Shown: positions 1 to 64,000 of the stretch, piece by piece
How the letters are laid out: each line of letters begins with the position of its first letter
How positions within the stretch are numbered: position 1 is the first letter of the stretch
Assembly (NCBI GenBank): GCA_020631075.1
Contig: JAHDHX010000001.1
Span: forward strand, 1 to 64,000
Origin: Candidatus Altimarinota bacterium
Lineage (GTDB): Bacteria; Patescibacteriota; Gracilibacteria; UBA4473
Reading direction: 5' to 3'
DNA: 64,000 nucleotides
The notes under the pieces: generated by a model
Database searches by the model: none
The model's input: the letters and a program-made list of their open reading frames with translations, nothing else
What the model was told of the DNA's origin: nothing
Program-made: the position numbers and the translations under genes

Positions 1-1088
<1,088 letters not shown>

Positions 1089-1251
1089 AAGTATTTTGAA
1101 ACGTGAATCCGGAATTAGAATTCACAAAATTTTTAAAAGAATAAACTTGGTTTTAAATGGTTGCTTGCAATTCAAAGAATTGCTTGCGTTTTATACGTTC
1201 GAAATGCCAAAGATCTTATTACTTGTCAGTTTTTGTCCTGACAGCTGGTCG

Positions 1252-1280
1252 AACTTAGTCTGCGGGGTGGGGGGTGTCAA
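1252..1280 (-). promoter_or_regulatory. 16S rRNA promoter
   Basis: On the - strand a perfect -35 TTGACA (1275-1280) is followed after 17 bp by TAAGTT (1252-1257), about 165 bp upstream of the mature 16S start. The leader between them has two small inverted repeats (TGTCAG/CTGACA near 1224-1243 and GCAATTC/GAATTGC near 1165-1185) that could serve RNA processing. Together with the terminator below, these fill the gene-free stretch 1089-1392. Confidence 0.7.
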
Positions 1281-1311
1281 AAGTTTTTTCAGAGATTTGG
1301 AAGAGAGTAGG

Positions 1312-1343
1312 AAAAAACCCCTCGATCGAGGGGTTTTTCTTTT
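1312..1343 (-). terminator. Intrinsic terminator after glyA
   Basis: CCCCTCGATCGAGGGG is a perfect palindrome (1318-1333) flanked by an A run and a T run. It terminates glyA on the - strand, insulates the rRNA promoter, and could work in both directions. Confidence 0.9.
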
Positions 1344-1392
1344 CATGATACTTAGATATTCTCATGTTCTTTGGCTTCTTCCTCTCCGTACT

Positions 1393-2664
1393 CTACACAA
1401 AGGTGTCGGGGATGGGGAACTGTTGGCAGAGGGCGGTGATGTCGGCTTTGATCTGGGCCTTTTTGGCTTCGTCGTCAACGGCTTGGAGGGTGTCGATGAT
1501 CCAGTGGGCGACCTGCGCGCACTGGGGCTCAGCGAACCCACGGGTGGTAATGGCGGGGGTGCCAAGGCGGATGCCCGAGGGGTTGAGCGGGGGGCGAGGG
1601 TCGTCGGGGATGGAGTTCATATTGAGGGTGATGCCGACTTCGTCGAGGACGGCTTGGGCGCGTTTGCCCTCGACGCCGAATGAACTGTGCACGTCAGCCA
1701 AGATGAGGTGGTTGCTGGTGCCGCCTGTGATCATTTTGAGCCCGCGCTCGTGAAAGACGGCCTCCATGGCTTTGGCGTTTTTAAGCACTTGCTGGGCGTA
1801 GGCCTGGAACTCGGGCTTGAGCGCTTCACCAAAGCACACGGCCCGCGCGGCGACGTGGTGCATGAGGGGGCCGCCTTGCAGGCCCGGGAAGATGGCTTTG
1901 TCGATTTTCTTGGCGATGTCGGCGTTGTCTTTGGTCATGATGACGCCACCGCGAGGGCCGCGCAGGGACTTGTGGGTGGTGGAGGTGATGATGTCAAAGC
2001 CGTAGTCGAAGGGGTTTTTGAGAGCTTTGCCTGCGATCAGCCCCGCGATGTGGGCCATGTCGGCGACGGCGTAGGCGCCGACTTCTTTGGCGATGTCGGC
2101 GATGCGCTGGTAGTCGAGCTCACGCGGGTAGGCGGAGAATCCAGCGAGGATGATTTTGGGTTTCTCGGCCAGGGCTGTTTGGCGCAGGGCGTCGTAGTCG
2201 ATCTCGCCTGTCTCGACGTCTTTCATCTTATAACGGACGAAGTTGAAGATCTTGGCGATGCAGGTGACAGGGTGCCCGTGGGTGAGGTGGCCGCCGTGGG
2301 AGAGGTCCATCCCGAGGACGGTGTCGCCTGGCTTCAGCAGGGCGAAATACATAGCGACGTTGGCGATGGCGCCTGCGTGGGGCTGGACGTTGGCGTACTG
2401 GCACCCGAAGAGCTGACAGAGGCGGTCGATGGCGACGCGCTCGATGATGTCGGTGTACTCTTGCCCGCCGTAGTACCGTTTGCCTGGGTAGCCTTCGCTG
2501 TATTTGTTCGTAAAGACGCTGCCGTTGGCCTCCAGCACGGCGCGGGAGACGTAATTCTCAGATGGGATGAGCTCGAGGCCGTCGCGTTGGCGCTCGAATT
2601 CGCCGACAAGGGCGCTGTGGATCTGGCTGTCTTGGGCGGCGATGAAAGGGGCGAAATCGGCCAT
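1393..2664 (-). CDS. glyA: Serine hydroxymethyltransferase
   Basis: A PLP enzyme of about 423 residues that interconverts serine and glycine and loads tetrahydrofolate with a one-carbon unit. The length is normal for the family. The PLP-lysine motif TTHKSLRGPRGG is present, with Lys232 as the Schiff-base residue, and so are the N-terminal SENY and the NKYSEGYPGKRYYGG block. The ATG at 2664 gives the usual N-terminus (MADFAPF); the frame stays open nine codons upstream, but that stretch is not conserved-looking. The start follows a C/T-rich leader (CCTTCTCCTCCCC) with no Shine-Dalgarno. It lies 27 bp downstream of a homocysteine methyltransferase-like gene, so the two probably form a one-carbon operon ending at the terminator near 1330. 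Confidence 0.97.
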   Translation of the reverse strand: MADFAPFIAAQDSQIHSALVGEFERQRDGLELIPSENYVSRAVLEANGSVFTNKYSEGYPGKRYYGGQEYTDIIERVAIDRLCQLFGCQYANVQPHAGAIANVAMYFALLKPGDTVLGMDLSHGGHLTHGHPVTCIAKIFNFVRYKMKDVETGEIDYDALRQTALAEKPKIILAGFSAYPRELDYQRIADIAKEVGAYAVADMAHIAGLIAGKALKNPFDYGFDIITSTTHKSLRGPRGGVIMTKDNADIAKKIDKAIFPGLQGGPLMHHVAARAVCFGEALKPEFQAYAQQVLKNAKAMEAVFHERGLKMITGGTSNHLILADVHSSFGVEGKRAQAVLDEVGITLNMNSIPDDPRPPLNPSGIRLGTPAITTRGFAEPQCAQVAHWIIDTLQAVDDEAKKAQIKADITALCQQFPIPDTFV

Positions 2665-2691
2665 GGGGAGGAGAAGGATTAGGGGGCACAA

Positions 2692-3741
2692 TTATGCGAA
2701 AAAATTACTTGTGGTCGAGGGGGATTGATATTTTTTTTCGTACCAGCGGCGAGTCTCATTTGCTTCTTCGATCTGCTCAGCAATAACGGCGGCGGCCTGC
2801 TGGGTGATGAGGTCAGTGTAGAGGGCGGGGGTGGCGCCGCAGCAGATGCCGCGGTGGGAGACCTCAAACTGGTCAAAGGTGCGCAAGAGTTGGCCGATCG
2901 AACAGGTGGTGAGGTCGCAGACAGCTTCGGTCTGGGTGTTGGCTTCGGTTTCGTCGATGGCGGCGCTGTCGGTGCAGTTGGAGGCGTTGGGGTGGGCACT
3001 GAGCAGGCGATGTCGCTGATGCACCGGGATGGCGGAAAGAGTGCTGCGTAGGGAGTCGGGGGTGGAGCAGTTAAGCCCCCAGGTGACCCAGGGTTGGGGG
3101 AACTTTTTGAGGACTTCGGCGACGTGAAGGCCGTTGCGGATGCGGCCGTCGGGGTCAGGGCGGAGGGAAATGTGCACGGCGGGGGAGTAGAGGCGGCCGT
3201 CTCGGTAGGCTTGGACGTGACTGTCGATGATGGCGGTGATGTCTTCGGTGGTGTTGACGGCCTCAAAAAGGGTGATGTGCTGGCGGCCGTCGAGGTGGCG
3301 GGAGGCTTCAAGGGTGAGGGCTATATTTTGCTGGCAAAACTCACGGGCGGCGGCGAGGTCACCCTGGGTGAGAGTGTCGTCAAAAGCGTCGGCGTAGCTG
3401 CGGCCTGTGACGGCGAAGAGTTGGCCGTGTTTGGCCTGGCGGCGGAGGCGGCCGTGAGTGGTGCTGTGGCCGCGGGTGCATTCCTCGATGACGGCGGCAA
3501 GGCGGCTGACCTCGGACTGGAGGTCGCGGACGATGGACTGTGGGGTGGCTGTGTCGGGGTGGGTGGTGCCGTAGGTGTCGGTGACGAGGAGTGCGCCGAG
3601 GGGGTCGGGGCCGGTGAAGGTGTTGGCGGCGCAGAGGGTGTCAAGGAAGCCCTGAGTGTGTTGGGCGTGGGTAAGGTCACCACGGGTGCTGTAGGGGGGG
3701 TGGATCAAGACGGGGGTGGAACTGGCGCGGAGGGTGGGCAT
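2692..3741 (-). CDS. Homocysteine S-methyltransferase-like protein
   Basis: 349 residues. The middle and C-terminal parts follow the homocysteine S-methyltransferase (MmuM/BHMT) plan: an FEAV segment near 159 where the family has FETI, GLNC with Cys225, an AHPNAS stretch near 249 in place of YPN.G, and GICCG with Cys300-Cys301. Cys225, Cys300 and Cys301 match the three zinc-binding cysteines that activate homocysteine. The N-terminus is divergent and lacks an obvious GG.(L/M)-type opening motif, so the methyl donor cannot be predicted. The open frame continues far upstream, but the ATG at 3741 follows a poly-pyrimidine leader and starts the recognisable fold. glyA lies just downstream, which fits a methionine or one-carbon role. 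The family assignment is fairly secure; the exact activity is an inference. Confidence 0.72.
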   Translation of the reverse strand: MPTLRASSTPVLIHPPYSTRGDLTHAQHTQGFLDTLCAANTFTGPDPLGALLVTDTYGTTHPDTATPQSIVRDLQSEVSRLAAVIEECTRGHSTTHGRLRRQAKHGQLFAVTGRSYADAFDDTLTQGDLAAAREFCQQNIALTLEASRHLDGRQHITLFEAVNTTEDITAIIDSHVQAYRDGRLYSPAVHISLRPDPDGRIRNGLHVAEVLKKFPQPWVTWGLNCSTPDSLRSTLSAIPVHQRHRLLSAHPNASNCTDSAAIDETEANTQTEAVCDLTTCSIGQLLRTFDQFEVSHRGICCGATPALYTDLITQQAAAVIAEQIEEANETRRWYEKKYQSPSTTSNFFA

Positions 3742-3993
3742 GGGTGAAAAGGGAAAAAAAAATTTATAAAAAAAACCGACGAGAAGCGGGGGGAAGTGCT
3801 CTGGCCGGTGGACAAGGACAAACAACGGGAAATGTTTGGGGTTTACATTTGGGTTGTCCGTGTCTGCGGTGAGAGCAGCACGGACATCATCATTGATGTC
3901 GGGGGGATGGAGATTGGTTTCATGAACGTGGTCTGTGTATACGCCAGTGGGGGTGGGGTTGTCAAATCTTCGGGGTTGGATATTTTCTGTGAG

Positions 3994-4587
3994 ATGAGTC
4001 GAGTACGCCACCATATCAATCCTTATAGTGTACGGACAGAGTTGTCGTTTGCGGGGTTTGACGTGGTGCGGCCGTTGGTGGTGGACATCGGGGCGGCGCG
4101 TGGGGGGTTTGTGCGGGCGCTGGCTGACGTGTTGCCTGCGTGTAACTTCATCGCGTGTGAAATCCGCCCGTTGATGTTGCAGAAAATTATGGCGCTGTGT
4201 GGGGACTGTGACCGTATAGTGGCTTTTGGGGGGGATGCGCGGCGGAATTTCCGCTCTTTGCTGGAGCCGTCCCTTACGGCGGGGGCGGAGCTCCGACAGG
4301 TGTTTGTGAATTTCCCTGACCCGTGGTTTAAGGAAAAGCACAAGAAGCGGCGATTTATCACGCCTGAATTTCTGTGTGGAATTGCGGAGTGGTTCCCCGT
4401 GGAGGCGGAGTTTGTGTTTCAGACGGATCAAGAATTTCTGTACCGTGAGACGCAGGAGTACTTAGCGGAGACGCCCTTCGCGGTGCGTCGAGAATTTGAC
4501 GAAAGTCCGCATGGGGTGATGACGGAGTGGGAACGGGACAAAGTGGCGCGAGGGGAGCAAATCTATCGGATGGCTTTTGGGTTGTGA
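3994..4587 (+). CDS. trmB: tRNA (guanine-N7)-methyltransferase TrmB
   Basis: 197 residues, close to the usual TrmB size. The SAM-binding loop DIGAARGGF is at 31-39, and the family signature FPDPWFKEKHKKRR is at 107-120 (normally FPDPWPKxRHxKRR). It methylates G46 of tRNAs to m7G. The ATG at 3994 was chosen because upstream residues in the same frame show no conserved features. The gene is divergent from the methyltransferase-like gene on its left and convergent with rny, from which a shared hairpin terminator separates it. Confidence 0.93.
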   Translation: MSRVRHHINPYSVRTELSFAGFDVVRPLVVDIGAARGGFVRALADVLPACNFIACEIRPLMLQKIMALCGDCDRIVAFGGDARRNFRSLLEPSLTAGAELRQVFVNFPDPWFKEKHKKRRFITPEFLCGIAEWFPVEAEFVFQTDQEFLYRETQEYLAETPFAVRREFDESPHGVMTEWERDKVARGEQIYRMAFGL

Positions 4588-4602
4588 GTTTGGAGCGTTT
4601 GC

Positions 4603-4632
4603 AAAAAGCCCTTCGGGGGTGAAGGGCTTTTT
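4603..4632. terminator. Bidirectional terminator between trmB and rny
   Basis: AAAAAGCCCTTC (4603-4614) and its exact complement GAAGGGCTTTTT (4621-4632) enclose a 6-nt loop. T runs are present on both strands, so it can serve both convergent genes. Confidence 0.92.
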
Positions 4633-4655
4633 GGGGGGAGTCTGTTTGGGAACTC

Positions 4656-6194
4656 TTAACGAGCGACTTGCTTGTAGCGTTTCTCACGGATGACGACCAC
4701 GCGGACTTCTCCTGGGTATTCGCACTCTTTTTCGATCTTGCGGGCCATTTCGAAGCTGAGTTTTTCGGATTTGAAGTCGTCGATCTTGTTGGCGTTGACA
4801 AAGACGCGCACCTCACGCCCAGCCTGGATCGCAAAGGCCTTCTTAACACCGTCGAAGTTGCTGGCGATGGTTTCGAGCTGTTTGAGGCGTTTGATGTATT
4901 TCTCCAGCGTTTCGCGGCGAGCACCCGGGCGAGAGGCCGAGATGGCGTCGGCGGCCTGCAAGATTCGCGCTTCGATGCTCTCGTACGGGAAGTCTTCGTG
5001 GTGGGACTTCATGGCGGTGATGACGGGTTCGTCGATGCCAAATTTCTCTAAAATTTCTTTCCCGATGACGGCGTGGCCGCCTTCGACTTCGTGGCTGACG
5101 GCTTTGCCGATGTCGTGCACGAGGCCTGAACGCTTACAGATGAGCGGGTCGGCGCCTGGGATTTGTTCGGCGATGGCCTCGGCGAGCCAGGCGACTTCTT
5201 TGGAGTGTTTGAGGACATTTTGCCCGTAGGAGGTGCGGAAGCGGAGTCGTCCGACGAGCTTTAAGATGGGTTCGGGGAAGCTGACGCTGAGCTCGTCGGC
5301 GGCGGCTTGGCCAATCTCAAGAATGAGTTTTTCGGCGTTGGCTTCGGCTTCTTCGACGGCTTTCTCGATGCTGGCGGGTTGGATGCGGCCGTCTTTGATG
5401 AGTTGCTCGAGGGCGACTTTGGCGACGTAGCGGCGGAACATGTCGTAGCTGGAGATGGTGACGGTGCCAGGGGCGTCGTCGATGATGAGGTCGACACCAG
5501 TGACGCGCTCGAAGGCGTTGATGTTGCGGCCTTCTCGGCCGATGATGCGGCCTTTGATGTCGTCGGAGGGGAGCTTGACGACGGAGGTGGTGGCGTCGTT
5601 GGTCACGGGGGAGGCGAACCGTTGGATGGCTTGGACGAGGATGTTGGTGCCTTCGCGCTCGGCGTCGGTACGCATGAGTTCGACTTTGCGTTTGAGCGTG
5701 TCGGCGAGCTCTTGCTCGGCTTTGGCTTCGACCCGACTGATGAGCTCGGCTTTGGCTTGGTCTTTGGTCAGGCCAGAGAGCTCTTCGATGACGGTGTCTT
5801 GGGCGTCGATCTTCTCTTGCAGTTCGGCTTGTTTGGCTTCGGTGTCTTCTTTCTTTTCCTCGTATTTGGCTTTGGCGGCGTCGGCTTTGTCGATTTTGTT
5901 TTCTAAGACTTCTTCGCGTTTGCTGAGGCGGGCGTCGAATTCGGATTGGGTTTTGTCGAGGCGTTTGCGGACTTGCTCTTCCTCACGTCGGGCGTCGCGG
6001 CGTGTGCGCTCGGCTTGGTCACGGGCGTCTTTGAGGATGCTGTCGGCTTCTTTTTGCGCGGTTTTGCGGACGCGCTCGGCTTGGTCACGGGCGGTGGACT
6101 CGATGGCTTCGGCTTTGGGCTTGAAAATGCCCCAGCCAGCACCGAACCCCACACCACCCCCAACGAGGGCGGCGAGAAGGGAAAGAATTTCCAT
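4656..6194 (-). CDS. rny: Ribonuclease Y
   Basis: 512 residues with full RNase Y architecture. A single N-terminal membrane anchor (about 3-23) is followed by a long charged coiled coil (about 30-190), a KH domain with GRIIGREGRN at 215-224, and an HD phosphohydrolase domain with VHDIGK at 359-364. It is the membrane-bound endonuclease that starts mRNA decay in many bacteria lacking RNase E. It has its own promoter just downstream of sodA and ends at the bidirectional terminator shared with trmB. Confidence 0.97.
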   Translation of the reverse strand: MEILSLLAALVGGGVGFGAGWGIFKPKAEAIESTARDQAERVRKTAQKEADSILKDARDQAERTRRDARREEEQVRKRLDKTQSEFDARLSKREEVLENKIDKADAAKAKYEEKKEDTEAKQAELQEKIDAQDTVIEELSGLTKDQAKAELISRVEAKAEQELADTLKRKVELMRTDAEREGTNILVQAIQRFASPVTNDATTSVVKLPSDDIKGRIIGREGRNINAFERVTGVDLIIDDAPGTVTISSYDMFRRYVAKVALEQLIKDGRIQPASIEKAVEEAEANAEKLILEIGQAAADELSVSFPEPILKLVGRLRFRTSYGQNVLKHSKEVAWLAEAIAEQIPGADPLICKRSGLVHDIGKAVSHEVEGGHAVIGKEILEKFGIDEPVITAMKSHHEDFPYESIEARILQAADAISASRPGARRETLEKYIKRLKQLETIASNFDGVKKAFAIQAGREVRVFVNANKIDDFKSEKLSFEMARKIEKECEYPGEVRVVVIREKRYKQVAR

Positions 6195-6350
6195 AGAAAA
6201 ATGAAGGGCTGAAAAGAGTAGAAAGTCGGACCGATAGAGCTGGGCCGTTGGCTGACATCAGGCCAAAACGAGGCAATAGCAACGTGAAAATAGTGCTGAG
6301 TAACTGGATGAATCGCTGGGTGGTTTGATCGAGGAATGACATCGGGGCGT

Positions 6351-6378
6351 ACTCTAAACACTGGGGGGGAAGTGTCAA
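6351..6378 (-). promoter_or_regulatory. rny promoter
   Basis: On the - strand TTGACA (6373-6378), then 16 bp, then TAGAGT (6351-6356). The -35 hexamer sits inside the T-rich tail of the sodA terminator, so the two signals are fused. The transcript leader would be about 150 nt. Confidence 0.65.
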
Positions 6379-6414
6379 AAGACGCCCTGGGTGGCGGAAC
6401 CACGGAGGGCGTCT
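6373..6414 (-). terminator. sodA terminator
   Basis: AGACGCCCT (6380-6388) pairs perfectly with AGGGCGTCT (6406-6414), with an inner GTGG/CCAC stem. On the - strand the hairpin is followed by TTTTGACA, whose end is the rny -35 box. Confidence 0.8.
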
Positions 6415-6451
6415 AATATTTTTACCTTGAAATACTATTTTCCAGTAGGGC

Positions 6452-7060
6452 CTAGATGCCGCCCTGGTCGAAGTAGGTTTGGCATTGGGCCCAGTTGACG
6501 ACATTCCAGAAGGCGGTGACGTAGTCGCCGCGGCGGTTTTGGTAGTGGAGGTAGTAGGCGTGCTCCCAGACATCGAGCCCGAGGACGCGGGTGTAGCCAG
6601 CGGTCAGGGGTGAGTCTTGGTATTCGGTGTGGATGATGCTGAGTTGGCCGTCTTTCAGCGCGAGCCAGACCCAGCCACTGCCGAAGCGCCCAGCGGCTGC
6701 GGCGGCAAACTGTGACTGGAAGTCGGTGAAGGAGCCGAAGGTGCTGTCGATCGCGGAGGCGAGGGTGCCTGTGGGGGTGCCGCCACCCTGTGGGCTGAGG
6801 ATAGACCAGAAAAAACTGTGGTTGCAGTGGCCGCCAACGTGCTTGCGGGCGGCGGAGCGGAGGTCAGCGGGGAGGGAGTCGAGGTCACGCAGGATGTCGC
6901 ACGCGCTGGCGTCAGCCCATTGAGTGCCTGCGAGGGCGGCGTTGGCTTTTTTGATGTAGCCAGCGTGGTGCTTGTTGTGGTGGATCTCCATCGTGCGGGC
7001 GTCGAAGTGGGGCTGGAGGGCGTCATAGGCAAAGGGGAGGTCGGGGAGGGTGAAGGGCAT
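6452..7060 (-). CDS. sodA: Superoxide dismutase (Fe/Mn family)
   Basis: 202 residues, the normal size. The four metal ligands are in their usual places: His27 in the HHNKHH motif, His81 in NHSFFW, and Asp163 and His167 in DVWEHAYY. It converts superoxide to hydrogen peroxide and oxygen. The sequence alone does not settle iron versus manganese. It lies 35 bp downstream of recA on the same strand and is probably cotranscribed, so it may share a stress context. Its presence suggests that the cell or its host meets oxygen. Confidence 0.96.
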   Translation of the reverse strand: MPFTLPDLPFAYDALQPHFDARTMEIHHNKHHAGYIKKANAALAGTQWADASACDILRDLDSLPADLRSAARKHVGGHCNHSFFWSILSPQGGGTPTGTLASAIDSTFGSFTDFQSQFAAAAAGRFGSGWVWLALKDGQLSIIHTEYQDSPLTAGYTRVLGLDVWEHAYYLHYQNRRGDYVTAFWNVVNWAQCQTYFDQGGI

Positions 7061-7095
7061 GGTGGAAAATGAATGAAAAATTTATCGAATTGAGC

Positions 7096-8145
7096 TTACT
7101 GTTCGAGGCCAGACTTGCCCATGACAACGCTACGGATTTCGGTGGCGAGGTCGGGGTTGGCCTTCAGGAAGTTGACGGCTTTGACTTTGCCTTGGCCGAG
7201 CTTGGTGCCGGTGTAGCTGTAGAAGGCGCCTGCTTTTTCGACGACGCCAAACTTAACGCCTGTCTCGAGCAGGTCGCCCATCTGGGAGATGCCTTCGTTG
7301 TACATGATGTCGATCTCAGCCGTGCGGAACGGTGGGGCGACTTTGTTTTTGACGACTTTGATGCGGGCGCCGTTGCCCTCGGCTTGCTTGTCGTCGCCTG
7401 TGCCGACTTCGATTTTTTTACCGCGGCGGATTTCGAGGCGGACGGAACTGTAGAATTTAAGGGCGTTGCCACCAGTGGTGGTCTCGGGGTTGCCGAACAT
7501 GACGCCGATCTTCATACGGATCTGGTTGATGAAGATGATGGTGGTGCCCATCTTGCTGCTGGTGGCGGTGAGTTTCCGTAGGGCGCGGCTCATGAGCCGA
7601 GCTTGCAGGCCGACGCTGAGGTCACCCATTTCGCCTTCGATCTCGGCCCGAGGGGTGAGGGCGGCCACACTGTCGATGACGATGAGATCGACGGCCCCTG
7701 ACCGCACGAGGGCTTCGGTGATGTCGAGGGCTTGCTCCCCCGAGTCGGGCTGTGAAAGAAGGAGGTTTTCAATGTCTACACCGAGCTTGGACGCGTAGGC
7801 GGGGTCGAGGGCGTGCTCGGCGTCGATGAACGCAACGGTGCCGCCTGCCTTTTGAAACTCGGCCACGGCGTGCAGACAGACGGTGGTTTTCCCTGAGCTT
7901 TCGGGGCCGTAGATCTCGATAATTCTGCCCTTGGGGTAGCCGCCACCCAGGGCGAGGTCGAGGGAAATGGAGCCTGAGGAGACGGTTTCGACGCGTTGGT
8001 CTTGGCCGTCGCCCATGCGCATGATGGCGCCTTTACCGAAGTTTTTTTCTATCCCTGCGAGAGCGGCTTTGAGCGCGTCGGCTTTCCCACTCTCGTTTGC
8101 GGGCTTAGTGAGAGGTTTGGATTTGGAGGAATCTTTGGCGGCCAT
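7096..8145 (-). CDS. recA: Recombinase RecA
   Basis: 349 residues and uninterrupted (no intein). Walker A GPESSGKT is at 80-87, followed by the family blocks [19 protein letters not shown] and the [15 protein letters not shown] loop. It forms nucleoprotein filaments for homologous recombination and the DNA damage response. The ATG at 8145 gives the expected N-terminus rich in Lys and Ser; upstream codons in the frame are leader. The leader is C/T-rich (CTCATCTTCCTCATTTC) with no Shine-Dalgarno. It follows a zinc-ribbon gene by 73 bp. Confidence 0.98.
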
Positions 8146-8218
8146 GAAATGAGGAAGATGAGGGAGCAATTATTTCGACGCAACCTTAATTCTCTTTGAA
8201 ATGTTTTTCAAGAAAAAA

Positions 8219-8788
8219 TTAAGATTTTTCTGTACTTGACTTTTGGGCTCTTGGGCGACCGCTGCGGCGACGTTTGTCAGAGCGGCGGCGGCGCTTCTTG
8301 CTGCGGGGAGGTGGGGCTTGGAATTTCGGGACGGAACAGGGGTCTTTGGCGTTTTCATCGGCTTTGGCTTGGGCTTCGTCTTTAATGTGGTAGAACTTCT
8401 TGAGGGCTTCGGCGGTGCCTGAGGCGATCTTGCGCGAGTGGCAGAGTCCGCAGATGACACGCGGGTTGCCGCGAGCTGTCTGCCCTATGGCGGCGGGGAC
8501 GATGGCGCCGCAGTCAAAGCAGTAGGTTTTGAGCGGGCTGGTGGCCCAGTCTTCGACGGGGGTGGCTTTGAGCTCGGCGATGACGTCGCGGTCCCCGATC
8601 TTGCAGACATCAGCGAGAGCTTGGTCGAGGGACTTGTAGTCACTGTCGGGGTCGGGGTTGGCGCGGCGGGCTTGGCCTTCGCGCTGGAAGTCAGTCAGGT
8701 AGCTGTCGCTGGTGTTACTTTTTTCTTTTGGTTTGGGGCCCTCGATCAGTGACTGGAGGAGGGTTTCGTCAAGCTGGGGGGTGGTCAT
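8219..8788 (-). CDS. Unknown protein with a central zinc ribbon and basic tail
   Basis: 189 residues. Not recognised as a named family. Cys90-x2-Cys93 and Cys113-x2-Cys116 form a four-cysteine zinc ribbon that resembles DksA/TraR-type or ribosome-associated fingers. The last 35 residues are very rich in Arg and Lys with Pro (several RRRR-like runs), which suggests binding to nucleic acid. The N-terminus is acidic and probably disordered. It overlaps the preceding membrane-protein gene by ATGA and sits directly upstream of recA. A DksA-like role is possible but not shown. Confidence 0.7.
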   Translation of the reverse strand: MTTPQLDETLLQSLIEGPKPKEKSNTSDSYLTDFQREGQARRANPDPDSDYKSLDQALADVCKIGDRDVIAELKATPVEDWATSPLKTYCFDCGAIVPAAIGQTARGNPRVICGLCHSRKIASGTAEALKKFYHIKDEAQAKADENAKDPCSVPKFQAPPPRSKKRRRRSDKRRRSGRPRAQKSSTEKS

Positions 8789-9309
8789 GCGGAGGGGGTG
8801 AGGCCAAAGAAGGCTTTGGTAGAGAGGCGCTGGCGGGAGCGCTCGGCCAGAAAGCTCGCCACGCCACCAACGAGGTGGGCGATAGCGGTGCCAAACAGGC
8901 CGTAGCGGATGATGAAGGTTTCGGCGTTGGCGTTGACCCCCGCGAGGACTGACCAGGCGATGAGCGTGAGGATGAACCCCTGGGCGTGCAGGCCTTGCGC
9001 AAGGACGTAGAACGAAAGGGGGAGCTTCATGCGTTGCCAGTCAAACAGTTGGTCGAGGTAGACCGCCAGCCCGAAGAGGGAAATGAGGGCGAGGACGGCC
9101 CCGATGAGCCAGGTGACTTCGGTGAAGACGGTTTGGTAGGAAAGGTCGTAGCCCATGACGTCGGTCCTTACCCACGGGAGGACGAGTGCCAGCAAGCTAA
9201 AAACCAGAGCCCCGAGGTGCACGCGTTGGTCAAACGACAGCTGGCGGGCGTGTCGCTGGACGAAGGCCCAATGGCGGGCGGAAAAGTAGGCAGACCAACG
9301 TGATTTCAT
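8785..9309 (-). CDS. Four-helix integral membrane protein, unknown function
   Basis: 174 residues. Four hydrophobic segments are visible (about 30-45, 63-85, 100-125 and 132-158), separated by short charged loops. No catalytic motif is recognisable. The ATG at 9309 was chosen because the upstream frame runs through the tRNA-Arg gene and its terminator. It is translationally coupled to the zinc-ribbon gene (ATGA overlap at 8785-8788). Confidence 0.75.
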   Translation of the reverse strand: MKSRWSAYFSARHWAFVQRHARQLSFDQRVHLGALVFSLLALVLPWVRTDVMGYDLSYQTVFTEVTWLIGAVLALISLFGLAVYLDQLFDWQRMKLPLSFYVLAQGLHAQGFILTLIAWSVLAGVNANAETFIIRYGLFGTAIAHLVGGVASFLAERSRQRLSTKAFFGLTPSA

Positions 9310-9365
9310 ACGTCTGGGAGCATAGTGGATGTGGCGGGGGCTGACGAATGAAAAGGGGGAAATGC

Positions 9366-9389
9366 AAAAAAACCTTCCTGTGGGAGGGT
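9366..9389 (-). terminator. Terminator of tRNA-Arg
   Basis: On the - strand a 7-bp stem with one G-T pair and a 4-nt loop (ACCTTCC at 72-78 and GGAGGGT at 83-89 of the 9300s on the + strand) is followed by a run of T, immediately downstream of the tRNA. Confidence 0.65.
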
Positions 9390-9415
9390 GGAAAGTGCGT
9401 GTAGACGAAAAGAAG

Positions 9416-9490
9416 TGGTGATCCCACCAGGAGTCGAACCTGGAGCCTTGGCTCCGCAAGCCAATGTTTTATCCATTAAACTATGGGATC
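9416..9490 (-). tRNA. tRNA-Arg, anticodon GCG
   Basis: A full cloverleaf on the - strand: acceptor GATCCCA/TGGGATC, D arm GTTT/AAAC with G18-G19-A20, anticodon stem TTGGC/GCCAA, 4-nt variable loop, and T arm CCAGG/CCTGG with TTCGACT. The 7-nt anticodon loop TTGCGGA gives anticodon GCG, which reads the Arg codons CGC and CGU. A20 is an arginine identity element and supports the assignment. The discriminator is A and the CCA end is encoded (9416-9418). Most bacteria use ACG (inosine) here, so GCG is unusual. Confidence 0.93.
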
Positions 9491-9513
9491 GTTCGGGCAA
9501 AGAGCGCCACCTA

Positions 9514-9541
9514 TCTATAGGGAAAATAGGGGGCGCGTCTA
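9514..9541 (-). promoter_or_regulatory. Candidate tRNA-Arg promoter
   Basis: On the - strand TAGACG (9536-9541), 16 bp, then TATAGA (9514-9519), about 24 bp upstream of the tRNA 5' end. The -35 box matches 4 of 6 consensus bases. The MITE lies just upstream. Confidence 0.4.
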
Positions 9542-9557
9542 GCGGAAATTTTACTGA

Positions 9558-9748
9558 GGCAGTGTTCACAAATTGGAAAAAACAGATTGATCCTGAAATA
9601 TAAGGAGGGATTTGAGTGAAAAAAGGCTCTTTTTGGCTGCAAAATGGTGGCGCATTTTTGCCTTGATCCATCAAGGCGGCAAATACGCGCCCATTTTTCG
9701 CTCAAAAATCTCTCTTTTTTCTTCTCAAACCAATTTGTGAACACTACC
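9558..9748. mobile_element. MITE copy 1 (191 bp, terminal inverted repeats)
   Basis: A 191-bp element whose ends are 19-bp inverted repeats, GGCAGTGTTCACAAATTGG on the left and GGTAGTGTTCACAAATTGG reading inward from the right (18 of 19 match). It folds back almost over its whole length around the centre GCCTTGAT-CC-ATCAAGGC. A second copy of the same length and orientation lies at 43345-43535. It is too short to encode a transposase. TA follows the right end and GA precedes the left end. The right end also supplies the last Arg codon and TAG stop of tyrS. Confidence 0.88.
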
Positions 9749-10940
9749 TAGATATAAGTTTAGCCCATTTGCGTTTGCCGCACTTAAGCGTGAGAGGCGT
9801 GGTGGACACTGGCAGGGGGGCGTGGACGTCGGTGATTTTTTGCCCGTTGATCGATACACCGCCACCAGTAATGAGGCGTCTGGCTTCGCTGCTGGAGCTG
9901 GCAAAGCTCGTGACGGTGGTGAGGACGGTGATGAGTGACGCGTCGGGGGGGAGGGCGAACTCGGGGATGTCGGTGGGAATGGCTTTGTCACGGAACTGGG
10001 CGAGGAAGGCGGCTTCGGCGGTGGTGGCGGCTTCGGCGCTGTAGTAGTGGGTGATGATGGCTTTGGCGAGCTCGGATTTGGCCTGGCGGGGGGAGTCGGC
10101 AATTAACTGCTCGGCGGTGGGGAGGTCGACGTCGGTGAGGAGCTCGAAGTATTTGCCCATGAGGCGGTCGGGGAGCTTCATAGTTTTGCCGAACATGTCG
10201 CTGGGGGTGTCGTCGAGGGCGATATAGTTGCCGAGGGATTTGCTCATCTTTTGACTGCCGTCGAGGCCCTCGATGAGGGGAACTGTGATGACGTGCTGCG
10301 GGGACTGGCCGTCGTGTGTCTGCAGAGGGCGGCCTTGCAGGAGATTAAACAGTTGGTCGGTGCCGCCGAGCTCGATGTCGGCCTGGACGGCGACGGAGTC
10401 GTAGCCTTGCATGATGGGGTAGAGGATTTCATGACAGTAGACGGGTTGGCCTTTGTCGGCGCGTTGGCGGAACATATCTCGCTCCATCATCTGGGCGACG
10501 GTGAACTGGCCCATGAGTTGCACAAATTGCTCTGGGGTGAGGGCGGCGAGCCAGTCGGCGTTGTTTCGGACTTCCAAGGTGGTGGTGTCGAGCACGCGGC
10601 TGGCTTGCTGGATGTAAGACTGACCGTTGGCGGCGACTTCAGCCAGGGTGAGGGGGGGGCGGGCTTCGTTTTTGCCCGTGGGGTCGCCGATGGTGGCGGT
10701 GAAGCCGCCGATGATGAGGACGGCCTGATGGCCAGCGTCCTGAAACTGGCGGAGTTTGCGCAGGGGGACGGTGTGGCCGAGGTGGATGTCGGGCTTGGTG
10801 GGGTCGATGCCGAGCTTGACGCGGAGGCGCTCACCCGAGCGGAGGCGGGCGGTGAGCTGGTCACGGACGATGACGTCAACGGTGCCACGGTCGAGCAGGC
10901 GGGCGATGGTGGCGTCGTCGGTGCGAACGGGGGGAAGCAT
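9744..10940 (-). CDS. tyrS: Tyrosyl-tRNA synthetase
   Basis: 398 residues, a class I synthetase. The HIGH-type motif HLGH is at 53-56, KMSKS at 231-235, and an S4-like RNA-binding domain occupies about 335-395. The ATG at 10940 was chosen because upstream residues in the same frame belong to the opposite-strand PAP2 gene region. The final codons (Arg, stop) are formed by the end of the adjacent MITE, so the C-terminus was changed or closed by that insertion. It is divergent from the PAP2-kinase fusion with only 37 bp between starts, and a TACTAT/TATAGC-like -10 can be read for the - strand in that gap. Confidence 0.96.
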   Translation of the reverse strand: MLPPVRTDDATIARLLDRGTVDVIVRDQLTARLRSGERLRVKLGIDPTKPDIHLGHTVPLRKLRQFQDAGHQAVLIIGGFTATIGDPTGKNEARPPLTLAEVAANGQSYIQQASRVLDTTTLEVRNNADWLAALTPEQFVQLMGQFTVAQMMERDMFRQRADKGQPVYCHEILYPIMQGYDSVAVQADIELGGTDQLFNLLQGRPLQTHDGQSPQHVITVPLIEGLDGSQKMSKSLGNYIALDDTPSDMFGKTMKLPDRLMGKYFELLTDVDLPTAEQLIADSPRQAKSELAKAIITHYYSAEAATTAEAAFLAQFRDKAIPTDIPEFALPPDASLITVLTTVTSFASSSSEARRLITGGGVSINGQKITDVHAPLPVSTTPLTLKCGKRKWAKLISR

Positions 10941-10977
10941 ATGTAGGGGCGGGTAAATCTTTGCTATAGTAGGTGAG

Positions 10978-12189
10978 ATGATAGCACGACTCAATGATGG
11001 GCAACGGTTTTTGGCGGGGGTGGGGGTGTGGGGTCTGCTGTCGCTCGGGTGGCTGGGGCTGGGGCAATGGCTGGACGAGCCTGTGCTGGGGTGGATGGCT
11101 GAGCACCGACACCCGTGGCTGGACGTGGGGTCGGTGGTGCTGACGGAGTGGTTGTTTCCGCTGGGGTTGCTGGGGCTGGTGGGGGTGATGCTGTACCAGC
11201 TCTCCCATACTTTAGAACACCAAAGCCGTGCCCAGCCCGCGGTGCTGTCGTTTTTTACTGCGTGGGTGGTGGCCTTTGTGCTGAAGTCGCTTTTTGCCAC
11301 GGCGCGGCCGATGATGACCCTGCCTGTGGGGGAACTGACGAACCCCTTTTTAACGTTGAATTCGAGTGGGTTTCCTTCGGCGCATACAGCCACGGCCATG
11401 GCGCTGGTGTTGCCGCTGTGGCGACTCAACCCGTGGCTGGGGGGGGGATATGGGGTGTTGGCGGGGCTGATCTCTCTGGGGCGGGTGTATCAACTGGTGC
11501 ATAGTCCGATCGACATTGCGGGTGGGATGGTGCTGGGGCTGGGGGTGGGGGGGCTTTTCACCAACGGTTGGGTGAGTGCGAACGCAGGGCGACTGTGGCG
11601 TGAGCACCTAGAATGGCGGCGCCAGCTGGTGCACTGCTTGACGGGGCTGGGGGTGGTGTTTTTTCATGCGCAGGGGTGGCTGAGCTGGGGGATGATCTTG
11701 GGGGTGCTGTTGCTGGGGGTGGGGTTTTCGGTGCTGCTACGCCGTGGGTGGTTGCCAGACTGGCACTGGGTGGTGGAGCCGTTTGACCGTGTGCGGGACG
11801 ACCACCCAGGACGAGGGGCCATCCTCTATGCGGTGGGGGTGGTGCTGGCGATGGGGCTCTTCCCCACGGTGGTGGCGTATGTGGCGATCTTGACGCTGGC
11901 GATCGGGGACAGTGTCTGTCACTTGGGGGCGGTGGTGCGCCCTGAAGGGCGGAAGTTGCCCTGGCACCCGAGGCGGACGTGGCTGGGGTTGTTGATCGGG
12001 TGGGGGTTTAGCGTGGTGGCGTGTGTGGGGTTTGTGCCGTGGTGGGTGGCGGTGGTCGCCACGGGGGTGGGGGTGGTGGCGGAGAGTGTGCCGTGGCGAG
12101 TCGGTGGGCTGTATTTAGATGATAATGTGGTGGTGCCGCTGGTCACGGGCGGGGTGTGCTGGTGGTTGATGAGCGGGTTATGGAGCTGA
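10978..12189 (+). CDS. PAP2 phosphatase fused to a SEC59/VTE5-like CTP-dependent lipid kinase
   Basis: 403 residues, nearly all hydrophobic. The N-terminal half is a PAP2 lipid phosphatase with all three motifs: KSLFATARP (103-111), SGFPSAH (130-136, His136) and R169-x5-H175 followed by SPID. The C-terminal half (about 205-403) matches the dolichol kinase/phytol kinase/diacylglycerol kinase family SEC59-VTE5-DGK1: an E-x-R-R-x3-H motif at 212-219, HPG at 286-288, GDS at 310-312 and the late L-DDN-x3-P motif near 381. PAP2 removes phosphate from polyprenyl or phosphatidyl phosphates and the kinase adds it, so one chain appears to carry opposing or sequential steps of lipid-carrier recycling. 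The substrate is unknown. The 3' end overlaps the convergent DUF4012 gene by 12 bp. Confidence 0.85.
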   Translation: MIARLNDGQRFLAGVGVWGLLSLGWLGLGQWLDEPVLGWMAEHRHPWLDVGSVVLTEWLFPLGLLGLVGVMLYQLSHTLEHQSRAQPAVLSFFTAWVVAFVLKSLFATARPMMTLPVGELTNPFLTLNSSGFPSAHTATAMALVLPLWRLNPWLGGGYGVLAGLISLGRVYQLVHSPIDIAGGMVLGLGVGGLFTNGWVSANAGRLWREHLEWRRQLVHCLTGLGVVFFHAQGWLSWGMILGVLLLGVGFSVLLRRGWLPDWHWVVEPFDRVRDDHPGRGAILYAVGVVLAMGLFPTVVAYVAILTLAIGDSVCHLGAVVRPEGRKLPWHPRRTWLGLLIGWGFSVVACVGFVPWWVAVVATGVGVVAESVPWRVGGLYLDDNVVVPLVTGGVCWWLMSGLWS

Positions 12190-14001
12190 GTTGGGCTTGT
12201 ACTCCACGATGATGCGGTAGTCGTTGTCAACCATGGGCTGGGGGAGGCCGAGGTTTTGGCTCTGGGCCTGGACGGTGGCGGACTGGGCGTCGGCGCTGAT
12301 GGTGGGGAGGTAGGTGAGCTGGCGGCCGATGGGCGTGCCGATGACTTGCAGGTGGTAGGGCCGCCAGTCAGACGAGCCGCGTTGCAGGGGGGTTTCGTAC
12401 TCTAGGGTAAGGTCGATGTTTTCGCCTGGTTTCATGAAGAGGGGGACTTCCCACACGGTCCACAGGGCGTCGGGGGTGAGGCTGCTGGTGATGGGGCCAG
12501 AGGGGCTGGAGCCACTGATGAGCTGGGCCCCAGCGGGGACGTGCACGCGCATGACGACGCGGTTTTGCCCTAGGCCCAGCACCCAGTCGCCCTGCGTGTC
12601 GGCGAGGGCCTGCAGGGTGGGGGGCCAGTCTGCCACCCCGAGGAGCTGGTCGAGCTCGCGGTCGCGGAGGGCGTGGGTGCGGGTGATCTGCAAAAGGTTG
12701 CGGACGCGGCCGTCGCGTTTGATTTCTGAGTCGTGGTGGAGGCGTGTCCACATGAAGCGGTCGGATTTATTGGCGCCGATGGAAACCAAGTCAACGTAGA
12801 GAGCGTTGTCGGCGGTGGGGCGGTGGCGGAGCTCACCACTCAGTCCCCAGTGGGCCCAGCGTTGCTGGAGTTTGGTGTTTTGACTATGGGCGAGGAAGTT
12901 TTTTTGGGCTATGTATTCTGCGGGGTCAAACCCAGTGGCGGCCCAAGCAGCGGGGAGGTCGTCTATTTCTTTGAGCTGGGTGATGAGCTGGGTGATGAGG
13001 GCCAAAACGGGGTCTTTGGCACTGTAGCGGCCAGCGGCTTTGGACTCGACGAGGAAGCTGAGGATGAGGTCGGCGTTGAGCTCGGTGAGCTGGATGTCGT
13101 AGGGGGGAAGCGACACAGGCCCCGTGAGGCGGATGAGCTGCGTGAGGAGGCTGAGGTTGACGGCGAGGACAGTGTCGGGCTCTGGCTGGTCGATGGCGCG
13201 GAAAAAGTGCCGATAGGTGTCGGCGACGGTGGGAAAGTGGGGGGAGAAGTTTGCGTCGCGGAGAGAGAGAGTCTGGTCGAGGGGAGTGAAGTAGTCCGGC
13301 ACGGGGAGTCGGGCGCTGTCTGGGACGAGGCGGTCGAGGGAGTAAATGTCACGGAACTGGTAGCTGAGGCCGTCTTGGTCGAAATCAAGGATTAGGACGC
13401 TGCCGCTGAAGCCGCCAGAGGGGCGGACTTCGTTGTGGTTTTGCAGCAAGATGAGCACGCGGTGGGGTTGGCGGAGGAAGGTGTGGAGGACTTCGCGGAG
13501 GTGGGTGAGGGCGGTGGCGGTCTGTCGAAAGTCGCCCCGCAGGGCGGAGAGCTGGGCGGGGTCACGGTCGGTGGCACGGTCAAGCGCCCAGGTGGGGACG
13601 CTGTCGGCGAGCTGGCTGAGAGACTGCAGCTGGTGGGTGATGGTGTGGAGGTGTGTGAGCCCTGCGTCCAGCGTGCTGCGGGGGATGGTCTGGCCGTCGG
13701 CTGCGAGGGGCAGGGTGGTGAGGCCTTGCAAAGACTGGGCAGCGGCGGTGAGTTGGCTCATGGCGCTGGCGCCTTGGCGGAGCTGCCGAAAGGGAGGAAA
13801 CCAAGGGAGGTCTCTGGCGGCGGCTTGGACGTCGGCCCACTGCTGCGGGTCAGTGCCAGCGGTGCGGGCGAGGTCCGCCACGACGAGGGCCTGTGCCCGC
13901 CAGCGGGGCACAGACACGGTGGTCAACCGCCAGCCGAGCAACAGCAAGCAGCAGAGGAGTAAGCCCAGGCCGAGCAACCGAAACAGGCGGGGGGTGGCCA
14001 T
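12178..14001 (-). CDS. DUF4012 family exported or membrane-anchored protein
   Basis: 607 residues. One N-terminal membrane helix (about 7-27) anchors a large extracytoplasmic part. The DUF4012 core motif QNHNEVRPSGGF is at 187-198. The family is common in CPR and Gram-positive genomes, often beside polysaccharide genes; its activity is not known. It is the last gene of the run ppdK-murJ-metG-O-antigen-ligase-like, separated from its upstream neighbour by 3 bp, so coupling is likely. The neighbourhood suggests a cell-envelope role. Confidence 0.88.
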   Translation of the reverse strand: MATPRLFRLLGLGLLLCCLLLLGWRLTTVSVPRWRAQALVVADLARTAGTDPQQWADVQAAARDLPWFPPFRQLRQGASAMSQLTAAAQSLQGLTTLPLAADGQTIPRSTLDAGLTHLHTITHQLQSLSQLADSVPTWALDRATDRDPAQLSALRGDFRQTATALTHLREVLHTFLRQPHRVLILLQNHNEVRPSGGFSGSVLILDFDQDGLSYQFRDIYSLDRLVPDSARLPVPDYFTPLDQTLSLRDANFSPHFPTVADTYRHFFRAIDQPEPDTVLAVNLSLLTQLIRLTGPVSLPPYDIQLTELNADLILSFLVESKAAGRYSAKDPVLALITQLITQLKEIDDLPAAWAATGFDPAEYIAQKNFLAHSQNTKLQQRWAHWGLSGELRHRPTADNALYVDLVSIGANKSDRFMWTRLHHDSEIKRDGRVRNLLQITRTHALRDRELDQLLGVADWPPTLQALADTQGDWVLGLGQNRVVMRVHVPAGAQLISGSSPSGPITSSLTPDALWTVWEVPLFMKPGENIDLTLEYETPLQRGSSDWRPYHLQVIGTPIGRQLTYLPTISADAQSATVQAQSQNLGLPQPMVDNDYRIIVEYKPNSAP

Positions 14002-14004
14002 CGG

Positions 14005-15324
14005 TCAGGAGTTTAGCGGATTGGGGGTGAGGGCACCAGCGAGACTAAACAGGGTGAGGGTGATGAACGGATAGAGGAGTGAGTTGACGAACTGGCTGTG
14101 CACGAGCAGGGACAGCAGGCCGCAGCTCAACCCGAGGCTGACGCTGGACTGGCGAGAGAGATAGCCCACGAAAGCCCCCCACCAGAGCCGCCACAGCAGC
14201 CACAAGAAGACACTGAGGCCGAGGAGGCCCGTGGTGACAAAGACCGTCAAAAGAGTGGAGTCTGACCCACCAGAAGAAAAGTAGTTGCCGTCGACGATGC
14301 CTGCGTCGGCGGCGTGGTAACGGTAGGAGTTATAGCCCACGCCGAGGAGAGGGCGCTGGGCCCCGAGCCGTAACGAACGGCGCCAGCTCTGTAAACGCAG
14401 TGAAGCGGTGGGGTCGATTTCGTCGGTGTCGCGGAGGATGAGGGCCTTGACGGTGCCACTGAGCTGCAAGAGTCGTTGCTGAACGCGAGGGGTGGCGGTG
14501 ATGGCGAGGCTGACGATGAGGGCGCCGATGAAGAGCATCCGACGGTCACGCACAAGGAAAAACACGGCCAGCCCGACGAGGGCGGCGAGGTAGCCACTGC
14601 GGGAGTAGGTCAAAAACAGACAAAGGGCCCCGAGCCCGAGCAAGGCAGGCAAGAAGAGCACCAAGCGGGGGAGCTGGTGAGGGACTTTGGTTGTATGGAG
14701 GTGGAGAGAGTCGTACCACCAGCCGCACCACACAGGCAGGAGCAGCCCGATGAAGCCACCGATGAAGTTGGGGTCCATCCATGTGCCGAGGAGGCGGCCG
14801 ATGTGGGGATCCCACTGGCCTTCCTTGGAAATAGCGGAGAGGTCGGGGTAGAGGTAGAACTGGATGACGCCCCCAAGGAGGACGAGCCCCGCGATGAGAC
14901 TGAGGCCACGGAGGAAGCGCTGGGGGCCGTATGGCGGGCGGGCAAATAGGTCGTAGGAAAACAGCGCAAAGCCCGTAAAGTAGAGCAGTCGCACCACGAA
15001 AAACCAAGACAGGGCGAGTGTGGAGGGGGTGAGGACGTCACCCGCGCGCAGAAACAGGCTGGCGGTGCCCAGCAAGCAGAAGAGCAGCACTGGGGCGACC
15101 AGCGGGAGGCTGGGCCACTGACGGTGAAAAGAGAAACGATAGAGCCCCCACAGGCCCAGCACGACTGGGGCGTAGAGGTCAACCAACAGCACCCCTGCGC
15201 CCCCGACGGGCAGGCGCAGGAGCATCCCTGGGACGAGCAGAAACAGACACGACCAATAGAGCCCCCTGAGCCACCCCGGGAGTGGGAGCTGCGCAAGGCT
15301 GGGGGAGGGGGTGAGAGTGGGCAT
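14005..15324 (-). CDS. O-antigen ligase/polymerase-like membrane protein (Wzy/WaaL type)
   Basis: 439 residues with about ten to twelve membrane helices. The Wzy_C region is clear: TYSRSG near 225, a large external loop, RLQSWRRSL followed by PLLGVGYNSY, and a final helix block after a SDS motif. Proteins of this type join or polymerise polysaccharide repeat units on a lipid carrier at the outer face of the membrane. The acceptor cannot be predicted. It sits between metG (9 bp upstream) and the DUF4012 gene (3 bp downstream); murJ, a lipid II flippase, is in the same operon. Confidence 0.85.
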   Translation of the reverse strand: MPTLTPSPSLAQLPLPGWLRGLYWSCLFLLVPGMLLRLPVGGAGVLLVDLYAPVVLGLWGLYRFSFHRQWPSLPLVAPVLLFCLLGTASLFLRAGDVLTPSTLALSWFFVVRLLYFTGFALFSYDLFARPPYGPQRFLRGLSLIAGLVLLGGVIQFYLYPDLSAISKEGQWDPHIGRLLGTWMDPNFIGGFIGLLLPVWCGWWYDSLHLHTTKVPHQLPRLVLFLPALLGLGALCLFLTYSRSGYLAALVGLAVFFLVRDRRMLFIGALIVSLAITATPRVQQRLLQLSGTVKALILRDTDEIDPTASLRLQSWRRSLRLGAQRPLLGVGYNSYRYHAADAGIVDGNYFSSGGSDSTLLTVFVTTGLLGLSVFLWLLWRLWWGAFVGYLSRQSSVSLGLSCGLLSLLVHSQFVNSLLYPFITLTLFSLAGALTPNPLNS

Positions 15325-15333
15325 GGGGGAGCT

Positions 15334-16794
15334 TTAGGCGGGGGTGTCGAGGCGGGCGTAGAGGATCTGTGACGGGGTGACGGTGGGTTGGTCTGGCTGG
15401 AGGATGCTGTGCATTGTCTGGTGCGCTTCGGGGAGGAGGGGAGCGGCGAGCTCGGTGATGACGGTCAAGTAGTGTAGCTGGACGGTGAAGATGTCTTTGG
15501 TGGCTTCGGGGTCAACTTTGAAGGCTTTCCACGGTTCGGTGTCATTGAGGTGCTGGTTGGCGGTGTCGACAACGGCAAAAAGCGTGTCGATGGCGGTTTT
15601 GAGTTTGTAGTCTGTGAAGGCGCGGTGGTAAGTGGCTTTGAGGGTGTCGGTGTGGGATTTTACCTCCGCGGGGAGGTCAGTGGTGGGCTTAACGCCGTCG
15701 TAGTATTTATTCACCAAGGTGATGACGCGGTGGAAGAGGTTGCCGATGCCGCCAGCGAGTTTGGTCTGGTAGAGCTGGTGAAAGGTCTGCTGTGAGAAGT
15801 CGCCGTCGTTGCCGAACTCAAAAGCCGAGAGGAGCCCGACCCGTACGGCGTCGTTGCCGTACTTTTCTGACAAGGTGAGCGGTTCGATGACGTTGCCGAG
15901 AGATTTGCTCATCTTGGTCCCGTCGACGGTGAAAAAGCCGTGCCCGAAAACCAGCTGCGGTACAGGCAGGCCAGCGCTGAGCAACAAGGCTGGCCAGATG
16001 ACGGCGTGGAAGCGGGTGATGTCTTTGCCCATGAGGTGTATGGCGCTGGGCCAAAAGTGCTCGTGCGGGGTGTCGGCGATGGCGGAGTAATAGTTGATGA
16101 GGGCTTCGGTCCAGACGTAGACTTTGTGTGACTCGTCCCACGGGCAACTGATGCCGATCTGGGCGCCTTCGCGGCTGATAGAAATGTCTTCGAGGCCTGC
16201 CCGCACGAAAGCGAGCAGCTCGTTTTTGCGACTTTCGGGTTGGATGAGCCCGCCCTCCAGTAAGGCGATGATCTGGTCGCTGTATTTGCTGAGGCGGAAG
16301 AAGTAGTTTTGCTCTTTGATCTGCTGGGGGGGGCGCTGGTGGTGGGGGCAGTGGCCGTGTTCGTCGAGCTCATTTTCCTTGAGGAATGATTCGCAGCCCG
16401 TGCAGTACAGCCCGACGTATTCGCCAGCGTAGATGTCGCCTTGGTCGTACATTTTTTGCAACAAGGCTCGAGCGTGGTGGTGGTGGCGGGGCTCGGTGGT
16501 GCGGATGAAGTCGTCGTAGGCGATGCCGAGGGTGTCCCAGCAGTCACGGAAGCGTTGGGCCATCTGGTTGAGGTAGGGGCCGACGGCGAGGCCAGCGGCG
16601 GCAGCGGCGTCGATGGTTTTTTGGGAGTTTTCGTCTGTGCCAGTCAGGAAGCGAACGTTGTCTGGGCCGAGCTGGGCCCGCCAGTAGCGGGCGAGGGTGT
16701 CCGCGGCCAAGGTGGTGTAGGCGGTACCAATGTGCGCGTCGCCGTTGACGTAGTAGATAGGGGTGGTGAAGTATTTGGTCTGGGGGGAGGTCAT
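15334..16794 (-). CDS. metG: Methionyl-tRNA synthetase
   Basis: 486 residues, the short form without a C-terminal tRNA-binding domain. The HIGH-type motif HIGT is at 21-24, a zinc knuckle starts with CTGC at 131-134 and has a second C/H cluster near 149-152, and KMSKS is at 294-298. It charges initiator and elongator tRNA-Met. It is located 29 bp after murJ and 9 bp before the ligase-like gene. Confidence 0.97.
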   Translation of the reverse strand: MTSPQTKYFTTPIYYVNGDAHIGTAYTTLAADTLARYWRAQLGPDNVRFLTGTDENSQKTIDAAAAAGLAVGPYLNQMAQRFRDCWDTLGIAYDDFIRTTEPRHHHHARALLQKMYDQGDIYAGEYVGLYCTGCESFLKENELDEHGHCPHHQRPPQQIKEQNYFFRLSKYSDQIIALLEGGLIQPESRKNELLAFVRAGLEDISISREGAQIGISCPWDESHKVYVWTEALINYYSAIADTPHEHFWPSAIHLMGKDITRFHAVIWPALLLSAGLPVPQLVFGHGFFTVDGTKMSKSLGNVIEPLTLSEKYGNDAVRVGLLSAFEFGNDGDFSQQTFHQLYQTKLAGGIGNLFHRVITLVNKYYDGVKPTTDLPAEVKSHTDTLKATYHRAFTDYKLKTAIDTLFAVVDTANQHLNDTEPWKAFKVDPEATKDIFTVQLHYLTVITELAAPLLPEAHQTMHSILQPDQPTVTPSQILYARLDTPA

Positions 16795-16823
16795 AGCGGT
16801 GGGACGAGGGGGGAACGAGTGAT

Positions 16824-18197
16824 TTATACGCGAGATGCAGTGGGGCGTCTATGCCGGTGGTGCCAGACACCCGCAAAGAGCAGGCATGAGGTGACATTGG
16901 TGATGACGTTGCCGATGGCCAGCCCCAGCACGGCCGTGGCGGGGGGCAGCACCCGCAGGGCCAGCACGGCGGCGATGAGGGTGGCGAGGGTGAGGCTGAA
17001 GATATTGATCATCAGGGGGGTGCGGGTGTCGTCATTGGCTAAGAAAGCGCGTGAAAGTGAAGGGATGGCGCAGGCGCAGGGGAGCGACAGGACGGTCCAG
17101 AAGAAGACGATCTGGGTGAGGGTACTGACCTCGGGGCTGAGGGCGGGGAAGATGAGCCCCACTAGCGGGCCCGAAAACAGGGCACAGAGCAGGGCGATCG
17201 GGACTGTCAGCACAAAGACGACTCCCACGGCGCGCCAGAGGGCGCTCGACTGGGCGTGTGGTTGGCCGCGGAGGTGCGTCAACCGTGGGAAGAGGGCCTG
17301 CGCGATGGAGTAGCCGACGATGCTCATAAGCATATGGCCGAGGGTGCTGCCGAGCTGAAAGGCGGTGACAGACCCCGCCACCAGAGCCCCTGCGATGATG
17401 AGGTCGATGGTTTGGTTGACCTGAAAGCAGCTGGAGTTGGCCACGCGGCGCCAAAAGTCGGGCCAAAATTGCCGCCAGAGGTGCGAGGGCTGGGCCCACT
17501 GCCAACGGAGGCTGAGGCGGGTGCGCTGGGCGGCGAAGAGGTTGACCCCGAGGTGGCACAGTGCCCCTGCCAGCGCTCCCCAGCCGATGGTGCGTAGGCC
17601 CCACTGGTCACCGAAGATGGCCAGCCACAGGCAGATGCCCCCCGTGTAGAGCAACGGCGCGAGGGCGAGCGACCAAAACTGTTGACGGTGCTGCAGCCAC
17701 GCCGCACACACGGACGACAAGGCAAGCAGAAAGGTCGACCCAAACAGGAGTTGGCTGAGGTGGGTGATAGGGGGGTGCAGAGAGCTGGATATGCCAGCGG
17801 CGAAGAGTTGGGTGAGCCACGGGGCTGCGAGGGCACAAAGCACGCTGGTGCTGCCGAACAGGACGAGGGTACCCCAAAAAAAACTCTGAAAGAAGGGTTG
17901 CTCGTGCTGGGGGCCGCCTGCGGCGAGGCGGGGGAGCATGAGCGTGGCGATGGTGCCGCTGATCAGCAGGTAAAAGAAAAAGTCGGGGATGCGGAAGGCG
18001 ACGTAGATGAGGTCGGTGATGCCACTGTCGGGGAAGGTGGCGGCGAAGAGGTTGTCGCGGATGAGGCCGAGGACTTTGGCGGCGAGGGCGGAGACCGCCA
18101 ATAGCACGGCCGGTGACTGGGCCAGCTGCCAGCCGAGACGCCACACGTCCCCCCACTGTCGAGCCGACAGGGCACGCAGCCAAGCGTGGAGGAGCAT
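16824..18197 (-). CDS. murJ: Lipid II flippase MurJ
   Basis: 457 residues, a polytopic membrane protein of the MviN/MurJ (MOP) family with about a dozen or more helices. The N-terminal stretch RDNLFAATFPDSGITDLIYVAFRIPDF has the typical MurJ layout, and the conserved Arg/Asp residues for lipid II transport are present in the first helices. It flips the peptidoglycan precursor to the outer face, where the class A penicillin-binding protein at 37-41 kb could use it. It starts 15 bp after ppdK. Confidence 0.92.
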   Translation of the reverse strand: MLLHAWLRALSARQWGDVWRLGWQLAQSPAVLLAVSALAAKVLGLIRDNLFAATFPDSGITDLIYVAFRIPDFFFYLLISGTIATLMLPRLAAGGPQHEQPFFQSFFWGTLVLFGSTSVLCALAAPWLTQLFAAGISSSLHPPITHLSQLLFGSTFLLALSSVCAAWLQHRQQFWSLALAPLLYTGGICLWLAIFGDQWGLRTIGWGALAGALCHLGVNLFAAQRTRLSLRWQWAQPSHLWRQFWPDFWRRVANSSCFQVNQTIDLIIAGALVAGSVTAFQLGSTLGHMLMSIVGYSIAQALFPRLTHLRGQPHAQSSALWRAVGVVFVLTVPIALLCALFSGPLVGLIFPALSPEVSTLTQIVFFWTVLSLPCACAIPSLSRAFLANDDTRTPLMINIFSLTLATLIAAVLALRVLPPATAVLGLAIGNVITNVTSCLLFAGVWHHRHRRPTASRV

Positions 18198-18212
18198 AGG
18201 GCGGGGGGTGGT

Positions 18213-20885
18213 TTAGCGAAGGGCGGCCTGGGCGGCGGCGATGCGAGCGATGGGCACCCGAAACGGGGAACAGCTGACGTAGCGGAGGCCTTGGCGTTGG
18301 AAAAATTCGATCGAGGTGGGGTCGCCACCGTGCTCACCACAGACGCCGATTTTGAGCTTTGGGTTGGTGGCTTGGCCTTTTTGTACGGCGAGCTCGACCA
18401 ACTGGCCGACGCCGCTCTGGTCGAGGCTGACGAAGGGGTCGCGCTCGATGATGCCTTGGCTCTGGTAGGCGGGCAGAAAGCGGCCAGCGTCGTCCCGCGA
18501 GAGGCCGAGGGTGGTTTGGGTGAGGTCGTTGGTGCCGAAAGAGAAGAAGTCAGCGTGGTGGGCGATCTCGTCGGCGGTGAGGCAGGCACGGGGGAGTTCG
18601 ATCATGGTGCCGATGAGGTACTCGATCGTTTGGCCCTTGGAGTCAAAGACGGCTTGGGCGGCGTCGGTGATGAGCTGACGCTGGAGGGCGAGCTCATGCC
18701 CGTGGCCGACGAGGGGCACCATGATTTCTGGTTTGACGGTCAGGCCCTGGGCCTGGCAGTGAAGGGCCGCCTGCATGAGGGCGGTGACCTGCATGGTGGT
18801 GATCTCTGGGTAAAGCACGCCAAGGCGACAGCCGCGGAGGCCGAGCATGGGGTTGGATTCGTGGAGGGCGTGGATGCGGTCACGCACGGCGTCGAGACTG
18901 AGGCCGAGGGCTTGGGCGACGAGCTTCATTTCGGCTTCTTGCTGGGGGAGGAACTCGTGCAATGGCGGGTCGAGCAAGCGCACGGTGACGGGGAGGCCGT
19001 CCATGGCGGTGAAGATGCCTTCGAAGTCGGATTGCTGGTAGGGAAGAAGGAGGTCGAGGGCTTGCTGGCGTTCGGTGAGGGTGTCGGCCAAGATCATGGC
19101 GCGGACGTGGGTGATGCGGTCACCGTCAAAGAACATGTGTTCGGTTCGGCAGAGTCCGATGCCCTCGGCGCCGAAGTCGCGGGCGGTCTGGGCGTCGGTG
19201 GGGGTGTCGGCGTTGGTGCGGACACGCAGGGTGCGGGTGTCGTCGGCCCATTGCAGGACGGTCATAAGGTCGTCGTCGAGCTGGGCGGGGATGGTGGCGA
19301 CTTTGTCGGCGAGGATCTCGCCCGTGGAGCCATTAAGTGACAGCCAGTCGCCTTTGCGCAGGGTGTGGAGAGTGCCGTCCTTGGTGGTGAGGGTGCAGCG
19401 TTGCTCGGCGTAGTCGATGCTGAGCTCGGTGCAGCCTGACACGCAGCACTTCCCCATGCCACGGGCGACCACGGCGGCGTGGGAGGTCATCCCGCCGCGA
19501 GCGGTCAGCACTCCAGCGGCGGCGTGCATCCCGCTGATGTCTTCAGGCGACGTCTCGACCCGAACTAAGATAGTGGGGTGGCCGGCCTCATGGAGGCTGA
19601 CAGCTTCGGTGGAGTCAAAGCAGATCTGCCCGACGGCGGCCCCTGGTGAAGCGGGGAGGCCCTGGCCCAGCACGGTGACACTGGCGCTGGGGTCAAATGT
19701 CGGGTGGAGGAGTTCGTTGACTTTATGGGGGTCGAGCCGCAGCAGGGCGGTGCGCTGGTCGATGAGGCCTTCGGAGACCATGTCGACGGCGATCTTGACC
19801 ATGGCTTTGGCGGTGCGCTTGCCCGTGCGGGTTTGCAGGAGGTAGAGCTGGCCGTCCTCAATGGTGAACTCGATGTCTTGCATATCGGTGTAATGCGTTT
19901 CGAGTTTTTGCTGGATGGTGTCGAGCTGGGCGTAGACCTCGGGCAGGGCTGACTCAAGAGTCTGAGTGGCGCTGGGGTCGGCTTGGGTGTTTATGGCTTG
20001 GGGGGTGCGGATGCCAGCGACGACGTCTTCGCCCTGGGCGTTGAGGAGGTACTCACCAAAGAAGACTTTTTCCCCAGTGGAAGGGTGGCGCGTGAAGGCG
20101 ACCCCAGTGCCAGAGGTCTGGCCGCGGTTGCCGAAGACCATTGTTTGGATGTTGACGGCGGTGCCGTGGAGGCCGTGCATATCATTAATCTGGCGGTAGG
20201 CGATGGCGCGGGGGTTATTCCATGAGCCGAAGACGGCGTCGGTCGCGGCCCAGAGCTGGGCCATGGGGTCCTGCGGGAAGGTGTGGCCGTGACGGTTAAT
20301 GACTTCCTTATAATGACGAATAACAGTTTGCAGTTGCTCGACGGTGAGGTCGGTGTCTTGGGTGACGTTGTGGGCGGTCTTGACGGCGTCGAGTTCGTGC
20401 TCGAAATCATGATGGGGGATGTCGAGGACCACATTTCCAAACATCTGCAGCAGGCGGCGGTAGGCGTCGAACGCGAAGCGGGGGTTTTGGGTTTTTTCGC
20501 CCAAGGCGACTACGGTTTCGTCGTTGAGGCCAAGATTCAGCACGGTGTCCATCATCCCGGGCATGGACAGCGCCGCGCCAGAGCGCACAGACACCAGCAA
20601 GGGGTCAGGGCCAGTGCCGAAGGTCTTGCCCGTGGTGGCTTGTAGCTCGGTCAGGTGGGTGAGGATTTCGGATTTGAGGGTGGGCCAGAGGGTTTCTTGG
20701 TGCTCCTTATAGTATGCACGGCAGGCCTCGGTGGTGATGGTGAACCCTGGGGGGACGGGGAGGCCGAGCTGGGCCATTTCGGCGAGGTTGGCGCCTTTGC
20801 CCCCAAGGAGAGGTTTGAGCTGGGCAGAGCCTTCGGCGTTTTGGGCGCTGAAGAAGTAGACATATTTCGGAGAACTGTCAGTCAT
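18213..20885 (-). CDS. ppdK: Pyruvate, phosphate dikinase
   Basis: 890 residues with the full three-domain PPDK layout: N-terminal ATP-grasp nucleotide-binding domain, central swivelling domain with catalytic His469 in GGMTSHAAVVARG (Thr467 is the usual regulatory site), and a C-terminal PEP/pyruvate barrel ending near GVCGEHGGDP. It interconverts pyruvate, ATP and phosphate with PEP, AMP and pyrophosphate. With malic enzyme across the divergent gap it suggests a pyruvate-PEP node. A good promoter lies at 20926-20954, and the leader reads CTTCTCTCTTTTGTG before the ATG with no Shine-Dalgarno. No PPDK regulatory protein is visible in the window. Confidence 0.98.
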   Translation of the reverse strand: MTDSSPKYVYFFSAQNAEGSAQLKPLLGGKGANLAEMAQLGLPVPPGFTITTEACRAYYKEHQETLWPTLKSEILTHLTELQATTGKTFGTGPDPLLVSVRSGAALSMPGMMDTVLNLGLNDETVVALGEKTQNPRFAFDAYRRLLQMFGNVVLDIPHHDFEHELDAVKTAHNVTQDTDLTVEQLQTVIRHYKEVINRHGHTFPQDPMAQLWAATDAVFGSWNNPRAIAYRQINDMHGLHGTAVNIQTMVFGNRGQTSGTGVAFTRHPSTGEKVFFGEYLLNAQGEDVVAGIRTPQAINTQADPSATQTLESALPEVYAQLDTIQQKLETHYTDMQDIEFTIEDGQLYLLQTRTGKRTAKAMVKIAVDMVSEGLIDQRTALLRLDPHKVNELLHPTFDPSASVTVLGQGLPASPGAAVGQICFDSTEAVSLHEAGHPTILVRVETSPEDISGMHAAAGVLTARGGMTSHAAVVARGMGKCCVSGCTELSIDYAEQRCTLTTKDGTLHTLRKGDWLSLNGSTGEILADKVATIPAQLDDDLMTVLQWADDTRTLRVRTNADTPTDAQTARDFGAEGIGLCRTEHMFFDGDRITHVRAMILADTLTERQQALDLLLPYQQSDFEGIFTAMDGLPVTVRLLDPPLHEFLPQQEAEMKLVAQALGLSLDAVRDRIHALHESNPMLGLRGCRLGVLYPEITTMQVTALMQAALHCQAQGLTVKPEIMVPLVGHGHELALQRQLITDAAQAVFDSKGQTIEYLIGTMIELPRACLTADEIAHHADFFSFGTNDLTQTTLGLSRDDAGRFLPAYQSQGIIERDPFVSLDQSGVGQLVELAVQKGQATNPKLKIGVCGEHGGDPTSIEFFQRQGLRYVSCSPFRVPIARIAAAQAALR

Positions 20886-20925
20886 GGATTACACAAAAGA
20901 GAGAAGAGAAGGGGAAATCGGGGAG

Positions 20926-20954
20926 AATGTAAGCAGAGAGAGGCAGGAGGGCAA
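20926..20954 (-). promoter_or_regulatory. ppdK operon promoter
   Basis: On the - strand TTGCCC (20949-20954), 17 bp, TACATT (20926-20931), about 40 bp upstream of the ppdK ATG. A 6-bp stem hairpin (AGCCAC/GTGGCT, 20982-20997) lies upstream, between the divergent promoters. Confidence 0.6.
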
Positions 20955-21038
20955 CAGTTTCAACAAATGATAAACAAAGATAGCCACGGATGTGGCTGAG
21001 TGTGAGTAGGTGAAATGGGGGCTTTTGTTAGAAAATGC

Positions 21039-21066
21039 TTGACGTGTGGCGGTGGGCTATCATCAT
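21039..21066 (+). promoter_or_regulatory. Candidate promoter of the heptad-repeat gene
   Basis: TTGACG (21039-21044), 16 bp, CATCAT (21061-21066). The -35 is strong and the -10 weak (4 of 6). A better hexamer, TATCAT, sits at a 13-bp spacing. The start codon follows about 54 bp later after a C/T-rich leader. Confidence 0.4.
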
Positions 21067-21119
21067 GCTGCATGAAAAAGTGTTTTTCATTAATACCTCA
21101 TTTCTTATCTCTCCTCAGT

Positions 21120-22127
21120 ATGATGAAACGTTCTGCTGTGAGTATTGTAGCTGCTGTTGCGCTCATGCTCCCGCTCGTAACCCAAGCGAGTGGATACAAC
21201 TTTAACAACACGGTCACCCGACCGATGTCTGGGCAAACTATGACTTTTGGTGAATTCGACTTCACCATGCCTGAGTTCAAAATCCCTGCTCCAGTGCTCA
21301 ACATCCAAGAGCCAGTGATCACGGTGCAAGAGCCACGAATTAACTTTACACCACCGAAAGTGAACGTGGCTAAGCCACAAATCATTATGGGTGAGCCCAA
21401 CATTCGTATCGCTCAACCGACCATTCGTTTTAATGAGCCAAACTTTGAAATTCCTGCGCCAGTGATCAACGTGAAGACACCAAACATCTCGGTACCTGCA
21501 CCAGCGGTCAACATCAGCGTGCCTGATATCAACGTACAAGCTCCGCCAGTGAACGTAGTGATGCCAGAAATGTTTGTGCCTGCGCCTGAGATCGTGGTTG
21601 ACTTCCCACAACTCGAGTTTGATATGCCGGTGATCGACGTGGAAGTGCCACCGATGGACATCCAAGTGCCGAGCATCGACTTGCAACTTGACCCTATCAC
21701 GGTGGACGTGCCTGCGCTCGACATCGTCGTGCCAGAGCTTGACTTCACTATGCCTGAGATCCGACCAACGTTCTCTATGTCTCAGCCAACTATTTCTATG
21801 TCTATGACTGAGCCAACCATCAGTATGACTGGTGGCACGGGCATCACGATGAGCGAGCCAACTATTAGCATGACCACTGGTGGAGCGGCGATCACGACTA
21901 CTACACCAGCGGTAACTCAAGCGACTACCACAGTCATGCCTGCGTACGGTTACTACTCCGACGTTGACACAGCGGCCACTGGCGCGGTGACAACCACTAC
22001 CGCTGACGTGATGACTTCTGACTTTGACGGTGAGTTTTACAACTCCATCCAAGAGCAAGTCATTGCTGAATTTGCTGCCCAAGGGATCGACATCCCAGAA
22101 GAATGGCTTGAAGAATACGGGAACTAG
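21120..22127 (+). CDS. Exported proline-heptad repeat protein (new family candidate)
   Basis: 335 residues; no named family recognised. A signal peptide (1-23, ending TQA-SG) is followed by 24 unbroken heptads at residues 50-217 of the form x-P-x-(I/V/L/F)-x-(V/I/F)-x, for example EPVITVQ, TPNISVP, VPDINVQ and MPVIDVE. Proline is at position 2 in 23 of the 24 units. The alternating hydrophobic residues suggest a short beta strand per heptad, as in a beta-solenoid or an extended periaxin-like rod. After 217 comes a Ser/Thr/Met-rich segment with repeated EPTISM, then a Thr-rich linker and an acidic C-terminus. Codons are even and GGT/CAA-rich, like the ribosomal genes here and unlike the GTG/GGG-rich neighbours, which suggests high expression. 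ATG at 21120 or 21123; a strong terminator follows. Probably a surface fibre or coat protein (inference). Confidence 0.85.
   Translation: MMKRSAVSIVAAVALMLPLVTQASGYNFNNTVTRPMSGQTMTFGEFDFTMPEFKIPAPVLNIQEPVITVQEPRINFTPPKVNVAKPQIIMGEPNIRIAQPTIRFNEPNFEIPAPVINVKTPNISVPAPAVNISVPDINVQAPPVNVVMPEMFVPAPEIVVDFPQLEFDMPVIDVEVPPMDIQVPSIDLQLDPITVDVPALDIVVPELDFTMPEIRPTFSMSQPTISMSMTEPTISMTGGTGITMSEPTISMTTGGAAITTTTPAVTQATTTVMPAYGYYSDVDTAATGAVTTTTADVMTSDFDGEFYNSIQEQVIAEFAAQGIDIPEEWLEEYGN
21267..21770 (+). repeat. 24 tandem 21-bp coding repeats
   Basis: DNA coding for the 24 heptads of the exported protein. The units are in frame with no insertions or deletions. They are degenerate in nucleotide sequence, which argues for old duplication with selection on the protein pattern rather than recent slippage. 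Confidence 0.85.
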
Positions 22128-22156
22128 TCTTCCTCGCGTACTTTGCAAAATTCTTA

Positions 22157-22188
22157 AACCCAGAGTCCTCCACTCTGGGTTTTTTTTA
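22157..22188 (+). terminator. Terminator of the heptad-repeat gene
   Basis: AACCCAGAGT (22157-22166), a 5-nt loop and ACTCTGGGTT, then eight T. A perfect 10-bp stem. Confidence 0.93.
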
Positions 22189-22246
22189 TGCCAAAAGACG
22201 CTAGACTAGGAATGAAAATTTTTTTTGATTCTCTCACTTATTTCAC

Positions 22247-23389
22247 ATGGCGGATATGCAAGAATTTGCTCGGCGGGCGTTAGCGTTTCGGACGCAGCAC
22301 GGCGGGACGGTGGCGGTGACCCCCAAGGCGGAAGTGAATACGCCCGAAGAGCTGGCAACGCACTATACCCCCGGAATAGGGGCGGTGGCGCAGACGATTG
22401 CCGATGACCCCAGCCAAGCGGCGAAACTGACCATGAAGCGGGACACGGTGGTGGTGGTGTCAGACGGTTCGGCGGTGCTGGGGCTGGGGAATGTGGGGCC
22501 AGCGGCGGCGTTGCCAGTAATGGAAGGAAAAGCGATGCTGTTTCAGGCTTTTGCGGGGATCAATGCGGTGCCGTTGGTGGTGGACACCAATTCGACTGAG
22601 GAGTTTATTACGCTCGTACAGCAGATAGCGCCGACTTTTGGGGGGATTCACTTGGAAGACATTGGGGCACCAGCGTGCTTTGTGATCGAAGATCGTTTGG
22701 CGGAACTGCTGGACGTACCTGTGTTTCATGATGACCAGCATGGTACGGCGATCGTGGTGGTGGCGGCGTTGATCAATGCGTTGCGAGTGACAGAGCGCTC
22801 ACCCGAAACGGTGCGGGTGCTGATAAACGGTGCGGGGGCGGCGGGGGTGGCGATCGGGCGATTGCTCCGTACGTGGGGGGTGACAGACATTGTGATGCTG
22901 GACTCGAAGGGGATCATCACCACGGCGAGGGAAAACCTGCCTGACTATAAGCAAGAGTTTGCTGTGGATGGCCCTGCAGGAGGACTAGCGGACGCGATGG
23001 TGGGGCGTGATATATTCATCGGGGTGTCGAAACCTGGGCTGGTGACGGCGGAAATGATCCAGTCGATGGCGGCTGACCCGATTGTCTGTGCCTTGGCGAA
23101 CCCGATCCCTGAAATATACCCAGAGGAGGCGCTGGCGGCGGGGGCGGCCATTGTCGCGACGGGACGGTCGGACTTCCCGAACCAGATCAATAACGCTTTG
23201 GTCTTCCCTGGTCTCTTTAGGGGGCTCCTGAAGCACCAAGTGCCGAAGGTGACGCCTGAGATAAAACTGGCGGCGGCCCAGGCGGTGGCCAGCATGGTGG
23301 AGTGTCCGACAGGGACGAACCTGTTGCCAGATATTTTCACCTCAGACGTGCATGAGGTGGTCGCTCAGGCGGTGGGGGAAGCGGTGTAG
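22247..23389 (+). CDS. Malic enzyme (NAD(P)-dependent)
   Basis: 380 residues, the short prokaryotic malic enzyme without a phosphotransacetylase tail. Seen: THYTPGIGAV with catalytic Tyr40, the GKAMLF motif with Lys95, metal-binding blocks HLEDIGAPACF and FHDDQHGTA, and a Rossmann GAGAAG loop. It decarboxylates malate oxidatively to pyruvate and CO2. The cofactor preference is not settled by eye. The leader TTCTCTCACTTATTTCAC precedes the ATG, with no Shine-Dalgarno. It ends at a strong bidirectional terminator. Confidence 0.95.
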   Translation: MADMQEFARRALAFRTQHGGTVAVTPKAEVNTPEELATHYTPGIGAVAQTIADDPSQAAKLTMKRDTVVVVSDGSAVLGLGNVGPAAALPVMEGKAMLFQAFAGINAVPLVVDTNSTEEFITLVQQIAPTFGGIHLEDIGAPACFVIEDRLAELLDVPVFHDDQHGTAIVVVAALINALRVTERSPETVRVLINGAGAAGVAIGRLLRTWGVTDIVMLDSKGIITTARENLPDYKQEFAVDGPAGGLADAMVGRDIFIGVSKPGLVTAEMIQSMAADPIVCALANPIPEIYPEEALAAGAAIVATGRSDFPNQINNALVFPGLFRGLLKHQVPKVTPEIKLAAAQAVASMVECPTGTNLLPDIFTSDVHEVVAQAVGEAV

Positions 23390-23401
23390 GAATCTCTCAT
23401 C

Positions 23402-23436
23402 AAAAACCCCTCAGTGTTTCTCACTGAGGGGTTTTT
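23402..23436. terminator. Bidirectional terminator between malic enzyme and the secreted helical protein gene
   Basis: AAAAACCCCTCAGTG, a 5-nt loop and CACTGAGGGGTTTTT: a 15-bp perfect stem with A and T runs at both sides, between convergent genes. Confidence 0.95.
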
Positions 23437-23457
23437 CTGGTGGGTGATATTTTCTCT

Positions 23458-24225
23458 TTACTCGGTGTCGGTGTTGTCGTCGGTTGTCCCGTTGAGGATT
23501 TGCATGGCCTCTTGGGCGGCTTTGATGGCGATGCGGTAGGCTTCGCGGGCTTCACGGGTGGCGCGCAGTCCGTTGGTGATGGCTTCTTTTTTCCCTTCGA
23601 CTTCAGAGACTTCGGCGAAGAACTCACTGGCGAGGGTGAATTTTTCTTCTGCCATGGTGAGACCTGTTTCGACCTGTGTGATGAGGGTGTCTAGGTCAGT
23701 GGTGTCACCACTGAAAGCGTCGCGCTGGGTGGTGAGGTGGTCGAGGATGGCGGTTTTGCGGACCTCTAAAGCGGACAAGCGGGCGCTGAGGTGTCGGCCC
23801 CAGGTGTTCGTGATTTCGGCGCGATTTTTTTCGACGTAGGCGCGGGTTTCTTTCACTCGACGGCGAAAATTTTTGTTGTCGGCGTTCTGCATGGTTTGCA
23901 GTTTCTTGGCCAGGCCGTTTTTTCGTTTCTCGAGGGCTTCGCGGTAGCGTTGCTTTCTGGCGGCGGAAATATTGGGACTGTTTTCGATCAGCTTCATGCT
24001 GCGTTCATATCGTTTCTCGAACCGTTGGACGGCGTCTTGTGTCCTTTGGGTGAGGGCGGTGCGTTTGTCAGCGCGTTGCTGCCAAAATGGCCCGACTTCG
24101 CCGTTGGTCATGCGGAAGACTTTTTTGCCTTGGAAGGTGTCAGCGTCTGGGGTTTGGGCTTGGCTTACGCCAGGGGCGATGAAGAGACCAAGGCCGAGGA
24201 GCCCGATGAGGAGGGGTGTTTTCAT
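23458..24225 (-). CDS. Secreted alpha-helical (coiled-coil) protein, unknown
   Basis: 255 residues. A signal peptide (1-23, ending SQA-Q) precedes a long charged helical region (about 50-235) rich in Arg, Lys, Glu, Ala and Gln with heptad-like spacing, then a Thr/Asp-rich tail. There are no cysteines or catalytic motifs. It resembles periplasmic or extracellular coiled-coil proteins (OmpH-like size, but no family signature). It has its own unit, convergent with malic enzyme. The function is unknown. Confidence 0.75.
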   Translation of the reverse strand: MKTPLLIGLLGLGLFIAPGVSQAQTPDADTFQGKKVFRMTNGEVGPFWQQRADKRTALTQRTQDAVQRFEKRYERSMKLIENSPNISAARKQRYREALEKRKNGLAKKLQTMQNADNKNFRRRVKETRAYVEKNRAEITNTWGRHLSARLSALEVRKTAILDHLTTQRDAFSGDTTDLDTLITQVETGLTMAEEKFTLASEFFAEVSEVEGKKEAITNGLRATREAREAYRIAIKAAQEAMQILNGTTDDNTDTE

Positions 24226-24368
24226 GCGTGAGCGGGGAAAGAAAGTAGTTTTTCGCCCTGTATAGTAGGAGGATTAGAGGTGTCTGTCTGCTGATTTGTT
24301 TTGCCAAATTTTCAGACAGTTGGTTTTCGTGTGTTTTTTGGGGAGAGAAATTCCTCGTTCTGTGGTGG

Positions 24369-24383
24369 AGTATGGTATACTCT
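24369..24383 (+). promoter_or_regulatory. Palindrome over a TATACT -10 box
   Basis: GAGTAT-GGT-ATACTC is a perfect 6-bp inverted repeat; TATACT (24376-24381) inside it looks like a -10 box for the TraG-like gene starting at 24437. No good -35 is visible, so this could be an operator at an activated promoter. Confidence 0.35.
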
Positions 24384-24436
24384 ACAGACAACTTGGCTGT
24401 CGTTTTTGTTTTTCTGGGAAGTGTCTGCTCACGCTT

Positions 24437-26905
24437 ATGTCGATTGTGTTTTTGGTTCAGCTGGCTCTCACGCTCCTGCTCATGCTGGGGGTGGGGTGGT
24501 GGTTGCTGACGGCTTATCGCGAGCGCGTTAACTTTCGGCGGAGTTTGGATTTGGTGTTTTTGGAGGTTCGGATACCGAAAAAGGACTCGAAGGAAGACAT
24601 GGACCGTGAGCGTGACCAGACGTCGGAAATCCGCAAGGTGGTGGGAGTGGCGGAGCACTTTTTCCAGACTTTACACGGGGTGTATGACGATAGCTGGTCG
24701 GCGAAGATAAAGGGGCAAGATTTTTTATCGTTTGAAATTTTGGCCATTGAGGGAGAAATTCTCTTCATTGTCGGGTGTGGGCGCACCATGCAGGAGGTGA
24801 TCAAAAAACAGATTACGAGTTTTTATACCGAGGCGATCATAGAAGAGCGGGAAACACCGCACCTTTTCCACCAAGGGACGCACCAGCTGGGTGAAAATCT
24901 GGGTCTGGAGAAGTCGTTTCACTATCCGCTGAAGAACTATCAACAGTTTGAGTCGACTGATCCGCTCAACAACATCCTGAATACGCTGAGTGCGGCCTCT
25001 GACGAGAATGGCAACGCGGCAGCGGTGCAGATAATGATCCGACCAGTGGCCAATGACTGGCAGGACAGTTTGCGCCAAAAATCAAAAGAGTTGGCGGAGG
25101 GGAAGGCTTCGTATGCGTGGTGGAACGTAGTGGGGAAAGTGGGTGGTTTGCTGGTCACGCTCGTGAACGGTGAGACGGACAAGGATGACGCAGGCGGGAA
25201 CAACAATGACACCAACACGAACTCGCAGGAGGCCAACAAGCAGATGGACGAAAAGGGGGAAAAAGTGGGTTTTGAAACAATGGTGCGCTTGCTGGTGAGT
25301 GCCAGAGAGCCGCACACGGCCAAGTTGCAGCTGCAGTCGTTGGTCAATGCGTTTAGTCAGTACGGGGGGCCGACCATCAATGGGTTGACGAAGGCGAAGT
25401 GGCTACGAAAGCGTAAATTTTTGGAGAATTTTGTCTTGCGGGCATTCAGCTGGGGTACATGGCCGTGGGGGGGGCTGACGCGAGAGAAATCGATAATGAC
25501 ACCGACAGAGCTGGCGTCTTTGTTTCATTTCCCCCATGTGAAATACAACAACATTCCGGGGATCAAATGGCAGAATTATAAAATCGTCCAGACGCCGCCC
25601 AATATTCCGAAAGATGGCTTGCTGCTGGGACATAATATCTATCGTGGGGTGAAGACACCGGTGTATATGAAGCGGGAAGATCGGTTTCGTCACTTCTATG
25701 TCATTGGGCAAACAGGGACGGGGAAGTCGTCGATCTTTCAGGCGATGATCCGCCAAGATCTGGCCAATGGAGACGGCTTGTGTGTGATTGACCCGCATGG
25801 CTCGCTGGTGGAAGATTTATTGCCCTTTGTGCCGAAGTCGCGGGTGGATGATGTGGTGATCTTTAACCCAGCGGACCTCGAGCGGCCGATGGGGCTGAAC
25901 CTGCTGGAGGCGACGACACCAGAGGAGCAGGACGTGGTGGCGCTCGACGCGATGAACATCATGATCAAGATGTTTAATGAGGAGGTGTTTGGGCCGCGGA
26001 TTCAGGATTACTTCCGCAATGGGTGCCTGACGCTGATGGCTGACCCTGAGGGGGGGCGACTGACCGACATTGTCCGTCTTTTCACGGATGATGACTTCCA
26101 AAAGCAGAAGGTGAAGCACGTCACGAACCCGATCGTGAAGAGTTTCTGGGAGAACCAAATGGCGAAAACGGGGGCGCGTGAAAAAGCAGAAATGATCCCG
26201 TACTTCGCGGCGAAGTTTGGGGCGTTCATCACTAACGGGATGATGCGTAACATCATTGGCCAACGGTCGGCCTTTGACATTTCTGAGTGTATGGACAACC
26301 AAAAAATCCTCTTTATGAACCTCTCGAAGGGGGTGACGGGAGAGATTAACTCAAAACTGCTGGGGCTGATTATCGTGTCGAAGTTGCAGATGGCGGCCCT
26401 GCGCCGACAGAAGCAAGGGAAAGGCGCGCGGCAGGATTTCTTTCTGTACATCGATGAGTTTCAGAACTATGTGACGGACTCGATTGAGTCGATCTTGTCG
26501 GAGGCGCGTAAGTATCGCTTGAGCTTAAACATTGCCCATCAGTACATTGGACAGATCGACCAAGGGAACCAGAAGGGGGGGGTGAACTTGAAAGACGCGG
26601 TGTTTGGGAATGTGGGGACGATGATGTGCTATAAGATCAGTGCGACGGACTCCGAACACATGGCCAAAGAGATGGCGCCGACGTTTTCGGATCAAGATTT
26701 GGTGAACATTGATAAGTATAAAGCGGTGATGAAGCTGTCGATCGACACGCAGCCGTCGCGGCCGTTTAGCATCATTCCGACGAACCCGTACCTCGTGCAA
26801 GGGAACCCCAAGATGGCGGACGCTCTGAAGCAAATTAGCCGCCTGACCTATGGGCGCAGTAAGAAATTTGTCGAGCGCGAGATTTTTACGCGTTTAGATA
26901 TTTAG
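24437..26905 (+). CDS. TraG/VirD4-like membrane ATPase
   Basis: 822 residues from the ATG at 24437. One N-terminal membrane helix (about 3-23) precedes a cytoplasmic part. Walker A GQTGTGKSS is at 427-435, and Walker B ends in IDEFQNY (Asp673-Glu674), followed by a helicase/TraG-type C-terminal region (SEARKYRLSLNIAHQY). The N-terminal 400 residues resemble the CPR proteins annotated as type IV secretion system DNA-binding domain proteins; an Asn/Asp-rich linker interrupts them near 255-275. Likely role: DNA or protein pumping at the membrane. No other T4SS gene or type IV pilus gene is in the window, so the substrate is open. Upstream in-frame codons read through the promoter region and were excluded. 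Confidence 0.85.
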   Translation: MSIVFLVQLALTLLLMLGVGWWLLTAYRERVNFRRSLDLVFLEVRIPKKDSKEDMDRERDQTSEIRKVVGVAEHFFQTLHGVYDDSWSAKIKGQDFLSFEILAIEGEILFIVGCGRTMQEVIKKQITSFYTEAIIEERETPHLFHQGTHQLGENLGLEKSFHYPLKNYQQFESTDPLNNILNTLSAASDENGNAAAVQIMIRPVANDWQDSLRQKSKELAEGKASYAWWNVVGKVGGLLVTLVNGETDKDDAGGNNNDTNTNSQEANKQMDEKGEKVGFETMVRLLVSAREPHTAKLQLQSLVNAFSQYGGPTINGLTKAKWLRKRKFLENFVLRAFSWGTWPWGGLTREKSIMTPTELASLFHFPHVKYNNIPGIKWQNYKIVQTPPNIPKDGLLLGHNIYRGVKTPVYMKREDRFRHFYVIGQTGTGKSSIFQAMIRQDLANGDGLCVIDPHGSLVEDLLPFVPKSRVDDVVIFNPADLERPMGLNLLEATTPEEQDVVALDAMNIMIKMFNEEVFGPRIQDYFRNGCLTLMADPEGGRLTDIVRLFTDDDFQKQKVKHVTNPIVKSFWENQMAKTGAREKAEMIPYFAAKFGAFITNGMMRNIIGQRSAFDISECMDNQKILFMNLSKGVTGEINSKLLGLIIVSKLQMAALRRQKQGKGARQDFFLYIDEFQNYVTDSIESILSEARKYRLSLNIAHQYIGQIDQGNQKGGVNLKDAVFGNVGTMMCYKISATDSEHMAKEMAPTFSDQDLVNIDKYKAVMKLSIDTQPSRPFSIIPTNPYLVQGNPKMADALKQISRLTYGRSKKFVEREIFTRLDI

Positions 26906-26946
26906 CGTCTCTGACGCTTAACGGTAAGACTTATTGGTCTTCAGTT

Positions 26947-28434
26947 TTAATAAACAGGATAGGCCTTGGGTGGGGTGACTGGGGCACTGGGGGTGGCCGC
27001 TGGGGCGGGCGGAGCGGCAGGCGCGACAGCCACGGTGGCGGTGCTGGTGGCAGTGACGGTCTTGGTCGGGGTGGTGCGTTTGGGGCCGATGCGGATTTCA
27101 GGAGCCTTGGCGCGGTATTTTGACACGAATGTTTCGGTTTTGACTTCGCCGTTGGCATAGCGGATGGTGCGGTCCATTTCGGTGTCGTGGCCGATTTTGC
27201 CTTCGGACTCGCGCACGCGTTGGCCAGGGGAGAGATTATAGTCGTAGGTGAACTGCGTGTCGGGGATGTCACGGGTGTAGGTGATGACCGGCTCGGTCAT
27301 GTCGACGCGGCGGCCGTCTGGGGTGCCGTACATCACGAAGGTAATCTCTTGGCCGTCGAGAGCGTATTGCAGCAGAATGTCAGCGGGAGTGTCGTTGACA
27401 AACTTGAGGTCGATAGAGCCGAGGTAAATAGCGGCGTCGCGCCCTGGTTCGCCGTAATAATCAACGATGTAGCTGTGGGGGTTGCGTTCGGTGATGGGGA
27501 GGCCTGCGGCCAGAGCGGTGCGGTACACGGTGGTGGAGACTTGGCACGTCCCGCCCCCGAGGCGGTCTTCGAGCTTGCCGTGGAGGATGACTTTTTCGGG
27601 AACAAAGCCGTCCTCGGGGTCGACGTCTTCGAGGATGTCATTGAATGAAAATTCGCTGCCCTGTGGGATGAGGGCGCCTTGGAATTTATTCGACGCGGCG
27701 ATGATGTTTTTGACGCGGTTTTCGGATGAGCCGTGGAAGGTCGACTGCCCAATGGCGATGACGTCCGTGATGCCCCGCTGGCGGAGTGAGTCAGGCAGGG
27801 TGACTTCTGGGTAGCGGATCCGCCCAGGGGCGCGGACGGGGACAGTGCCACGCGACTGACCGATGAGGCTGGCCAAAGTCGCATAGTCAGGGACAAACAC
27901 GCCTTCTGGCTGGCCACTGAAGGCGAGGATTGCTTCACCAGTGTCGGCGTCTGTGTCTTGGGTGATGGTGACAGCGTTTGGCTGGGCCTGGGTGCCCGGC
28001 AAGGGCTGCTGAGCGAAGTGCTCAACCAGTGGGCCCAGGGCGATGGTTTCGCTGCTGTTGGACTGGATAGGAAGCCACGCGGTGGTGGGCTCAGTTAGGT
28101 CGAGGGTTGGCAGATCGAGCGGAATCTGCAGTTGACCGATTGCGAGCTGGTAGGTTTCTGTTTGGTGGTATTGCAGCGCTGACTGAGGGATTTCGATGGT
28201 ATGGGGTTGGTTTTCTATCCAGATGGTGTGGGAGCTGGATTTTTTTTGGGGTGAATTTTCTGCGTTTGCTTTTTTGTCCTCTTTGCCTTGTGACTCGGCT
28301 GGCTCGATGGTTTCGCTGACGCTGGTGTCGGTGTCTGAAGCGGTGTTGGTGTCTTCTGTCTGGGCGTGGGCCAAGGGAAGGCTTAGGGTAAGCCCTCCGA
28401 GGGTTAGTATGGCGAGGCTCCAGCTGTTTCTCAT
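26947..28434 (-). CDS. VanW family exported protein
   Basis: 495 residues. Signal peptide (1-24, ending AHA-Q), an acidic Ser/Thr-rich spacer (25-70), two beta-rich regions, and a VanW domain (about 225-390) with the signature GGGTCQVSTTVYRTAL. A G5-like region follows (about 395-445), and the tail is Ala/Pro/Thr-rich. The VanW domain is linked to peptidoglycan-associated functions, but its chemistry is unknown. It overlaps the upstream protease gene by ATGA, so the two are coupled; the protease could process envelope proteins in the same process. Confidence 0.9.
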   Translation of the reverse strand: MRNSWSLAILTLGGLTLSLPLAHAQTEDTNTASDTDTSVSETIEPAESQGKEDKKANAENSPQKKSSSHTIWIENQPHTIEIPQSALQYHQTETYQLAIGQLQIPLDLPTLDLTEPTTAWLPIQSNSSETIALGPLVEHFAQQPLPGTQAQPNAVTITQDTDADTGEAILAFSGQPEGVFVPDYATLASLIGQSRGTVPVRAPGRIRYPEVTLPDSLRQRGITDVIAIGQSTFHGSSENRVKNIIAASNKFQGALIPQGSEFSFNDILEDVDPEDGFVPEKVILHGKLEDRLGGGTCQVSTTVYRTALAAGLPITERNPHSYIVDYYGEPGRDAAIYLGSIDLKFVNDTPADILLQYALDGQEITFVMYGTPDGRRVDMTEPVITYTRDIPDTQFTYDYNLSPGQRVRESEGKIGHDTEMDRTIRYANGEVKTETFVSKYRAKAPEIRIGPKRTTPTKTVTATSTATVAVAPAAPPAPAATPSAPVTPPKAYPVY

Positions 28435-29867
28435 TCGTCTTTTTCTGACGTGGTGGGGTCGAGTTCGTCACTGTTTTGTGTGGTTTGTTCTTCGCCCTTG
28501 GTGGGCTCCTCCGCCCCGCCTGTGCTAGCGTCGTTGGTGTCTTGGTTCTTTTTCTCTTCCATGAGGGTTTCGTATTGGTCGGAGTTGAGCAGCTCAAGCG
28601 CACGGTCGAGCACTGGGTCGCGCTTGGCTTCGAAGTCTTCGGCGGTGGTCTCAACGATGATGTCTGGGGTGATGCCGACATTGTGAATAGAGCGACCAGC
28701 GGGGGTGAGCCACTCGGCGATGGTGACTTTGATGGCGGCGCCGTCAGAGAGTTCGTGAAATTCTTGAACGGAGCCTTTGCCGAAGGTGGTTTGCCCGAGG
28801 ACGAGCCCGCGGTCGTAGTCTTGGAACGCGCCAGCGAGGATCTCAGACGCGGAGGCGGTGCCTTCGTTAACCAGCACAACCAGCGGGACGTCCAACAGGG
28901 CGCCGTCGGTGCCCGTGGAGATGTCACCTGTGTCGTAGAGGTCGCGGCCGCGAGTTTTAACGAGGATTTTGGTTTCAAGGAATTCGCGGGCAATTTTGAC
29001 GCACTCTTCGAGCACGCCACCGCCATTATTGCGCACGTCGAGCACGACGGCCTGGGGGGACTCGAGGACGATTTCGGTCACGGCGTTACTGAATTCTTTG
29101 GCGGTGGCGGAGCCAAATTGTTTCAGCGAGATGACGGCCACGTCGCCCTGCATTTCCCATTCCACGTCTTTGATGTCGATTTCGTCACGGATGATGGTGA
29201 TTTCGAGGGGTTTCTTTTCGCCTTCACGGGCGATGGTCAGGGTGACGGGTTCGCCTTTCGGGCCGCGGATCAGCGTAACGGCTTCATAAATGTCCATCTC
29301 AAAAGTTTCTTCTTCGTCGATCATCAGGACGATGTCTTTTGACCGTAGGCCCGCTTTTTCGGCGGGGGAGCCTATCAACGGTGTGACGATGGTGAGACGA
29401 TTATCTTTGATTTCTATTTCGGCCCCGATGCCTTGGAATTCGCCCGAGAGTGAGGTTTTGAATTCTTTGGTTTGCTCAGGGGTGAAGTAGTTGGTGTGGG
29501 GGTCATCGAGTGCGCGTACCATGCCGCCGATGGCACCGTGGATTTGGCTGTCTTCGTTGAAATTCTCGGTGTAGAGAAAATTTTCTTCGAGGTTTGCCCA
29601 GGTTTCCCAGAAGAGATCGAGGTCGACATTATTGGGGTTGGTGGGAGTGACGGGGTCGCGATCGATCTTGGCTGCAGATTTAGTGTTTGTTTGAGGCTCG
29701 ATGTCTGTGACCTCGATACTGTCAGTGGTAGCAGCGTCAGGGGTGATGACGACCTCTGGGCCGCTTTGGTGACTGACTTTTTGACTTAGGCTCCATCCGA
29801 GGATGAAGGTCATAATCGGGATGAACAGGAAGAGGATGAGGCGAATGTTGCGCTGGTAATGCGACAT
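28431..29867 (-). CDS. C-terminal processing protease (S41 family)
   Basis: 478 residues. N-terminal membrane anchor (8-27), Thr/Asp-rich spacer, PDZ domain (about 150-225) and S41 protease domain with the serine cluster TASASEI (Ser339/341) and catalytic Lys364 in TFGKGSVQ. It has the CtpA/CtpB plan: cleavage of exported proteins at their C-termini outside the membrane. The ATG at 29867 starts right before the membrane segment; the frame runs 34 codons further upstream with no membrane-type signal, so that start was rejected. The C-terminal 30 residues are acidic and Gln/Thr-rich. Confidence 0.95.
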   Translation of the reverse strand: MSHYQRNIRLILFLFIPIMTFILGWSLSQKVSHQSGPEVVITPDAATTDSIEVTDIEPQTNTKSAAKIDRDPVTPTNPNNVDLDLFWETWANLEENFLYTENFNEDSQIHGAIGGMVRALDDPHTNYFTPEQTKEFKTSLSGEFQGIGAEIEIKDNRLTIVTPLIGSPAEKAGLRSKDIVLMIDEEETFEMDIYEAVTLIRGPKGEPVTLTIAREGEKKPLEITIIRDEIDIKDVEWEMQGDVAVISLKQFGSATAKEFSNAVTEIVLESPQAVVLDVRNNGGGVLEECVKIAREFLETKILVKTRGRDLYDTGDISTGTDGALLDVPLVVLVNEGTASASEILAGAFQDYDRGLVLGQTTFGKGSVQEFHELSDGAAIKVTIAEWLTPAGRSIHNVGITPDIIVETTAEDFEAKRDPVLDRALELLNSDQYETLMEEKKNQDTNDASTGGAEEPTKGEEQTTQNSDELDPTTSEKDE

Positions 29868-30031
29868 GGTTTGGGTGTGTAAGGGTGAGGGAGATGGTTT
29901 TCTTGAGTCGTTTTGCAAAGAAAGCAGAGGGAGGGGGCTTTTATACAAATATGTATATGTCAGCTTCACGCAGATAGTATGAGAAAAACCCTACAGGGCA
30001 ACCGCCCAGCGGGAAAAAGTGCAAAACTCGT

Positions 30032-30059
30032 TTGACACTGTGGTGGGGCTCACTACGTT
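30032..30059 (+). promoter_or_regulatory. Promoter of the infA-rpsI operon
   Basis: TTGACA (30032-30037), 16 bp, TACGTT (30054-30059). The same arrangement (TTGACA, 16 bp, TACATT) precedes rplP at 57404. The leader to infA is about 165 nt with a weak CCCG/CGGG hairpin. The rest of the gene-free stretch 29868-30231 holds only the AT-rich upstream region of the protease gene. Confidence 0.75.
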
Positions 30060-30231
30060 GGCTGGGCTTTTTTAGGTATGTAAATCCTAAGAGTTCCCGT
30101 TGCTCGGGTGCTGGGCTGTTTTCTAGCCGAGTGATTGCTCAGGTTTTTGCACAGATTTTTCTCTCTGCGTTTTTGCGTCTGGTGAGGGCTGTGTTGGGCT
30201 GAGTGGTTGAGCAAATTCTTCAATTATCTGT

Positions 30232-30465
30232 ATGTCTGGAAAAGACGAAAACATCGAAGTCGAAGGCGTGATAGCGGAAACGCTGCCTGGTTCTCGGTTT
30301 CGGGTAAAGATAACAACAGAAGGATTTGAAGGGCACGAGGTACTCTGTACGATGTCTGGCAAAATGCGGATGCACTACATTCGGATCGTGCCTGGTGATC
30401 GTGTAAAAGTCTCAATTTCTCCATATAATTTGGATGAAGGGCGTATTACATACCGCTTTCGTTAA
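30232..30465 (+). CDS. infA: Translation initiation factor IF-1
   Basis: 77 residues forming one S1/OB fold, with the usual VEGVI start block, the [13 protein letters not shown] core (consensus HISGKMRKNYIRI) and [11 protein letters not shown] end. It binds the A site during initiation. First gene of the alpha-type ribosomal operon; secY, adk and map, which usually precede it, are absent. The start follows TTATCTGT, with no Shine-Dalgarno. Confidence 0.97.
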
Positions 30466-30473
30466 AGATTCCC

Positions 30474-30590
30474 ATGAAAGTTGGTGCTTCTGCCAAACGT
30501 CGTTGTAAACACTGTCAAGTAGTCAGTCGTAAAAACAAAGTTTATGTGATTTGTCCTAAGGACAAGCGTCATAAGCAGCGACAAGGTTAA
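30474..30590 (+). CDS. rpmJ: Ribosomal protein bL36
   Basis: 38 residues: starts [14 protein letters not shown] and ends KRHKQRQG. The zinc-binding set C-x2-C, C and H is kept (Cys10, Cys13, Cys26, His31 region), so this is the zinc form. It lies 8 bp after infA. Confidence 0.96.
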
Positions 30591-30608
30591 TTTTAAAACT
30601 TCCCTTCT

Positions 30609-30983
30609 ATGCGTATTGCAGGTGCTAGTATTCCCGACGAGAAGCGAATTGTGATCGCTTTGACTTACATATATGGTGTGGGGCCGAAGTTGTCGGCTGA
30701 TATTTTGAAAAAAACGAAAATCGATCAGTCGACGCGGGTGAAAGACCTGACGGCTGATCAAGAGTCTTCCTTGCGTGAAGCAGTGGGTGAGTATGTGGTG
30801 GAGGCCGATCTGCGGCGTGAAGTGTCTATGAATATTAAGCGTTTGCAAGACATTGGTTCTTACCGTGGGTATCGTCATCGTCGGCGCTTGCCGGTCCGTG
30901 GGCAGCGCACCAAGACCAATGCGCGCACGCGACGAGGGAAGAAGGGGGCGGCTATTACTAAAAAGAAAGTGGCTACTAAATAA
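30609..30983 (+). CDS. rpsM: Ribosomal protein uS13
   Basis: 124 residues, full length. Starts [13 protein letters not shown]; the helix-two-turn-helix block and the C-terminal [13 protein letters not shown] tail that reaches into the decoding centre are present. The leader TTAAAACTTCCCTTCT precedes the ATG. Confidence 0.98.
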
Positions 30984-31007
30984 TCTCCTTTATTTTACTT
31001 TTGCACT

Positions 31008-31388
31008 ATGGCAGCGACCAAGAAGAAAAAAATCAAAAAGTCATTTCAGCACGGGAAAGTGTTTATCCGTGCGCGATACAATAACACCTTTGTGACGTTA
31101 ACTGACCCTGATGGAAACGTGCTGGCGTGGAGTTCGCCTGGGGCGAATGGCTTTAAGGGGGCGCGACAGTCGACGCCTTATGCTGGTCAAGTGTCAGCGG
31201 AAGCGGTGGCAGAAAAGGCGCAAGCATTTGGCATGGAAACTGTTGATGTTATCATCAAGGGGACTGGGCCTGGTCGTGACCAGACAGTTCGTGGCCTGAT
31301 GAATGGAGGGTTGAACGTGGTTTCGATCATGGATCGTTCACGGTTGCCGCATGGGGGGTGTCGGCCGCGTCGTCAGCGGAAAGTTTAA
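31008..31388 (+). CDS. rpsK: Ribosomal protein uS11
   Basis: 126 residues. Basic start, the conserved block NNTFVTLTDPDGNVL and GPGRDQTVRGLMNGGLNV, and the C-terminal PHGGCRPRRQRKV. It forms the platform of the small subunit. The leader TTTATTTTACTTTTGCACT has no Shine-Dalgarno. Confidence 0.98.
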   Translation: MAATKKKKIKKSFQHGKVFIRARYNNTFVTLTDPDGNVLAWSSPGANGFKGARQSTPYAGQVSAEAVAEKAQAFGMETVDVIIKGTGPGRDQTVRGLMNGGLNVVSIMDRSRLPHGGCRPRRQRKV

Positions 31389-31400
31389 TCGTTTTATACT

Positions 31401-32015
31401 ATGAGATACACTGGACCGAAAGCTCGATTGTGTCGCCGTGAGGGAGTGAACCTCTTTGGCTCACAGAAATACCAAAAGATTATGGGACGAAGTCCTAATA
31501 TTCCTGGTATGCACGGTGGCAAGCGCCAAGGAAAGTTGTCTGAGTACGGTAAGCAGCTGCGTGAAAAGCAAAAAGCGAAACGTATGTATGGCCTGTCTGA
31601 AAAACAATTTTACAAGTATTACCAAAAAGCGGTGCAGTCCAAGCAGGTCACTGGCTTTGCTTTGCTGCAGCAGCTTGAGTTGCGTCTGGACAACGCGGTG
31701 TATCGTGCTGGGTTTGCGCTCACCCGCGCTCAAGCGCGACAGTTTGTGTCTCATGGTTTATTCTTGGTCAATGGTCGTCGAGTGGATGTGCCGTCGATTA
31801 AGGTTCGTCCTGGGGACATAGTAGAGGTGCGGTCTTCCCGTAAAGGTTCGCCAGTGTTTAAGCACAATCGTGAAGAGCAAGAGAAATATGCAGCTCCTAA
31901 CTGGTTGAAGGTTGACGTGCGTGATTTGAAGTTTGAAATTGTATCTCTGCCTGAGCAATCTCACTTTGAACCATTGATTCAGCCCCAAATGATCGTAGAA
32001 TTCTATTCGCGATAG
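31401..32015 (+). CDS. rpsD: Ribosomal protein uS4
   Basis: 204 residues with the N-terminal RYTGPKARLCRREG block and a central S4 RNA-binding domain (about 93-155: LDNAVYRAGFALTRAQARQFVSHG). No CxxC zinc knuckle (C- form). A primary 16S binder and in many bacteria the repressor of this operon. Confidence 0.98.
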   Translation: MRYTGPKARLCRREGVNLFGSQKYQKIMGRSPNIPGMHGGKRQGKLSEYGKQLREKQKAKRMYGLSEKQFYKYYQKAVQSKQVTGFALLQQLELRLDNAVYRAGFALTRAQARQFVSHGLFLVNGRRVDVPSIKVRPGDIVEVRSSRKGSPVFKHNREEQEKYAAPNWLKVDVRDLKFEIVSLPEQSHFEPLIQPQMIVEFYSR

Positions 32016-32040
32016 ATTTTCTTTCTGTTTTTCCCTGCGT

Positions 32041-33054
32041 ATGCACATTATTCACGAGGTTATTGGCTCGGCACAGCTCTATCTAGAGGAAACGTCTAAG
32101 ATGGAGGCGTCGGTGAAGTTTACGCCCTTGCCAGAAGGCTATGGGGTGACTATCGGCAATAGTCTGCGCCGTGTGTTGCTGTCGAGTTTGCCAGGTACGG
32201 CTGTGACGGGGATTAAATTTCCTGGTTACACCCATGAATACACGGCGGTCAAGGGCGTGAAAGAGAGTTTGTTTGATGTAACGCTGAATTTGCGTGAGTT
32301 GCAACTCAACAAGCACACCAAGGGCGTAGAAGTGATCGAATTGCCTCTAAAAAAATCAGGCGTATTGACGGCTAAAGATCTCAAGGTCTCTTCTGATATT
32401 GAAATCCTTGACCCTGAACAGGTAATTATGACTTGTGATGGTGCAGACGCAAAAGTGAAGGTTCAGATCCGCGTCGAAAAAGGGGTAGGGTATCGTTTGG
32501 TAAACAACATTGATAACTCTTCGGAGGAAGATCCTGAAATGATCCTCATTGATGCGGATTTCTCACCCGTCAAGCACGTGCGGTACCAAGTAGAGCCTGC
32601 GAGGGTCGGTGAATTGACCAACCTCGATGAGCTGAACCTGACGGTGAAGACCGATGGAGGAATAGAAGCTGTGAAGGCCATTAAGCTGGCTTCAAACTTG
32701 CTGCAAGATTACTTCGCCCTGTTTAATGTCGATGACGCGTACACTGACGAAGAGTTTACGACGTCATTTGAAGAGCTGAAAAAACGAAAAGAGTCAGAAG
32801 AACTTGCGGCACAAAAGGCGCAAGAGACTTCATTCACGCCGATTGATATTTTGGGCTTGAGCCAACGCACCTTGAACGCCTTGGTCAATGGTGGGGTAAC
32901 CTCCGTCGAGCAGCTCCTGACGACGCCGATGAGCCAGTTGGTTCAGTTGCGTGGTTTCGGGCAAAAAGCGAAATCAGAACTTGAGCAAGTGCTCAAAGAG
33001 CGTGGCTATACTCCTGGTATGCCACCACAACCAACCCAAGCCCCGGCCGCTTAA
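32041..33054 (+). CDS. rpoA: RNA polymerase alpha subunit
   Basis: 337 residues. N-terminal dimerisation domain (about 1-230, with GNSLRRVLLSSLPGTAV), a charged linker (about 240-268) and a C-terminal domain (about 270-325, ending in the helix-hairpin-helix LRGFGQKAKSELEQVL). An AAxxP tail follows. The leader reads TTTCTGTTTTTCCCTGCGT before the ATG. Confidence 0.98.
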   Translation: MHIIHEVIGSAQLYLEETSKMEASVKFTPLPEGYGVTIGNSLRRVLLSSLPGTAVTGIKFPGYTHEYTAVKGVKESLFDVTLNLRELQLNKHTKGVEVIELPLKKSGVLTAKDLKVSSDIEILDPEQVIMTCDGADAKVKVQIRVEKGVGYRLVNNIDNSSEEDPEMILIDADFSPVKHVRYQVEPARVGELTNLDELNLTVKTDGGIEAVKAIKLASNLLQDYFALFNVDDAYTDEEFTTSFEELKKRKESEELAAQKAQETSFTPIDILGLSQRTLNALVNGGVTSVEQLLTTPMSQLVQLRGFGQKAKSELEQVLKERGYTPGMPPQPTQAPAA

Positions 33055-33072
33055 ACATAATTTTCCCTTTCT

Positions 33073-33432
33073 ATGAGACATCGCGTAAAGAAACATATCC
33101 TCAATCGTCCAGCTGACCAGCGGAAAGCGCTGGTGCGCAATCTCGTGACTTCCTTATTCCTCTACGGTAAAGTGAAAACCACGGAATCTAAGGCTCGGGC
33201 GCTGAAGTCAGAGGCTGAAAAGCTCATTACGGCGGTGAAGCGCCAACCGGAAGATCGCAATGCGATTCGTATGCTGACTAAAACGATTTTCACAGAAGAA
33301 GCCTCCAAAAAAGCCTTGGCTTACATTAAGGGGACAGAAAAAATTTCTGGGTATACTCGTGCAACAAAGCTGGGGTACCGTGCTGGTGACAATGCCTTGC
33401 TCGTGCAGGTAGAACTCTTGCCTCACTCATAA
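33073..33432 (+). CDS. rplQ: Ribosomal protein bL17
   Basis: 119 residues. Starts MRHRVKKHILNRPADQRKALVRNLVTSL and shows the usual central and C-terminal blocks (LGYRAGDNALLVQVEL). The leader TTTTCCCTTTCT is a clear example of the pyrimidine-rich start signal of this genome. Confidence 0.97.
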   Translation: MRHRVKKHILNRPADQRKALVRNLVTSLFLYGKVKTTESKARALKSEAEKLITAVKRQPEDRNAIRMLTKTIFTEEASKKALAYIKGTEKISGYTRATKLGYRAGDNALLVQVELLPHS

Positions 33433-33441
33433 TAATTTTCG

Positions 33442-33888
33442 ATGACATTTTTGAAAAAAACCAGTCTCAAACAAAACATTACTGCGGGTGATCGTCAGTG
33501 GTTTGTGATAGATGCCAACCAACAGCGCCTCGGTAAACTGGCAGCACTGGTGGCTAATAAGCTCCGTGGGAAAGATGAACCCAGCTTTACGCCTCACTCT
33601 GACTGTGGCAACTACGTGGTGGTGCTCAACGCGGAAAAAATTGCTGTGTCTGGTAATAAAGAGTCAGACAAGATGTATTACCGTCACTCTGGGTACTTGG
33701 GTCACCTAAAAGAAGAAAGTCTCTCGGTGGTGCGTGCAAAGACTCCAGAACGTATCTTGAGGGATGCTATCAGTGGAATGCTCCCGAAGAATAAACTGCG
33801 GAATAAAGCCTTAGAACGTCTGACGCTGGTGATCGGTGGTGAAAACCCCCACGCAGCCCAGAAACCAACAGAACTCACCCTCAATTAA
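33442..33888 (+). CDS. rplM: Ribosomal protein uL13
   Basis: 148 residues. The WFVIDANQQRLGKLA start block and the GMLPKNKLRNKALERL block are present. Pairs with rpsI downstream, as in most bacteria. Confidence 0.97.
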   Translation: MTFLKKTSLKQNITAGDRQWFVIDANQQRLGKLAALVANKLRGKDEPSFTPHSDCGNYVVVLNAEKIAVSGNKESDKMYYRHSGYLGHLKEESLSVVRAKTPERILRDAISGMLPKNKLRNKALERLTLVIGGENPHAAQKPTELTLN

Positions 33889-33890
33889 TC

Positions 33891-34289
33891 ATGACAAATC
33901 GTGCGTATTTTTATGGTCTCGGGAAAAGAAAAACGGCTCGAGCCACTGTGAAGCTCTTTCCAGAAGGTTCGGGAGAAATTACCGTCAATGGCATGACGCT
34001 CAGTGAATGGGCTGACACATACCAAATCCAAAAGGTGCTGCTAGCTCCGTTAGAAGTGCTTTCGCTCAAGAAAGATGTGGATCTTGAAATCCGTGTGAGC
34101 GGTGGTGGAAAGTCGGCTCAAGCAGACGCCGCCAAGCTGGGGATAGCACGAGCACTGGTGCGAAAAGATATGAGTTACAAGCTGCAACTCAAGGAGGATG
34201 ATATGCTGACCCGTGACTCCCGCGTGAAAGAGCGAAAAAAACCTGGACTCAAGCGAGCACGACGAGCACCGCAGTTCTCAAAACGTTAG
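33891..34289 (+). CDS. rpsI: Ribosomal protein uS9
   Basis: 132 residues. GLGKRKTARATVKLFPEGSG at the start and the conserved C-terminal RKKPGLKRARRAPQFSKR that contacts P-site tRNA. Last gene of the operon; a terminator follows. Confidence 0.98.
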   Translation: MTNRAYFYGLGKRKTARATVKLFPEGSGEITVNGMTLSEWADTYQIQKVLLAPLEVLSLKKDVDLEIRVSGGGKSAQADAAKLGIARALVRKDMSYKLQLKEDDMLTRDSRVKERKKPGLKRARRAPQFSKR

Positions 34290-34310
34290 ACCGCTTGAAT
34301 TTGGTGTTAC

Positions 34311-34338
34311 AAAAAATCCTCCACGCGGAGGTTTTTTT
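34311..34338 (+). terminator. Terminator of the infA-rpsI operon
   Basis: CCTCC (34318-34322), loop ACGC, GGAGG (34327-34331), then seven T. It also lies just beyond the 3' end of ribD on the other strand, where the six A upstream could give a short U tract. Confidence 0.85.
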
Positions 34339-34345
34339 GTAGGTG

Positions 34346-35380
34346 CTAGCTGGTGGGCGGGTGAAAGGTGAGGCAGAGATCGCCTTGCCGTGATTGTATC
34401 TCAGTCATTTGATAATCCTCCCAACGGGTAGGCGGCCAGCTGGGTGTATTTTTATTGATGTTTTGGTGGTAATAATTCGAGGCGATGTGGAGTTGAATTT
34501 CGTTAGCAAGGCCAGCGTCGATGAGGGCGCTGCAGAGCGTTGGGCCGCACTCGGTCATGAGGCTGCGGTAGCCGAGTTTATACATATGTATGAGGGCGTC
34601 GGCGAGTGGCTGGCTGGGAAGGTGGTGCACGGTGCGGGGGGCGTGGGTGTGGGCGTCAGTGTGGCGGGGCAGCGAGGTGTTGCCGAAGATGATCAAGTCG
34701 GGGTCAGAGTGAGGATGGAGAAGAGAAGACTGTGTCAGCCTGACATTGAGCTGGGGATTGTCGGCGATGATGGTGGCGGGGGTGGTGAGAATGGTGTCAT
34801 GCTGAGCTCTGAGCTCGTGCACGTGCTGGCGGGTGGTGGCGCTGGTGATGTGGGGTGAATGCGGGTTGACCCATTGGCCAGCGAGTGATTGGGCGATCTT
34901 AACGGTCAGGTAAGGCCGCTGTTGCTGGGTGGCGGTAAGCCAAAACCGATTGACGGAGTGACAGCCAGTGTGCTGGACATAGTGCGCGGCGACGCCCTGC
35001 TGGCGCAGATGCGCGAGGTTGGCACCAGACCAGGTGGGGTCGAGTGAGCCGACGATGACCTGGGCGGGGCGGAGTGCCGTCAGGCGGCCGACGCAGGCGG
35101 GGGTGCGTTTGCCGGTGAAGTGGGCGCAGGGTTCAAGAGTGATGTAAACGGTGGCTGTCTGGACGTCGCTGGGGGTGAGACCGTGCAGGGCGACGGCTTC
35201 GGCGTGGGGGCCGCCGACGTGCGTGTGAGCGCCTTGGGCGATGAGGTGGCCGTCTCTGACTACTACGCAACCGACTCGTGGGTTGGGGCGGGTGGCGTGA
35301 GGGTCAACGTGCTGGGCGAGGCGAGCGGCGTGGTCAAGCCAGGCTGTGTGCACGGAGGATGTATTTGCCGTAGAGGTCAT
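34346..35380 (-). CDS. ribD: Bifunctional diaminohydroxyphosphoribosylaminopyrimidine deaminase / reductase
   Basis: 344 residues. N-terminal deaminase domain with the zinc site His59-Ala-Glu61, Cys85 (EPCAH) and Cys96; C-terminal NADPH reductase domain (about 150-344, KIAQSLAGQW). It carries out two early steps of riboflavin synthesis. The ATG at 35380 overlaps ribE by 47 bp; a GTG nine codons later would reduce the overlap to 20 bp, so the true start is uncertain. Last gene of the rpe-flavodoxin-ribE-ribD run. Confidence 0.93.
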   Translation of the reverse strand: MTSTANTSSVHTAWLDHAARLAQHVDPHATRPNPRVGCVVVRDGHLIAQGAHTHVGGPHAEAVALHGLTPSDVQTATVYITLEPCAHFTGKRTPACVGRLTALRPAQVIVGSLDPTWSGANLAHLRQQGVAAHYVQHTGCHSVNRFWLTATQQQRPYLTVKIAQSLAGQWVNPHSPHITSATTRQHVHELRAQHDTILTTPATIIADNPQLNVRLTQSSLLHPHSDPDLIIFGNTSLPRHTDAHTHAPRTVHHLPSQPLADALIHMYKLGYRSLMTECGPTLCSALIDAGLANEIQLHIASNYYHQNINKNTPSWPPTRWEDYQMTEIQSRQGDLCLTFHPPTS

Positions 35381-35963
35381 ATTCGATGTTGAGAGAGTCG
35401 CCTATCTGTCGCTGGTGCAGGGTGGTGTGTGTCCATGTGTGGTGAATAATGGAGACTTCAAACCAGTCGGGCCCGAGGGTCGAAACGGTGAGGGCGATGC
35501 CGTCGAGGGTGATGGAGCCTTTATCAATGAGGTTGGGTTGTCGCTCTGGGGGGAGGTCGACTCGTAGCACCCAGTGGTCGGCCTGTTGGCGGCGGTCAAG
35601 GATGGGGCTGAGGCCGTCCACGTGGCCGAGCACCATGTGGCCGCTGTTGCGTTGGCCGATCTGGGCGGAGCGTTCAAGGTTTACGGTCGTGCCTGCAGTG
35701 AGGCTGCCAAAGGTTGTCAGTTGGCGTGACTGGGCCATGACCTCGACAGTGAAGGTCTGGGCGGTGTGCTGCACCACGGTGGTGCACATCCCCGAAAGGG
35801 CAATTGACTCGCCCAGTGTCAGGGTGTCCCCCCATGGGTGGGTGACGGTGTAGAGCCAGTATTGTGCGGGATTGTCGGTGACTGGGTGGTCGCTCGGCGG
35901 CTTTTGGGGGGCGACGGTGATGTCGGTCACGGTGCCGATGGCTTCGATGATGCCAGTAAACAT
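35334..35963 (-). CDS. ribE: Riboflavin synthase, alpha chain
   Basis: 209 residues with two tandem lumazine-binding beta barrels (about 1-100 and 101-200). The canonical N-terminus MFTGIIEAIG and the second-domain block NSGHMVLGHVDG are present. It joins two lumazine molecules to make riboflavin. It lies 12 bp after the flavodoxin-like gene and overlaps ribD. No ribH or ribBA is in the window. Confidence 0.96.
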   Translation of the reverse strand: MFTGIIEAIGTVTDITVAPQKPPSDHPVTDNPAQYWLYTVTHPWGDTLTLGESIALSGMCTTVVQHTAQTFTVEVMAQSRQLTTFGSLTAGTTVNLERSAQIGQRNSGHMVLGHVDGLSPILDRRQQADHWVLRVDLPPERQPNLIDKGSITLDGIALTVSTLGPDWFEVSIIHHTWTHTTLHQRQIGDSLNIEYDLYGKYILRAHSLA

Positions 35964-35975
35964 GGGGGAGAGCTT

Positions 35976-36581
35976 TTAGAAATCCAGCTGGCGAAGCCGA
36001 CTGAGCCACGTTTCACGTTCGGGGAGGGTGCTCTGGCGTACATTGCCCAGGGCGTAGGTGAGGAAGGCGCGCCAGCTGACCCCAGCGAAGGTGAAGAGAC
36101 CAAAGATTTGTTTGGTGAGGAGCTGCTGCCACCAGAGGAGACGGTAGAAGTAGCGGGGGCCGTCGGCTGTCCAGACGGTGATGACCCGTCGGGTGCGGAG
36201 AAACCCGACTGGCACGCCGAGTTTGCCCAACAGTGGGAGGGTGAGGCTTTTGAAGCGGAAGTGTTTTTTGGCTTGGATGCTGCCGTCGAGGAGGTTTTTG
36301 AATGCACCGGGGACAGAGTAGTTCCACATGGGGCAACAGAGGGCAATGGTGTCGGCCTGGCTGATGGCTTGGGCGACGGGGTCAAACTCAGGCGGGAAGC
36401 CGTCGGTGGCGATGTCGCCGACTAAAGGAAAATCAAAGGCTTCGAAGTGGGTGACGGTGTAGCCTTTGGCTTCGGCGTTGGCCCGTAGGGCGTCGGCCGC
36501 GGCGTAGCAGAGCGAACCTGCCCGCTTGGGGTGGGCGGTGAGCAGCAGGAAGGATTTGGGGTCGGGGGTGAGGGGAGTCAT
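35976..36581 (-). CDS. Flavodoxin-fold NAD(P)H:quinone oxidoreductase-like protein
   Basis: 201 residues from the ATG at 36581. Flavodoxin-like fold: a phosphate-binding start (LLLTAHPKRAGSLC) and the flavin loop CPMWNYSVPGAFKNLLD near 90, both typical of FMN-dependent azoreductases and quinone reductases (AzoR/NQO type). Likely a two-electron reductase of quinones or azo compounds. Its place between rpe and the riboflavin genes fits an FMN-using enzyme. The upstream seven codons need a TTG start and were left out. Confidence 0.85.
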   Translation of the reverse strand: MTPLTPDPKSFLLLTAHPKRAGSLCYAAADALRANAEAKGYTVTHFEAFDFPLVGDIATDGFPPEFDPVAQAISQADTIALCCPMWNYSVPGAFKNLLDGSIQAKKHFRFKSLTLPLLGKLGVPVGFLRTRRVITVWTADGPRYFYRLLWWQQLLTKQIFGLFTFAGVSWRAFLTYALGNVRQSTLPERETWLSRLRQLDF

Positions 36582-36604
36582 GGTGATGGGAAATAGGGGC
36601 AAAA

Positions 36605-37255
36605 TTAGGCAGAAGATTGGTCGAGTGATTGGAGTTTGGCGATGGTTTGTGAGCGTTGGTCAGCGGGGAAATTCATCAAAAAGGAGCCAACGACGCAGAT
36701 GTCACCGCCAGCCTTGGCAATGAGCGGGATCTGCTCTGGTTTCACGCCGCCATCAAACTCAATCTCGCCTGTGTAGCCGCGCTCGCGCAGCATTTTACAT
36801 TTCACGAGGCTCTGCGGGAGGAAGGCCTGACCGCCGAGGCCTGCTTTCACAGACATGATGAGCACCTGGTCGGCGAGGTTGAGGACTTCGTCAGTGAGAT
36901 AGGCGGGTGAGGTGTAGCCGTCGATAGAGATGCCAGCCCGTATGCCTTGCGCTTTGATGAATTTGAGGAGGTTGAGCGCGCTGGTGAGGCCAGTGGCTTC
37001 GATGTGAAAGGTGATGGTGTGGGCACCTGTTTTTATCCATTGGGGGACAAAATTTTCTGGGTGTTGCACCATGAGGTGGACTTCGTGGGGGAGGGGGACT
37101 TCGATCTGGGTGAAGAGGTCGGGCCCGAAGGTGAGGGCGGGGACGTAGTGGCCGTCCATGATGTCAAGATGGAGGCGGTCGGCGTCGGCGAGAGAGTTGA
37201 TCTCGAGCTGGAGGTGGCCGAAGTGGGCGTTGAGAATGGAGGGGGCGATCTGCAT
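36605..37255 (-). CDS. rpe: Ribulose-phosphate 3-epimerase
   Basis: 216 residues, a TIM barrel. Signature residues: IAPSILNAHFG start, HLDIMDGHYVP with metal-binding His and Asp, HLMV and EFDGGVKPEQIP. It interconverts ribulose 5-phosphate and xylulose 5-phosphate; ribulose 5-phosphate is also a precursor of riboflavin, whose genes follow downstream. First gene of the run. Confidence 0.95.
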   Translation of the reverse strand: MQIAPSILNAHFGHLQLEINSLADADRLHLDIMDGHYVPALTFGPDLFTQIEVPLPHEVHLMVQHPENFVPQWIKTGAHTITFHIEATGLTSALNLLKFIKAQGIRAGISIDGYTSPAYLTDEVLNLADQVLIMSVKAGLGGQAFLPQSLVKCKMLRERGYTGEIEFDGGVKPEQIPLIAKAGGDICVVGSFLMNFPADQRSQTIAKLQSLDQSSA

Positions 37256-37483
37256 GGTGGTGGGCAACGAAATGAAGTGGGCGTGGCCGTCTGAAGATGG
37301 GGGACGGATGGGCCTTGGCACGGTGGGGATGATATGTTACAACGGAGGGGAATGCGAGTGACCGAGGGACGATTTTTTCGTCGGTTATTCTGACAATGGT
37401 TTTCGTGCGCTGGGCCCTGTGCGTGCAGGTGACTGACAGCGTTGCGTGATTGTCGCTCTCATGCTTCTTTTCCCTTCCCCTTG

Positions 37484-40400
37484 ATGCGGGTGCACCGATA
37501 CCGACGGCGACGACGCCAATCACCCGTCAGTCGGGGGGCGAGGCTCAAGCAATGGTTGGGTGACCGCTGGGCGGGGCTGGGGGCGGTGCTGCGAGGGCTG
37601 CGCCCGAGTGGCGGAGGTGGGTTTGACCGACTACCTGCCCCCGTCGACAAACCCCAGCGACCGTGGTGGAAAAAACTCCTCTGGTGGGGGTGCTGTGCTG
37701 GGGTGGGGGTGCTGGTCTTGCTGGTGGCGTATGCGGTCTTATGGCTGCCTTCGGTGGCGGGGGCAGCGGAGTTGGACTTCTCTGAGTCGACGGTGATCTA
37801 TGATCGGGGGGCGCTGGCGGAGGGGGCGAACCCTGAAGAGCATATTTTGTATGTGATACACGGGGATGAAAACCGCAGCTATGTGCCGTTGAGTGATATT
37901 TCACCAGCGGTGGTGAACGCAACGCTGGCGATCGAAGATGATCAATTTTACAGTCACTGGGGGTTTGACATTGGGGGGATAGTGAAAGCGGTGGCGAACC
38001 GATTTTTCGGGATTGGGTCGGCGCGGGGAGGGTCGACGATCACCCAGCAACTGGTCAAAAATACCTTTCTTTCCTCCGAACGGACGCTGACGCGGAAGCT
38101 GAAAGAAATCCTGCTGTCGGTGAAAGTCGAGGCGGCTTACACCAAAGACCAAATCTTGGAAATGTACCTGAATAAGGTCTTTTATGGTTCGAATGCGTAT
38201 GGGGTGGAGGCGGCCGCGCAGGCGTTTTTTAGTAAATCAGCCAAGGACATCACGGTGGCGGAGGCGAGTATCTTAGCCAGTTTGATTAATCGTCCGACGT
38301 ACTTTTCCCCGTATGGAAACAACATTGACGCGCTGATGGGTGACCCCGAAGCGGAAAAGCTGGGGCGGAAAGACCTCGTGCTGCGGCGGATGGCGACGCT
38401 GGGGATGATCACTGAAGAGGAGCAGGCGGCAGCGGTGGCGGAAGCGGCGGCGCTGGAATTCCAGCCGAATATTACGGATATACGCGCGCCGCACTTTGTG
38501 TTTTATGTCCAACAATTGATCGAAGATCGCTATGGGAAAGAGTTTTTGAAAAATGGTGGTTTGCAGATCTACACCACGCTCGACCCAGCGGTGCAGACCG
38601 TTGCGGAAGACACGGTGAGTGAGCGCACGGCCGACTATGCCAGTAAATATGATGCGACTAACGCCGCCCTGGTGGGGATTAACCCTGACAACGGGGAAAT
38701 CTTGGCCTATGTGGGGGGGCGGGATTATTTCGATGAGGAAAACAAAGGCCAAGTGGACGTCTTGACGCGTTCGCGGCAGCCTGGGTCGAGCTTTAAGCCG
38801 ATGGTGTATGCGGCGGCTTTTGAGCAGGGGTATGCGCCGTCGACGGTGGTGTTTGACGTGGAAACAGACTTTGGGGGGAATTATACACCGCAAAACTTTG
38901 ATGGAAAGTTCTCGGGGCCGGTGTCGGTGCGGCGGGCGCTGAACGCGAGCCTGAACATCCCTGCGGTGAAGATGGCGTATCTGGCGGGGGTGAAGAATGT
39001 GATTGATTTTGCGGATAAGCTGGGGATCAAAATGGGGGGGACGCCGTATGACCTTGGGGTGGCGGTGGGGATAGGGGTGGCGGAGGTGGAGCCGCTGAGT
39101 CACATTAATGCCTTTACGGCCTTTGCGGGGGACGGGGCGTACTTTGAGCCGTTAGCCATCCTTGAGGTGCGAAACAGCGAGGGGAAGACGCTGGAGCGGT
39201 TTGATGACGCTGATGATCGTAAAATGAAGGGGATAGACCCTGAGACGGCCGCGCTGGTGCGGAACATCCTGACTGATGAGTCAACGCGGCCGACGACGAA
39301 TGGGTTTGACTGGAATAAATATCTGCAGCTGGATGGCTACAACAACGCCGCCAAGACAGGGACGTCAAACCGACAACTGCCCAACCCTGCTTACCCAGCG
39401 AGTAGCCCAGACGAGACGATTCTGGCACCTGGGGACTCGTGGACGGTGGGGTTCACGCCACACCTAGTGGCGGGGGTGTGGGTGGGAAACAACAACGGGT
39501 CAGCCATGAAACCCGGGGCCACGGGGATGACGGTGGCGGCGCCGATCTGGCAGGAATTCATGGCCGAAGCGCACGCTGTGCTGGTGGAGCAGGGGGCGGA
39601 CCCTGAGAAGGGGTACAACGAGCCGAAGCTGCTGGAGGTGCGGCGGGTGAATAAATTTTCGGGGAAGCTGGCGAATGAGAACACGCCGTCGGGGCTGGTG
39701 ACCGAGGGGTACTTTGCAAGCTATAACACGCCGACGGAGTATGATGAGAGCCTGAAGTCGGTGCTGGTGGACGTGCTGACGGGTTTGCCCCCGACAGAGG
39801 AAACCCCCGAAGAAGACCGACAATATCGGCAAATCTTGAGCTTGACCTCACTGCAGCCTGAAAAACCAAACTGGGAAAACCCCGTGCAAAAATGGTTGGC
39901 GGGGCACCCGCACTGGGTGCATAGCTTGGGGGTGAGCCTGGGGCAAAGTGCGGGCGATAAAGCAGAAATCGAACGGAAATTGGCGGAGCGTCGAGAGCGG
40001 TTGGCGGAAGATAAAATTAAGCTGGATGAACTGTATGAAGCCCAAGACGCGGCCGAAGCGCAGGCAGCGAAAGCGGAACGTGAGGCTGCGCAGCGAGCGC
40101 AGATTGATAACATTTATCAGCAGCCAGACCCTGCACCAACCACCACAGGGGTAAGCCCAACACCAGTGGCACCAACCAACAATGGGGTGAAGTTTGGCTT
40201 GCTGACGCCCGTGGATGGGGCGCGAGTGGGGGAGGGATTTCGTGCGCAGGTGCGGGTGCCGAGCGGAAAGCGGCCGATCAATGTGGAGTACCTACTCAAC
40301 GGTGAGCTGCTGCACCGTGTGGTGCGGGCGGACTGGTCCAAGCAGCTGCGGGTGCCACGGCAGATGCGTGACTTGCCGCAGGTGACGCTGACGGCGAGGG

Positions 40401-41095
40401 TGAAGTATAGCGATGGGTCGACAGATGAGGCTAAAGTTACCCTGAAGCTGGGGGGAGAGGTGGTGACGCCACCACCAGTGACTACGCCCACGGAGCCCGC
40501 CAAACCAGTAGCGGCGGCGAAGTCACCCCAGTGGCAGAGCCCCGCCAACAACCAGCAAGTAACGGTGGGGACGAGCATCACGCTGGGGGTGGTGGATAAT
40601 CAGCACGATATTACTTCGGTGGCGTTTGACCTGGGGGGAGTGTCGCTGGGGACGGATTACCGACAGCCGTGGAGCTGGCCGCTGACGGTCGGGGGGGCGA
40701 GCGGGCAGCAGACACTACGGGCGGTGGTGCAATATAAAGACGGGGAAAAGGTGACGATCACGCGGAACATCAACGTGCAGGGGGCACCAACCAGCACGAC
40801 GCTGCAGGCGGAGACGTCACTGGTGCAAGCTGCGCCGCGGATAGCCAGTGTGCGGGACGCAGGGGAGTATGTGTTGGTGACGTCGGTGATACCCCAAGCG
40901 TCAACTGTGGAGTGGGTGGACCTGGTCGTGCAGCAGGGGGGGCAGATGGTGCTGAGCCAGCGGTCAACGGCGCCGACGGACAATATGATCTGGAAGGTGC
41001 AACGGACGGTAACGGGCAATACGGAAATCGCGGTGCGGGTGAAGTATAGAAACACGACGGAGGTGACGACCAGCCCGATCAAGGTGGTGGCGCTG
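37484..41095 (+). CDS. Class A penicillin-binding protein with long C-terminal extension
   Basis: About 1204 residues, far longer than the usual 650-900 (the frame closes at 41098 with the stop). Order: Arg-rich cytoplasmic start, membrane helix (about 65-90), GT51 glycosyltransferase with catalytic Glu151 in EDDQFYSHWG and GGSTITQQLVKN, transpeptidase with Ser435-x2-Lys438 and KTG at 624-626, then a charged coiled coil (about 825-880), a Pro/Thr linker, and at least two Ig-like beta domains (about 900-990 and 1015-1100) plus a final beta region. It polymerises and cross-links peptidoglycan; the extra domains could bind the wall or partners. The ATG at 37484 follows TTCTTTTCCCTTCCCCTTG. Confidence 0.95.
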
Positions 41096-41158
41096 TAGCG
41101 GGACTAAAAATTTTTTGAAGGTGGTACGGGGGAGAGTGAAGTGTGTGATTGTGCCTCT

Positions 41159-41782
41159 TTAGCTCTGGACCGCGGGGTAGACGTAGTAGGCGCTGGGTGG
41201 GGTGTCGGCTGGCTGTGGCTGGCTGGTCTGGGCGAGGTGCTGGGCGGCGGATGGGATTTCGAGCGGGGTGGGGTGGAGGTGGAGTTTGGCGGTCGTGAGT
41301 TGGGTCAGGTCACTTTGAGCACTGGGGGGAAGGAGCCCGACCCAAGTGGGCGTGGGGCCGATGAGTGTAGGTAGGTCACATAGCGCCAGTGGCTGGGCGT
41401 CGGGGTGTGTGGGGTGCCCGCCGAGGAAGCATTTGCCAGAGAACGAAGCGAGGGTGAAGTAGGGGCACTGGGGGTGCTGCTGTTTTGCGTAGGCGGAAAT
41501 CCAGTGCTGGGCCGTAGTGGTTTGGAGTGGGCAGGCGTGATGGCTGGCGAGGGCTTGGGCTGTGAGCAGGCCAACCCGGGTGCTGGAAAACCCTCCTGGG
41601 CCAGTGCAGATGCTGACGGTGGAGAGTGAGTGGTCGTGGAGACGCTGCTGGGTGATGAAGTCGGCGAGCTGCTGGCCGTCTTGTCGGGGGGTCTCCCAGC
41701 TAGTGCTGGCGGTCATTCCTCCACGGTCGTCAAGTAGGGCCACGAAGTGTGGGCTGATGATAGTGTTGATGACCAGTTGCAT
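41159..41782 (-). CDS. tsaB: TsaB-like protein (tRNA t6A biosynthesis)
   Basis: 207 residues of the ASKHA (Gcp-like) fold. The TsaB motif CTGPGGFSSTRVGLLTAQALA near 60 matches the family GPGSFTGLRIG pattern. TsaB is the scaffold partner of TsaD in making threonylcarbamoyl-adenosine at tRNA position 37. The C-terminal part is divergent. The ATG at 41782 was chosen because residues upstream read through the next gene. It follows the TIM-barrel gene by 14 bp. Confidence 0.82.
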   Translation of the reverse strand: MQLVINTIISPHFVALLDDRGGMTASTSWETPRQDGQQLADFITQQRLHDHSLSTVSICTGPGGFSSTRVGLLTAQALASHHACPLQTTTAQHWISAYAKQQHPQCPYFTLASFSGKCFLGGHPTHPDAQPLALCDLPTLIGPTPTWVGLLPPSAQSDLTQLTTAKLHLHPTPLEIPSAAQHLAQTSQPQPADTPPSAYYVYPAVQS

Positions 41783-41796
41783 TTGCGAGCAGGCTA

Positions 41797-42549
41797 CTAT
41801 TTTTGAGTAGGTGCGGCAAAGTGGGTCTCGTAAAATTCGCGGGACTCGACCAAAATTTTGCGCATTTGTTCTTCTTGGCCTTGCTGGAGCTGCTGCGGGG
41901 AAATCTTGAGCGTGATGTGGTGTGGGTAGCCTTTGGCGTGGAGCCGTTGCAAGAATTCTGACAGGGGGAGGATGCCTTGGTCGGGGCGGCTGTAGGTGGT
42001 GTCGTTGAGGACGTTGGACAGGTAGACGTGGCGCAGACGCTTGCCCAAGAACTGCTGGGCCTGCAGGAGGTCTTGCTGGCGCTGCCACAGGGCGCTGGTG
42101 TCGAGGGCGACGTGGCCACTGGCCCGCAGGGCGGCGAGTGAAGACTGGGTCTGGAGGGGGATGAGGCCGAAGAGGAGCTTGAACTCGCCGTTGATGCGGT
42201 TGGCGTGGAGGCTGTACTTCTGGCAGAGTTTGGGGATGAGCCCCGTGAGCCACTGTCGGTAACGAAAGGCAAAGACTTCGGGGGGGTACAGATTGAGCAT
42301 GGTGCCCGGGAACTCGCGCACGGTGGTCTGGAACGGTTTGAGGAGGGACTCGGGGTGGTCGGTGCCGAGACTGAAGGCTTTGATCTGGACTTGGTATTTG
42401 TCCTGCAACGACTGAAGGTAGCTGGGGTCTTGGGTGTCGAAGTTGGCGTTGAGGCTGATCTCGACGCCTTGGTAACCAGCCTCCTGTGCGAACTGAAAAA
42501 AGCGCTCGAGGCCATACCGCGGGAAGCTGGCGGAGGTGAGGAGCAGCAT
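41797..42549 (-). CDS. Sugar-phosphate isomerase/epimerase-type TIM barrel (AP endonuclease 2 fold)
   Basis: 250 residues. The start (LLLTSASFPRYGLERFFQFAQEAGYQGVEI) is the typical first beta-alpha unit of xylose isomerase-like TIM barrels, followed by alternating strands and helices to about 230. No clear metal triad can be assigned by eye, so the substrate is unknown. It has a good promoter and precedes tsaB. Confidence 0.75.
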   Translation of the reverse strand: MLLLTSASFPRYGLERFFQFAQEAGYQGVEISLNANFDTQDPSYLQSLQDKYQVQIKAFSLGTDHPESLLKPFQTTVREFPGTMLNLYPPEVFAFRYRQWLTGLIPKLCQKYSLHANRINGEFKLLFGLIPLQTQSSLAALRASGHVALDTSALWQRQQDLLQAQQFLGKRLRHVYLSNVLNDTTYSRPDQGILPLSEFLQRLHAKGYPHHITLKISPQQLQQGQEEQMRKILVESREFYETHFAAPTQK

Positions 42550-42574
42550 AGGGAAGGGAGGCTTAGATCATTGC

Positions 42575-42603
42575 ATTATACGGGGTTTGGGGCGGTGACT
42601 CAA
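42575..42603 (-). promoter_or_regulatory. Promoter of the TIM-barrel/tsaB unit
   Basis: On the - strand TTGAGT (42598-42603), 17 bp, TATAAT (42575-42580), the best -10 box in the window. The ATG at 42549 is about 25 bp downstream of the -10, so the leader is very short. Confidence 0.75.
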
Positions 42604-42616
42604 GGCAAAAGTGTGC

Positions 42617-42646
42617 TTGTGTAATGGGGGGATGATTGGGTATGCT
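42617..42646 (+). promoter_or_regulatory. Candidate tpiA promoter
   Basis: TTGTGT (42617-42622), 18 bp, TATGCT (42641-42646), about 27 bp before the tpiA ATG. Divergent from the promoter at 42575-42603. Confidence 0.45.
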
Positions 42647-42673
42647 GGGGGTGATTTTTTACTGTTAAAGCTC

Positions 42674-43345
42674 ATGACTGCCCTGACTGGAGGCCCACTG
42701 TGGGTGACGAACCTAAAAAACTATGAACTGACGACGGGGGAGGCGCTGCACAGACTAATGGCGGCGCATGACGCTGCGCAAGCCGAAACAGGGGCGGAAA
42801 TAATGGTGGCGGGGTCGGTGCTGGACGTCGCGATGCTAGCGGCGCAATATGAAACGCCCGTGCTGTCGCAGCACGCTGACCCGCTGGGGTGGGGGAAGCA
42901 CACTGGCCACGTGGTGCTGCCCAAGCTGGCGGCGGTGGGCGCGAGGGGGACGCTGCTCAACCACTCTGAACGGCGGATGAACCCTGCGGTGATAGCGGAA
43001 ACTGTCCGCCAAGCGGAAGCGGAAGGCTTGCTGACGATTGTCTGTGCGGAGAGCCCAGCGGAAGTCGAACAGTTGGCGGCACTGAAGCCGTCGATGATCG
43101 CGTATGAGCCGCCAGAGCTGATCGGGTCGACGGGGGCGTCGGTGGCTTCGGCCAAGCCAGAGTCGATTGCGGAGTCGGTGCGGCTGGCAGGGGGGATCCC
43201 CCTGCTGGTGGGGGCGGGGGTGAGCCGTGTGGAGGACGTGGAAGTGTCGCTGGAGCTGGGGGCGAGGGGGTTCCTGGTCGCGACGGCGGTGGTGAAGGCG
43301 ACTGACCCGCTTGAAAAACTAAAAGAGTTTGTAGGGGCGTTTTAG
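42674..43345 (+). CDS. tpiA: Triosephosphate isomerase, archaeal type
   Basis: 223 residues, shorter than the 250-residue bacterial enzyme. The motifs are those of archaeal TIMs: NLKNYEL with Lys15, LLNHSERRM with His97 as electrophile, and AYEPPELIGS with catalytic Glu145; then a phosphate-binding GAGVSRVEDV and the final ARGFLVATAVV. It interconverts dihydroxyacetone phosphate and glyceraldehyde 3-phosphate. The ATG at 42674 removes 21 non-conserved upstream codons. The TAG stop is formed by the TA duplication plus the first G of the MITE. Confidence 0.93.
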   Translation: MTALTGGPLWVTNLKNYELTTGEALHRLMAAHDAAQAETGAEIMVAGSVLDVAMLAAQYETPVLSQHADPLGWGKHTGHVVLPKLAAVGARGTLLNHSERRMNPAVIAETVRQAEAEGLLTIVCAESPAEVEQLAALKPSMIAYEPPELIGSTGASVASAKPESIAESVRLAGGIPLLVGAGVSRVEDVEVSLELGARGFLVATAVVKATDPLEKLKEFVGAF

Positions 43346-43535
43346 GGAGTGTTCACAAATTGGAAAAAGTAGATTGATTTTGAAGTATGAGGAGGGGTTT
43401 GAGTGAAAAAAGGATCTTTTTGGCTGCAAAATGGTTGCGTATTTTTGCCTTGATCCATCAAGGCTGCAAATACGCGCCCATTTTTCGCTCAAAAATCTCT
43501 CTTTTTTCTTCTCAAACCAATTTGTGGACACTCCC
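43345..43535. mobile_element. MITE copy 2 (191 bp, flanked by TA)
   Basis: The same element as at 9558-9748, same length and orientation. Ends GGGAGTGTTCACAAATTGG and, reading inward from the right, GGGAGTGTCCACAAATTGG (18 of 19 match). TA flanks both sides (43343-43344 and 43536-43537), the target duplication of IS630/Tc1/mariner-type transposition. The body folds back around GCCTTGAT-CC-ATCAAGGC. It sits exactly between the stop codons of convergent tpiA and the delta' gene, and could now act as their terminator. Confidence 0.9.
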
Positions 43536-44284
43536 TAAGACTGTTTCTGGGCCCTTTTAAGCACGAATCGCTCCAGCGTTGCGCGCATATTGGCGTTGCG
43601 TTCGAGCCTTTGGTAGGTGTCGAGCGCGAGGTCGAGCCACTGGCGTTGACTGGGGGTGCGGCAGAGCTCGACGAGCTCGCGTGCATAGGTGCGTACAAGC
43701 CCTCGTCCGTCTTCGCTTTTCTTGGCGGCCTTGTGCAGGGCTTCGATCTGTCGAAATTGGCCCACGAGTGACGCTTCACCCAGCAAAGCGCGTGCGCTGC
43801 TGTCGGGGGCAACGGTGAAATCCAATGTGGGGAGGACTATGACCTGCACTCGGGAGAGGATAGTGTCGAGGAGCTGGTGGTGGTTGGCGGTGGTGAGGAT
43901 GAACCGTACGCCTGCTGGGGGTTCTTCGAGGAGTTTGAGCAGGGCGTGGGGGGCTTCTCTGGTGGCGCGCTCTATGTGCTCGATGATCACTATCCGCCAC
44001 GGCGAATCGCCCCGCGACTGGTGGCACCAGCGCATGACCCCCCTGACGGATTCGTATTCGCCCTGGCCGTCGCGCACGGCGGCGTCGCTGTGGTCTATTT
44101 TCAGGGATTTGCCCTGGTCACGCAGGATGAGCGTGTCGAGGTTTCGTTCTATGGCTTGGGGGGGAACGTCTTGCAGCCCTGCGGCGAGCTCGAGCGCGAG
44201 GGTGAGCCCGTCACCACCACTCAGCAGTAGGCGCTGGGGTAAACGCCCAGTGGTCATCATGGCTCGTACCTGCGCTTCGGTCAT
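43535..44284 (-). CDS. holB: DNA polymerase III delta' subunit
   Basis: 249 residues. The recognisable core is the clamp-loader pattern with RIVIIEHIERATREAPHALLKLLEEPPAGVRFILTT split over about 95-130, followed by a sensor-like SRVQ near 143. There is no P-loop, as expected for delta'. It helps load the sliding clamp. The C-terminal third is helical and divergent. It overlaps the upstream DUF4349 gene by ATGA. The last codon and TAG stop come from the MITE end. Confidence 0.82.
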   Translation of the reverse strand: MTEAQVRAMMTTGRLPQRLLLSGGDGLTLALELAAGLQDVPPQAIERNLDTLILRDQGKSLKIDHSDAAVRDGQGEYESVRGVMRWCHQSRGDSPWRIVIIEHIERATREAPHALLKLLEEPPAGVRFILTTANHHQLLDTILSRVQVIVLPTLDFTVAPDSSARALLGEASLVGQFRQIEALHKAAKKSEDGRGLVRTYARELVELCRTPSQRQWLDLALDTYQRLERNANMRATLERFVLKRAQKQS

Positions 44285-45357
44285 GACTGCTTCTTTTTAG
44301 GTTTTTTGGGGGTACTTGCTTTCAGCAAGGGGTAGGTGATGGTGTCGTAGCTGGTGGGGGAGTGTTTGACCAGTCGCCAGCCTGTCTGGCCGTCGATGGC
44401 GCCTTCCCACTGGGCGTTGTCGGGGGCTTGGTCGATTTCTTTGATGGTGGGGCGGTCTTTGGCTTTGAGTTTTTCTAGCACGGCGTGGGCTTCGAGCAGG
44501 TAGTGCAGGCTGTCTGGGGTGTGTGGGTCACGCTGGCGCCGCCGTGTGAGCCACAGGAGGACGGAGAGCACCAGCACCACGGGCCCCCACAGGGGGCTGG
44601 CCCCCAGTACCCGCAGCCCGATGCCTTTGGCTCGGTCCCAGTTTTGTTGGAGTTGGGTTTGGGTGCCTCCCCGTGAGGCCTCATTCAGCGGACGGACGGT
44701 GACTGACACTTGGGCGAGGCCTGTCAGTGACTGGTCGGTGCTGATCTCGGCTTGGAGGGCTTCGATCTCGGTCTGGACTTCGGTGATCTCTCTAAGGAGG
44801 GCTTTTTTATCGGCGACCTTGTCGGTCGCTTCCATGAGGGTTTCGAGCTGTTGCTGGTACCGACTGAGTGACTCGATGCGGTAGGACACGTCTGGCCGTG
44901 CGGGGAGGGTCTGTGGTCGGATGACTTGTTCTTGCTCGAGTTCGGCGACTTTGCCGAGGTTGAGCACGAGGTTGCCGATCTCGACTTCGGGCACGAGGGC
45001 CTCGAGGTGGACGGCTCGGCGTCGCTCATCGGTCAGTTTTGACTCTAGCGCGACGACCTCCCCCCCGAGGGTGCCGATTTCTTGCTCTATCAGTGGGCGG
45101 ATCTCGCCCGGGGCGGTCGCGCGCAGGACTATCCGCGCTTGGGCTTTGCGGGTGTCTATGACTTTTGGGTCGTAGGCGAACTCACGGCGTTGCTTCTCGA
45201 CCTCCTGAGTGGCGGACTGCCAGATCTGCGGGAAGGCGACTTCTTGCGTGCTGTCTGGCCACTCGTCCACCCAAAACCACCCAGCGACCCCCAGGCACGT
45301 CACCCCGAGCAAGATGCCGAGCCAGCGCCACCAGCCGATGCCTGTTTGCCGTGCCAT
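44281..45357 (-). CDS. DUF4349-type membrane protein
   Basis: 358 residues. N-terminal membrane helix (12-30), an extracytoplasmic region (about 55-245) with a ferredoxin-like beta part and a central coiled coil (about 160-210), a second membrane helix (about 250-268), and a cytoplasmic tail ending in KKPKKKQS. This is the DUF4349 layout. The function is unknown. Coupled to the delta' gene, which has no obvious functional link. Confidence 0.78.
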   Translation of the reverse strand: MARQTGIGWWRWLGILLGVTCLGVAGWFWVDEWPDSTQEVAFPQIWQSATQEVEKQRREFAYDPKVIDTRKAQARIVLRATAPGEIRPLIEQEIGTLGGEVVALESKLTDERRRAVHLEALVPEVEIGNLVLNLGKVAELEQEQVIRPQTLPARPDVSYRIESLSRYQQQLETLMEATDKVADKKALLREITEVQTEIEALQAEISTDQSLTGLAQVSVTVRPLNEASRGGTQTQLQQNWDRAKGIGLRVLGASPLWGPVVLVLSVLLWLTRRRQRDPHTPDSLHYLLEAHAVLEKLKAKDRPTIKEIDQAPDNAQWEGAIDGQTGWRLVKHSPTSYDTITYPLLKASTPKKPKKKQS

Positions 45358-45423
45358 GTGTGATGTGGGTTATTTTCACTCCTTACTCTACACATCTTGA
45401 ACTTGTCCACCACTGACTAGCTG

Positions 45424-46788
45424 TCAGTTATACTTGCTGGGTCGGTTTATCTGTGGTCTCGCCACACAGAGGAAGGACGTCCAGTTGGCGGTGTTGTCTT
45501 GCAGGTTTTCTTCGACGATCTGTAGGCCGTGAAGCTGACACAGGAGGCCCGGGCCCAAGATGGCTACCGTCTGTGGCAGGCGCCCCTCGGCCAGGGCGCG
45601 TGCGCACTCGGCCGTGTCGATGAGCTCGCCCTCACCGCTCTGGAGCTCGTGCTCGGGGTACTTGATGGCTAAATTGTCCTGACACTGCTTAAACACCTGT
45701 GGGTGGGCCATAATGGCAGTAATATCTTCCCAGGCGACGTCTGGTCGTTTCATCAAATGGTGGCGGATCATGACTTGGAACTGGTCGACGATCCGAAATT
45801 TATGGGCGGCCATGGCTTCGATTGATTCCTGCACCATGCCGCCGATGGAGTTTTGGATGGCGAAAATGCCGCGGTCGATATCACCCCGGTGTAACTCTTG
45901 CAAGACTCGCTGGGTGGTGTAGAGGTACTGGGTGCTGTAGGCGGGGATAGACCGACTGGCGACGTACTCTTGCAGGGCCATTTGGTTGAAGGAGCCTTCG
46001 CCGCCCTGAATGCCGAAGATCAGCTGGCCGGCCTGTTTTTGCGGGGGGATGAGGGCTTGGAAGATTTGGTCGTAGGCTTCCCCAAACTCGACGCGCATTT
46101 GTCGTGTGTAAGGGTTGAAGTTTTGCAGGTTGGCAAACAGCTGCCATGAGTCGTGGCAGGTTTGCTCACGCACGGCGAGGAGCTGCTGGGCGCCGAGGGT
46201 GTCGATGGAGGAGGGTTGGATGTCGATTAAATCCAAGATCCTTCCGACGAGGTGCACGACGCCCTGCGACTTGGCGGCGAGGGCGTCGTGCTGGTCGCTG
46301 GTCATGACCTGCACGTCGAGCCCCCGCTGGGTGAAAATGTCGACCCATTCGGTGAGCTGGGCGTCGGTGGCGCGGTATTGGTCTATCACGAGTGGTAACC
46401 CTGTGAACCCTTCGGCGGCGCTGTCAGGGCCAAAGAGGGGGTGGGTGAGCATGATGTGGACGTCTGTGTCGGATAGCAGCTGGTCACAGATGTCTCTGGG
46501 GTGGCGTTTGACTGACAGGACGTCAACCAGCAGGTGGTCTGGCCGAAAGAACGGCTGATGGTTGCGGATAAACACCTCGAAATGTTCGATCGGGAGGCAG
46601 AGGAATATCACTTTGGATTCGTAAATTTCTTCCAGTTGCTCGGTCCCGTGGTCGCCTTTGCGGAAGGGAAAATCGGCCCATTGGGTGACGAGAGGGTCAA
46701 AGACTCGCACGGAGAAATCGGCCCCGAGGAGCTGGTAGAGCACTTGCCCGAACCGTCCAAACCCGATAATGCTGATACGTTTTTTCAT
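45424..46788 (-). CDS. Prephenate dehydrogenase fused to a prephenate dehydratase-like domain
   Basis: 454 residues. Residues 1-240 form a TyrA-type dehydrogenase: NAD loop GFGRFG at 9-14, and THPLFGPDSA at 115-124 with the substrate histidine. Residues 255-445 follow prephenate dehydratase: FGIQGGEGSFNQ at 258-269, IQNSIGGMVQ at 311-320 (family ENS..G), a HP block at 362-363, and NWTSF at 435-439 where the family has N-x-TRF. The catalytic Thr of TRF is kept but its Arg is Ser, and ENS has become QNS, so dehydratase activity is uncertain. A separate chorismate mutase gene lies 12 bp upstream; together they could convert chorismate to phenylpyruvate and hydroxyphenylpyruvate. Confidence 0.82.
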   Translation of the reverse strand: MKKRISIIGFGRFGQVLYQLLGADFSVRVFDPLVTQWADFPFRKGDHGTEQLEEIYESKVIFLCLPIEHFEVFIRNHQPFFRPDHLLVDVLSVKRHPRDICDQLLSDTDVHIMLTHPLFGPDSAAEGFTGLPLVIDQYRATDAQLTEWVDIFTQRGLDVQVMTSDQHDALAAKSQGVVHLVGRILDLIDIQPSSIDTLGAQQLLAVREQTCHDSWQLFANLQNFNPYTRQMRVEFGEAYDQIFQALIPPQKQAGQLIFGIQGGEGSFNQMALQEYVASRSIPAYSTQYLYTTQRVLQELHRGDIDRGIFAIQNSIGGMVQESIEAMAAHKFRIVDQFQVMIRHHLMKRPDVAWEDITAIMAHPQVFKQCQDNLAIKYPEHELQSGEGELIDTAECARALAEGRLPQTVAILGPGLLCQLHGLQIVEENLQDNTANWTSFLCVARPQINRPSKYN

Positions 46789-46800
46789 GAGGGGGGAGAT

Positions 46801-47163
46801 TTAGGATGAAGGGGGAAACTGGATGTCGCCGAGGTGGCTCTGGGCGACGGTTTCGCCGTGGTCGTGGATGTGCTGGTACATGACGCGGATGAAGTTTGGG
46901 TCTATGCCGAGCTCTTGGCCTTTGGTCATGCGGTTGCGCATGAGCGCAGCCCAGCGCTTGCGGTCGAGAAAGGGGAGGTGGTGTTCTCGCTTGAGGGCGG
47001 AGATGTTTTTGACCACGCGGATGCGTTCGGCCATGAGGCTTAAGATGGCGTTGTCGAGGAGATTAACGCTGGCTCGGTATTCGCCCAGCTGCGCCAGCAC
47101 GGTCGGGGGCATGGCCCCGTGGTGGTCGCTGTCGGATGCGGGTGGGTGGACGTTTTCTGGCAT
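46801..47163 (-). CDS. Chorismate mutase, AroQ type
   Basis: 120 residues. The all-helical AroQ plan: R(A/S)VNLLDNAILSLMAERI near 30-47, a VKNISALKREHHLPFLDRKR block near 50-69 with the conserved Lys and Asp/Arg, and a C-terminal helix. It rearranges chorismate to prephenate. The N-terminal 20 residues are probably disordered, and an internal ATG at codon 18 is an alternative start. Followed by the dehydrogenase/dehydratase fusion. Confidence 0.85.
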   Translation of the reverse strand: MPENVHPPASDSDHHGAMPPTVLAQLGEYRASVNLLDNAILSLMAERIRVVKNISALKREHHLPFLDRKRWAALMRNRMTKGQELGIDPNFIRVMYQHIHDHGETVAQSHLGDIQFPPSS

Positions 47164-47190
47164 TTTTAAGTGGTAAATAGTGTTGGTTTG

Positions 47191-47210
47191 CGGGCTAACT
47201 TCATGGCCCG
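47191..47210 (-). promoter_or_regulatory. Leader hairpin before chorismate mutase
   Basis: CGGGC (47191-47195) pairs with GCCCG (47206-47210) around a 10-nt loop in the mRNA leader. On the - strand the loop contains an ATG (47202-47204) that opens a 12-codon frame ending 2 bp before the chorismate mutase start. A regulatory role is only a possibility. Confidence 0.3.
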
Positions 47211-47215
47211 AAACG

Positions 47216-47249
47216 AAAAAGCTCCTGACGATTGTCAGGAGCTTTTTTT
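47216..47249. terminator. Terminator of the parvulin gene (bidirectional form)
   Basis: GCTCCTGAC (47221-47229), loop GATT, GTCAGGAGC (47234-47242), with A5 before and T7 after. On the - strand it ends the parvulin gene and insulates the chorismate mutase unit. Confidence 0.93.
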
Positions 47250-47267
47250 ATAAAATTCTTCTCTGAC

Positions 47268-47834
47268 TTATCGTTTCACTTCTTGAAACCCAGCGACATA
47301 GATGATGTGATAACCAAAGGGCGTTTCGACGAGCTCGGGCACGAGGGTTTCGGCGTCGGTGGCGAAGACAGCTTCGTCAAATGGCTTGACCATGCGGCCA
47401 GCGGGGAAGACCCCGAGGTCACCACCGCGAACAGCGCTCGGGCCAGTGGAGAACTCTTTGGCTTTTTCTGCGAACATACCGACGAGCTCGGCTGCGGGGG
47501 CGGCTTGCAGCTCGGCCAAGATTTCTTCGGCTTTGGCTTTGGCGGCGGCTTGGTCGGTGTAGGGCAGGTCAGGTTTGGCCATGGTGGCGCCTTGGTAGCC
47601 GATCAAAATGTGTGAGGCGCGGGCCATTTTAATGGTGGGCTGTTTGACGACTTCTTCTTCGACTGGTTTTTCAGCTGGCTTTTCGGCTACCGCTGGGGCG
47701 GTGTTTTCTGCGGCTGGAGCTTGGGTCTCGACAGCTTTCTCAGGGGTGTATTCGGTTTTCTTTTTGCCGCCTGTGCAGGCAGAAACCGTCACCATCATTA
47801 CCCCGAGGGAGAGGACTAGTAGAGCTTTTTTCAT
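47268..47834 (-). CDS. Parvulin-type peptidyl-prolyl isomerase lipoprotein (PrsA-like)
   Basis: 188 residues. Lipoprotein signal with lipobox VSAC (Cys20), an Ala/Glu/Pro spacer (about 25-65), and a parvulin domain (about 70-185: ASHILIGY, GGDLGVFPAGRMVKPFDEAVF, FGYHIIYV). It is expected on the outer face of the membrane, helping exported proteins fold. The ATG at 47834 starts the signal peptide; upstream in-frame residues are leader. Confidence 0.93.
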   Translation of the reverse strand: MKKALLVLSLGVMMVTVSACTGGKKKTEYTPEKAVETQAPAAENTAPAVAEKPAEKPVEEEVVKQPTIKMARASHILIGYQGATMAKPDLPYTDQAAAKAKAEEILAELQAAPAAELVGMFAEKAKEFSTGPSAVRGGDLGVFPAGRMVKPFDEAVFATDAETLVPELVETPFGYHIIYVAGFQEVKR

Positions 47835-47870
47835 GTGTTTGAAGGAGTTGAAAAAACAAATTTCAGCGTC

Positions 47871-47899
47871 ACTGTATGTGCTGCACACGAGGGTGGCAA
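47871..47899 (-). promoter_or_regulatory. Promoter of the parvulin gene
   Basis: On the - strand TTGCCA (47894-47899), 17 bp, TACAGT (47871-47876), about 37 bp before the ATG. Confidence 0.65.
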
Positions 47900-48042
47900 G
47901 CTTTTTCGGTGAGGGGCGGGGCGTTGCGGCGGATGGCTGAAGCATGATCTTTCGGGATAAAAATCAGTCATTCCCCACGACAAACTATCGAGACTTCCGT
48001 ATTATCATCGACGATTTTGCTTTGTCGTTTTCCGTATTGCGT

Positions 48043-49830
48043 ATGTCTACTTTGGTGCTTCGCCTTCGTCCTGCTGACACTTATCTGCAGATTTTCCGTG
48101 CGATGGAAGACCCTGAGGCGAAGCGGTTGATCTTTCTTTTCCCGCGTAATGGAGGGCAATACTCTGATCTGAAATTTCTGAAACTGCTGAAAACGAAGGC
48201 GGATGAGGAGGGGAAGGAGTTGCTGTGCATTACGAGCCGTTTGTTGATACATCAGATCCTGAAAACGCAGTCTATTCCTTATGATACTCGTCTGAAAGGG
48301 GCTGATGCGGAACTCCCTGTGCAAACGTTGCCTGATTACCTCGGGGTGCAGCTGGCGGTGCCGCACAGTGCGTTGGCATCATCTGCCCGACCTGCCCGTG
48401 ACACTCCCCCTGCGGAAGGGGAGCACCCTGCGAACATCGATCCTGCGGAGGCAGAAGCACCTTCCCTGGCGACGGCGCTTTTCTCTAGCCAGCCGATCAC
48501 CGACGCGCCGCCACCGAAATCGATCCGTGGGTTGGTTTTCTTCGGTTTGCTGGGCCTCATTAGCACGTTGGTGCTGATTATCTTGTTTATAGTGCCGCAG
48601 GCGACCATCACGGTGAAACCGACGCTGTCGGCGGCGCCGATCACGCAGAATTTTATTGTGGCTTTCCCTGAGTCGCGGGTGCCGAGTAGTGAAGATCTGC
48701 TGCCGCAGATCCCTGGGTATTACGTTCAGTCGCAGATCAGCGGGAGTGAGATCTATGCCTCGACGAGGAGTGAGTATGATATATTCAACGCGGTGGGAAA
48801 GGTGACGCTGTATAACGAAACGACTCGCCCGAAATCTTTTGTGCCTTCGCGGTTGCAGGCTGACACGGGGGAGGTGTTTCGCTTTGCAGAGACGGTGACG
48901 GTGCCCGGGGCGACGACGGAGGCGCCTGGGGCCATCGTGGTGGATGTGATAGCGGATGCGTATGACGCAGACGGAAAAGTGATCGGGAAGCGGGGGAACC
49001 TCGAGCCTGACACGAAGCTATTTTTTCCAGCGTTGTCGGAGGATATGCGGACGCTGTACTATGCGCGGGCTGACCAAGGGCCCTTTGTGCAGGGGGATCA
49101 GCTGGAGAAGCGGTTCATCCAGCAGGCGGATCTAGATAAGGCGCCTGAGAGCTTTTTAGAAACATTTGGCATCCGTGGGTTGGAGGGGTTGAAGGCGAAC
49201 ATTCGTGAACGGGCGACGACGAGTGACCTTGATCTGATGTTTTTGGATGATCCGCGGCTGATCAAAAAGGAGCTGGTGGAGGTGAACATCCCCGAAGAAC
49301 TCCTGAACACGGAGACGAATGGGTTCCGTGTGGAGGGGACGGTGAAGGTGTTTGGGGTGCTGTTTGACAAGGCGGAAATTGTCCGTGTGATGGCGGACAA
49401 GCTGCGGGAATCGACGCCAGAGAAAAACAAGCTGTTGGCCCTGGATGCGGATGCGATTGATTACCGAGTGCTGGAATCGGCGGCGTTTGATTCTGATAAG
49501 TGGTTGAAGTTGTCGATCTCTATGGTGGGGGCGCAGACTCTGGATCTAGACTCGCAGACGGAATCGGCCCATCGCTGGCGGCAGCAGCTGAAACAAGAAC
49601 TGGTGGGGCTGACCCCTGAGGAGGCTCGGAGCCGCCTTGTCAACCTAGACGAGATAGAAGATGTCACTGAGATTAACATTCAGCCCTTTTGGGCGAGAAC
49701 CTTGCCCAATATTATCGATCAGCTTGAAATTACGGTGGAATATGACGATATGGATCAATATGACTTCCCGCAGGAGTCGCCGCCGCTGGAAACAACGCCC
49801 TTGAGCTCGCCGCCAGTGGGGGAAGAGTAG
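48043..49830 (+). CDS. Baseplate-J-like membrane protein of the CPR type
   Basis: 595 residues. N-terminal cytoplasmic domain (about 1-90: ...RLIFLFPRNGGQYSDLKFLKLL...) of the kind found in many CPR proteins, a Pro/Ala linker, one membrane helix (about 162-187), then a large extracytoplasmic beta-rich part starting ATITVKP. The block VTLYNETTRPKSFVPSRL, then EVFRFAETVTVPG and GAIVVDVIADA, matches CPR proteins annotated as baseplate J/gp47 family. The true function is unknown; a surface or export device is likely. The ATG at 48043 excludes 33 upstream codons lacking similarity. Acidic Pro-rich C-terminus. Confidence 0.8.
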   Translation: MSTLVLRLRPADTYLQIFRAMEDPEAKRLIFLFPRNGGQYSDLKFLKLLKTKADEEGKELLCITSRLLIHQILKTQSIPYDTRLKGADAELPVQTLPDYLGVQLAVPHSALASSARPARDTPPAEGEHPANIDPAEAEAPSLATALFSSQPITDAPPPKSIRGLVFFGLLGLISTLVLIILFIVPQATITVKPTLSAAPITQNFIVAFPESRVPSSEDLLPQIPGYYVQSQISGSEIYASTRSEYDIFNAVGKVTLYNETTRPKSFVPSRLQADTGEVFRFAETVTVPGATTEAPGAIVVDVIADAYDADGKVIGKRGNLEPDTKLFFPALSEDMRTLYYARADQGPFVQGDQLEKRFIQQADLDKAPESFLETFGIRGLEGLKANIRERATTSDLDLMFLDDPRLIKKELVEVNIPEELLNTETNGFRVEGTVKVFGVLFDKAEIVRVMADKLRESTPEKNKLLALDADAIDYRVLESAAFDSDKWLKLSISMVGAQTLDLDSQTESAHRWRQQLKQELVGLTPEEARSRLVNLDEIEDVTEINIQPFWARTLPNIIDQLEITVEYDDMDQYDFPQESPPLETTPLSSPPVGEE

Positions 49831-50499
49831 GGGGGTGATGGGGGGCATGGGCTGAGGGCTGTTGTTTATGATTTTGCTTATTTTGGGGTACTGTGGGGGT
49901 GGGCTGCTGGGGGGTGGGGAAAGTCCACTTACAGCGAACCGTGGTTCGCTGTCGCAGCTGGATCACTATGCTGCGGCTTTTTGGGGCTTGATCGCCCCAA
50001 AGTGCGCGCTGCTTCGTCGCTGGGTGATTTCGCCGTGGGTCGCTCGCCGCTCCCGACTGGCTCTATCACCGCTCCTCCTTCCTCGGCAATCGCTGAGCGA
50101 TGAGTCAGGTGGCGCGATCACCTCGGATGTCTGCATCTGCATTCAGGCATCTTGAATGCCTCAGGGGGCTTGATTCCGCTACGCTGCATCTACGCGCCCT
50201 TTCGCATTCGCTCTTGTTCTTTCTCGTTATACTGGTTGGTTCATTTTTAGATCCCCGATTTTCTTACTGTTATCATTGATAAGGCGGGTGGGGGGCGCTG
50301 AGTGATTTTTAGTGAGATTGGGAGGGGGGCGGTGGACTCGCGCAGCGAACCACGGTGGGACAGTTTGGGGGAAGATTGTCTGTGCAAAGGGTTGTTTGGG
50401 CCTGAGGAAAGGGAAAATATGTGGTATCAGAAAATAATACAGAGTTTGAAAAGAAATGTGAGAGGGGAAATTGATTTTTAATTTTTCGTTTGTAAAATC
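49831..50499. other. Gene-free, hairpin-rich stretch
   Basis: No convincing gene in 669 bp. It holds several inverted repeats: ACAGCGAACC/GGTTCGCTGT (49931-49952, 10 bp, 2-nt centre), CGCAGC/GCTGCG (49953-49975), TTTGGGGC-type stem TTGGGGC/GCCCCAA (49981-50000, one more bp outside), ATCGCT/AGCGAT (50089-50101), AGGTG/CACCT (50107-50123) and GCATTCA/TGAATGC (50139-50159). The sequence ACCGTGGTTCGCTG (49938-49951) recurs inverted at 50343-50356. The right part (50220-50499) is AT-rich and leads into the LysE-like gene. Confidence 0.6.
49938..50356. repeat. 14-bp inverted repeats enclosing the hairpin cluster
   Basis: ACCGTGGTTCGCTG at 49938-49951 and its exact reverse complement CAGCGAACCACGGT at 50343-50356. 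The spacing of about 390 bp and the palindromic left copy make this look like the ends of a small non-coding element. Confidence 0.5.
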
Positions 50500-51132
50500 A
50501 TGCAAATGAGCATAAATCTCTGGTCTGACGCGTTTGAGATTATAAGCATAGCGATTGGGGTTGGGTTTGTGAATGGAGCAATCCCTGGTCCATTATTAGC
50601 ATTGATGTGTGTGAGAATTTTGGATAAGGGGTACTTTTCTGCCATGAGAGTTCCGTTCCTTGCGGTAGGAGTGGTGGGAATAGTAGTAGCAAGTGCTTTT
50701 TTGGGAATTCTCCATTATTTGGAAGAAATTCCTGAAAAATCGTACAGATTGCTAACTTTTCTAGGAGGTTTTTATCTGTTGTTTTTGGGTCAAAAAGTGG
50801 CAAGAAAAAAACAAATATCACAGAATTTTGACTTAATTACTGATGGTCAAATCGTGATAGCGACTTTGCTCAACGGGAGTCTGTGGTGGTCATGGTTGAT
50901 TGTATTTTTACCCCAGGCATTGGCGTTGGGGGAATTATTTAATGGTGGGGAGTGGGTTTTTCTTATTCTGTATCAATTTGCTTGGGTAATGGGTTTTTTG
51001 GCAATGGGAGGACTTTTTTCTTTAGGGAGAAGACACTTCGTACAGAGTAAGTCAGTGAATTTTATTTTTCGTTTTTTTGGATCTGTATTGTTTGTTTTAG
51101 GAATTTTTATGATAAGGGCGGCGTGGAAATGA
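50500..51132 (+). CDS. LysE family exporter
   Basis: 210 residues, about six membrane helices. The first helix block GVGFVNGAIPGPLLALM is the LysE/RhtB signature (family: ....PGP.....). Such proteins export amino acids or related small molecules. The gene is clearly more AT-rich than its neighbours (TTT, ATT and AAA codons dominate), which suggests recent transfer. No terminator or partner is visible, and it ends 25 bp before the MFS gene. The substrate is unknown. Confidence 0.82.
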   Translation: MQMSINLWSDAFEIISIAIGVGFVNGAIPGPLLALMCVRILDKGYFSAMRVPFLAVGVVGIVVASAFLGILHYLEEIPEKSYRLLTFLGGFYLLFLGQKVARKKQISQNFDLITDGQIVIATLLNGSLWWSWLIVFLPQALALGELFNGGEWVFLILYQFAWVMGFLAMGGLFSLGRRHFVQSKSVNFIFRFFGSVLFVLGIFMIRAAWK

Positions 51133-51157
51133 ATTCGCGTGGTGACGTGGGCGGGCT

Positions 51158-52342
51158 ATGGTGCGGGGGATGAAATGGGAATTGCCACAGACGACTGCTA
51201 CCCGAGCTTTGCTGGTGCATAAGCTGAGTGAAAGTCTGGGGTGGGGGGTGATGGGGGTGTTTTTTCCGATCATTATGGGGCGGGCGTATGGGCTGGATGC
51301 GGTGGGGACGCTCTGGTTGGTTTTTGCTTTGTATGTGGGGTACACCCTGACGATGCCGTGGCTGGTGTGGGGGTTGACGCGGTTGCGTGACTATCGGGTA
51401 GGGTTGGGGGTGGGGATGGGGTTGTCGACGCTGATGCTGGTGTTGCTGAGCCAAGAGTCGTGGCTGGAGTCACGCTGGGTGCTGGGGGTGAGCTTTGTGG
51501 CGCAGTTTATGACGTGGGGGGCGTATTGGCCGTTGTATCTCTATAGTTTTGAGTTTATCGCGCCGACGGCCGAGCGGGGAAGGTATCAGGCGATATTGCA
51601 GATATTTGCGGTGGGGGGGAACCTGCTGGGGCCTGTGCTGACGGGGTGGTTGCTGGCGCGAAACTTGGACGGGTATGCGCTGGGGGTGGGGGCGGGGTTT
51701 ATGGCGGTGGCGACGGTGGCGATAGCGTGGTTGCCGCGGCTGGAGTTGCCGTTATTTCAGCTGGGGCGGCACTGGCAATATAGCTTGTGGATGATGTGGC
51801 GGGCGCCGTATCGCTGGGGGGTGCTGGTGAGTGGGATATATGGGGTGGTGTTTTATGTAGTGTTTCCGTTGCTGACGGTGTGGGCTTTGGGCGGGGACTT
51901 CGTGGTGATGGGGGCGGTGGTGGCGTTGTCGGCACTCGTCGAAACGGGAGTGTCGCTGTGGGCGGGGAAGCTGAGTGATCGTCTGGGGGCGAGGAGGGTG
52001 CTGCGTCGATATGGCTGGTGGCTGCGGGGGCTTGATTTTGCGGGGCGTGCGCTGATCGGGCTGTTGCCGTATGGGTGGTATGTGGGGGCGGCGTATGTGT
52101 TGGCGGGGGTGCTGGGGCCGGCTTTTAATGTTTCGTTTAGTGCGCGGATACACGATCTGGGGGAGGAGGTGGTGGGGGAGGAAAAGTTGTATTTTTACAC
52201 TGCAGGGGAGGCGGTGGCGGGGTTGCTGGGGCTGCTGACGGTGGGGGTGGCGGCGGGAATCTTGCAGGTGTGGGGCTGGGGGGTGCTGACGATGTGGTTG
52301 CTGGGCCTAAGTGGGTTGGCGGTTGGGTTCCGTCGGTTTTGA
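51158..52342 (+). CDS. Major facilitator superfamily transporter
   Basis: 394 residues with about twelve membrane helices. An MFS motif A-like loop (GKLSDRLGARRVLRR) lies between the second-half helices near 268, and a weaker one follows helix 2. G/GTG-rich codon use is typical of this genome and unlike the AT-rich LysE gene before it. The start is either the ATG at 51158 or the one four codons later. The substrate is unknown. Confidence 0.83.
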   Translation: MVRGMKWELPQTTATRALLVHKLSESLGWGVMGVFFPIIMGRAYGLDAVGTLWLVFALYVGYTLTMPWLVWGLTRLRDYRVGLGVGMGLSTLMLVLLSQESWLESRWVLGVSFVAQFMTWGAYWPLYLYSFEFIAPTAERGRYQAILQIFAVGGNLLGPVLTGWLLARNLDGYALGVGAGFMAVATVAIAWLPRLELPLFQLGRHWQYSLWMMWRAPYRWGVLVSGIYGVVFYVVFPLLTVWALGGDFVVMGAVVALSALVETGVSLWAGKLSDRLGARRVLRRYGWWLRGLDFAGRALIGLLPYGWYVGAAYVLAGVLGPAFNVSFSARIHDLGEEVVGEEKLYFYTAGEAVAGLLGLLTVGVAAGILQVWGWGVLTMWLLGLSGLAVGFRRF

Positions 52343-52408
52343 GTGGTGTGGGGGGCGGCTTGTGGCTAGGCTGAGGATGATTTCTTTGTTTCCTTGCTGT
52401 TGTCTTTC

Positions 52409-53764
52409 ATGCCTGCTCTTTCCCCTCTGGATGGTCGCTATGCGGCTCGTGTGACGCCGTATGCGGCGGTGTTTTCTGAATTTGGGTTGATGCGACAGCG
52501 GGTGCGGGTGGAAATAGAATGGCTGTGGATGCTGCAAGCCGTCGTGCCAGCGTGCCCGAAGGTGCCTGACCTGCGGGCAGAGGCGGGGTTGCGGCGGTTG
52601 CTGGAGAACTTTACGGAGGAAGATTATGAGGGGATCAAAGAAATAGAGCGGACGACGAACCATGATGTGAAGGCGGTGGAGTACTTCTTGCGGGGGTATG
52701 TGCCTGAGAACCTCTGGAGCTGGATACACTGGGGGTGCACGTCGGAGGACATAAACAACACGGCGTATGGGTTGATGCTGCAAGCGGGGCGCGGGGAGAT
52801 AGCCACGCAGCTGCGGGATGTGATAGATGATCTGCGGACACTGGCAGAGGAGTGGGCGGATGTGCCGATGCTGAGCCGTACGCACGGGCAAACCGCCACA
52901 CCGACGACGCTCGGGAAAGAAGTGGGGGTGTATGTGTATCGGCTGGAGGAGGCGGTCGGGCAGCTGGAGCGGCTGCCGTTGACGGCGAAGATAAACGGGG
53001 CGACGGGGACGTATGCCGCGCACGTGGTGGCGGTGCCTGAGATAGACTGGGTGGGGGTGTCGCGGGAGTTTGTCACGGAACGGCTAGGGCTGGGGTGGGC
53101 GCCGCTGACGACGCAGATAGAAGCCCATGACACCGCCGTGCAGGTGCTGCACCAGCTGGCGCTGGTGGGAAGTATCATCATTGACCTGTGTCGGGATGTG
53201 TGGGGGTATGTGAGTTTGGGGTACTTCGGCCAGAAGCTGAAGGCGGGGGAAGTGGGGTCGTCGACCATGCCGCACAAGGTCAATCCGATAGATTTTGAAA
53301 ATGCGGAGGGGAACTGCGCCCTGGCGCGTGGGGTGGCGCGGACGCTGGCGGACCAGTTGCCGATCTCACGATGGCAGCGTGACCTGACGGACTCAACCCT
53401 GCAGCGGAACTATGGACTAGTGTGGGGGCACCTCGGGCTGGGGCTGGTGTCGCTGAAAAAAGGGTTGGGGAAGCTGGAGCTGCGCCCTGAACGGGTGAGG
53501 GGGGACCTGACGGCGGCGCCTGAGGTGCTGACGGAGGCGGTGCAGACTGTCCTGCGCACCCATGGCCATGCGGATGCGTATGATCAACTGAAGGCATTTA
53601 GTCGGGGGCAGGCGCTGAACCTGCAGCAGGTGCGGGAGTTTGTGACTGGGCTTGCCATCCCCCAAGAAGACAAAGACCGATTGCTGAACCTGACGCCTGA
53701 GGCGTACACAGGGGTGGCGACGGAGCTGGTGCGGGGGTACCTTTCGGGGGAGCTGTCGCGGTGA
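52409..53764 (+). CDS. purB: Adenylosuccinate lyase
   Basis: 451 residues. Starts MPALSPLDGRYAARV as in E. coli-type PurB; the fumarase-superfamily signature SSTMPHKVNPIDFEN is near 285-300, and the catalytic His region TRTHGQTATPTT is near 155. It acts in purine synthesis, both at SAICAR cleavage and at AMP formation. The leader TTTGTTTCCTTGCTGTTGTCTTTC has no Shine-Dalgarno. The TGA stop overlaps the folK ATG (TGATG), so translation is coupled. Confidence 0.96.
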   Translation: MPALSPLDGRYAARVTPYAAVFSEFGLMRQRVRVEIEWLWMLQAVVPACPKVPDLRAEAGLRRLLENFTEEDYEGIKEIERTTNHDVKAVEYFLRGYVPENLWSWIHWGCTSEDINNTAYGLMLQAGRGEIATQLRDVIDDLRTLAEEWADVPMLSRTHGQTATPTTLGKEVGVYVYRLEEAVGQLERLPLTAKINGATGTYAAHVVAVPEIDWVGVSREFVTERLGLGWAPLTTQIEAHDTAVQVLHQLALVGSIIIDLCRDVWGYVSLGYFGQKLKAGEVGSSTMPHKVNPIDFENAEGNCALARGVARTLADQLPISRWQRDLTDSTLQRNYGLVWGHLGLGLVSLKKGLGKLELRPERVRGDLTAAPEVLTEAVQTVLRTHGHADAYDQLKAFSRGQALNLQQVREFVTGLAIPQEDKDRLLNLTPEAYTGVATELVRGYLSGELSR

Positions 53765-54357
53765 TGGGTGACGGGCGAATCTTTGTCGGGGTGGGGAGCT
53801 CGCTGGGGGACGCGGAGGAGACTTTTGCTCAGGCGGAGCGAGCGCTGGCAGCGCGGGGGGTGCGGGTGGTGGCACAGGCGAAAAACCTGAAAAATGCGCC
53901 GATGGGTGGGGTGGCGCTGGAAGAATTCACCAACAGTGTGTGGGAGGTGGCAACGACGCAATCGCCGTGGGAACTGCTGCGGACGTTGCAGGCGGTGGAG
54001 GGGGATTTGGGTCGAGTGCGGACGGTGCGCTGGGGTGACCGTACGCTGGACCTGGATCTGCTGGTGTATGGGGGGCTGGTGCTGAACACGCCTGAGCTGA
54101 CGCTGCCGCACCCGCGGATAGGGGAGCGGGAGTTTGTGCTGGGGCCGTGGGCGGAAATAGTCGATGAGGGGTATGCGGTGGTGGGCGTCGGGGCGGTGCA
54201 CGCGGCGCTGAGGGAACTGAAGGAGGTAGCACAGGAGGTACCAGTTGACCGCAGACAAGTGACGGATAGATTGGCCAGTGATGAAGACTCCCAAAAAACC
54301 AACGAAACGACAGGCGATCAAGGCGGTGCAGACGCTGATCCGATACATTGGGGATGA
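53764..54357 (+). CDS. folK: 6-hydroxymethyl-7,8-dihydropterin pyrophosphokinase
   Basis: 197 residues. HPPK signatures: VGVGSSLGDAEETF at the start, the central KNLKNAPMGG region, and GDRTLDLDLLVYG near 94-106 with the two metal-binding Asp, then LPHPRIGEREFVLGPW. It pyrophosphorylates the pterin in folate synthesis. The C-terminal 35 residues are beyond the usual HPPK end and lie in the 77-bp overlap with folE, so the tail may be an accident of overlap. Confidence 0.93.
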   Translation: MGDGRIFVGVGSSLGDAEETFAQAERALAARGVRVVAQAKNLKNAPMGGVALEEFTNSVWEVATTQSPWELLRTLQAVEGDLGRVRTVRWGDRTLDLDLLVYGGLVLNTPELTLPHPRIGEREFVLGPWAEIVDEGYAVVGVGAVHAALRELKEVAQEVPVDRRQVTDRLASDEDSQKTNETTGDQGGADADPIHWG

Positions 54358-54847
54358 CCCCGAGCGGGAAGGGCTGCTGGAGACGCCTGAGCGGGTGCTG
54401 AAGGCCTATGGTGACCTGTATGGAGGGTATGGGGTGGAGCCAGCGAATGTGCTCAAGACATTTTCGGCGGAGGGGTATGACGATATGATCCTCGTCAAGG
54501 ACATAGAGTATTACAGCGCGTGTGAGCACCATATGGCGCTATTTTATGGGCGGGCGCACGTGGCGTACATCCCCGGGGAGAAGATAACGGGGTTGTCAAA
54601 ACTGCCACGGATAGTGGAAACCTATGCCCGACGGTTGCAAAACCAAGAGCGGATCACCACGCAGATAGCCGACGCGATCGCGGAGAACCTGTCCCCGAAG
54701 GGGGTGGCGGTGATGCTGACTGGGGTGCACACGTGCATGTGCGCGCGGGGGGTGAAGTCACGCGCGGAGACGGTGACGTTTGCGTATCGGGGGGAATTTC
54801 GTGGGGATGATGATCTGGTGGAGCGGTTTGAGGGGTTGGTGGGGTAG
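54281..54847 (+). CDS. folE: GTP cyclohydrolase I
   Basis: 188 residues from the ATG at 54281 (a GTG lies one codon earlier). Canonical zinc-type enzyme: YSACEHHM with Cys and two His ligands/catalytic residues, GLSKLPRIVETYARR, and GVHTCMCARGVK with the second Cys. It opens GTP to dihydroneopterin triphosphate, the first step of folate and pterin synthesis. It overlaps folK by 77 bp. Together with purB-folK it forms a purine/folate unit; folB, folP and folA are not in the window. Confidence 0.96.
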   Translation: MKTPKKPTKRQAIKAVQTLIRYIGDDPEREGLLETPERVLKAYGDLYGGYGVEPANVLKTFSAEGYDDMILVKDIEYYSACEHHMALFYGRAHVAYIPGEKITGLSKLPRIVETYARRLQNQERITTQIADAIAENLSPKGVAVMLTGVHTCMCARGVKSRAETVTFAYRGEFRGDDDLVERFEGLVG

Positions 54848-54884
54848 GGAGAAGAAACTGCCCTGTGAGAAGCGACTGAGGTGC

Positions 54885-55604
54885 TTACCAGAGCATTTCA
54901 AAAATCTGGCGCTGGGTGTCGGCCACGGCGGGGGACTGGATGTGGATGGCGAATGTCTGGGGGGCGAAGGAGACGATGAGGACGGATTGATCCCAGATCA
55001 TAACTTCGTTGTCGGCGTTGAAGAGCTGGGGGTCGATGAGTCGAGTCTGGCGGTGGAACTGGGCGTCGGCGGCGAGGACGGCTTGACCGTGGGGGTCACG
55101 CGGAGAGATGCAACGAAGAAAGATGCCCCGAGCGCAGCGTTGGGCGACGTAGTCGTGGTCGTACTCCGGCCAGTGGTCGCGGATGATGGCGGAGTTGGCG
55201 TAGTTGCAGATCTCCGTGCTGGCGTCGAGGGAGAGCTGGTAGGCGCGCTGGACGGCGAGGAGGCCTTCGTATTGCTGGACGGTGGGGCGACTGGGGGCGG
55301 GGGCGGAGAGCTGGTGTAGGAGGGGGAGGATGGATTCGAGCTCGGCGGTGCGCTGCTGGGTGTCACGCAAGAGTGAGGATGGGTCAACCGCGGCGTAGAG
55401 CCGTGAGCGTGGGGACTGGCCGCGGGTGACGAGCCGCTGGCCGACGAGGCGCTCCAAGATGGTGTAGGTGGTGACGCGGTTAAGCCCCGCGTGCTGCGCG
55501 ACGGCTGCCGCTGTGGACTGGCCCAGGGTGAGGAGCGAGAGGTAAATGGTGGCTTCGCGGGGGGAGTAGCCGAGGGATTCGACAATTGATTGTATGTTTT
55601 TCAT
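54885..55604 (-). CDS. TrmB-family transcriptional regulator
   Basis: 239 residues from the ATG at 55604. N-terminal winged helix (about 5-70: SLGYSPREATIYLSLLTLGQSTAAAVAQHAGLNRVTTYTIL split over two helices) of the TrmB type, a short coiled coil (about 75-100) and a C-terminal domain of about 140 residues with a PLD-like alpha/beta appearance. It is divergent from glnA with about 200 bp between starts, so it is a candidate regulator of glnA or of itself. An earlier in-frame TTG would add six residues. Confidence 0.88.
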   Translation of the reverse strand: MKNIQSIVESLGYSPREATIYLSLLTLGQSTAAAVAQHAGLNRVTTYTILERLVGQRLVTRGQSPRSRLYAAVDPSSLLRDTQQRTAELESILPLLHQLSAPAPSRPTVQQYEGLLAVQRAYQLSLDASTEICNYANSAIIRDHWPEYDHDYVAQRCARGIFLRCISPRDPHGQAVLAADAQFHRQTRLIDPQLFNADNEVMIWDQSVLIVSFAPQTFAIHIQSPAVADTQRQIFEMLW

Positions 55605-55803
55605 GTTTTTATTTTTAGGCAATTTATAATAAAAGTGACAGGAGGAGGTGAAAGGGGTTTTGGGTGGGGGGCGGGGTGTTGTAAATTTTTTCTACAGTAA
55701 AAATAGGGCTCGAATAATATGATGTAAAGCATATGGTATGGGGCGTGTTGGTTGTTTCTCTTTTTTTCTTCTCTCTTCTTTATTTTTTAGAATTTCTTTT
55801 CAC
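55605..55803. promoter_or_regulatory. Intergenic control region of the regulator gene and glnA
   Basis: The 200-bp gap is AT-rich near 55681-55740. It contains TTTTT-CTACAGT-AAAAA (55686-55702), a symmetric AT stretch, and TATGAT (55718-55723), a possible -10 box for glnA without a good -35. The leader just before glnA is almost pure pyrimidine (TTTCTCTTTTTTTCTTCTCTC). Operator sites for the TrmB-type regulator would be expected here. Confidence 0.45.
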
Positions 55804-57252
55804 ATGATGAATGTACTCAACCCGTTGCTGGAGCTGACATACCCTGAGTTGCAGCAAAAAAATATGACGATAAAAGAAGCCCAAGCGGCTGGGAAAAAGA
55901 CCCTCGAAAAGGACTGCATCAAGGCGCTGAAGTCTGAAACGGGGGTGAAGGCGGTGACGGTGGCCTTTTGTGACATTGAGGGGAAGCTGCATATGTTGGA
56001 CTATGATAAGGAGTTTTTCTTGGGGGGGTATGACAACCTAACGTTTGATGGCTCGTCGGTGCGGGGGTTTAGTGAGCTGGAGCAGTCTGACTTGCGGCTG
56101 GTGCCTGACTGGGGGTCGATGCGGTATTTGCCAGCGGACGTCTTTGGCCCTGGGAAGGTGCTGCTGTTTGGGTTTGTGTGTAACCATGATGGGACGTACT
56201 TTGCGAGTGATTACCGTGGGCAGCTGAAAGCGGCGACGGAGAAAATCGGTAAAAAATATGGGTATACCATCCTGACGGCGCCTGAGGTGGAGGGGTTTGT
56301 TTTTAACGGTGAAGATGCGGAAGCGTATTATCACCAAGAGGAGGGGTTTGAGTTTGTGACGCAGGGGGGGTACTTCAACGCGTTGCCTCAAGATGATCTG
56401 CGAACCTTCATTGACAAGGTGGCGGAAGTGCAACGGGCGATGGCTTTTGAAAATGAGAAAGACCATGGGGAGGTGGCACCGTCACAGTTTGAAATTAATT
56501 TCAAATATGGAGAGGTGCTGATGACGTGTGACCAGATCATGCTTTACAAACTTATTTGTCGCCAAGTGGCGAAGCTGATGGGCTTTACGGCGAGCTTCCT
56601 GCCCAAACCTGTGGCGGGGATCAACGGGAGTGGGATGCACTGTAATATGTCGATGACGAAGGGAGGGAAGAACATTTTTTATGATAAGAAGGACGACAAT
56701 AAAATCTCAGAGTTGGCGTATCAGTTCCTCTACGGCATCTTGGCCCATGCGAAGGGGTTGAACTTGATCATTAACCCGAGTGTGAACGCGTATCGCCGCC
56801 TTGACCCGAACTTTGAGGCACCCAACGAGATAAAATACTCAGCGTGTGACCGTGGGTCGATGGTGCGGATCCCGCTGGGGAATGAGAAGTCGGCCCGCAT
56901 TGAGGTGCGGTCGGTGGCGCCAGATGCGAACCCTTACCTGACGAAGCTGATCCTGGTGGAGGCGGGGATGTCGGCGGTGGAGGCGAGTAAAAAAGAGTAC
57001 AAGTCGCTGACGGCGACCGTGGACGCCAAGCCGACAAAGAAGCTGCACGGAACGATGCATGAGGCGCTGGTGTCTTATGGTCGGAGTAGTTTTGTGCGGT
57101 CGGTGATGGGGGACCACGGGTTTGAGCAGTTCTTGGAGATGAAGCAAGAGAAGGCGGATCGTGCACCGAAGCACCTCGGGACGATCGTCAAAACGGATGA
57201 GGTGCGGTTTCACCATGAGGTGTGTAACCAGATCCTCTGGAAGGAGTTTTAG
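55804..57252 (+). CDS. glnA: Glutamine synthetase type I
   Basis: 482 residues. GS signatures: DGSSVRGFSELEQSDL near 75, the metal-site AFENEKDHGEVAPSQFEI, GINGSGMHCNMS, NPSVNAYRRLDPNFEAP, and RSVAPDANPYL with the glutamate-binding Arg. It makes glutamine from glutamate, ammonia and ATP. The length and blocks fit GSI; no obvious adenylylation site (NLYDLP-type) is seen near the C-terminus, so regulation is probably transcriptional. Two adjacent ATG codons (55804 and 55807) are possible starts. Ends with a terminator. Confidence 0.95.
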   Translation: MMNVLNPLLELTYPELQQKNMTIKEAQAAGKKTLEKDCIKALKSETGVKAVTVAFCDIEGKLHMLDYDKEFFLGGYDNLTFDGSSVRGFSELEQSDLRLVPDWGSMRYLPADVFGPGKVLLFGFVCNHDGTYFASDYRGQLKAATEKIGKKYGYTILTAPEVEGFVFNGEDAEAYYHQEEGFEFVTQGGYFNALPQDDLRTFIDKVAEVQRAMAFENEKDHGEVAPSQFEINFKYGEVLMTCDQIMLYKLICRQVAKLMGFTASFLPKPVAGINGSGMHCNMSMTKGGKNIFYDKKDDNKISELAYQFLYGILAHAKGLNLIINPSVNAYRRLDPNFEAPNEIKYSACDRGSMVRIPLGNEKSARIEVRSVAPDANPYLTKLILVEAGMSAVEASKKEYKSLTATVDAKPTKKLHGTMHEALVSYGRSSFVRSVMGDHGFEQFLEMKQEKADRAPKHLGTIVKTDEVRFHHEVCNQILWKEF

Positions 57253-57286
57253 GGGGAATCTTGGGGGATCTGTCGATAAGGGGGAG

Positions 57287-57324
57287 GCCTCTGCGGCTCT
57301 GTAAAGAGCGGTGGGGGCTTTTTT
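57287..57324 (+). terminator. Terminator of glnA
   Basis: A 14-bp stem with one mismatch and three G-T pairs (57287-57300 against 57305-57318), loop GTAA, then six T. Confidence 0.8.
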
Positions 57325-57403
57325 CATTGTGTGACTGTGGGAGGGGAAAAGGCAGGGAAAGAGCTACTTAGATGGGTTTTGCGGGAAATGGTAAAAAAAG
57401 GGT

Positions 57404-57431
57404 TTGACAGGGGGCGGGGGGTGGTTACATT
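57404..57431 (+). promoter_or_regulatory. Promoter of the rplP-rplO operon
   Basis: TTGACA (57404-57409), 16 bp, TACATT (57426-57431), nearly the same as the infA operon promoter. The leader to rplP is about 235 nt and holds a small open frame (57549-57653). Apart from these and the glnA terminator, nothing else is visible in the gene-free stretch 57253-57673. Confidence 0.75.
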
Positions 57432-57548
57432 CGGCCAGCTCTTTTGCCCACGGAAACTCTCTGTGATCGGTGGTAGGTAAGGTTTAGGTTATGATAGGTG
57501 GTCCTTTGGGGCTGTGCTGTGTGATCTAGGCGGGGTCTGAAAAAGGGC

Positions 57549-57653
57549 TTGGCTCAAAAAATTGAGCGTCATGACTACTTCCAAGTGACCAAGAGAAAGT
57601 CTCGTGGCAAAAATGATATTGCTTTGTTTGTGCGCTCAAAACTGGGTGCCTGA
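57549..57653 (+). CDS. Possible 34-residue basic leader protein before rplP
   Basis: An open frame starting at TTG (57549), ending TGA 20 bp before rplP. It encodes a basic peptide with [18 protein letters not shown] and a hydrophobic end ([11 protein letters not shown]). Composition is ribosomal-protein-like, but it matches none that I recognise. The weak TTG start and missing ATG make it uncertain; it could also be a leader or the remnant of a ribosomal gene. Confidence 0.35.
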
Positions 57654-57673
57654 CTCCAACCAACATCTCATCT

Positions 57674-58090
57674 ATGCTTCAGCCTAAGAAGACTAAATTC
57701 CGCCGCACTCATCGCTTGCGTTCGCAAGGGAAGGGGATAGCGCGTCGCGGGGCAACGATTGCTTTCGGGACGATCGCCCTGAAGGCGGTGACTGGGGGGG
57801 AGATTACTTCGCGGCAGATAGAGGCGGCTCGTCGGACAATTACGCGGACGCTCAAGCGGGGGGGGAAGGTGTGGATTCGTGTATTCCCTGACCGAGTGGT
57901 AACCGCCAAGGGGGCGGAGGTGCCGATGGGTTCTGGGAAAGGGGCGCCTGACTACTGGGTGCAGCAGGTTCATCCTGGTCGAGTACTCTTTGAGGTGGCG
58001 GGGGTCGACGAAGAGACAATGCGACACGCGTTGTCATTGGCGGCGTATAAATTGCCGTTTAAGTGTAAGGTTGTAACTCCTGAACTTTAA
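57674..58090 (+). CDS. rplP: Ribosomal protein uL16
   Basis: 138 residues. Starts [14 protein letters not shown] and has the ARR..(T)R block with KVWIRVFPD and the [14 protein letters not shown] segment near the peptidyl transferase centre. First recognisable gene of the operon; rpsC, rplV and other S10 genes that usually precede it are absent here. The leader is CCAACCAACATCTCATCT. Confidence 0.97.
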
Positions 58091-58091
58091 T

Positions 58092-58298
58092 ATGACTATT
58101 CAAGAAATACGACAATTGACGTTGAAAAAGCTCTGGGTGAAAATCCGTGAGATGCGTCGCGAGCTGGCTGCGCTGCGATTCCACGCGGCGACGGGACAGA
58201 ACCAAGACACGGCCAAGGTGTCGAAAGCAAAAAAAACGATTGCGCGGATGCTGGCGGTGGCGCAGGAAAAGCAAGTTGTAACTGATACTCAAGCATGA
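58092..58298 (+). CDS. rpmC: Ribosomal protein uL29
   Basis: 68 residues, two helices: IQEIRQLTLKKLWVKI and REMRRELAALRFHAATGQ, matching the L29 pattern (E.R.L....L). Overlaps rpsQ by ATGA. Confidence 0.94.
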   Translation: MTIQEIRQLTLKKLWVKIREMRRELAALRFHAATGQNQDTAKVSKAKKTIARMLAVAQEKQVVTDTQA

Positions 58299-58540
58299 TT
58301 ACGAAAAAAGGTGCGGTTGTGAAAATCTCTGGCCAGAAGACGGTCAAGGTGGAGGTGCATGAATATCGTGCGCATCCGAAATATAAAAAGCGGTACCGTG
58401 TGACTAAGCGTTTTCTGGTGCATGATGAAACGGAAAAAGCGAAGATGGGTGATACGGTGACGATTGCGCCGTGTAAGCCTGTGTCAAAACAGAAAGCCTG
58501 GGTGCTGGTGTCGGTTGATTCTTCAGAGCCAACTGAATAA
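58295..58540 (+). CDS. rpsQ: Ribosomal protein uS17
   Basis: 81 residues, an OB fold with [22 protein letters not shown] and the [19 protein letters not shown] block. The TAA stop shares its last base with the rplN ATG. Confidence 0.95.
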
Positions 58541-58908
58541 TGATCCAACATATGACCCGTTTGCGAGTGGCTGACAATACTGGAGCCAAGTATGTGATGT
58601 GCATCAAAGTGCTGGGGGGGTCAAAGCGACGGTATGCGCGTGTGGGGGACGTGATCATCTGTAGCGTGAAGCAGGCTTCGCCAAAGGGGGTGGTGAAAAA
58701 GAAGTCTGTGCAGCGAGCGGTGGTGGTGCGCCAAAAGTCAACGATCAAGCGTAAAGATGGTTCGGCGCTACGGTTTGATGAAAACGCGGTGGTGATCATT
58801 AACCCTGAGGGGCAGCCGAAGGGCACGCGGGTGTTTGGCCCGGTGGCGCGTGAGCTGCGGGGGCGGGGGTACCAAAAAATTGTTTCTCTTGCACCTGAAG
58901 TCGTATGA
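58540..58908 (+). CDS. rplN: Ribosomal protein uL14
   Basis: 122 residues. Starts [17 protein letters not shown], matching the family, so the ATG at 58540 and not the later one is the start. Ends in [17 protein letters not shown]. Confidence 0.97.
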
Positions 58909-59249
58909 AGATCCTCGTAGGGGACACTGTCGTTGTCCGAACTGGTAAAGATAAAGGGAAAACTGGCAAAGTGCTAGCTTTCACGAAAGATAAAAAACGT
59001 GTGCTGGTAGAAGGGGTGGGGGCGGTGATAAAGCACGTGAAGCCGCGACAAGGAGCGGAGGGGGGGCGCGTGGAAACATTTGCGCCGATAGATGTCTCGA
59101 ACGTGGGGGTGTTGGACGAGAAGTCTGGGAAGGCTTCACGGGTGGGGTATAGCTTTGACAAAGCGGGGGTGAAGTCGCGGATGCTGAAGAGTACGGGGGC
59201 GGTGCTGCCGAATAATTTCAGCCGATCAACTAAAGGTAAAACTGTCTAG
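58905..59249 (+). CDS. rplX: Ribosomal protein uL24
   Basis: 114 residues with an N-terminal KOW motif ([20 protein letters not shown]). Overlaps rplN by ATGA. Confidence 0.96.
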
Positions 59250-59251
59250 CC

Positions 59252-59824
59252 ATGATTACTGATTCACGATTGTATGACGCGTATATGACTGAGGTTCGAC
59301 CTCAGCTCATGAAAGACCTTGGCATTACGAATGCGATGGAGGTGCCGCGGGTAGAAAAAGTGGTGATTAACGTTGGTATGGGATCATACTTACGGAAGCT
59401 CAATTCAAAGGATTACTCCTTTGTGCTCGATAACATTACCAATATTGCGGGGCAAAAGCCCGTGGTGCAAAAAGCGAAGCTGTCGGTGTCGAACTTTAAG
59501 CTCCGTGAAGGGCAGCCAGTCGGGGTGTCGGTGACGCTGCGCAAGAAGGCGGCGTATAACTTCCTCGATAAACTGATTAACATTGTCTACCCGCGGGTGC
59601 GGGACTTCCGTGGGGTGCGCTCAGTGTGCTTTGATAAATTTGGAAACTGTAGTGTGGGATTTAAAGATCACACGGTGTTTCCTGAAGGGAAGTTGCCTGA
59701 AGATAGTCGGAAAATCCATGGTGTGCAGGTTACTATTGTGACCTCGGCCACAGACAAAGATGGAGCGAAGGCGCTGCTGGATGCGTTTAGTTTCCCGTTC
59801 ATTAAACCAGTAACTCAAGCTTAA
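59252..59824 (+). CDS. rplE: Ribosomal protein uL5
   Basis: 190 residues. [15 protein letters not shown] start block, the central [10 protein letters not shown] and the PRVRDFRGV segment are present. It binds 5S rRNA. Confidence 0.97.
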
Positions 59825-59826
59825 AT

Positions 59827-60051
59827 ATGGTACGCAAAGCAATTGTTCACAAGTCGACGAAATTTATGGAGCGGGTGATCCGCGCGCGGAAGGAGGGCCG
59901 CAAGGTGGCGAAGTCCACGCGGGCGTATAATCGCTGTGCTTTATGTGGTCGTGCGCGGGGGTATATGCGTGATTTTGGAATTTGCCGGTGTTGTTTCCGT
60001 GAACTGGCGGAACAGGGAATGATCCCTGGTGTGCGTAAGTCTTCTTGGTAA
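59827..60051 (+). CDS. rpsN: Ribosomal protein uS14, zinc type
   Basis: 74 residues with [20 protein letters not shown] split into two Cys pairs (zinc finger) and the usual C-terminal PGVRKSSW. The zinc form is slightly longer at its N-terminus than usual (61 residues in most). Confidence 0.96.
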
Positions 60052-60066
60052 AAAATTGATTGAACT

Positions 60067-60441
60067 ATGACTGATCCTATTGCTGACTTTTTGACTCGGA
60101 TGCGGAACGCCCAAATGGTGAACCGTGCAGAGATCTCTGTGCCATTTTCTAAGTTGAAACTGGCAATCGCTGAAACTATGAAAAAGAACCGCTTTGTGGC
60201 GGACGTCTCAACTGATAAATCCGGGAAATTTCCGAAACTGGTGGTAAAGTTTGCTGAGAAGAAACTCTCACTCAAGCGAGTGTCCAAGCCTGGGCAGCGG
60301 ATTTACAAGAGTTCTGAGTCACTGCGAAAAGTGAAGAATGGGTTTGGATGTTTGATTGTTTCGACGCCTCTGGGGGTGATGACGGGGTATGAAGCGCGAG
60401 CGAAAAATGTGGGAGGGGAAGTACTTTGTGAAGTGAGTTAA
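60067..60441 (+). CDS. rpsH: Ribosomal protein uS8
   Basis: 124 residues. Starts MTDPIADFLTRMRNAQM and ends with the conserved STPLGVMTGYEARAKNVGGE block. Confidence 0.97.
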   Translation: MTDPIADFLTRMRNAQMVNRAEISVPFSKLKLAIAETMKKNRFVADVSTDKSGKFPKLVVKFAEKKLSLKRVSKPGQRIYKSSESLRKVKNGFGCLIVSTPLGVMTGYEARAKNVGGEVLCEVS

Positions 60442-60443
60442 TC

Positions 60444-60992
60444 ATGAGTCGTATAGGAAAAAAGCCGTTATCGATCCCTGCGGGGGTGACATTCCAGATA
60501 GATGGGAATGTGATCACTGTAAAAGGTCCGAAAGGGGAAATGTCGCAGGCGTTTGAGCCTGAGTATGTGTCTATTACCCAAGATGATGGCACGGTGACGG
60601 TGAACCGTAACGACGACACCAAGCCCGCACGGTCGCGACACGGTTTGTATCGTTCATTGATTCAAAATTTATTTGTGGGGGTGACGGATGGGTTTGCGAA
60701 GACTTTGGAGATCCGTGGGGTGGGGTACCGCGCGGCGTTGCAAGGGACAACTTTGGTATTGAATCTTGGGTATTCGCACCCGATTAATTATGAGTTGCCA
60801 CAAGGAATCGAAGTGAAGTTTAATGAGAAGGAAAATAATGTGTTTACGGTGAGTGGAATCGACAAACAACAAGTGGGGCAAGTGGCAGCGGAGATTCGTT
60901 CGTTCCGCAAGCCTGAACCATATAAAGGGAAGGGAATTCGCTACCAAGATGAATATGTGGCGCGTAAAGCTGGTAAATCTGTGAAAGCATGA
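60444..60992 (+). CDS. rplF: Ribosomal protein uL6
   Basis: 182 residues, two related domains. [14 protein letters not shown] start and the C-terminal [17 protein letters not shown] block. Overlaps rplR by ATGA. Confidence 0.97.
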
Positions 60993-61327
60993 GTAATACT
61001 ACAACTAATCTTCGGCAGGCTCGGGCTCGGCGTACGCACGCGAAAGCGCGTATTGCGGGGCGGCCACGGCTGGTGGTGTTTCGTTCGAATAAGTACATTA
61101 CGGCGCAGTTGATGGATGACGCGACGGGCAAAATAGTCTGTGGGGCGAGCAGCAAAGGCCTGAAAGGTACGGGCACTGAACGAGCCGCTGCCGTCGGAAA
61201 ACAAGTGGCGGAAAAAGCCAAAGCGGCCAAAGTGGAAGCGGTGGCGTTTGACCGGAATGGGTTTTTGTATCACGGCCAAGTGAAAGCACTGGCTGACGCG
61301 GCTCGTGAAGCGGGCTTGTCCTTCTAA
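60989..61327 (+). CDS. rplR: Ribosomal protein uL18
   Basis: 112 residues. [23 protein letters not shown] start and the C-terminal [24 protein letters not shown] block. It binds 5S rRNA. Confidence 0.96.
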
Positions 61328-61342
61328 GTTTACCTACACAAT

Positions 61343-62221
61343 ATGACTGAAGAAACAACGGCACCAAAGACAGAAGCAGCGGCACCAGTGGCTGATAAAC
61401 CTGCGGCAACTGAAACGACTGAGAAGAAGCCAGAAGGCAAAGCTGCCGGTGAAGGCCGAGGCGCACGGGGTGGGCGCGGTGGAGGCCGAGGACGTGGACG
61501 CCGTGGGGGAGGGCGCGGGCGACGAACGCGTGAGCCGAAAGAATTTGAAGAGACAATTTTGCAAATTGACCGTGTGACGCGAGTGACCCGTGGGGGGCGA
61601 CAGCTGCGGTTCCGTGTGTCGGTGGTAATCGGTGACCGTAAAGGTCGAGTGGGACTGGGGATCGGGAAATCGTCTGAAGTGCTGGGGGGGATCCGTAAGG
61701 CGGTGTCGATGGCGAAGAAGAACCTCGTGAAGGTGCCGATCTATGGGGAAACAATTCCGCATAATGTGCAGTCGAAATTTAAGGCTTCGCAAGTGACGCT
61801 GATGCCCGCCCAAGAGGGGAAAGGGGTGATTGCTGGGGGATCGGTGCGGAAGATTTTGGACTTGGCGGGCGTGAAAAACGTGCTGTCAAAGATGCACGGA
61901 TCGCGTAACCCGATCAACACGGCGAAGGCGACGTTGATTGCTTTGAAAGAGTTGGAGCAGCAAGCGCCACCGCACATTCGCAATCAGAAAAAGCAAGAAG
62001 CTAATGGGGAAGCGGGTCAGGGCGCAGTGAAGGCTGAAGCCAGCAAGCCAGCGAAAAAGAAGGCGGCCCCGAAAGTGAAAGCTGAAGCGGCGGAGAAAAC
62101 CAAGACTGCAGCGGTAGATAAGCAAGAAGCGTCAGCCGTGAAAAAATCAGCTCCGAAGAAGGCTATGGATAAGGCAGCAGAAAAGTCTGCGCCTGAGGCT
62201 GAGAACCCGACTGAAGCATAA
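61343..62221 (+). CDS. rpsE: Ribosomal protein uS5 with long N- and C-terminal extensions
   Basis: 292 residues instead of about 165. The S5 core is at about 65-215 (FEETILQIDRVTRV, FRVSVVIGDRKGRVG, and the second-domain GSVRKILDLAGVKNVLSK). Before it is a Gly-Arg-rich tract (about 33-60, RGG/GRGR repeats) and after it an Ala-Lys-rich tail of about 75 residues (KPAKKKAAPK-like repeats) that resembles histone H1-type basic tails. Such extensions could bind rRNA or drive assembly. The next gene is rplO; rpmD (uL30) is missing, as known for CPR. Confidence 0.95.
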   Translation: MTEETTAPKTEAAAPVADKPAATETTEKKPEGKAAGEGRGARGGRGGGRGRGRRGGGRGRRTREPKEFEETILQIDRVTRVTRGGRQLRFRVSVVIGDRKGRVGLGIGKSSEVLGGIRKAVSMAKKNLVKVPIYGETIPHNVQSKFKASQVTLMPAQEGKGVIAGGSVRKILDLAGVKNVLSKMHGSRNPINTAKATLIALKELEQQAPPHIRNQKKQEANGEAGQGAVKAEASKPAKKKAAPKVKAEAAEKTKTAAVDKQEASAVKKSAPKKAMDKAAEKSAPEAENPTEA

Positions 62222-62235
62222 CCCACAACCCAACC

Positions 62236-62673
62236 ATGAAACTGAACCAACTGCGTCCGAATATAAAAAAGCCTGCGCGTAAGCGCCGTGGGCAAGGAAA
62301 TGGCACTGGAAATGGTACCTTTGCGGGGCGGGGGTGCAACGGCCAAAACGCCCGAGCGGGGGGTGGAGTGCGGCCTGGATTTGAGGGGGGGCAATCAGGG
62401 TTGCTGATGCGGATGCCGAAGCAACGAGGGTTCCGAAATCCGAACCGAGTGGTAGCCGACATCGTGCAAACGGCGCAGCTGGAAGCAGCGTATGCCGCGG
62501 GTGAGATTGTCAGCGTAGCGACGCTGCTGGAAAAGAAGCTGATCAGCGGGAAGAACGCGAAGGTCAAGATCCTCAATGACGGGGAAGTGACCAAGAGTCT
62601 GACCGTTGAAGGGGTGCTGGTGTCTGGGGCGGCCAAGACAGCGATAGAAAAAGCGGGGGGGATAGTGAAGTAG
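62236..62673 (+). CDS. rplO: Ribosomal protein uL15
   Basis: 145 residues. Start KLNQLRPNIKKPARKRRGQGNGTGNGTFAGRGCNGQNAR (split here for length over two conserved blocks) is the usual Gly/Arg loop region, followed by the globular part with GFEGGQ and the C-terminal AAKTAIEKAGG. Last gene of the operon; secY does not follow. Confidence 0.96.
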   Translation: MKLNQLRPNIKKPARKRRGQGNGTGNGTFAGRGCNGQNARAGGGVRPGFEGGQSGLLMRMPKQRGFRNPNRVVADIVQTAQLEAAYAAGEIVSVATLLEKKLISGKNAKVKILNDGEVTKSLTVEGVLVSGAAKTAIEKAGGIVK

Positions 62674-62786
62674 AGGGGGTGTCTCTGTCACGGGGGGTGG
62701 CTTGATTGAAGATTTCGGTATGTGAAAAGCACTGCTTGGATGACAAGGGGTGTTTTTTGGTTTTGGTTGGTTAGAGGGGTTTGCTG

Positions 62787-62960
62787 GTGCCGACCAAATG
62801 CCCTGACCAACGACACGCTGAACAAATGGCGCTGCGCAATCCACGAAAGCTGTACGAACGGCCGTGCGGCGAGTGTGGGGAGATGATGCAGACAACGTAC
62901 GCACCCGATAGGCCAGAGCGAGTGCTGTGTGAGGGATGCTATCTGGCGGTGGTGCGGTGA
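62787..62960 (+). CDS. Small CPR-type zinc-ribbon protein
   Basis: 57 residues from a GTG at 62787. The pattern RPCGECGEMMQTTYAPDRPE followed by VLCEGCY gives two CxxC pairs of a type seen repeatedly in CPR genomes (as a C-terminal piece or as a stand-alone protein); its role is not known. One more Cys lies near the start (PTKC). The start is supported by AGAGGGG 8 bp upstream, one of the few Shine-Dalgarno-like sites here; an ATG 13 codons later is the alternative. Confidence 0.7.
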   Translation: MPTKCPDQRHAEQMALRNPRKLYERPCGECGEMMQTTYAPDRPERVLCEGCYLAVVR

Positions 62961-63026
62961 GGGGTTTTCTCTGTTTTTATATCTAGAATGTTTTACTTAT
63001 TTTTCTAAATAATATATTAATGAGTT

Positions 63027-63998
63027 ATGGAAAATATATCGGATCGGTTGCGTCAGGTGGGATTTTCGAAAGACAAGTCACAAGATAGAGATCTGAAAAC
63101 TCTGGGAAAAATAGTAGAGAATATTAAGGCCACGGACATAACCTGTAAGGACATAGAGCTGGTGAGGGCGAGAAATTCGGAATTAGTTGATGGACTGATA
63201 ACTCAGTCTGGAAAAGATCAGTATTACTATTTTGGTATGATTGATCGGATACTGCGGTATACTGGGCAACCGTCTTTGATGGATTGGCTGAGAACGTCAG
63301 AGTATAAAAAATTGCGGAAACTGAATACCCCTTTGGCTGAATTTTTTGAGGAGCGTTTTGGTCAGGCTGTTGAAAACATTTTAGGTGAAAAGATTGAATC
63401 AATGGAAGATGCAGACGAGCTTGAAATTTTGCGCTTGATGCAGATTGAAGCGTTTGATCGGTTGGGGGAAAACACAGTTGAGCCGAGTGAGACGGTACTG
63501 GGGTATATATTAGAACGGCTGGAACTAGGAGACACGAAGGTGAACTGGCAGAAATTTATTGAGTATCGGATCACAAAAAGTAATAGCATTACACCAGCGG
63601 TGGTGAACTTCATAGCGCAGGCGTCGCCAGTGGGAGTGGGTGACGCGCTGGCTAATAAAATAACAGATACTTTTTTACCATATTTTGCTCAACAAGCTTT
63701 AGAAGAGGGGAAGTTTAATAGTCGTTCAAACTTTGTGTTGTACGTTGTGCCAAAGACAACTGCGAGTCTTGCTCTATTAAACAAGGCGCCAGTCATACGG
63801 GATATGATTGAGGGTGGATACAGTTTTGCTGCGACGAATCTGTTTGATGAATCTGATTTTAATACGGAAATGAGTGAAAAACAAAAAAATAGATTTGTAA
63901 AAACTCTTAAGAAATCTAGGAAATTTGAACAGATGTTGAATGATAAGACGGTGCTAGCGAGTGCGATCAAAAAATTCTGTGCCTTGAGTCGTTCTTAG
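63027..63998 (+). CDS. Unknown helical protein, AT-rich gene
   Basis: 323 residues, complete (TAG at 63996). No domain recognised. Predicted by eye as mainly alpha-helical, soluble and acidic-to-neutral, with no signal peptide or membrane segment. The N-terminal 120 residues are rich in charged and aromatic residues (DQYYYFGMIDRIL), the middle has repeated helix-capping Leu/Glu patterns, and the C-terminus is Lys-rich (EKQKNRFVKTLKKSRKF). The base composition and codon use (AAA, ATT, GAA, TTT) differ from the ribosomal operon just before it, which suggests acquired DNA or a gene under different pressure. An AT-rich promoter region precedes it (62961-63026). Confidence 0.65.
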   Translation: MENISDRLRQVGFSKDKSQDRDLKTLGKIVENIKATDITCKDIELVRARNSELVDGLITQSGKDQYYYFGMIDRILRYTGQPSLMDWLRTSEYKKLRKLNTPLAEFFEERFGQAVENILGEKIESMEDADELEILRLMQIEAFDRLGENTVEPSETVLGYILERLELGDTKVNWQKFIEYRITKSNSITPAVVNFIAQASPVGVGDALANKITDTFLPYFAQQALEEGKFNSRSNFVLYVVPKTTASLALLNKAPVIRDMIEGGYSFAATNLFDESDFNTEMSEKQKNRFVKTLKKSRKFEQMLNDKTVLASAIKKFCALSRS

Positions 63999-64000
63999 TT

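What the first reader, a model, noticed from the sequence alone, without database searches (positions are those of the whole stretch)
21120..22127. Exported protein made of 24 unbroken proline heptads
After a signal peptide, residues 50-217 consist of 24 in-phase 7-residue units x-P-x-(I/V/L/F)-x-(V/I/F)-x with no insertions. Proline is at position 2 in 23 of the 24. I know of no named bacterial family with this exact pattern; periaxin/AHNAK-like repeats in animals are the nearest analogy. Codon use resembles the ribosomal genes here and the gene has its own strong terminator, both of which suggest abundance. It may be a surface fibre, coat or host-contact protein.
Basis: partly seen in the sequence, partly recalled or inferred. 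Interest (0 to 1): 0.82.

Follow-up and report, generated by a model that had tools for sequence, protein, structure and literature searches.

The report
Exported CPR proline-heptad rod protein
A tiny-genome bacterium exports an apparently very abundant protein built from about two dozen perfectly in-step seven-residue proline units; its nearest sequence match is a repeat we found in bacteriophage portal proteins, so it may be a phage-like beta-structured rod used on the bacterium's own surface.

Summary
Residues 50-217 of the 335-aa ORF (window 21120-22127, +) are 24 in-phase heptads x-P-x-phi-x-phi-x, with P at position 2 in 23 of 24; a 25th (43-49) has G. Between units, only codon positions 1-2 of P and position 2 of the two phi codons are conserved, so selection on the protein keeps the pattern, not recent DNA duplication. 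No Pfam, NCBIfam or PDB match; PHROGs gives nothing significant for A. Relatives: a 530-aa exported paralogue (B) on the same contig with more than 30 in-phase heptads, a 14-residue super-period and a C-terminal HTH...HNH cluster; nothing credible in 353 class or 380 phylum genomes. Naive codon similarity to ribosomal genes is a strand artefact, but controlling for strand the gene ranks 1 of 68, suggesting high expression. The claim that the pattern is unknown needs correcting: diverged P-x-phi-x-phi heptads form C-terminal tails of phage portal proteins (hhalign 96%, E 2e-9), and single such units occur in solved phage spikes (P2 gpV, R-pyocin). Best model, moderate confidence: an exported oligomeric beta-helical rod, probably surface-located. 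The fold is unproven; both AlphaFold runs were uninformative.

The parts
21120..22127 (+). heptad protein A, 335 aa CDS
   Evidence: upstream in-frame ATG at 21015 disfavoured because the ATG at 21120 begins the signal peptide
21120..21188 (+). probable Sec/SPase I signal peptide, residues 1-23
   Evidence: sequence by eye: KR n-region, hydrophobic core, TQA|SG site; no lipobox, no C-terminal membrane anchor or LPXTG seen
21246..21266 (+). heptad 0, FGEFDFT, G instead of P
   Evidence: in phase with the array
21267..21770 (+). 24 in-phase heptads, residues 50-217; first 12 units +7/-6 charges, last 12 units +1/-16
21771..22019 (+). Thr/Ser-rich region with out-of-phase PTISM elements, residues 218-300
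22020..22124 (+). acidic C-terminal tail, residues 301-335 (0 basic, 10 acidic), predicted partly helical at low confidence
   Evidence: no second copy in the genome
22156..22189 (+). intrinsic terminator
21039..21066 (+). weak sigma70-like match (TTGACG-16-CATCAT), 9 of 12; number of such sites equals chance

Best explanation
A is an exported structural protein that, through its heptads, folds with one short beta-strand per unit: P2, phi4 and phi6 face inward, 3, 5 and 7/1' outward, with a corner at 7-1', giving a slender beta-helical rod. The most likely version is an oligomeric, probably trimeric, triple-stranded beta-helix of the kind in phage spikes. By inference from a 4.8 A strand spacing, 24 units would give about 11-12 nm. 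The Thr/Ser-rich region and acidic tail would be a linker and a free or binding end. The product is probably abundant and sits on or near the cell surface. The paralogue B is a longer rod, with an HxH pair at its C-terminus that resembles the metal-binding tip motif of phage spikes. Shown: repeats, paralogue, codon signal, profile similarity to phage portal-tail heptads. Inferred: export (signal read by eye), fold, oligomer state, surface location, function.
For: Regular phi-x-phi heptads kept at protein level. B has in-phase heptads, hydrophobic period 7.0 over residues 151-450 (power 29, p 0.002). Profile of A and B (A1) against phage heptad tails, mostly portals (A3): hhalign prob 96%, E 2e-9; three of the parent proteins scanned are portals by Pfam PF04860/PF05136, i.e. 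oligomeric virion proteins. A1 against segments of solved or homologous spike beta-helices (A5): prob 33%, E 5e-4; A3 against A5: 82%, E 1e-5. Comparison profiles lower: YadA head 0.03%, hexapeptide control 2%. P2 gpV (solved, 3qr8) contains VTLDTPEVVC and an HTHKH tip; B ends VHTHADGVTHNHAY (two HxH in last 40 residues, p 5e-5 by shuffling). PMC6116203 reports an HxH motif binding iron in trimeric spikes and fibres; PMC4576200 describes the 100 A long, 30 A wide triple-stranded helix of T4 gp5. Codon signal for high expression: rank 1 of 68 plus-strand genes, 0.29 against 0.06 for the next.
Against: AlphaFold2 gave pLDDT 38 (A) and 34.5 (B) from single sequences, so no structural support. A1 comes from only two proteins and the compared repeats are low in complexity, so hhalign values may reflect shared pattern, not ancestry. 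The A1-A5 match is weak and A5 was assembled by hand. Spikes have only short, irregular heptad stretches. Proline in every strand limits backbone hydrogen bonding. B's 14-residue super-period (p about 0.005) fits a two-sided roll at least as well. Similar heptads in tape-measure-like phage proteins (L387, L311) need not be beta-helical. No anchor to the cell was found.
Confidence: 0.4

Rival explanations
1. Monomeric two-sided beta-solenoid (beta-roll) with two heptads, 14 residues, per coil: 12 coils in A, about 5.8 nm; B about 10 nm. Analogous in coil size to the 14-residue YadA head.
For: B's prolines have a significant 14-residue super-period (p 0.005; P peak at 14/3); in A the 14-residue P signal has p 0.009 among 15 tests; no 21-residue signal in either. 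14-residue beta-rolls exist in solved trimeric adhesins (PMC9543794) and YadA_head proteins occur in three same-family relatives.
Against: No sequence match to PF05658 or to a YadA-head profile; conserved G of those repeats absent. In an intertwined trimer the three faces are equivalent, so absence of a 21-residue period is not decisive.
Confidence: 0.3
2. Extended or disordered, elastic or spacer-like proline-rich chain, comparable to the PEVK-type region of periaxin.
For: Proline every seventh residue; AlphaFold shows no structure; PMC7072810 describes the long tail of periaxin as predicted disordered.
Against: 33 of 48 phi positions are I or V; strict conservation of both phi positions with free third bases suggests a packed core; charges are few and concentrated in the second half of the array.
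Confidence: 0.15
3. Heptad gene acquired from a phage (portal or tape-measure type) and joined to a signal peptide, function secondary or none.
For: Profile similarity to phage heptad tails.
Against: No portal or other phage domain in A or B; no other heptad protein in the genome; no Phage_base_V; flanked by PPDK and malic enzyme; codon use adapted more than any plus-strand neighbour.
Confidence: 0.08
4. Product of recent DNA tandem duplication without selected protein structure.
For: Most other matches to the DNA pattern in public genomes are 21-bp tandem repeats.
Against: Free-base identity between units is 0.34 in A, the lowest of all; the other genome matches are 0.53 or higher, overall median 0.85.
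Confidence: 0.01

Closest known systems
C-terminal heptad tails of phage portal proteins (PF04860, PF05136), e.g. L261, L304, L333, L280 in IMG/VR
   Same: P-x-phi-x-phi-x-x heptads in phase, diverged at DNA level; profile match prob 96%, E 2e-9
   Different: about 6-11 units against 24; attached to a portal domain and often ending in a RDExGR-type tail; no signal peptide; no name or structure found for the repeat here
Triple-stranded beta-helix of contractile-tail central spikes (P2 gpV 3qr8, R2 pyocin 4s36/4s37, Mu gp45; PF18715 Phage_spike, PF18946 Apex)
   Same: roughly seven residues per strand with single P-x-phi-x-phi units; HxH near the C-terminus shared with paralogue B
   Different: spikes have short irregular heptads, an OB domain (PF04717), no signal peptide; A has no His at all; only weak profile similarity
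YadA-type 14-residue beta-roll head (PF05658)
   Same: two seven-residue sides per coil; exported; present in same-family relatives
   Different: G-based turns, no P array; no sequence match
AHNAK / periaxin repeats (animals)
   Different: intracellular, PDZ-containing, repeat units of about 128 residues in AHNAK (PMC10682155); no sequences available here to test
Lak megaphage protein of about 1370-1390 aa (L151, L152)
   Same: 14-residue units of two heptads; tblastn E 2e-3
   Different: other residues in the turns; no Pfam match for the one scanned; no signal peptide seen

Membership tests
Phage central spike (gpV) | Phage_base_V OB domain and Phage_spike domain | tested here: not met
   no such Pfam hit for A or B up to E 10; PF04717 absent from the genome
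Phage central spike (gpV) | triple-stranded intertwined beta-helix | not testable with these tools
   no oligomer prediction available; monomer AF2 was uninformative
Phage central spike (gpV) | HxH metal-binding apex | tested here: inconclusive
   absent in A; B has HTH and HNH at 509-519 but no PF18946 match
Phage portal protein | portal domain PF04860/PF05136 | tested here: not met
   for A, for B
Phage portal protein | P-x-phi-x-phi heptad tail (found in some portals, not a defining feature) | tested here: met
YadA-like adhesin head | PF05658 repeat with conserved G | tested here: not met
AHNAK/periaxin | N-terminal PDZ domain | tested here: not met
   the protein begins with a signal peptide
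AHNAK/periaxin | homologous repeat units | not testable with these tools
   no animal sequences searchable
Cell-wall-anchored surface protein | LPXTG, lipobox or known anchoring domain | tested here: not met
   sequence by eye; no Pfam domain

The most novel reading that the evidence does not exclude
A CPR bacterium has turned a phage-type heptad beta-helix into its own exported, highly expressed trimeric surface rods: one proline-heptad shaft (A) and one longer rod with a metal-binding HxH tip (B), used to contact host cells or to coat the cell.
Probability: 0.15. Interest if true: 0.85.

Novelty: new variant of a known kind. Interest (0 to 1): 0.52.

Why it matters
If the rod model holds, this is a genome-encoded, exported and strictly regular heptad beta-structure outside phages, in a lineage whose host-contact proteins are mostly unknown. 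It links an unnamed repeat in phage portal tails, solved phage spikes and a bacterial surface protein through one seven-residue unit. A clean 24-unit array would also be a useful minimal scaffold for studying beta-helix folding and fibre design.

Tried and rejected
AlphaFold2 of A and B without homologues: pLDDT 38 and 34.5, not used; no fold search was run on them. Close-homologue scans of genome contigs and viral contigs: none. Weak hits in relatives (L004-L009), plasmids (L222, L223) and the phylum (E 0.003-0.008) were judged chance: unrelated, unannotated or stop-interrupted sequence, or very short matches at about the number expected for the genomes searched. T-only phi-x-phi DNA pattern over the class: swamped by AT-rich and antisense sequence. 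Naive CAI: strand artefact. Synteny at the malic enzyme in relatives: no positional counterpart of A seen within the flanks held. The A6 hexapeptide control was typed from general knowledge of the motif, not taken from a database.

Full report
Observation. The ORF at 21120-22127 (+) encodes 335 residues. After a signal-peptide-like start come 24 heptads (residues 50-217) with P at position 2 in 23 of 24 and hydrophobic residues at 4 and 6 (one exception, a P at 6). One more in-phase unit (43-49, FGEFDFT) precedes them. Shuffled sequence never reached more than 12 P in register in 2000 trials. Codon-position analysis shows that what is conserved between units is the first two bases of the proline codon and the second base of the phi codons, while third bases are near random. 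This separates A from the other DNA matches to the pattern in public genomes: free-base identity is 0.34 in A, while the genome contigs stretches have 0.53 or more, overall median 0.85, and are mostly 21-bp tandem repeats, many with stops.

Surroundings. A stands alone: PPDK runs away from it upstream (18213-20885, -), malic enzyme follows (22247-23389, +), and an 11-pair terminator lies between. S5 is followed directly by L15 with no L30 between them, which from general knowledge is consistent with CPR. Ribosomal codon similarity must be read with care: nearly every plus-strand gene in the window scores 0.65-0.79 and every minus-strand gene 0.58 or less. Controlling for strand, A has C-ending codons at AAC 15/16, GAC 15/17, TAC 6/6, ATC 22/31, with CAA 14/15 and raised GGT and ACT, and ranks first of 68 plus-strand genes on the 230-kb contig in C-ending codons minus GC at fourfold sites, 0.29 against 0.06 for the next. 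This is the usual sign of strong translational selection, so high expression is likely but not shown.

Relatives. B (530 aa, contig C3 139815-141407) also starts with a signal-peptide-like stretch and has in-phase heptads over most of residues 151-450, with P or G in the turns; its prolines have a 14-residue super-period. A profile from both (A1) finds only A and B in 353 genomes of the class and nothing credible in 380 of the phylum. Pfam, NCBIfam and PDB give no significant match to either protein; PHROGs gives only weak, unnamed matches, the best being B to phrog_13784 at E 0.004. The genus is represented here by one genome, so the family looks lineage-specific, within the limits of what was searched.

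Phage link. Among them are proteins in which the heptads are diverged at DNA level (0.42-0.57), many of them portal proteins with C-terminal tails such as PTVNVAAPTVNVEPPMVMFESPEVRVAAPNVNVESPKVEVTN; of five full-length proteins scanned, Pfam names three portals, at E 1e-87 to 7e-34. hhalign of A1 against ten such heptad stretches gives 96%, E 2e-9. Against short segments of gpV-type spikes it gives 33%, E 5e-4, against YadA heads 0.03% and a hexapeptide control 2%. The spike segments as a profile recover solved structures 3qr7, 3qr8, 4s36, 4s37 and Mu gp45. P2 gpV carries VTLDTPEVVC and ends with an HTHKH-containing tip; B ends in VHTHADGVTHNHAYNITDAYMAN, a cluster not expected by chance (p 5e-5). 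The literature read here reports iron bound by an HxH motif in such trimers (PMC6116203) and describes the T4 gp5 triple-stranded helix (PMC4576200).

Interpretation. The repeat geometry (P2, phi4, phi6 on one side of a strand, corner at 7-1') fits one strand per heptad. Whether the strands belong to an intertwined trimer or to a two-sided 14-residue roll is not settled: the phage comparison favours the former, B's 14-residue period the latter. Monomer AlphaFold runs without homologues were uninformative, which fits either an intertwined oligomer or simply the lack of an alignment. Function is inferred from export, apparent abundance and regularity: a rod or fibre on the cell surface, by analogy with spikes and adhesin stalks. 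Absence of a recognisable anchor is an open point.

Verdict. A and B remain an unnamed, apparently lineage-restricted pair. I rate it a new variant of a known kind of repeat, interest 0.52.

Noticed in passing
G000 contig C3 139815-141407 (L010:7816-9408): 530-aa exported paralogue with in-phase heptads, own terminator-like sequence, and C-terminal HTH...HNH cluster.
   Followed up: yes
L261, L304, L333, L280, L296, L347 and others (IMG/VR contigs): Phage proteins, including portals of two Pfam families, carry diverged P-x-phi-x-phi heptad tails, many ending in a RDExGR-type motif; no name for this repeat was found.
   Followed up: partly
L387:1-2733 and L311: Long phage proteins, tape-measure-like by eye, with many P-x-phi-x-phi units (dozens in L387).
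   Followed up: no
L151, L152 (Lak megaphages A1, B5): A protein of about 1370-1390 aa with 14-residue PEFNLDKSDQNYVS-like repeats in its C-terminal half; no Pfam match for the one scanned (L151).
   Followed up: partly
G002, G003, G012 (same family): Exported proteins with YadA_head repeats, absent from this genome at the cut-off used.
   Followed up: partly
whole window: Strong strand asymmetry in codon use: plus-strand genes mostly score 0.65-0.79 by ribosomal CAI, minus-strand genes 0.58 or less.
   Followed up: yes
9557-9750 and 43344-43537: 194-bp repeat, 93% identical, with a further 96-bp copy at contig C3 80293-80387.
   Followed up: no
62781-62960: Short plus-strand ORF resembling the cysteine-rich end of the 549-aa protein at L010:2731-4380; possible gene remnant.
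   Followed up: no
23458-24225: 255-aa exported, charged, probably helical protein without Pfam match, next to malic enzyme.
   Followed up: no
50500-51132: Low-GC (0.39) ORF of 210 aa, possibly recently acquired.
   Followed up: no
L115:4641-5324 (Brevibacillus porteri) and L103:3435-4784 (Omnitrophota): Other bacterial proteins with shorter or less diverged P-x-phi-x-phi heptads; the latter has a FecR domain.
   Followed up: partly
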